Virus record (IMG/VR): IMGVR_UViG_3300029319_000466
Coordinates: 1-23,325 of that record
Length of the DNA stretch: 23,325 nt
Origin: a virus
Direction: 5' to 3' (one strand)
Under the pieces are notes generated by a model. That model had not been told where the DNA came from. It saw nothing but the letters and a program-made list of their open reading frames with translations, and ran no database searches. Of the stretch, positions 1 through 23,325 are shown piece by piece; positions within the stretch are counted from its first letter, which is position 1; each line of letters begins with the position of its first letter. A program made the translations under genes and the position numbers.

Positions 1-3000
1 ACCCTACGATACCCGTCATTTTTGGCCCTACAGAGATTTTTATTCCTGTTGAGGATCCTCCGTATACAACTAGTATTGTTATTCCTTGTGATCCCATAGA
101 GATACCACGGACAGATACTACGACAACTCTTTCTGGTATAGGTTTAAAGTTGGCGGGTCCTTTAATGGACGCTGCTGCTAACTGGGAGGGGGATGACGGT
201 GGCCCTACACCTACCCTAGGCCCACAAGATTTTGTTGATCAGTTCAGCGCAACCCTAATATTTGATGATGATATAATTACTTCTGAAAGACCTAGAGATC
301 ATAAAGGTAAATTGAGAATCACTGTTCCTAATGATTCAAATGCCATAGCTTTTTATCAAGCAAACCAGGAATTATTAGATGATATAAATGTTGAAGGTGG
401 ATTGAGTGTTAATTTTACGGCTGAATTTCCATCGGGGGATGAGATTAATTGGATTACTTATGATTTAAATTTTAATATTCCAATTACTTTACAGACAGGC
501 CCTCCACCAGAAGCTCAACCACCTAATATTGATTACGATGATAACGAGTTAAATATTTGGTACAATACCCCTGAGGAGATTAATCAAATAGGAGAAGTTG
601 ATCCTGTTTTTGATGGTTGGAATCTGGGAGACTATGAAATAATCCCCGAAACTGTTGAGTTCAGTATAGCTCCTCTCATAAATGACCAGTACCCTGCGGA
701 CGAAAACTTCTCTCTGGATTTAGTGACAGGAAAAATCACTTCGCAATCCACCTCATGGGCTAATGAGGAAGAAATTGCTATTGACAATAGGACAGTTACT
801 CTAACCTTTAAATGTTCACCAAAACCAGGATTTTCTGGGGAGGATAATTTATTGGTTGGGAATTTGATTGACTTAAACTTCCTAGATTATGACGAAGAAA
901 ACACTCCGACCTATGGCAACAATACGGTAACTGTATTTTTTAATGATGTAGAGGGGTCTTTAGAGTTTATCTTAGAGCCTCAAGTATGGCCTACTGGTAG
1001 TTTTGCATCTTTCATAGATGTAGATAATAATTTTCAGGCTGGCCCCGCTGCCCCAGACACAGACGACGCTCCGTTTTATGATTGGGTCGGTATTGGAGGG
1101 GAAGGAGTTTCCTATGCTACTAATGGAGAAGATGGAAGAATTAGATTTTCCTCTATCTCCACCTCTTTTAAACCGGCACCCACTAATGTTGCTATAGTCA
1201 TAGACCCACCACCTCTTTCTGATGGGTCGCCTGGTGGCCCTGGAAAAGAGGAAATAATTCCTATCAACCTACAAGATGCACAAGCCCCTTTTACCGCTAC
1301 AGGTCCTAATTCTCTTAGTAGAATTACTAATCCTAGTCTAGGAATCAGCATCAATATTCCTAACGAGTACACAGGTATTCAGGGATCAAAAAATAACCTG
1401 TTCCGCGCTTCTACATCTACTACAACTGTTTTAAAAAGAAAAGCCTTTTACACAGGCAGGGCTCGGCCTCTAAATCCACAAGATGAAGCTAAGAAAAGAG
1501 AATTTACATCCTACACGGATGGCATAACAAGTAATTCTTTTAGTTACATTAAAGGCACAACCGTTACTGATGGTGTCCCGCTGCCTGCTACCTCAAAGAT
1601 AGGAGGCCCTTTTTCGGATGTGGTTGATGAGACTGTTCGTGGCTTGGTAAGAGGTAATAAGGGCGAAGACGATGTGGCTAACTATTACTATAACTCTATC
1701 ACTGGTAAAAAAGTTATTGACAGCTTAGATCCAAAAATTAAACGGCTATTGGAAAGCTCGTTAGCTAGTAATGGTCAACCTTTGAGTGTCTCTTTGGGCT
1801 CGTTTTTATTAGATTCGTTGGTAAGAAATGAGCAGGAGTTCTTTTCTAAGGAAGATCTTTTAAGCGTGAAGAGTTGGGGTTTAAATACGACCCCTATTTC
1901 TAGAACAGAAGACGCATCTCAGGACAGAGCCACCGCTATGGATTTGGTTTTAAACCAGGCTTTGTCTATCAATCCTAATGCCTACAATATAAAAGCTAAG
2001 AATAGACTGCTGAACTGGAAGAGTTTGGCGGAGGATCTGAATAAACGCCTCGTTTATAAAACTGCTGATTCAGCCGAGTACGATATCTTCATACCAAACA
2101 ACGAGGTTGTAACGGTGGTCACATCAGACGGCACTGCACATAATCTTGAGATGCAGGATGGGGATTACTTTAATGCAAAGACAGTTGACGGCGATGACAG
2201 GCTAACAGTATTTTCCGATGTAGATATCGCTAAAGTTCTTCCAGCACGAGAGTCTTCGCAGGCAGCCTTCTTAGCAAAAGACAGATACCAACATGTTCTA
2301 GATGTAACTTCGGTGACAACTGACTTAGTGGAGTTCAACGTGGATACTACTGGGCCGAGGTTGGATTACTATTTCTTATCCTTAGATAAAAATACCATAG
2401 AAGATGTTCCTGGTGATTTCAATGATGGTGACACTCTGTTCACTAGAAAAACCAAGGCAGTTTATAATTACACAACTACAGGGATTGATGACATAGTAAA
2501 ACATAGAGCTTTTCCGTACATGTTTATTTATTTAAGGCATGATGATATGTTCTTCAATCATTTAGAGAACAGCGAAAAAGTTACATTAACACATAAAGAT
2601 ATAACATTAGACAACTTTACAAATACACCATCTGATTTGATATTAGCTAGACAGTTGCCACAGCACATTTTAATTATACCTAGTGATAGAACAGAAAATG
2701 TAATTTCACACAACAGATCGGTGTTGGCTGATTTTAATAAAAGAAGATTATATCTATCTGTCTCTCCAGCACTACAGAGCGATCCTCAAAACAAGCCTCC
2801 TTATTTGAAGTCTGAGCTTACCACGGAGGATAGCATTAATTTCGACACGGATGTGGTTAATGGTGTGGTTTATACTGAGGATATTAAATATGTTTTCGAT
2901 ACAGCAGCCGTAAATGCGATTAAGAGATACAAGACTGATAGCGAACCATTACCTAGAAAAGAGATGCCTACTACAAAGGCTTTATCAAAAATTAATGAGA

Positions 3001-3353
3001 TTAAAACAACATACTCATTAACGTCCAGAGAATCAATTGGTGTCTATGATTTATACAGTAGGTTGCATCCGTATGAATTTACGGCTTTAGGGTTAGATCA
3101 AGATACTAGTTTAAATTTTAGATCAAGACTTATGAGAAATTCTATTACAGAGGACAAGACAATAAATAAAACTTACTTTGTTCCTGTGAAAGAGATATCG
3201 AATATAAATAATGCTACTCCTACCTTGCTGTCTGAAAATCCTGATAGTCCTGTGGTTTCTGCAAGGAAGACAGAGACTTTAGATGATGTGGGCGGAGGTA
3301 TTCCCGCGCCTGAAGTAAGAATTCCAAGTGGTGCTGTGAGGAGATCCACATAA
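1..3353 (+). CDS. Large unrecognised probable virion protein, 5' end outside window
   Basis: The frame is open from base 3 with no stop, so the gene starts upstream and the visible part is about 1,116 residues. The TTG at 150 is only an internal codon and there is no start signal there. I do not recognise a family. The N-terminal half is rich in Pro, Asp, Asn and Gly with short beta-prone stretches, resembling an extended, repetitive structural protein. The C-terminal half is more globular and ends in a Pro/Ser/Arg-rich tail. I see no signal peptide, membrane segment or nucleotide-binding motif. It lies directly before the prohead genes and is separated from them by about 100 bp carrying a late-promoter-like site. 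Context and size suggest a head, neck, baseplate or fibre component; this is inference. Confidence 0.6.
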   Translation, partial: PTIPVIFGPTEIFIPVEDPPYTTSIVIPCDPIEIPRTDTTTTLSGIGLKLAGPLMDAAANWEGDDGGPTPTLGPQDFVDQFSATLIFDDDIITSERPRDHKGKLRITVPNDSNAIAFYQANQELLDDINVEGGLSVNFTAEFPSGDEINWITYDLNFNIPITLQTGPPPEAQPPNIDYDDNELNIWYNTPEEINQIGEVDPVFDGWNLGDYEIIPETVEFSIAPLINDQYPADENFSLDLVTGKITSQSTSWANEEEIAIDNRTVTLTFKCSPKPGFSGEDNLLVGNLIDLNFLDYDEENTPTYGNNTVTVFFNDVEGSLEFILEPQVWPTGSFASFIDVDNNFQAGPAAPDTDDAPFYDWVGIGGEGVSYATNGEDGRIRFSSISTSFKPAPTNVAIVIDPPPLSDGSPGGPGKEEIIPINLQDAQAPFTATGPNSLSRITNPSLGISINIPNEYTGIQGSKNNLFRASTSTTTVLKRKAFYTGRARPLNPQDEAKKREFTSYTDGITSNSFSYIKGTTVTDGVPLPATSKIGGPFSDVVDETVRGLVRGNKGEDDVANYYYNSITGKKVIDSLDPKIKRLLESSLASNGQPLSVSLGSFLLDSLVRNEQEFFSKEDLLSVKSWGLNTTPISRTEDASQDRATAMDLVLNQALSINPNAYNIKAKNRLLNWKSLAEDLNKRLVYKTADSAEYDIFIPNNEVVTVVTSDGTAHNLEMQDGDYFNAKTVDGDDRLTVFSDVDIAKVLPARESSQAAFLAKDRYQHVLDVTSVTTDLVEFNVDTTGPRLDYYFLSLDKNTIEDVPGDFNDGDTLFTRKTKAVYNYTTTGIDDIVKHRAFPYMFIYLRHDDMFFNHLENSEKVTLTHKDITLDNFTNTPSDLILARQLPQHILIIPSDRTENVISHNRSVLADFNKRRLYLSVSPALQSDPQNKPPYLKSELTTEDSINFDTDVVNGVVYTEDIKYVFDTAAVNAIKRYKTDSEPLPRKEMPTTKALSKINEIKTTYSLTSRESIGVYDLYSRLHPYEFTALGLDQDTSLNFRSRLMRNSITEDKTINKTYFVPVKEISNINNATPTLLSENPDSPVVSARKTETLDDVGGGIPAPEVRIPSGAVRRST

Positions 3354-3399
3354 CTAACCTTACAAAATGTAAAAAAAATATCATTTGGGTGAGATCAGG

Positions 3400-3453
3400 A
3401 ATAAATACTCCTAGAGGGTTTCACCCTTATTAAAATATTATTGGAGATAAAAA
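3400..3453 (+). promoter_or_regulatory. Candidate T4-type late promoter and leader of the prohead operon
   Basis: AATAAATA at 3400-3407 is followed by CTCCTAGAGG and differs from the T4 late consensus TATAAATA at one base. The same NTAAATA core, usually with TAGA about five bases later, occurs at 5732 and 10559. The leader contains a small hairpin, AGGGT-TTC-ACCCT (about 3416-3428), and ends with a GGAG Shine-Dalgarno about 8 nt before the ATG at 3454. Promoter function is inferred from the motif, its position and the gp55-like factor encoded in this window. Confidence 0.5.
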
Positions 3454-3942
3454 ATGAATTTTAATCAAAACGTAGATAGAGATGTAGTTGACGCTATTCT
3501 CGAAAGCTCTTTATGGAACAAGGCTAACATCAAAGTCCAGGAAAGAGAGCAGTTAGCAGAGTCTACTCAAGAAGAGGGCGAAATCACTGAAATTCCTGAG
3601 TACGCTGAAGACACCGCAAACAAGTATGAGGAGCCCACTGACATTGAGGAGCAGGAGTCTGACGAGGAATCAGAGACTTTCACTCTTGACGATCTTCAGT
3701 TCGTTCTTGACAACCTTGAGGACGAGGATCTCATGGAGCACGCTCTTAATATGCTTGAGGTTTTCGATGTTGCTTATGAAACTCTTAACGAAGGCGAAGA
3801 GCTTGACGAAGAGGATGCCGAACACGACGAAGAGGATGAAGATTCTCTTGACGAAATGTACGGGAAGATGGAGCACAAGAAGAAAAAGAAGAAAGATGAC
3901 GAGAAGATGCATGGCAAAATGCACGGCAAAAACGGGAAGTGA
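3454..3942 (+). CDS. Acidic prohead-core-like protein
   Basis: This 162-aa protein has a strong GGAG ribosome-binding site. Residues about 40-135 are dominated by Asp and Glu, and the C-terminus switches abruptly to a Lys run followed by a repeated MHGK. In T4 the small acidic core proteins gp67 and gp68 sit just before gp21, and this gene occupies the equivalent place. It contains ITE and IPE tripeptides (about residues 44-49) that fit the (I/L)xE cleavage preference of T4 gp21, so it may be a protease substrate inside the prohead. The assignment rests on composition and position, because similarity in such low-complexity proteins is not decisive. Its end overlaps the next gene by 4 nt (ATGA-type junction at about 3939). 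Confidence 0.55.
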   Translation: MNFNQNVDRDVVDAILESSLWNKANIKVQEREQLAESTQEEGEITEIPEYAEDTANKYEEPTDIEEQESDEESETFTLDDLQFVLDNLEDEDLMEHALNMLEVFDVAYETLNEGEELDEEDAEHDEEDEDSLDEMYGKMEHKKKKKKDDEKMHGKMHGKNGK

Positions 3943-4433
3943 GCATGAACGAGCTAGATATAGCAAGTTTTGCAGAATCCCTCGTCACTGAAGAGGTAAC
4001 TAAGGGGAAACCTGTGCAGTTCGCTGCTGCACAGGCCCCTGATGCCCCTGATATTTCGGAAGTAGAAGTTGGACACGATTTTGCCGCTCAGGTCTTGTCC
4101 GAAGGTAATTGGGCTAAGGCTGAAATTGATGTTAAAGAAATTCCTAGCCCTTCCCCTGCTCCTAAGCAGAGAGTAGAGCCTTTAGCCTCAATAAATGAGC
4201 AAGATGTCTACAAAAGGCATCTAGTAAAAGAATACAAGAAAAAAGTTCAAGATCTACAAGAATTAGTAGGTCTCATGGAGGAGGCAGGTGTGCTTGAGGA
4301 GTCCGTAGGGACTACCGTGGGTATGATAGGAACATCAATGGTTGGGTCGAATACCAAGCCTGTAGATCCCTTCAAGAAGAAAAAACGTAAAACCAATGTC
4401 GCTAGTAGACTTAATAGAAGAGGGCAAAAGTAG
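3939..4433 (+). CDS. Probable prohead core / head assembly protein
   Basis: This 164-aa protein is translationally coupled to the preceding acidic gene by a 4-nt overlap. It has an acidic, Ala/Pro-rich N-terminal half, a charged helical stretch around residues 85-120 (KEYKKKVQDLQELVGLMEE) that could form a coiled coil, a Gly/Met-rich segment, and a very basic C-terminus (FKKKKRK followed by RLNRRGQK). An acidic body with a basic tail is common in internal head and scaffold components. It lies in the gp67/gp68 position before the protease. I do not recognise a specific family; the role is inferred from position. Confidence 0.5.
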   Translation: MSMNELDIASFAESLVTEEVTKGKPVQFAAAQAPDAPDISEVEVGHDFAAQVLSEGNWAKAEIDVKEIPSPSPAPKQRVEPLASINEQDVYKRHLVKEYKKKVQDLQELVGLMEEAGVLEESVGTTVGMIGTSMVGSNTKPVDPFKKKKRKTNVASRLNRRGQK

Positions 4434-4767
4434 ACCTAAGAGTCGTGGTGATTACCACACCTTAAAGGATGGTGTTGTAAGTGCCAAAAAGTCTAAGGTT
4501 AAAAACTATCCAAGTATTAAGGTAGCTCTTAGGCGGGGATATCCTGGGCAGATCTTTTCTACTAAGGGTGCAGCGAGATTGTATGTAATCAGTAAAGCGG
4601 GTTGGGGTAAGAAAAGTTCAGGTAAAATTGCAAAGGGGTTCACACCTGGATCATCAACCCCCTCAGCAAAGTGGGACAGCATTAAAGGTCACGCGGTGCG
4701 AACCATGAAAAAACACGGGAAGCAAAGGTCCCGAAAATTTGAAAAGTATAAGGTAGACAAAAAATGA
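4396..4767 (+). CDS. Small basic protein of the prohead block
   Basis: This 123-aa protein is strongly basic throughout (many Lys and Arg, plus Gly and Ser) and has no clear membrane segment. It starts inside the preceding gene in another frame, overlapping it by 38 nt, and ends in a 4-nt ATGA overlap with the protease gene, so its translation is probably coupled on both sides. Residues about 38-70 (beginning SIKVALRRGYPGQ) look like a small folded unit; the rest looks disordered. A basic protein next to acidic core proteins could bind DNA or the acidic scaffold inside the prohead, but that is inference. It has no recognised family. Confidence 0.55.
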   Translation: MSLVDLIEEGKSRPKSRGDYHTLKDGVVSAKKSKVKNYPSIKVALRRGYPGQIFSTKGAARLYVISKAGWGKKSSGKIAKGFTPGSSTPSAKWDSIKGHAVRTMKKHGKQRSRKFEKYKVDKK

Positions 4768-5714
4768 TTTTAACAGACACTTTCATTGTAGAGAGAGCAG
4801 AATTAATTACAGAGCAGAGAGGCGGAAAGAAGACTCAAATCTTAAGAGGCGTTTTCGGTCGTTGCGATGAGAAAAACAATAATGGTAGAATTTACTCTAA
4901 GCCCATTTTATCCAGAGAGGTAAAGAAAATTGCTGAGGCAATGGGTGAGCGTAGATTATTAGGTGAGTTAGATCACCCCTCCCATGATTCCGTAAAGCTT
5001 AGTAATGTATCTCACCTCATTACCAACCTTGATTTCAATGGAAACGAGCTAATTGGAGAGTGTGAGTTGTTGGATACTCCTGCTGGTAAGGTCGCTCAGG
5101 CTCTTATTGAGGGCGGTGTTAAAGTAGGTATTTCTTCAAGAGGTATGGGTACTTTATCGGAGCAAGCCGATGGCACAAAGCATGTTAACGAGGATTTCAA
5201 GTTAGTTACCTTTGACCTTGTAGCAGACCCTTCAACTCGTGGCGCATTCCCTGGCTTAACTGAGTCTACCCAGTCAGAGCTTGTGGAGGAGATTGTTGCT
5301 GATACTCTCAACAAAGCCGCCAAGGAGAAAGTTTTTACCACATTACTAAAGGACAAGCTTCGTGAGAATCTAGAGATTAATCAGAAGCCAGCCCCTGCAA
5401 AAAGCGTGAAGAAATTGCAGAAGGAGGCTGACCCCAAGCCTGAAAAGCCCACAGTAGAAGAGCCTTTTAAGAATTGGGAGTACTTCTACGGCGCTTACAC
5501 TGGTAAGCCTAGACTCGTTAAGTCTCGGTCCTATAATGATTTTGACACAGTAACTGCTCCCGCTGAAGTTACTGAGAACAAATTTTCCTTCTTGAAGGGT
5601 GTTCTTAGTGAGAATATCCAAAAAGGTTATGGTGCTGACGCACCTCCCTATTCAAAGGCAGCAAAAAAAATAGCCGCCAAGATTAAGAAAGGTAAAAAAT
5701 CTAGAAAAAAATAG
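4764..5714 (+). CDS. gp21: Prohead core serine protease, gp21-like
   Basis: This protease is expected to cut the scaffold, core and capsid proteins during head maturation. Residues 1-165 match the phage prohead protease fold. GELDHP gives the likely catalytic His at residue 71. GISSRG (122-127) gives the likely catalytic Ser (124 or 125). FDLVADPS (150-157) provides the downstream conserved block with Asp. At 316 aa it is about 100 residues longer than T4 gp21. The extra part includes a Lys/Pro/Glu linker (about 200-230), a segment with Trp and Tyr (about 235-280) and a Lys-rich end. It lies immediately upstream of scaffold and capsid genes, as in T4. The ATG at 4764 overlaps the previous stop (ATGA). 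Confidence 0.9.
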   Translation: MILTDTFIVERAELITEQRGGKKTQILRGVFGRCDEKNNNGRIYSKPILSREVKKIAEAMGERRLLGELDHPSHDSVKLSNVSHLITNLDFNGNELIGECELLDTPAGKVAQALIEGGVKVGISSRGMGTLSEQADGTKHVNEDFKLVTFDLVADPSTRGAFPGLTESTQSELVEEIVADTLNKAAKEKVFTTLLKDKLRENLEINQKPAPAKSVKKLQKEADPKPEKPTVEEPFKNWEYFYGAYTGKPRLVKSRSYNDFDTVTAPAEVTENKFSFLKGVLSENIQKGYGADAPPYSKAAKKIAAKIKKGKKSRKK

Positions 5715-5731
5715 CCTCTTTTTTCGAGGGG

Positions 5732-5761
5732 TGTAAATACTTATAGACACGGAGTTTAATC
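5732..5761 (+). promoter_or_regulatory. Candidate T4-type late promoter for scaffold and capsid genes
   Basis: TGTAAATA at 5732-5739 is followed by CTTATAGACA, matching the NTAAATA-Y-NNN-TAGA pattern seen at 3400 and resembling T4 late TATAAATA. A CGGAG Shine-Dalgarno follows about 8 nt before the scaffold ATG. No similar site precedes the capsid gene, so the two genes probably share this promoter. Function is inferred. Confidence 0.5.
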
Positions 5762-6388
5762 ATGAGTAAATTTGATGACATTTCCCAACTTCTCCCTGAG
5801 GGTCTTTCAGAGGAGACGGTTTCAGAGATCGCTACCCTTGTTAGCGAGGTAATCTCTGAAGAGGTGGAAAACAAAGTAAAAGATTTAGAAAATAAAGTCC
5901 ATGGATTTCTTCGCATGAAAATTGACGAAGTTAAAGACCATGCACTTGCTGAACTAGAGCAGGAGAATGAGACCTACAAGAACGCTAAAATCTTTGAGTC
6001 TCTTAAAGCCTTAATGGCCCTAGAGCTTAACGCTGAGGATGAGGATAATGCTATTACTCAGACCCGCAATGAGTTCGAAGAGGTCCAGGAGGAGAACAAT
6101 GTTCTTGTTCGTGAGTTAAATAACGCACTCTCTGAGTGCTCAAAAATGGAGAATACCTTAAGAGTCCTTTCTGAGAAAGTTAATATTCTTGAGGGTGAAA
6201 AGTACGATCTCCAAGAGGAAGTCATGTCTCTTGAAGAATCTGCGAAGCTGCCCTTCGAAAGTAATGAGAAGGCAGTTGTTATTTCCGAACAAGTTGAAGA
6301 AGAGGAAATAACAAAAAATGTTGAACCTCATGTTGGTAATGAGTTCCTCAACGAAGAAATGATGGCTTTTATGCCTTTTAAAAAATAA
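5762..6388 (+). CDS. gp22: Prohead scaffold protein, gp22-like
   Basis: This 208-aa protein is highly charged, Glu- and Leu-rich and almost entirely helical. Long heptad-like stretches run over about residues 20-80 and 95-165, as expected for the T4-type scaffold that forms the prohead core and is degraded by gp21. It ends in a short hydrophobic-basic tail (MMAFMPFKK). In scaffolds such a terminal helix often contacts the shell, which would fit here. It lies between protease and major capsid genes in the order 21-22-23. Several LxE/IxE tripeptides could be protease sites. Primary-sequence similarity is weak, as usual for scaffolds; synteny makes the call strong. Confidence 0.85.
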   Translation: MSKFDDISQLLPEGLSEETVSEIATLVSEVISEEVENKVKDLENKVHGFLRMKIDEVKDHALAELEQENETYKNAKIFESLKALMALELNAEDEDNAITQTRNEFEEVQEENNVLVRELNNALSECSKMENTLRVLSEKVNILEGEKYDLQEEVMSLEESAKLPFESNEKAVVISEQVEEEEITKNVEPHVGNEFLNEEMMAFMPFKK

Positions 6389-6407
6389 TTAATGGAGATT
6401 AAAAATT

Positions 6408-8048
6408 ATGGAAAATGTTGATATCAATGGCAGTGTTGCCAATGAAACAGTAGAAAAGTGGTCTCCTGTATTAGAAGGAATAGAAAGCGAGTATCAGAGG
6501 CGGGTAACTGCTCAACTTTTAGAAAACCAGGCCAAGGCAATCATCTCGGACAAGCTTCGTGAGGATATCACTGCCGATATCGGTGGTACTAACACCGTTG
6601 GTCGTATGGGTACTTTCCAAAAGTTCGCATTCCCCCTTGTACGCCGCGTCTATCCTGAGCTAATCGCCAACAACATCGTTGGGGTTCAGCCTATGCAGGG
6701 TCCAGTTTCACAAATCTTCTATCTTGGTAACTCAAGAAGAGATGGCTTCGGTGATGACAGCAGTGCAGGTACTCAAACCGTGTACAGCATGTTTAACCTT
6801 ACCTACAGAGGTCTTGTTGCTGATCCCATCGCAACAGGCGGCAACCTAGACCTTGATGGTGCTGGTGCTAACGGCCAAGGCGTTGACGTTTCAAGCATCA
6901 TGGGCGACGGTTCAGGTGCCCCACAAGACACCGTTGGAGGTCAGATCGCTAACTTCCCCAACCCCGTTCAGGGTTCTCGCCTCGGCGCTGGTCCCGCTTC
7001 GTTGATGGGCTTTAGTGTTTCCGCTGGTGAGCGTCTTTCTGGTTCTGGTATCCCTGAGATGCTTTTCCAGATCGAGCAGCAGCCCGTTGCTGCCCGTACC
7101 CGTAAGATGAGAGCCCTTTGGACTCTTGAAGCTTCACAGGACCTTCGTGCATATCACAACCTCGACCTTGAGCAGGAGCTTACCGACCTTCTTGGTAAGG
7201 AGCTTCGTCTTGAGATCGACCGTGAGATCATTGAAGATGTTCGGATGCTTGCTTATGGTGTCGGCAAAGCTGGGGGCGCATCGTTTGATGCTGAGTGGCA
7301 GAGAGATACTGTTAACCAGGCCATGAACGGTGCAAACGGAACTAACCTTAGCTTCCAGCCCGACTTCACTGGTGCAAGTTCTTTCCAGTATGACGCCGCT
7401 TCTCAAAACATTAACAGTGTTGATAGCGGTAACGAAGGTACTGCCAACAGCGACGCCGCAGCAGGCACTACTTCTTACGATAACGTCTTCCTTTTAGACT
7501 TCTCTAGCTCTGCTCTTGATTTCGCACCTCAGCATGTCGGTCACGTTTATGCAAACCTTATGGCTCTTTGCCAGAGAGTTGCAACTGACATCTACAGAAC
7601 TACCTTGCGTGGTCCTGGTAACTTTATGGTCACTTCTCCCACCGTTGCTGCAATGCTTCACGCTGCCGCAAAGATGGAAGGTGGTGTCCAGCAGGTTGAC
7701 GGTCCTACCAACATGACTGGTGCTCGTGTTGAGTACAAGGGTAAGTTGGCTGGTCAGTTCGACCTCTATGTTGATCCCATGTATCCTGAGGACGAGATCC
7801 TTATCGGTTATAAGGGTGCCAATGCTATGGATAGCGGCTATGTTTACTGCCCCTACATTCCATTGCAGCAGACACCAACCATCACCGATCCTGAGACTTT
7901 CCAGCCCAGGAAGGGTATCATCACCCGTTACGGTAAGGCCGCAGTCGCCCCCGCGTCTAGATTCTACAGAATCATCAGACTCGTCGGCCCAACTGCCAAC
8001 TACCTCTTCACACCATTCGTACAGGTGAAGAACAACGGCTACGTCTAA
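6408..8048 (+). CDS. gp23: Major capsid protein, gp23-like
   Basis: This 546-aa protein forms the hexamers of the T4-type head. Diagnostic stretches include ARTRKMRALWTLEASQDLRAY (about 228-248) with the following Asp/Glu/Leu helix ending in LRLEIDREI, the block FMVTSPTVAAML in the last third, and the C-terminal block with YVYCPYIPLQQTPT and RKGIITRYGK. A leading region of about 60 residues is probably removed by gp21. The gene has a GGAG site before ATG. Unlike most neighbours it strongly prefers C-ending codons (AAC, GAC, TTC, CTT/CTC), consistent with very high expression. A long antisense open frame inside it is a by-product of that bias. No separate gp24-like vertex gene follows. Confidence 0.96.
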   Translation: MENVDINGSVANETVEKWSPVLEGIESEYQRRVTAQLLENQAKAIISDKLREDITADIGGTNTVGRMGTFQKFAFPLVRRVYPELIANNIVGVQPMQGPVSQIFYLGNSRRDGFGDDSSAGTQTVYSMFNLTYRGLVADPIATGGNLDLDGAGANGQGVDVSSIMGDGSGAPQDTVGGQIANFPNPVQGSRLGAGPASLMGFSVSAGERLSGSGIPEMLFQIEQQPVAARTRKMRALWTLEASQDLRAYHNLDLEQELTDLLGKELRLEIDREIIEDVRMLAYGVGKAGGASFDAEWQRDTVNQAMNGANGTNLSFQPDFTGASSFQYDAASQNINSVDSGNEGTANSDAAAGTTSYDNVFLLDFSSSALDFAPQHVGHVYANLMALCQRVATDIYRTTLRGPGNFMVTSPTVAAMLHAAAKMEGGVQQVDGPTNMTGARVEYKGKLAGQFDLYVDPMYPEDEILIGYKGANAMDSGYVYCPYIPLQQTPTITDPETFQPRKGIITRYGKAAVAPASRFYRIIRLVGPTANYLFTPFVQVKNNGYV

Positions 8049-8080
8049 GAGTTTGTAGGCTAGTCCTACTGATAGTAAAA

Positions 8081-8118
8081 AAGGGTGGGGGAGAATATCC
8101 CTCACCCTTCTTTCTTTA
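8081..8118 (+). terminator. Rho-independent terminator after major capsid gene
   Basis: A 12-bp stem (8081-8092 with 8098-8109, AAGGGTGGGGGA pairing to TCCCTCACCCTT with one G-T wobble) encloses a 5-nt loop and is followed by a T-rich run. It ends the scaffold/capsid transcript 33 nt after the stop codon. Confidence 0.85.
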
Positions 8119-8123
8119 TAGAC

Positions 8124-8143
8124 TATATATAAATGTATAAATA
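8124..8143 (+). promoter_or_regulatory. AT-rich promoter-like region with a perfect TATAAATA at the start of a small gene
   Basis: TATATATAAATG spans the putative start codon at 8133. An exact T4 late consensus TATAAATA follows at 8136-8143. If the latter is the promoter, transcription would begin near 8150, inside the first codons of the annotated gene, and the protein would have to start at the next in-frame ATG (8166). It is the first promoter-like signal after the capsid terminator and would serve the neck genes. Function is inferred. Confidence 0.4.
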
Positions 8144-8330
8144 TCAGAGTAAATGTAAGTTCAGAATGCTAACTACTATAGGGGACCAAATTTTAGAAAT
8201 TCGTCCTAAACAAATCATAGAGCTTAGTGAAAAGGTAGAAAACGATTACTTGGTTTTAATCGAAGAAGCGCAGACTAAGCCAAAAAAAGGGAGACCTAAA
8301 AAAGTAAAAAATGAAGAACTACCAAAATGA
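8133..8330 (+). CDS. Small conserved-looking protein between capsid and neck genes
   Basis: This 65-aa protein has a compact N-terminal part (residues 8-45, containing QILEIRPKQIIELSEKV) followed by a Lys/Pro/Gly-rich basic tail (KPKKGRPKKVK). Small proteins of this layout occur next to capsid genes in marine T4-like phages, from memory, but the function is not known to me. The start is uncertain: the ATG at 8133 has no Shine-Dalgarno, and a perfect late-promoter motif lies just inside it, so the ATG at 8166 (54 aa) is an alternative. The 3' end overlaps the neck gene by 20 nt, so the two are probably translated together. Confidence 0.6.
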   Translation: MYKYQSKCKFRMLTTIGDQILEIRPKQIIELSEKVENDYLVLIEEAQTKPKKGRPKKVKNEELPK

Positions 8331-9201
8331 TCACCCTCAAATCCCTAAGCCTAAACTGAATGGATACGGGACAAGCTTTGGTATCTACGGAGGGGATGAG
8401 CTTACAGACTACGAGCCTGCGGGGACAATAGATACACCTAATCTAAATAGGTTAACCCTTCAAGGGACCACTGAGTTCACCGAGTTTGAGACCTACATAA
8501 AAGATTATGTTCTAGGTATGCTCGGATTTCCTATCGTAAGAGTTGAGCTTACTGAGTTTCAAATTAAGCAGTGTGTTCAAGAAGCTGTTAGTAAACTGAA
8601 CTACCACGCACCTCTTTGGTCATTGCAATACGCATCTTTTGATGCTTCAGCAGGACAAAACATATATGAAATCCCTTTATATATGTTACACAATCTAGAG
8701 AATGTAATTTATAGAAAAACATTACTAACCATCGCTGCCCAAGCAGGAACATTAGAGTTTGATTTCTTTATTAAATACTTCCAAGATAACTTCTTGTTTG
8801 GTGACATGCAGGTGGGTGAGTTCTACCTGTTACAGCAAACTCTAGAGATGTATCGCAAAATACTTAGCCAGGATGGTGGGTTCAATATTGTTGGGGGCAA
8901 ATACCTTCAGATTTACCCTTCTCCTGCCATAACACCTGAAAGAGTTATTTTAGAATATAGGGCTTTCGATTCCAACACGATTCAGCCAGCGTACCTTAAC
9001 TGGGCACAGCGGTATGCTTTGGCAGTAGCCAAGGGAGTTTTAGGCCAAATTCGCGGTAAATTTAACTCCGTTCCTTCTCCTGCTGGAGGCGCAGCATTGA
9101 ACGGGCAGCAGTTACTTTCTGAAAGCCAGCAAGAAAAACAAGCATTAATCGACGAATTACTTGGAGAAATTGAAGAGCCTCCTGCTTTCTCTACATTCTA
9201 A
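8311..9201 (+). CDS. gp13: Neck protein, gp13-like
   Basis: This 296-aa protein matches the T4-type gp13 pattern. After a Pro-rich leader comes YIKDYVLGMLGFPIVRVELT (about 62-81), the characteristic 'length-of-helix then GxPxVxVELT' entry, followed by a helix ending in the conserved Tyr/His region. Near the C-terminus, QRYALAVAKGVLGQIRGKF and a Gly/Pro loop followed by LNGQQLLSE match the gp13 tail. T4 gp13 is 309 aa. It joins the head portal vertex to the tail with gp14. The next gene starts at the last base of its stop codon (TAATG), implying coupled translation. The order gp13, gp14, gp15 supports the call. Confidence 0.82.
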   Translation: MKNYQNDHPQIPKPKLNGYGTSFGIYGGDELTDYEPAGTIDTPNLNRLTLQGTTEFTEFETYIKDYVLGMLGFPIVRVELTEFQIKQCVQEAVSKLNYHAPLWSLQYASFDASAGQNIYEIPLYMLHNLENVIYRKTLLTIAAQAGTLEFDFFIKYFQDNFLFGDMQVGEFYLLQQTLEMYRKILSQDGGFNIVGGKYLQIYPSPAITPERVILEYRAFDSNTIQPAYLNWAQRYALAVAKGVLGQIRGKFNSVPSPAGGAALNGQQLLSESQQEKQALIDELLGEIEEPPAFSTF

Positions 9202-9779
9202 TGGAAAGGGATAAGAAATCATTTCGAGTATCCACTAACATGCCCCCTCTCCCTGAGTTGGAGGGTAAGAGTGAGTTATCCTTTTACGATCCTGAGAGCG
9301 CAGATCTAAACTTATTTAACCTTATTGATGATGAGTTAATTAGAATCTCTGGGTCAGAGCTTTTGTACTACAAGTTCTTCAGATCTGAAGATTACGATGA
9401 AGTATATTTAGAATCTAGAACTAAGCCAATCGCAACTGAGCCTTTAAATGTGTATGGTCACTACGAGCCTAAACCTGTTGAGCAGAATCTAACTGAGTTC
9501 GGGTTGGAGTTAACTAATGATCAGTTATTCGTGTTTAATAAATCTTATATCACGCAGAAACTGCATCGGGACCCTATTGCAGGGGATGTTATTAAGCCTA
9601 AATTCCAAAATCAAAAGTATGAAATCTTCGAAGTTCAAGAAGATTCGTTCCAGTTGTACGGGGTTTATCACATCGTATGTGTCGCTAAACTCCTCAGAGA
9701 TGAGGCTGATGTGGTTAACGAACCATACACTAAGAAAAGTAATGATGTAGGGGGGTATAGGGATTTAGATTATGAGTAA
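9201..9779 (+). CDS. gp14: Neck / head-closure protein, gp14-like
   Basis: This 192-aa protein sits between gp13-like and gp15-like genes. The sequence shows the gp14-type layout. A Tyr-rich region with VYLESRTKPI (about 69-78) is followed by FGLELTNDQLFVFNK (about 100-114), then a 'GDVIKPKFQNQKYEIFEV' block typical of head-completion proteins that fix dimension and connection, and YHIVCVAKLLRDE near the end. It is shorter than T4 gp14 (256 aa). The role is sealing the filled head and forming the neck. The start codon overlaps the gp13 stop and its end overlaps the gp15-like start by 8 nt. Individual residues are too diverged for certainty. Confidence 0.68.
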   Translation: MERDKKSFRVSTNMPPLPELEGKSELSFYDPESADLNLFNLIDDELIRISGSELLYYKFFRSEDYDEVYLESRTKPIATEPLNVYGHYEPKPVEQNLTEFGLELTNDQLFVFNKSYITQKLHRDPIAGDVIKPKFQNQKYEIFEVQEDSFQLYGVYHIVCVAKLLRDEADVVNEPYTKKSNDVGGYRDLDYE

Positions 9780-10524
9780 GCAATTCAATGTAAACGACAT
9801 AAAATTAACGTCAAAAGTTATTGAGTCTACTGCCACATCCATGGATTCAGCGGAGGGTTCGAAAGTAACCAGTCAGGAGTACCTACTAAATCTTATTCAT
9901 AAAATGGATAAGAAAAGCGTGCTTCCTCTAAATGGTTACAAGGAGATCGTAAGGTTTTTGATCAATCAATTCAATGATTTACCTTACTTGAATCATGAGA
10001 TGGAAACAGTGCTTGCCAAATGTAGGTACGGGAATCCCGAAAGAACGATAGCTCGACTCAATGAAGATGACAATATGATTGTTCCATTGATTACCGTATC
10101 ACAAAATTCAATCGTTGAGAGTGAAGACAGAAGACGCTTCTCGCCCGTGATCATGCACACCACTTATTGGAATGAGCAGACTCAGCGTGCAGAGAGGCTA
10201 ATCAGTCTCTGCGATAGGCCAGTCACGATTCAATACAATATTAACATTTGGTGTAAGTATATGGAGGATATGGACCAGCTTGCTCAACAGATAAGACTTA
10301 GGTTTAACCCATCAATACAGCTTAATACTAAATTTAGTAAAGACAGTAAAGCTTTTCTAGCTTCTGAAACTAATAACTATAGTTTACAGTTAGGTGATAG
10401 AGAGGATAGAATCATAAAAAAGACATTTACGGCTGCGGTTGAAACATATGTCAGAAGTCCAAAGTATAAAGTAACATCTACAGGGGAGATAGAGGAGTTT
10501 AATTTAGAAGGAGTTACTGTATAG
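9772..10524 (+). CDS. gp15: Tail terminator / sheath stabiliser, gp15-like
   Basis: This 250-aa protein fits the T4 gp15 family (272 aa), which caps the tail tube and sheath before head joining. Visible features are NMIVPLITVSQNSI (about 101-114) and the pair VTIQYNINIWCKYMEDMDQL plus QIRLRFNPSIQLNT (about 150-186). These correspond to the family's central beta strand, helix, and 'I-x-F-x-P-S' segment. It follows gp14 with an 8-nt overlap and precedes the sheath module. In T4 the two terminase genes lie between 15 and 18; here they are absent and only a 58-aa gene intervenes. Confidence 0.78.
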   Translation: MSKQFNVNDIKLTSKVIESTATSMDSAEGSKVTSQEYLLNLIHKMDKKSVLPLNGYKEIVRFLINQFNDLPYLNHEMETVLAKCRYGNPERTIARLNEDDNMIVPLITVSQNSIVESEDRRRFSPVIMHTTYWNEQTQRAERLISLCDRPVTIQYNINIWCKYMEDMDQLAQQIRLRFNPSIQLNTKFSKDSKAFLASETNNYSLQLGDREDRIIKKTFTAAVETYVRSPKYKVTSTGEIEEFNLEGVTV

Positions 10525-10558
10525 CCTTATTTTTTTCTCTTCATTATGGTTTGTATTT

Positions 10559-10581
10559 ACTAAATATAAGTAGAGGTAATT
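10559..10581 (+). promoter_or_regulatory. Candidate T4-type late promoter of the sheath/tube operon
   Basis: ACTAAATA at 10559-10566 is followed by TAAGTAGAGG, sharing the NTAAATA core and downstream TAGA with the sites at 3400 and 5732. GAGG just before the ATG at 10582 serves as Shine-Dalgarno. Position at the head of the sheath/tube module supports a late promoter; function is inferred. Confidence 0.45.
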
Positions 10582-10758
10582 ATGAAAAGTGTAACTAATG
10601 ATTGTCTGCAACGGTTAGAAATTTATCTAACCACACCCAATGGAGCTAAGAGAATATGGCTTTCACCTAGAGAGACCATGGTGGTTCCACCCCACTTTAT
10701 CAGTGGACAAATACAAAATCTTGCTAATCGTAGAATGTTAACGATTAGAAGTGCTTAG
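10582..10758 (+). CDS. 58-aa protein before the tail sheath gene
   Basis: This short gene runs from ATG 10582 (GAGG site 5 nt upstream) to TAG 10756-10758. The protein begins MKSVTNDCLQRL and ends NRRMLTIRSA. It has a central RIWLSPRETMVVPPHFI stretch with no membrane segment or Cys pair. The pattern 'structure-lysing loop then P-x-x-I... L-x-x-R-x-M-L-x-I' resembles small phage proteins found near tail genes, but I cannot assign a function. The gene lies in the sheath operon: its stop overlaps the AGGAG ribosome-binding site of the sheath gene 12 nt before that ATG. Confidence 0.65.
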   Translation: MKSVTNDCLQRLEIYLTTPNGAKRIWLSPRETMVVPPHFISGQIQNLANRRMLTIRSA

Positions 10759-10769
10759 GAGATATAATA

Positions 10770-12953
10770 ATGGTAAATTTCGTTAGTCCTGGTGTCTATG
10801 TTTTAGAAAAAGACCTTAGTGATTACACCCCTGCGGTTAATCCTACGGTTGTTGGTATTGTTGGTTTCGCAACCAAAGGCCCTACCAATAAAGCTACCCT
10901 GATTACAAGCCAGGAAAACCTGGTAAAAACATTCGGTCGCCCTAGGGATGAGATCGCTGGTCAAGGTATTGAAGGTGCTTTAGAGATTCTGGAGACCGCT
11001 AACCAGACCTACTTTGTGCGAGCCGCAGATGCTGGCACAGCAAATAGCGCCAGCGCGTTAGTTGATATCGGTGCATGTCCTGCTGTAGCAATTGCTCCCA
11101 GTGGCTATGGAGTAGGTAATGCACTTTACCTAAGGGTTCAAATTACGGACAATGCAGGTAATAATCAGTTTGTTACTCCTAGAACATACACTGTCCCTGC
11201 GACCACTATGATTGGAACAAGAGCAGCCACTAACCAAGTGGAGGCTCTACAATCTGTAATTGGTGGAAGTTTAGATGCTGACAAGTTAGGGGTTTACATG
11301 GTTTCAGGTAGCATCGACGCCGATCAATCGGCCAGTGCAGGTGCCTACCTTGTCGCTAACTTCGCAGGTTCTGGTGCAACACTAAGCGTTTCTAACTGCG
11401 CTGACTCAAACTTTAACAGCTTGCAAGGTAGTGCATTAGTCCCACTTGATATTAGTGGTCAAGTCTCTTCTCTCGTTGCCGCAGAAGAAGATAACGATGA
11501 TCTTGAACATTCTATTAGTGGTATTACTAACTTAACAACGAAAGGTTGGTCTTTCTTAGATGGATCAAGCACTGATGGCTTAGGCTATCTAGTTGAGTCT
11601 TTATATCCTGGAGATGGATATAACACTTCTACGCTTGCAGATGGCAGTATCATTGGTAATTCAGTCACTGTGACGCCCAAAGGATTCCAAAATGTTACAG
11701 TTAATGTAAATGATTTGGGGGTAACTGAAGAGAGTTTCTTAACCTCTCTTGTTGCCTCTGGTGCGTACATCGAAGAGGTAATTAACACAGGTGCCACTGA
11801 TCTCAAATCTGACCTTATTAAAGGTAATCTCTGGTCTGATAATGCTACATTTACCGACGTTCAATTCCCAACTTATCAAACTTCAGTAAGTGCTTTTGGT
11901 GCAGGTATTGTTAAAGGCTCCTGGGGTGGTGTTGCCTCAAACGAAGGTGGCGCAGGCGCTAGTACAAATGTCGATTTAGGTCCTGGATTCGTTAAGCTTA
12001 TTCAAGGAACAACTAATCTTGTTGGAGGCACTAATGGAGACGGAAACGGTGATACTGACGCAGAAGCTGCTGCACTTATCGGTGTCACTTCTCCAACCAG
12101 AACTGGTATGCAAGCTCTAAACGAAGAGCTTGTTCCCATTACAATCGCAATTGTTCCTGGAATTACCTCGGAGACTGTTCAGAACAACTTAATCACCTTA
12201 GCTGAAACTACAGGTAATTTCATTGCTGTTCTCGGAACTCCAATCGGTATTGGTCAGCCAGCAGATGCGATTGATTTTGCGAATGGACAAACTCCATACA
12301 GATCAGCGTCTTTAAATAGCTCGTATGCAGCCCTTTACTATCCTGCTGTTAAGGTTTTCCAACCTTTCCTAGGTAAGGACATCTTTATGGATCCCGCAAT
12401 CTTTGCTGTCCGTCAGATGGGCTATACAGATACCGTCGCTGATCTATGGTTCGCTCCCGCAGGCTTTGTCAGAGGCCGCTTAACTAAGCCTACCGACACT
12501 GAGGTCGATATCAATCAGGGAGACAGAGACTCTCTATACTCTGGTGGTAACATTGTTAACCCCATTGTTAACTTCCCACAGCAGGGTATCACAATCTTTG
12601 GACAAAAAACTACCCAAAGAGCCGCCACTGCTCTTGATAGAATCAATGTCCGTCGCTTGATGGTTTACATCAAGAGAGTAATTCTTCAGTCTACTCAGAG
12701 GTTTATCTTTGAGCCTAATGATAAAATTACTCAAGAAAGAATTCAAACACTTCTTGTTCCTCTCTTTGAGGATATTAAGAGACGTAGAGGTATCACTGAA
12801 TTCAAGGTTATTTGTGATGAAACAGTAAATACTCCTGTAAGAGTTGACAGGAATGAGCTTTGGTGCAAGATCTTAATCAAGCCCACCAAGGCAGCAGAGG
12901 TTCTAGTGTTTGAACTGAATGTAACAAGCCAAGCAACTAATATCAGTAGCTAA
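10770..12953 (+). CDS. gp18: Tail sheath protein, gp18-like
   Basis: This 727-aa protein (T4 gp18 is 659) forms the contractile sheath. The N-terminus MVNFVSPGVYVLEKDLS followed by a VGIVGFATKGP stretch is the hallmark of sheath proteins. The C-terminal 150 residues hold the conserved core: INVRRLMVYIKRVI, then a long helix region and EFKVICDETVNTP, finishing with a VLVFELNV strand that donates to the neighbouring subunit in the sheath lattice. The middle (about 120-430) is Gly/Ser/Asn-rich and variable, as in surface domains of the family. It has a good AGGAG site and is followed after 18 bp by the tube gene. Confidence 0.96.
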   Translation: MVNFVSPGVYVLEKDLSDYTPAVNPTVVGIVGFATKGPTNKATLITSQENLVKTFGRPRDEIAGQGIEGALEILETANQTYFVRAADAGTANSASALVDIGACPAVAIAPSGYGVGNALYLRVQITDNAGNNQFVTPRTYTVPATTMIGTRAATNQVEALQSVIGGSLDADKLGVYMVSGSIDADQSASAGAYLVANFAGSGATLSVSNCADSNFNSLQGSALVPLDISGQVSSLVAAEEDNDDLEHSISGITNLTTKGWSFLDGSSTDGLGYLVESLYPGDGYNTSTLADGSIIGNSVTVTPKGFQNVTVNVNDLGVTEESFLTSLVASGAYIEEVINTGATDLKSDLIKGNLWSDNATFTDVQFPTYQTSVSAFGAGIVKGSWGGVASNEGGAGASTNVDLGPGFVKLIQGTTNLVGGTNGDGNGDTDAEAAALIGVTSPTRTGMQALNEELVPITIAIVPGITSETVQNNLITLAETTGNFIAVLGTPIGIGQPADAIDFANGQTPYRSASLNSSYAALYYPAVKVFQPFLGKDIFMDPAIFAVRQMGYTDTVADLWFAPAGFVRGRLTKPTDTEVDINQGDRDSLYSGGNIVNPIVNFPQQGITIFGQKTTQRAATALDRINVRRLMVYIKRVILQSTQRFIFEPNDKITQERIQTLLVPLFEDIKRRRGITEFKVICDETVNTPVRVDRNELWCKILIKPTKAAEVLVFELNVTSQATNISS

Positions 12954-12971
12954 TTAAGGAGATAAAATAAA

Positions 12972-13601
12972 ATGGCTGAAGCGTATTTTGTAAATAACGA
13001 TCCACAGGTTGCTCGTACCATAAGTGGAGAGCAACCCACCACACCTTTAATCTCTACAGAGCTAGACTCTGTAAGAGCTTATCAGTGGGAAATATCATTT
13101 TTGTTCGGTCAAAGTGATCCTTTAAATGGTGTTCAAAAGCCCCTAACCCTTGCTGCTAAACAAGTTAACGGTATCGGTTTCCAGGTCGAGGACATTGAAG
13201 TTAACCGAGTTAACGACAAAGTTTACTACCCTGGGCGTCCAAGCATGGACGAGTTAGTGGTTACTTTTGATAACCTTCAAAGAGCCAGAGTTGATAAGCT
13301 TCTCTACGAAGTTATGGGCATGACCTATGATCCACGTTCTGGTGAACTACAAAACCAGAAAGTGCCTGGAGAGACTGGAACACTTCCCACATTCAAAAAT
13401 GAGATTCAGGTTACTCAGCTTGACGGTAAAGGTCAGCCTAGGAACGTCATCCGCTTATTTGGATGCTATCCTAAGAAGATCACTCACGGTGAGTACAACT
13501 ACTCTACCAATGAGTTCCACACCATAGAAATGACCTTCAAGTATGATTACTTTGTTAACACTAATGATAAGTCTGGGACTGTAAACACTACAGTCGGTTA
13601 G
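12972..13601 (+). CDS. gp19: Tail tube protein, gp19-like
   Basis: This 209-aa protein builds the inner tail tube. Features are a central VNGIGFQVEDIEVNRVND/VYYPGRPSMDELVVTF block (about 65-98), the phrase QLDGKGQPRNVIRLFGCYPK (about 149-168), and EYNYSTNEFHTIEMTFKYDY near the end, all typical of T4-type tube subunits. It is longer than T4 gp19 (163 aa), mostly by an N-terminal extension and a loop around residues 120-145. A GGAG site about 10 nt upstream sets the start. It ends the tail operon, 20 nt before a strong terminator. Confidence 0.94.
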   Translation: MAEAYFVNNDPQVARTISGEQPTTPLISTELDSVRAYQWEISFLFGQSDPLNGVQKPLTLAAKQVNGIGFQVEDIEVNRVNDKVYYPGRPSMDELVVTFDNLQRARVDKLLYEVMGMTYDPRSGELQNQKVPGETGTLPTFKNEIQVTQLDGKGQPRNVIRLFGCYPKKITHGEYNYSTNEFHTIEMTFKYDYFVNTNDKSGTVNTTVG

Positions 13602-13621
13602 TGAAACAAAATTAAACTTAA

Positions 13622-13660
13622 AAACCCAACTCGTTTGGACGCGGGTTGGGTTTCTTTTTT
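13622..13660 (+). terminator. Rho-independent terminator after tail tube gene
   Basis: A 12-bp stem (13622-13633 with 13642-13653, AAACCCAACTCG against CGGGTTGGGTTT with one wobble) has an 8-nt loop and is followed by C and six T. It closes the sheath/tube transcript and separates it from the next gene, which has its own promoter-like element. Confidence 0.92.
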
Positions 13661-13663
13661 AGC

Positions 13664-13677
13664 TATGATATGATATG
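13664..13677 (+). promoter_or_regulatory. -10-like element 5 nt before ATG (possible leaderless start)
   Basis: TATGAT (13664-13669), five bases, then ATG at 13675. No Shine-Dalgarno is present and the preceding 10 bases belong to the terminator. The identical spacing occurs before two - strand genes (16780 and 17791). A transcript starting near the ATG would be leaderless. No clear -35 is visible because the terminator occupies that position. Inference. Confidence 0.4.
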
Positions 13678-16257
13678 GATTACTTCAACGAACTACTTGA
13701 GAGCTACTCACGATTAAAGCAGCGGAAGCTCGTGCTTCTTGAGAAAGAAGCTGTAAAAGAAAAACCTGAGAAGATTACCCAAGAATATACTCCAGAACAG
13801 GTCATAGCGGCGGCACTTAGAACGCCAGTTATGGATCCACCTCAACTAGTTCCTATGCCAGGATTGGTAACGAAAGATGAGGACGGTAATGAAAAACAGA
13901 TCCTAGGTTATCAGAAATCGCCTGGAGAGGGTGAAATGCATGGACAGGTTATCGCTGCTGCGGCTGCTGCTAGAGGCGGTAATGCTGTAGTTATCAATGC
14001 GGACGGATCACCCAAGGAACCTGCATTCTCTAATTGGTTTGAGAAAAACTTTAGCGGTAAAGAGGCGATAGGTGAAACAGACGGTACAGGATTGGAGGCT
14101 GCTCGTAACAGAGTGGGTGAATCTTTAGGCCCTATTCTAGGTGATTCGGGTGTTGATGATTCCGTGCAAGAAACAATTTTCTCTCAAGTTAGATCTTTAC
14201 TAGGAATAGCAAGTGACCTAGTGATTACTGCAAGAGATACAGGTGGGGAGTTCGCTAAGAAGCCTTGGGCTGGCTGGAAAGAGGGTGAAGAAGATGACGC
14301 TGGGCGTTATGTAGGTCGAGGAGAGGATAATTCTGATGATCCTGAAATGACCAGAAGTGTTGGATCATATATTTCAGGCAGATCAGCAAAAAGTATTGAG
14401 TATCAATTAGCACACGGAAAAACAGTAGAGTTCGATCCAGACGCAGGCGCTCAATTTGATACGTTAGCTAGAGATCCTATGTTGATCCAAGGTGCTTTGG
14501 ACTCTGTTCAGGCATTTATGGAGCTAGGTAAAAGCAGTGTGGAAGACAGAGAAACAAAGTGCGTAGATATTGATAGAAGAGTCCAAAGAAAAGGTGATCG
14601 CTTAGTATTCTTTAAGAATGAGGATCCTAACCAAGGTATTGCTATTAAACGAAACGATATGTTTCAATTTGTTGAAAGTCAAATTGAGAGTCTTTGCGAT
14701 AAACCAATTAAAGTTTTACCTCAAGGAACATATACCCCACAACAATTAAATGATATGCGTGGAAAAGGAATGGAACAAGGGTCTGTGGCGGTCGGCGTTC
14801 TTCCAAACATAGCTCAAATGCCTGAGGGTAAACAGAAAGCAGAGTTGTCTCGCAAGATAGGTATGTACTTAAAAAGAGAACTCCTAGCAGATGAGAGACG
14901 GTTTAGTTCTGCTTTTAAAAAGCTGCGCGAATCTGTTCAACAGGATGTCGCGTTTAGTTTACGAGCATCTTTCGTAGTGGATGCCATGCAGCAATTAAAT
15001 GCAGAGACAAACACACCCGAAAAACTCAGAGCCTTTTTACAGAGATCATACGAGTTAGAGGCTCCTGTAGTTCAAGCAATCAATTCTAAGTTCACATTTC
15101 CTGTAGGAAAAAAGACAGGTATTGGCGTAGCTGATGATCTAGAGTACGCCTTTTTAGATAAATCCTCTGCTCAGAAAGCATCTTCTAGCATGAAATTGGT
15201 GGGAGACAACACAGTTCAAGAGAGGAAAGTTTCTGATTTAGTATCTGAGAGTGGAGACTTAGGAAATATCTTTAAAGATATGTATAACCTTTCAGACGAT
15301 GATACGGTTTACCTTGTAGGCAGTGGTCAGAAGTCTTACTTTGATGACGGAACTTCAAAACTAGGGGAGTCCACTCAAAGATCTGCTGTCGTTAACGGCA
15401 CAGCGGACAATTTGGCTGAGGGTTTTGAAGACATCACTGCCAAAAGATTAGGCCTGTCTGAGCAAGATGTAGCTGGTTTGAGAGGATACCAGAATCAGAT
15501 TGATAACATACAAAATACTTTAAACAGCATTTTACCAGAAGAAGGTACTGTGGCAACAGACTCAGAAGGAAACACTAATCCAATTAATTTTAATACAGTT
15601 TCTAAAATGGTAGAGGATTCTGCCACAAAACTAGGTCTAGACTCCTCTGCTAGAAGTAAATTGTTAGCTATCATTCAAAATTATCGAGGATCTGACACAA
15701 ATTTAAATGGTGCTGATAATAGATTACAGCGATTAGATATGCGAGAAGAGCTATTTAGAGTAATGAGCACTGCCAAACAAATGCAAGACATGAATAACCT
15801 TGATGATGCAGAAACTGCTATGAATGCTAGAAGAAACTTAGCATGGACTATTCATATGACTGGTGGAGTGGTAAGAGATAGTATATTAAATAAAAAGATT
15901 TACGACACTAACACCGTCAGAGCAGGTTCCCATATGGCTCCCATAAATAACGCAACTAAAGGACTTCTAGATTTAGAGTCTGGACACAAAATAAAACTAT
16001 CCACTGGTGGAGCTAGTATTAATTTAATTGATAGAGATGGTGGTGTTGTTACATTAGGTGCTGAGAGAACTAGGGGAGCAAAGGATGTTCCTACAACTAG
16101 GTATGTAGTTAATGTTAATAAGCTTTCTCAGTCCGCTGAAGCAGGTGTAGGTATAGAACGCACTATAAGTATTGATGATTCTGTAGAGGATAGTCTAATG
16201 ATAACCTTCCTAAAGGGTCAGGCAAAGCTACTTGAGCAATTATTAGCTAATAGTTGA
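13675..16257 (+). CDS. Large unrecognised protein after the tail tube gene
   Basis: This 860-aa soluble protein begins MDYFNELLESYSRLKQRKL, a charged helix. I recognise no enzymatic motif, signal peptide or membrane segment. Visible parts are a charged/Pro-rich N-terminal linker to about 90, an Ala/Gly-rich run (about 93-103), an Asp/Gly-rich region with Trp residues (about 195-225), a mainly helical middle (about 260-470), a Ser/Asp/Gln-rich helical segment (480-690), and a beta-rich C-terminal part with HMTGGVVRD and LIDRDGGVVTLGAER. In T4 the portal gene follows gp19, but this does not resemble a portal. Internal virion, baseplate-hub or tape-like roles are all possible. Its last 11 nt overlap the end of the convergent nuclease gene. 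Confidence 0.65.
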   Translation: MDYFNELLESYSRLKQRKLVLLEKEAVKEKPEKITQEYTPEQVIAAALRTPVMDPPQLVPMPGLVTKDEDGNEKQILGYQKSPGEGEMHGQVIAAAAAARGGNAVVINADGSPKEPAFSNWFEKNFSGKEAIGETDGTGLEAARNRVGESLGPILGDSGVDDSVQETIFSQVRSLLGIASDLVITARDTGGEFAKKPWAGWKEGEEDDAGRYVGRGEDNSDDPEMTRSVGSYISGRSAKSIEYQLAHGKTVEFDPDAGAQFDTLARDPMLIQGALDSVQAFMELGKSSVEDRETKCVDIDRRVQRKGDRLVFFKNEDPNQGIAIKRNDMFQFVESQIESLCDKPIKVLPQGTYTPQQLNDMRGKGMEQGSVAVGVLPNIAQMPEGKQKAELSRKIGMYLKRELLADERRFSSAFKKLRESVQQDVAFSLRASFVVDAMQQLNAETNTPEKLRAFLQRSYELEAPVVQAINSKFTFPVGKKTGIGVADDLEYAFLDKSSAQKASSSMKLVGDNTVQERKVSDLVSESGDLGNIFKDMYNLSDDDTVYLVGSGQKSYFDDGTSKLGESTQRSAVVNGTADNLAEGFEDITAKRLGLSEQDVAGLRGYQNQIDNIQNTLNSILPEEGTVATDSEGNTNPINFNTVSKMVEDSATKLGLDSSARSKLLAIIQNYRGSDTNLNGADNRLQRLDMREELFRVMSTAKQMQDMNNLDDAETAMNARRNLAWTIHMTGGVVRDSILNKKIYDTNTVRAGSHMAPINNATKGLLDLESGHKIKLSTGGASINLIDRDGGVVTLGAERTRGAKDVPTTRYVVNVNKLSQSAEAGVGIERTISIDDSVEDSLMITFLKGQAKLLEQLLANS

Positions 16258-16780
16258 ACCACTTTTCTTTGTAGTCGCCTATGATATCTTTTAGTTTATA
16301 AATACTATAAGTAATATTAGTTAATGTTTCTTTATTGTCTTTAAATATAGTTATTGAAGGAATCATTGTAGTAAACATATCTTTATAAGTAATTACTAAT
16401 ATATCTTTTCTATCTTGTTTATATATAATCATAGGCACTTTATTCATTTTTTTTGCGTCTTTCTCACATTGTTCAATAAACTGCCATATCTTTGAATTGT
16501 AATCTAACAAGCTGAAGATTGTCTGGTCGTTGTATCCCTTTTTGCATTCGATACAAAACTTGAAGTTTAATGGTGTGATTAGGTCCCCTGCGACTGTAAT
16601 GTGTTCAGGAAGTTGGTGGGTGGTAGCAAAGGCACCGCTGCCAGGGGTTCTACTGAACTCTTGTGTATCGAATTGCTCGTTCAGCATTTTAGCTATTTGA
16701 CGCTCAAATGCTCCGCCCTTAGCCTTACTATTCACTCTCTTCTTTTTTTTCAAATTTTGTAGATTAACTATATCCTTCAT
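16247..16780 (-). CDS. PD-(D/E)XK nuclease, Hjc/RecU-like Holliday junction resolvase candidate
   Basis: This 177-aa protein has a Lys-rich N-terminus and then the order of motifs of Hjc/RecU-type resolvases. KGGAFERQIAKML (21-33) has Glu26, FSRTPGSGAF (42-51) follows, VAGDLI (63-68) has Asp66, and FCIECKKG (75-82) gives Glu79-Cys-Lys81, the ExK pair. The family cuts branched DNA; in a phage that would resolve replication/recombination junctions before packaging, a job done by endonuclease VII (gp49) in T4. The start ATG 16780 is preceded by TATAAT-AGTAC and no Shine-Dalgarno. It is a lone - strand gene, head-to-head with the 112-aa gene across 23 bp and overlapping the 860-aa gene by 11 nt. 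Confidence 0.75.
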   Translation of the reverse strand: MKDIVNLQNLKKKKRVNSKAKGGAFERQIAKMLNEQFDTQEFSRTPGSGAFATTHQLPEHITVAGDLITPLNFKFCIECKKGYNDQTIFSLLDYNSKIWQFIEQCEKDAKKMNKVPMIIYKQDRKDILVITYKDMFTTMIPSITIFKDNKETLTNITYSIYKLKDIIGDYKEKWFNY

Positions 16781-16803
16781 GTACTATTATACCGTGATTA
16801 CTT
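16781..16803. promoter_or_regulatory. Divergent mini-promoter region (nuclease / 112-aa gene)
   Basis: Only 23 bp separate the two divergent ATGs. On the - strand TATAAT (16791-16786) lies exactly 5 nt before the nuclease ATG. On the + strand TATTAT (16785-16790) lies 13 nt before the ATG at 16804. Any -35 elements would have to lie inside the opposing genes. Inferred from sequence and layout. Confidence 0.4.
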
Positions 16804-17142
16804 ATGGACGAAAAAATTGTTTTAGACTTCGATTCATGGAACATTAAACCTATTACAAGGAAACGAAACAGAATGAAACTTCAAATCAAGCTAAGTAAAG
16901 AAGAAGCGCAAGCGTTTAAGAACTTCCAGAAACTCGTTAAACCCCCTGAGATTGCTGAGGATGATTTCCTCAAAGGCATTTTCAAGATCGGTGTCGAGAC
17001 TATGGAAATGAAACTGATGGAAGCTGTTCAGGAGGCAGCGGCACAGGAAGCCGCCCAAGCTGAAAAGCAGGAGATCGAAGTTCCCGTCGTGGGAGAGGTC
17101 TCCGAAGTGAAACCCCAAACTGAAAGTACTGATGAAGTATAA
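16804..17142 (+). CDS. 112-aa acidic-tailed protein of unknown function
   Basis: Unrecognised. Residues 1-12 are acidic/aromatic (IVLDFDSW). Residues 16-27 are basic. Residues 24-78 look helical, with a short leading strand (KLQIKLSKEEAQAF), a shape that could suit a ribbon-helix-helix-like or other small DNA- or protein-binding fold. Residues 78-112 are Ala/Glu/Gln-rich and probably disordered. No Cys pairs or membrane segment. It overlaps the thioredoxin-like gene by 11 nt, so the two form a translationally coupled pair. It lies in the early/regulatory part of the window, between a nuclease and a sigma-like gene, so a regulatory role is possible but unproven. Confidence 0.6.
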   Translation: MDEKIVLDFDSWNIKPITRKRNRMKLQIKLSKEEAQAFKNFQKLVKPPEIAEDDFLKGIFKIGVETMEMKLMEAVQEAAAQEAAQAEKQEIEVPVVGEVSEVKPQTESTDEV

Positions 17143-17458
17143 ACTCGTTAGGCTTTCTAAGGAAAACGATTTGAATCGTGAACTTAGGAAGCAAAAGCGT
17201 GAGCGGGGAGAACTCTCCCTGCTATTCGTATCCCCTTGGGATAAGTATTGTAATAACTTGCTGGAGGAGTTGGAGGCAGCAAACAGAAACGCACCCGACA
17301 ATGCGAAGACTCTTTACATTGTAGATAGCTACAATATGCCCCACTCTTTTGTCATCTTCAAGAGTTCCATGCTACCGCAGTATGTGAACATCAAGAAGAG
17401 CAAGGTCTACTCGGAGGATTACCTCCCCTTTGTTTACAGAAACCTAGGCTTAGATTAA
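17132..17458 (+). CDS. Thioredoxin-fold-like protein lacking the CxxC pair
   Basis: This 108-aa protein follows the thioredoxin pattern. A strand LSLLFVSPWDKYC (28-40) corresponds to the 'strand-W-C-G-P-C' active site, but the first Cys is replaced by Asp (W36-D37-K38-Y39-C40). After a helix come a strand LYIVDS (61-66) and YNMPHSFVIFK (67-77), where Pro70 matches the cis-Pro before the next strand. With only one Cys it cannot carry out standard dithiol exchange, so a structural or binding role is more likely. It is coupled to the upstream 112-aa gene (11-nt overlap), converges on the gp55-like gene (9-nt overlap), and lies near a family A polymerase. The fold call is by eye. Confidence 0.5.
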   Translation: MKYKLVRLSKENDLNRELRKQKRERGELSLLFVSPWDKYCNNLLEELEAANRNAPDNAKTLYIVDSYNMPHSFVIFKSSMLPQYVNIKKSKVYSEDYLPFVYRNLGLD

Positions 17459-17791
17459 ATCTTTTTTAATTTCAGTGTAAGTTTCTATCTTTTCTAAATA
17501 CTTTTTGTTTTTGGTATACAATAACTTAAGATTATTTAGAATGATAGTGGTAAAGTAATTGAATGCGTTACCTCTTTGCGGGTCAAAGTTCTTGAGTGTT
17601 TTCAAAATTAACAGAAAACACTCTTGCTTTGCATCGTCTTCGTCTACTTTAAATGAGAACCCTGTGATGATGTTAGATATCAAGATGTCGAACATGCCGA
17701 AAAGTTCATCTTCATATGTACTCGGATCAGCTTTGTACAGTTTGATCATCTCTTCAAACTTTTCATTGTCTATGTAATGCTTTTCGGTCAT
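17450..17791 (-). CDS. gp55: Short gp55-like late-transcription sigma factor
   Basis: This 113-aa protein carries the sigma region-2-like core of T4 gp55, the factor that directs host RNA polymerase to late promoters. The stretch DDAKQECFLLILKTLKNFDP (52-71), followed by NAFNYFTTIILNNLKLLYTK (75-94), aligns by pattern with gp55 'W-K-Q-E-M...I-K-x-L-x-N-F-D' and 'N-x-x-A-Y-I-T-x...F'. The protein ends 20 residues later. T4 gp55 is 185 aa and ends with a hydrophobic sliding-clamp-binding motif that I do not see here. The ATG is preceded by TATAAT-N5 and no Shine-Dalgarno. It is a lone - strand gene whose 3' end overlaps the thioredoxin-like gene by 9 nt. A generic sigma-70 region 2 protein is the alternative. 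Confidence 0.75.
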   Translation of the reverse strand: MTEKHYIDNEKFEEMIKLYKADPSTYEDELFGMFDILISNIITGFSFKVDEDDAKQECFLLILKTLKNFDPQRGNAFNYFTTIILNNLKLLYTKNKKYLEKIETYTEIKKDLI

Positions 17792-17803
17792 AACATATTA
17801 TAG
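17792..17803. promoter_or_regulatory. 12-bp divergent mini-promoter region (gp55-like / polymerase)
   Basis: Only 12 bp lie between the two start codons. On the - strand TATAAT (17802-17797) is 5 nt from the gp55-like ATG. On the + strand TATTAT (17796-17801) is 2 nt from the ATG at 17804. Neither gene has a Shine-Dalgarno. Both transcripts would have to be leaderless or start within the neighbouring gene. Inference. Confidence 0.4.
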
Positions 17804-18820
17804 ATGACTAATTTACACTCATTGTATGCTGCTGATGAAGTTCAATCACATTGCGCTGATTGTTCTATTCTGCTGAAAAAGAAGCCTACTTATTGTGTTG
17901 AGGATTATAAGGATTTAGCGCCTTCTGAGGTACTTTTCCTGTCTGACTCAATCAAGTATAGGTTCGGCAGTTCGTATGCATTTTCTAAGCAAGAAATTTC
18001 TTTACTAGAAGAATTTTACCCAGGAGATTCCTTTCAGGTAGCCGCATCCGTCAAGTGCCCTTCTGTAAAAGAGGCAGACATGACGCCTGCAAACATGGAA
18101 GCGTGTCGTAACTACCTGCAAGCTACCGTAGACAAAGTAAAGCCTTTGCTTGTTTTTGTTTGTGGTAATTTGGCTATGAAGATGCTCATTAAGAAGAGCG
18201 GAATCACTAATAAGAGAGGTAAATCCTATGATTATACAACTGATAATGGGCACGATTGTGTCGTTGTTCCTATCTTCCATCCTTATTCTGTGGTTAAAGA
18301 ACCTCGGCATAGGGTACTCTTCGAAACGGATATCCGAAATGCATATGAGAAATATGTACTTGGCAAAACGCACGAAGGGAAGCTCGAATATAAAGTCCTC
18401 ACAGACATCGAAGAGTTCCAAGCCCTAGCAGACCAGCTTCAGGAATCTAAAGAGACTCTAGCGATTGATATTGAGACCACAGGACTAAACTTCCTAACTG
18501 ATAAGATACAGACAATAGCGATCTCATCACGCCAGAACAACTGGGTAATCCCTCTGGATCACAAGGATAGCCCTTTTAGGAAGGGACAACCTGAGTATGC
18601 TCAAGCGTGGAAATATCTTAGGAGAATACTAGAGAACCCCCTCAACAAGAAGGTATTCCACAATGCCAAGTTTGATCTTAAGTTTCTAATAAATTACGGA
18701 GTTTACACAAAGAATGTGTGGGATACTAAGATCATGCACCACCTTCTAGACGAGAACCTACCTAAGAGTTTGATGGACTTGGTTAAACTCTATTTCCCGA
18801 CCGAGCTTGAAAGCCTCTAG
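17804..18820 (+). CDS. polA: DNA polymerase I fragment 1: family-4-like uracil-DNA glycosylase plus N-terminal half of 3'-5' exonuclease
   Basis: In this 338-aa protein, residues 1-185 resemble family 4 UDG. The four [4Fe-4S] cysteines are in place as C17-x2-C20, C85 (VKCP) and C101 (EACRNYL). LVFVCGNLAMKML follows, then FHPYS with His159 in the catalytic-loop position. The usual GExPG at the first motif is replaced by LSDSI (46-50), so activity is uncertain. Residues 195-338 begin a DEDD proofreading exonuclease: ExoI DIETTG (D222, E224) and ExoII HNAKFDLKFL (N287, D291). The frame stops after LYFPTELESL, before ExoIII. UDG-exo-PolA is the layout of SPO1-type polymerases. The last 38 nt overlap the end of the inserted - strand lipoprotein gene. 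Confidence 0.88.
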   Translation: MTNLHSLYAADEVQSHCADCSILLKKKPTYCVEDYKDLAPSEVLFLSDSIKYRFGSSYAFSKQEISLLEEFYPGDSFQVAASVKCPSVKEADMTPANMEACRNYLQATVDKVKPLLVFVCGNLAMKMLIKKSGITNKRGKSYDYTTDNGHDCVVVPIFHPYSVVKEPRHRVLFETDIRNAYEKYVLGKTHEGKLEYKVLTDIEEFQALADQLQESKETLAIDIETTGLNFLTDKIQTIAISSRQNNWVIPLDHKDSPFRKGQPEYAQAWKYLRRILENPLNKKVFHNAKFDLKFLINYGVYTKNVWDTKIMHHLLDENLPKSLMDLVKLYFPTELESL

Positions 18821-19289
18821 CGATTTTCTCTAGAGCCTCGATTCGAGCTTCGTTTTTCTTCATAACTTGATCTTGTTCATCGTCCCGTGCATCAATATCT
18901 GCTTGGGAGACGGTGTTATGAATAGATCCAAACTTCTTAAACCAAGTTCGACCTTTCTTACTAAAGAGGGGGAGGAATACAAAGAGGATTAAATACCAAT
19001 AACCTATTGTTTTAATTAGACCGCCTGTTTCATGTATTGTGGATGCTGTGGTTCCTTGGACTGGCCCCGCTCCTGCTCCTGCCACTTGAGCAACGACTGC
19101 TGCTGGGCTTTGTGACGGCATAATCAGTTCAGTCACCATTACCCCTCCTGCTGCCCCTGCTGCTACAGCGGCTGGCTCTGGAACAAACGCTGCAACCGCA
19201 CCACCTCCGACTGCACCACCTATAGCATGTTTGATCGTGCTGCAACTGCTTGCAAAAACTAAAAGTAAAAGGACTGCTAATTTATTCAT
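18783..19289 (-). CDS. Membrane lipoprotein inserted in the split polymerase locus; spanin-like candidate
   Basis: This 168-aa protein starts at ATG 19289. A longer frame to 19352 would run through the next gene's start and would spoil the signal peptide. Residues 1-15 are a lipoprotein signal (MNKLAVLLLLVFASSC) with Cys16 as the lipidated residue. Residues 22-85 are Gly/Ala/Val-rich. TIGYWYLILFVFLPLF (about 94-109) is a membrane helix followed by basic KKGRTWFKKF, implying a cytoplasmic C-terminus. The rest is a charged, coiled-coil-like tail. An outer-membrane lipid anchor plus one inner-membrane helix resembles unimolecular spanins, which fuse membranes at lysis, though here the helix is not terminal. 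The final codons use the complement of the polymerase fragment's 3' end. I do not recognise a named family. Confidence 0.72.
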   Translation of the reverse strand: MNKLAVLLLLVFASSCSTIKHAIGGAVGGGAVAAFVPEPAAVAAGAAGGVMVTELIMPSQSPAAVVAQVAGAGAGPVQGTTASTIHETGGLIKTIGYWYLILFVFLPLFSKKGRTWFKKFGSIHNTVSQADIDARDDEQDQVMKKNEARIEALEKIARGFQARSGNRV

Positions 19290-19312
19290 TTTGGAATGTA
19301 TAATATATAGAC
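19290..19312. promoter_or_regulatory. Divergent mini-promoter region (lipoprotein / polymerase fragment 2)
   Basis: 23 bp separate the divergent ATGs. On the + strand TATAAT (19299-19304) is 8 nt before the ATG at 19313, with no Shine-Dalgarno. On the - strand a TATTAT element (19304-19299) is about 10 nt before the lipoprotein ATG. An in-frame TAA at 19301 shows fragment 2 cannot start further upstream. If active, this site would give fragment 2 its own transcript. Inference. Confidence 0.42.
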
Positions 19313-19792
19313 ATGCTAACGATTGAGAACCCCAAAAATTTTGATTGGTCATCCATGTCGCTCTCTGATTGTTGTGAGGGCAACGCCATGGATTCCTACT
19401 TTACTCTAAAGCTATTTGATTTGGTTAGCGAAAAGCTGGATGACCTAGGACTACTTCCTTTTGTGGAGAAAGTTTTGCCTAGTGCGCTAGAAACTTTTTC
19501 TGAGATGGAGCATGAGGGTCTTGTTGTCAGCACTGATAAGCTGAGCGTGCTTCAGAAAGAACTAAAGGAGTTGGTCTTAGATCAGGAGGACTCCTTATAT
19601 GTTTTCTCGCAAGTTCAAAAGACTGATAACCTATCCTCAAATAATGACCTCATAGATATATTTTATCTAAGGGAGGGAGGGTTTGAGTTTTATCCTCCTG
19701 ATAAAACAGCAAAAGGCGCACCTTCTGTTTCAGCGCCTACACTAAAGATTTTATTAGAGCAGATTAACGAAGAATTGGAGAAGCGATCATGA
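19313..19792 (+). CDS. polA: DNA polymerase I fragment 2: C-terminal half of exonuclease and start of thumb
   Basis: This 159-aa protein starts with MLTIENPKNFDWSSMSL and continues the exonuclease fold. CCEGNAMDSYFTLKLFDL (20-37) is the ExoIII region, with Asp27 aligned to the metal-binding Asp; the Tyr usual four residues earlier is not present. FSEMEHEGLVVS (62-73) is the classic PolA 'ME-x-x-G-i-x-V' helix leading to the polymerase domain. LSSNNDL then KGAPSVSAPTLKILLEQI (134-151) match the thumb-entry segment. The piece is in the same frame as fragment 1 but separated from its stop by 492 bp carrying the lipoprotein gene. It ends at a 4-nt ATGA overlap with fragment 3. Confidence 0.85.
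   Translation: MLTIENPKNFDWSSMSLSDCCEGNAMDSYFTLKLFDLVSEKLDDLGLLPFVEKVLPSALETFSEMEHEGLVVSTDKLSVLQKELKELVLDQEDSLYVFSQVQKTDNLSSNNDLIDIFYLREGGFEFYPPDKTAKGAPSVSAPTLKILLEQINEELEKRS
19777..19791 (+). promoter_or_regulatory. Ribosome-binding site and ATGA junction for polymerase fragment 3
   Basis: GGAG at 19777-19780 lies 8 nt before the ATG at 19789, and that ATG overlaps the TGA of fragment 2. The spacing is ideal for reinitiation and decides the start of fragment 3. It argues for a true gene boundary over a simple one-base error, although the GGAG also encodes part of fragment 2. Confidence 0.6.
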
Positions 19793-20910
19793 GTCCTAAG
19801 TGGCAGCATAGAGACGAGGGTAAAAAGATCAGTAAGAATGTTATCAAATCCAAGACCACCGATGAATTACGCAACGCTTCTAGGTTTATCTCTGGACTTC
19901 TAGATCTAAGAAAGGCTGAGAAGCTACAGAAGACTTATATTCATGGAACTCAGAAGGCTTTGGAATACAATGATAGCAGTAAACTGTATGTTGATTACCG
20001 ATTAGACGGAACCGCTACTGGAAGACTGTCCTGCGCTGCTTATAACGCAGCCAAACCTATGGGCGTCTCTTTCCACACACTTCCAAGAGAGACAAAGACA
20101 AACATTAGAAGTATGTTTGTTGCTCCAAAAGGAAAAGCGTTTATCACTGTAGACTATGCCGCCATGGAACTAAGAGTTCTAGCGCATATTGCTAAGGAGC
20201 AGAGTATGCAACACGCCTTCAACTCTGGGGCTGACCTACATAGTTACACGGCACGACTACTATTCAATAAAGAGAATATCACAAAGGAAGAAAGGCAGAT
20301 CGCAAAGACAGTCTCCTTCTTGATCGTTTATGGTGGAGGAGCTTTTAATCTGTCTGAGACCATGGCGATTCCTCTTGATAGGGCGGAGAAAATTATTAAA
20401 AATTACCAGAGGGTTTACCCTGGTATCTTCAGATACATGGAGCATGTGAATGAGTTTATCAAAGATAATGGGTTTGCTTATACTATATTCGGTAGGAGGC
20501 GCAATCTACACGATGTTCGCAGCAAAGATCGCTCGGTCGTTAATAGGGCATTAAGGCAGGGCCTGAATTTTACTATTCAAAGTTCTGCCTCAGACATCCT
20601 TTTGTGTGGGCTTTTGGGCGTCACAAAAAGATTCAAATCTAACGACTTGGATGCTCAAGTAGTGGCAACAGTTCACGACAGTCTAGAGATTATATCTTCC
20701 GAAAAAGATCTAGAAAAAACAATAGAGATCGTCTATGATGAACTAGTTAACTACCCTTACCTCAAAAAGCTTTTTGGTATTAACTTTGATGTTCCTTTTG
20801 GGGTAGATTTAGAGGTAGGTCGTTCCTTTGGTGATGGACAGGATGTGGAGTTCACAGACGGCAAGCCCACCAATGTACCAGAAATATTAGAGTATTTGCA
20901 TGAAAATTAG
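19789..20910 (+). CDS. polA: DNA polymerase I fragment 3: family A polymerase domain
   Basis: This 373-aa protein begins in the thumb (LLDLRKAEKLQKTYIHG, 37-53) and contains the complete palm and fingers. YVDYRLDGTATGRLSC (67-82) precedes motif A, DYAAMELR (122-129), with catalytic Asp122. Motif B is R169-x3-K173-x3-F177-x3-Y181-G182, equivalent to E. coli R754/K758/F762/Y766. Motif C is VHDS (295-298), with Asp297 catalytic and Ser where most family members have Glu. Phe at the 762 position has been associated with virulent phages. The fragment lacks any exonuclease of its own and would depend on fragments 1 and 2 for proofreading. It overlaps ThyX by 11 nt, forming an operon with nucleotide synthesis and recombination genes. 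Confidence 0.93.
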   Translation: MSPKWQHRDEGKKISKNVIKSKTTDELRNASRFISGLLDLRKAEKLQKTYIHGTQKALEYNDSSKLYVDYRLDGTATGRLSCAAYNAAKPMGVSFHTLPRETKTNIRSMFVAPKGKAFITVDYAAMELRVLAHIAKEQSMQHAFNSGADLHSYTARLLFNKENITKEERQIAKTVSFLIVYGGGAFNLSETMAIPLDRAEKIIKNYQRVYPGIFRYMEHVNEFIKDNGFAYTIFGRRRNLHDVRSKDRSVVNRALRQGLNFTIQSSASDILLCGLLGVTKRFKSNDLDAQVVATVHDSLEIISSEKDLEKTIEIVYDELVNYPYLKKLFGINFDVPFGVDLEVGRSFGDGQDVEFTDGKPTNVPEILEYLHEN

Positions 20911-21574
20911 GTGTCTAAACCAAGGCTCAGTTGAATTGATGAGCCATACCCAAGATGGGGATCTGTTAGTCGTGAATGCTGCACGATGTTCCTTTGATAA
21001 GCAGCATGAGGTGTTAGATCAGGAGGGGGATGTAAGGCTTATTAATTATCTAGCCAAACATAAGCACCTACTTCCCTTCAGGCACCCCTCCGCTACGATC
21101 AGGATCGAGGCTCCTATTTATGTGTTTAGACAGTTAGGCAAACACCAAGTAGGATTCTCATGGAGTGAGGTTTCAAGGCGCTACATTAAAAAACAACCCC
21201 ACTTCCATTATCCCATGCCAGAGGAGTGGAGGCTGTCTTCGGACAATATTAAGCAGGGTAGCTTAGAGGATCCCCTTCCTGAGCAAGATGCTTTGGATGT
21301 CGATAAGCAAGTAGACATGTTCTATATGTATGCAGATGATCTGTATACTGATCTTCTAGCTAAGGGTGTATGTCCTGAACAAGCCCGAATGGTGTTACCT
21401 CAAGCTATGATGACAACAACGGTTACTACAGGAACGCTGCTTGGCTGGCATCACCTATACACTTTGAGGACTGAAGAACATACTCAGAGGGAGACTCAAG
21501 TGTATGCTAGAGCCATAGGAGAGATTATGGCTGAGTTGTTCCCTGTGAGTTGGAAAGCATTATGCGAACATTAG
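20900..21574 (+). CDS. thyX: Flavin-dependent thymidylate synthase ThyX
   Basis: ThyX converts dUMP to dTMP using FAD, NAD(P)H and methylenetetrahydrofolate, supplying thymidine for phage replication. The 224-aa protein has the family's usual length. LPFRHPSATIRIEAPIYVF (59-77) leads into the signature region RQLGKHQVGFSWSEVSRRY (78-96). The canonical RHR triplet is KHQ here, a variant I recall from phage ThyX proteins, while the downstream Ser and SRRY are retained. LPQAMMTTTVTTG (about 168-180) and GWHHLYTLR with EEHTQRETQVYA (about 181-207) match the C-terminal substrate-binding helix pair. It begins 11 nt inside the polymerase gene and its end overlaps gp47 by 13 nt. Confidence 0.92.
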   Translation: MKIRCLNQGSVELMSHTQDGDLLVVNAARCSFDKQHEVLDQEGDVRLINYLAKHKHLLPFRHPSATIRIEAPIYVFRQLGKHQVGFSWSEVSRRYIKKQPHFHYPMPEEWRLSSDNIKQGSLEDPLPEQDALDVDKQVDMFYMYADDLYTDLLAKGVCPEQARMVLPQAMMTTTVTTGTLLGWHHLYTLRTEEHTQRETQVYARAIGEIMAELFPVSWKALCEH

Positions 21575-22572
21575 TATTAGGAGATATTCACATCTCCAAT
21601 AAGGATGCTGCATTAAGGGCAGCACAGGAGAAGTGTATCAAAAAGATATACGATGAGGAGCAGCCAGATCAAGTTATTCAATTAGGAGACTTCTTGGACT
21701 TCAGGAAGCCCTCTCCTGAGGCCCTCCTTACCGCTAAGAATATTATCGACCATTGGAGGCGTTCCTCTGATGTATATATTTTAAGAGGTAATCACTGTGC
21801 CAGCACTAAGGCTGATGATGGAGTCACAGCGATGAGCCTGTTTGATAGTCCTGCGTATGGCACTCAACATGAGGTGAAAATCATAACCCATACCTGGCTT
21901 GACCCAAAAACGAAGCGAGCCTTTATCGCACATTATGAAAATGAAGAACAGATTATACAATATCTTGCAGATTGCCCTAGAGATTACACTGTTTTTGGTC
22001 ACTTTGGGTATTTCGGTTGTCTTAATTCCGTTGGGGATCATGATTTTGATATCAACATTAATAGCTTCAACAATAACACTATTCTGGGTCATATTCACAG
22101 ACAAACTGAGAGAACATTTGTCGTGGGTGAAGAAGAGAAATCAGTCTTAATTCTTGGCACTCCCTACACTACAAACTTTGGTGAGTCAGGTAAAGATAAC
22201 TACTATGCGATCATAGAAGATGGTAAGACTACGCTTTATCAGGTAGATCACGGTCCTCGCCACATGATGATAAAGAACTCTGATCTATTAGAGAATGCAG
22301 AAAAGATAAATGACAAGAACTACCATACTTATCTGAGAGTTATTTTGGAAGCAGGAGAAACTCAAGTTAATTTAGAGGGCATTAAGCCTCACTCCATAGA
22401 TATTAAATATTCTCCTGCATTTGATGAAGAGGAAGTGTCAGAGTACAGCCCTAGCAGGGACCTTTTCCGCCTGAACGATGTTGTGATAGAGGACTACATA
22501 AGTTCAGCCAACTCTTCTATTGACAAAGACCGTCTTTTAGAAGGGTACAAATTATTAAAGTATGAAGATTAA
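21562..22572 (+). CDS. gp47: Recombination nuclease subunit, gp47/SbcD/Mre11-like
   Basis: This 336-aa calcineurin-like phosphoesterase pairs with the gp46 ATPase to process DNA ends for recombination-dependent replication. Metal-binding motifs in order are GDIH (7-10), GDFLD (42-46), GNH (76-78), HFGYFG (147-152) and GHIH (176-179). T4 gp47 is 339 aa. I chose ATG 21562 (MRTLVLGDIH) over the upstream TTG 21550: GGA 8-9 nt before it gives a ribosome-binding site, and the first beta strand then begins at residue 2 as in homologues. It overlaps ThyX by 13 nt and gp46 by 11 nt, indicating coupled expression. Confidence 0.94.
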   Translation: MRTLVLGDIHISNKDAALRAAQEKCIKKIYDEEQPDQVIQLGDFLDFRKPSPEALLTAKNIIDHWRRSSDVYILRGNHCASTKADDGVTAMSLFDSPAYGTQHEVKIITHTWLDPKTKRAFIAHYENEEQIIQYLADCPRDYTVFGHFGYFGCLNSVGDHDFDININSFNNNTILGHIHRQTERTFVVGEEEKSVLILGTPYTTNFGESGKDNYYAIIEDGKTTLYQVDHGPRHMMIKNSDLLENAEKINDKNYHTYLRVILEAGETQVNLEGIKPHSIDIKYSPAFDEEEVSEYSPSRDLFRLNDVVIEDYISSANSSIDKDRLLEGYKLLKYED

Positions 22573-23325
22573 ATCTTTAAAAATTCAAAATTTTTATTCT
22601 TTTGAGTCGGCATCAGTCGATTTTACCAAGTTTAAGAATATTGTTTTGATTAAGGGCGTCAACAAAGACGCAGAAGGATCTAACGGCTCAGGTAAAAGTG
22701 CTTTTGTAGAGGCAGTTTACTTTGGACTTACAGGTAAGACTCTTCGAAAAAGCACAGAGGACGCTATGGTCCATGTGAAGCACAAAAAGAAATGCTTTGT
22801 GGAGTTAGAGTTAGATAATGGTTTGAAGATATTCAGACAGAAAAAACCTTCTAAATTGCGTGTTTTTGTTGGTGAGAAAGAAGAAACCAAAGAAAGTATA
22901 GCAAAGACTCAAGAATATATTGATAAAGTTTTAAACATAAATTATAAGGTATTATTGTCCTCCATGTTTTTTGGTCAAGGTAATGTAACAACTTTCCTTG
23001 AGTGTTCTGCGGAAGATAAAAGAAACATAATAAAGAACTTTCTTGATCTTGATGACATATTCTCTATGAGAGATAGAATTAAGTCTCACAAAGCAGGTTT
23101 TTATAATACGATGAAGGAGCAGGACTCATTAATTGCTGAACATGTAGGTATGATTGATGAGTTCGATAAGAAGATAGGCAAAATTAAGAAAGCAAAAGAA
23201 AAGTTTGCCCAGTACCAGGATGATGTGCTGTCGCTATCTTTAGAAGAAATTCTGGACTTGGAAGAGGCAGAATCCTCTAGAGCTTGGCAAGTAAGGTCAA
23301 CAAAGCAGGACATAGATAACTCTAC
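22562..23325 (+). CDS. gp46: Recombination ATPase subunit, gp46/SbcC/Rad50-like, 3' end outside window
   Basis: Open from ATG 22562 to the window edge (254 codons visible; the family is usually over 500 aa). The N-terminus MKIKSLKIQNFYSF is typical of Rad50/SbcC ABC ATPases. Walker A GSNGSGKS spans 39-46, followed by the FVEAVYFGLTGKT helix. The Q-loop region appears as SSMFFGQGNV with Gln in place, and TTFLECSAEDKRNIIKNFL matches gp46 'F-L-x-L-x-x-x-x-R-x-x-I-x-x-x-L'. From about residue 185 the sequence becomes a charged coiled coil. The second ATPase half is beyond the window. The start lies in the gp47 3' end with an 11-nt overlap. Confidence 0.94.
   Translation, partial: MKIKSLKIQNFYSFESASVDFTKFKNIVLIKGVNKDAEGSNGSGKSAFVEAVYFGLTGKTLRKSTEDAMVHVKHKKKCFVELELDNGLKIFRQKKPSKLRVFVGEKEETKESIAKTQEYIDKVLNINYKVLLSSMFFGQGNVTTFLECSAEDKRNIIKNFLDLDDIFSMRDRIKSHKAGFYNTMKEQDSLIAEHVGMIDEFDKKIGKIKKAKEKFAQYQDDVLSLSLEEILDLEEAESSRAWQVRSTKQDIDNS

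Follow-up and report, generated by a model that had tools for sequence, protein, structure and literature searches.

Organization of the polymerase locus

The window, a stretch of 23,325 nucleotides that forms part of a 25.2-kb IMG/VR record (IMGVR_UViG_3300029319_000466), carries a family A DNA polymerase divided among three open reading frames. The three frames, of 338, 159, and 373 amino acids, lie where the initial annotation had placed them and jointly match one UDG-exo-PolA chain. The locus comprises the following features.

17450 to 17791, minus strand: late sigma factor, weakly T4 gp55-like, divergent from ORF1, in conserved synteny
17804 to 18820, plus strand: ORF1, 338 aa, a UDG-like domain and then the N-terminal half of the 3'-5' exonuclease (ExoI/ExoII)
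18821 to 19312, no strand: J1 insert, the 492 bp that follow the ORF1 stop and precede the ORF2 ATG; 48 of 91 relatives lack it
18783 to 19289, minus strand: insert gene, 168 aa from an internal ATG, lipoprotein-like (lipobox VFASSC)
19301 to 19312, minus strand: promoter-like element, TATAATATATAG on the plus strand and CTATATATTATA on the minus strand, directly before the ORF2 ATG and pointing into the insert gene
19313 to 19792, plus strand: ORF2, 159 aa, the C-terminal exonuclease segment (ExoIII) and first part of the thumb
19789 to 19792, plus strand: J2, ATGA overlap of the ORF2 stop and the ORF3 start
19789 to 20910, plus strand: ORF3, 373 aa, last thumb helix, palm, and fingers
20900 to 21574, plus strand: neighboring ThyX thymidylate synthase
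21550 to 22572, plus strand: neighboring calcineurin-type phosphoesterase (SbcD/gp47-like)

The frames had been described as consecutive; ORF1 and ORF2, however, are not adjacent, and the 492 bp between them hold a minus-strand ORF. By its structural genes, which encode a head maturation protease, a major head protein, a neck protein, and the tail sheath and tail tube, the window belongs to a T4-like myovirus. No close cultured relative was found, the whole locus and ORF2 both being without a match in INPHARED at the limits used. A contig of 130,604 bp filed under the single-amplified genome Prochlorococcus sp. AG-409-P03 (L160/L011) is a 73% relative and provides the only hint of a host for the three-piece phages. 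The cyanophage marker psbA was not found in 11 records.

Domains and catalytic residues of the three pieces

ORF1 matches the Pfam families DNA_pol_A_exo1 (2e-21) and UDG (PF03167; 6e-7), and its AlphaFold2 model (pLDDT, 79) has family 4 UDGs and PolA exonucleases as fold matches, so that the UDG domain is supported both by profile and by fold (4zbx in both). Four cysteines of this domain (residues 17, 20, 85, and 101) are invariant, and their placement is presumably that of the 4Fe-4S ligands of family 4 UDGs. Motif A is absent, residues 44 to 49 reading LFLSDS where GEAPGE is expected, and ORF1 thus lacks the GExPG motif and catalytic residues that define catalytic UDGs of families 4 and 5. 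L370, a member of the two-piece clade described below, has a UDG-like domain without the cysteines as well. Motif A is intact in most of the one-chain relatives aligned (MW202455, L338/L348). The UDG-like domain of ORF1 may be a structural relic.

The exonuclease site is distributed over two genes. The carboxylates D222 and E224 of ExoI and D291 of ExoII lie in ORF1 and D27 of ExoIII lies in ORF2, and all four are without variation, with at least 80 sequences scored per site. This part of the initial annotation, which had described the exonuclease residues as kept, therefore stands; the site is nevertheless incomplete, because Gly23 replaces the DEDDy tyrosine (Y497 of Escherichia coli) in 80 of the 80 ORF2 sequences scored. 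The same glycine occurs in all split forms examined, within a GNAxD motif in both the two-piece (L411 to L426) and the three-piece forms; the tyrosine is retained in one-chain relatives. Its loss could mean that proofreading is weak or gone and that the carboxylates are retained for another reason.

ORF2 had no Pfam match as a single sequence. The profile of its family aligns to positions 160 to 292 of the Klenow chain, covering ExoIII and part of the thumb (E value, 8e-8). The view that a UDG-exo-PolA polymerase is present here in three intact parts, cut inside the exonuclease fold, is supported. The AlphaFold2 model of ORF2 alone is poor (pLDDT, 67; pTM, 0.33), and because of this a fold search with it gave no significant match. 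A poor model would be expected of a part that needs its partners, though it is not proof of that.

ORF3 matches DNA_pol_A (PF00476) at 9e-77. It retains motifs A (DYAAMELR), B (RQIAKTVSFLIVYG), and C (VHDS), as had been reported, and its catalytic residues D122, R169, K173, and D297 are invariant, as in a typical family A polymerase. Ten related records of 45 to 130 kb contain exactly one PolA each and gave no match to PolB or PolIII alpha; eight of the ten were searched for a PolA-type exonuclease, with one match each. Therefore, the three-piece PolA is probably the replicase of its phages, as judged from these ten records, none of which is known to be complete.

Relatives and sequence constraint

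Relatives were gathered by searching with each piece separately, which makes fused genes as findable as split ones. Single-sequence queries with ORF2 of L028, with MW202455, and with L145 added few loci, and a mixed profile of both kinds (A5) together with an L370 query yielded the outgroup and the two-piece clade. The three-ORF arrangement, which the initial annotation had proposed to look for in relatives, recurs in 91 distinct loci on contigs of varied origin. The dN/dS comparison that it had also proposed gave values mostly between 0.01 and 0.15 for each of the three ORFs where dS was not saturated, and all three are under strong purifying selection. Random stops and lost catalytic residues in relatives had been named as signs that would speak for decay: the catalytic residues are invariant, and broken frames are single cases, namely, a frameshift in ORF2 of L039 and one internal stop in ORF3 of L017, through either sequencing error or decay. 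The distances of ORF1 correlate best with those of ORF2 (r, 0.72), the value for the adjacent sigma gene being 0.53; this offers modest support for assembly of the pieces, and linkage could explain it.

Junctions and their inserts

ORF1 and ORF2 are fused in none of the 91 loci, and ORF2 and ORF3 are fused in none of the 88 loci in which J2 could be scored. At J1, 48 loci have a 1-bp overlap (TAATG in 47 and TGATG in one), and the remaining 43 have an insert of 151 to 2,403 bp that fills precisely the space from the ORF1 stop to the ORF2 ATG. The tree requires at least 11 changes of insert state along its supported branches. At J2 the overlap is 8 nt in 60 loci, with a GTG start, and 4 nt in 17.

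The insert genes are diverse. Minus-strand genes at J1 encode lipoprotein-like or small basic proteins; plus-strand genes include those of 62, 91, and 51 aa, a glycosyltransferase, and a 2OG-oxygenase. The insert gene of the window has no Pfam or PHROG family; its longest ORF spans 18783 to 19352, and at its 3' end it runs 38 nt into the end of ORF1. Both junctions of L324 are occupied, J1 by a 2OG-oxygenase gene and J2 by a further gene, and none of its three ORFs is broken; in L350 and related loci, J2 contains a dNMP-kinase-like gene. No endonuclease was found among the insert proteins scanned. Many of the minus-strand proteins are basic and contain an MNxYxxIxxLLxE-like segment, often at the start and sometimes repeated (examples drawn from L004, L006, L008, L025, L039, L049, L054, L059, L069, L076, L091, L118, and L131), a segment that we find reminiscent of the capsid-targeting sequences that the T4 head protease cleaves.

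A promoter-like motif, TAT[ACT]ATATAG or TATTATAG (CTATATNATA on the other strand), is shared by many loci and occurs in the window at 19301 to 19312 and 17790 to 17803. Of 202 matches, 158 adjoin a gene start, and most of these lie between divergently oriented genes, the ATG on the opposite strand being 4 to 5 nt distant; none of the matches of two scrambled controls (11 and 17) lay beside a gene start.

The loci with inserts at J1 or J2 amount to experiments done by nature, since the pieces there must be made separately. The opposite-strand insert between ORF1 and ORF2 argues best for separate translation of the two.

One-, two-, and three-piece clades

One-chain relatives of 744 to 891 aa share about 30% identity with the three-piece form (LysYB1, MW202455, L331 to L348); those obtained with the mixed profile measure 744 to 840 aa. 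One of them, L347, has a frame break near ExoIII, through sequencing error or decay. A sister clade of 17 contigs (L411 to L427) is split into two pieces, with ORF1 separate and ORF2-ORF3 as one chain of 504 to 525 aa. Both sides of J1 are visible in 15 of the 17, and the junction contains either 1 to 9 bp or one or two genes amounting to about 1.0 to 1.3 kb in all; these genes encode glutamine synthetase in most cases and, by eye, a dehydrogenase-like protein in others. The glutamine synthetase gene sits exactly in J1 of L370, L412, L415, L416, L418, and L419.

Rooted on LysYB1, a mixture-model tree recovers a single clade for each of the one-, two-, and three-piece forms, with bootstrap values of 99 to 100, and piece number changes twice in all. 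An earlier tree had L370 on a long branch; rebuilding with six more two-piece members and the mixture model gave the same order. From this order it follows that the J1 fission most likely came first and the J2 fission second, and the polymerase probably passed from one to two to three pieces with a single origin for each step. Extra residues around J2 in the three-piece forms speak against a refusion in the two-piece clade. The change from tyrosine to glycine at ExoIII coincides with the J1 fission.

A probable heterotrimeric replicase

With carboxylates spread over two chains and the thumb likewise over two, a heterotrimer bridged by ORF2 is the simplest reading. We put at roughly 0.8 the probability that this is a family A replicase brought into pieces by two ancient successive fissions, the products of which most likely form one heterotrimer. 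The first fission (J1) would have fallen in a variable loop before the ExoIII helix and the second (J2) between the last thumb helices. Overlapping genes would yield separate polypeptides by termination-reinitiation, and pieces with a gene between them would be translated independently. The products of ORF1, ORF2, and ORF3 would then assemble, with ORF2 as the bridge that would supply both the ExoIII aspartate missing from the active site in ORF1 and the half of the thumb that ORF3 lacks. The junctions would act as neutral slots in which unrelated genes settle, because continuity is no longer needed there. Assembly into subunits, which the initial annotation had suggested, remains the most plausible fate of the pieces; like separate translation at the protein level, residual proofreading, and the neutrality of the slots, it is what we infer from the genes themselves. 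The fuller reading, in which the heterotrimer is the only polymerase detected, the two fissions are ordered, the tyrosine-less exonuclease site is shared, and the junctions are long-lived docking slots for varied cargo (glutamine synthetase, glycosyltransferase, 2OG-oxygenase, dNMP-kinase-like, lipoprotein-like, and small basic proteins), has somewhat better than an even chance of being right.

The strongest competitor holds that ORF3 alone is the polymerase and that ORF1, with or without ORF2, is a separate nuclease or DNA-binding factor, with no heterotrimer formed. Exonuclease and polymerase activities on separate chains occur elsewhere, and the polymerase motifs are complete within ORF3; yet ORF3 is without the first part of the thumb, which ORF2 carries, D27, set apart from the other carboxylates, is invariant in ORF2, and the sister clade has ORF2 and ORF3 as one chain. 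We regard this explanation as unlikely. Considerably less probable still is the joining of the pieces into one chain by programmed frameshifting, RNA splicing, or a split intein. The TAATG and ATGA overlaps do resemble sites of frameshifts or couplings, but the J1 inserts reach 2.4 kb and many of them contain opposite-strand genes, so that frameshifting across them is impossible, and the frame beyond the ORF1 stop is closed. An intron or other RNA element in the J1 insert was considered and rejected: no Rfam intron came near the gathering score in the window region, and the 1-bp overlaps of 48 loci leave no room for one. Nor is there an intein half, since the end of ORF1 and the start of ORF2 align as exonuclease sequence. 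A decaying polymerase or an assembly artifact, for which the broken ORF2 of L039 and the stop in ORF3 of L017 might be cited, is hardly credible when about 90 distinct contigs share these three ORFs, with their catalytic residues unchanged and purifying selection acting on them.

Comparison with known systems

The single-chain UDG-exo-PolA (Lysinibacillus phage LysYB1, MW202455, L331 to L348) agrees in domain order along its entire length, at about 30% identity, but differs in being one chain and in having the ExoIII tyrosine. The locus shares with the SPO1-type enzyme a UDG domain recognizable by sequence and fold, and it does not share the single chain. The initial annotation had also invoked phage RM378, and that comparison is not supported as a homologous precedent: BLAST against the first 50 kb of RM378 matched only the tail sheath and none of ORF1 to ORF3. 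Judged by eye, the two RM378 products with a polymerase annotation resemble an exonuclease of the PolB type and a 5'-3' exonuclease.

Split replicases with an element between the parts are known from the T4-related Aeromonas phages 25 and 44RR, in which gp43 is divided into 43A and 43B. The parts of phage 25 copurify and have polymerase activity, and between the gp43 parts lie a seg homing endonuclease gene in phage 25 and untranslated sequence in 44RR (reviewed in PMC2988022). That enzyme is of family B and in two parts, whereas the one described here is of family A and in three. The ribonucleotide reductase of phage Aeh1 is likewise a split essential enzyme that works from separate chains with an insert at its junction (PMC2988022), differing in the enzyme and in that the insert is a homing endonuclease. 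As in the genes in pieces of T4-related phages, the parts in our loci are intact, under selection, and accompanied by junction inserts. The OM43 phages MEP401 and MEP402 carry PolA as two genes that flank a small ORF, an arrangement common to most of their group for which the authors suggested an intron (PMC10580990). They too are marine phages with a split family A polymerase, but in two parts, cut between the thumb and motif A with the exonuclease intact, and their similarity to the window ORFs is remote only. The group I introns that interrupt other phage polA genes have no counterpart here, as judged from the Rfam comparison of the window region and the 1-bp overlaps of 48 loci. Other fractured polymerases are joined by split inteins (Dassa et al. 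2009, named in PMC6892783; MIJ3 PolB), and there, as in the window, a polymerase gene is cut in two and another gene inserted; our locus differs in having no intein halves, as judged from the alignment of the end of ORF1 and the start of ORF2, and nothing to ligate the parts.

Split phage polymerases were thus already known, as scattered cases often tied to homing elements. A three-gene PolA, or a split inside the PolA exonuclease domain, was found nowhere in the open-access literature searched, and none of the systems above is a PolA in three genes with a cut within the exonuclease fold. Here every stage of the path can be seen, as clades with one, two, and three chains whose cuts lie within a catalytic domain and within the thumb: in a large group of uncultured marine phages, a normally single-chain enzyme seems to have been turned stepwise into a multipart machine, and the three-piece split has apparently been retained over long divergence in marine T4-like phages. 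This makes three questions testable: how an enzyme of one chain turns into an obligate complex, whether proofreading can operate across two chains and with no tyrosine, and what leads phage genomes to take up new genes at such junctions. For the engineering of split polymerases, the boundaries between the pieces look like natural places to cut.
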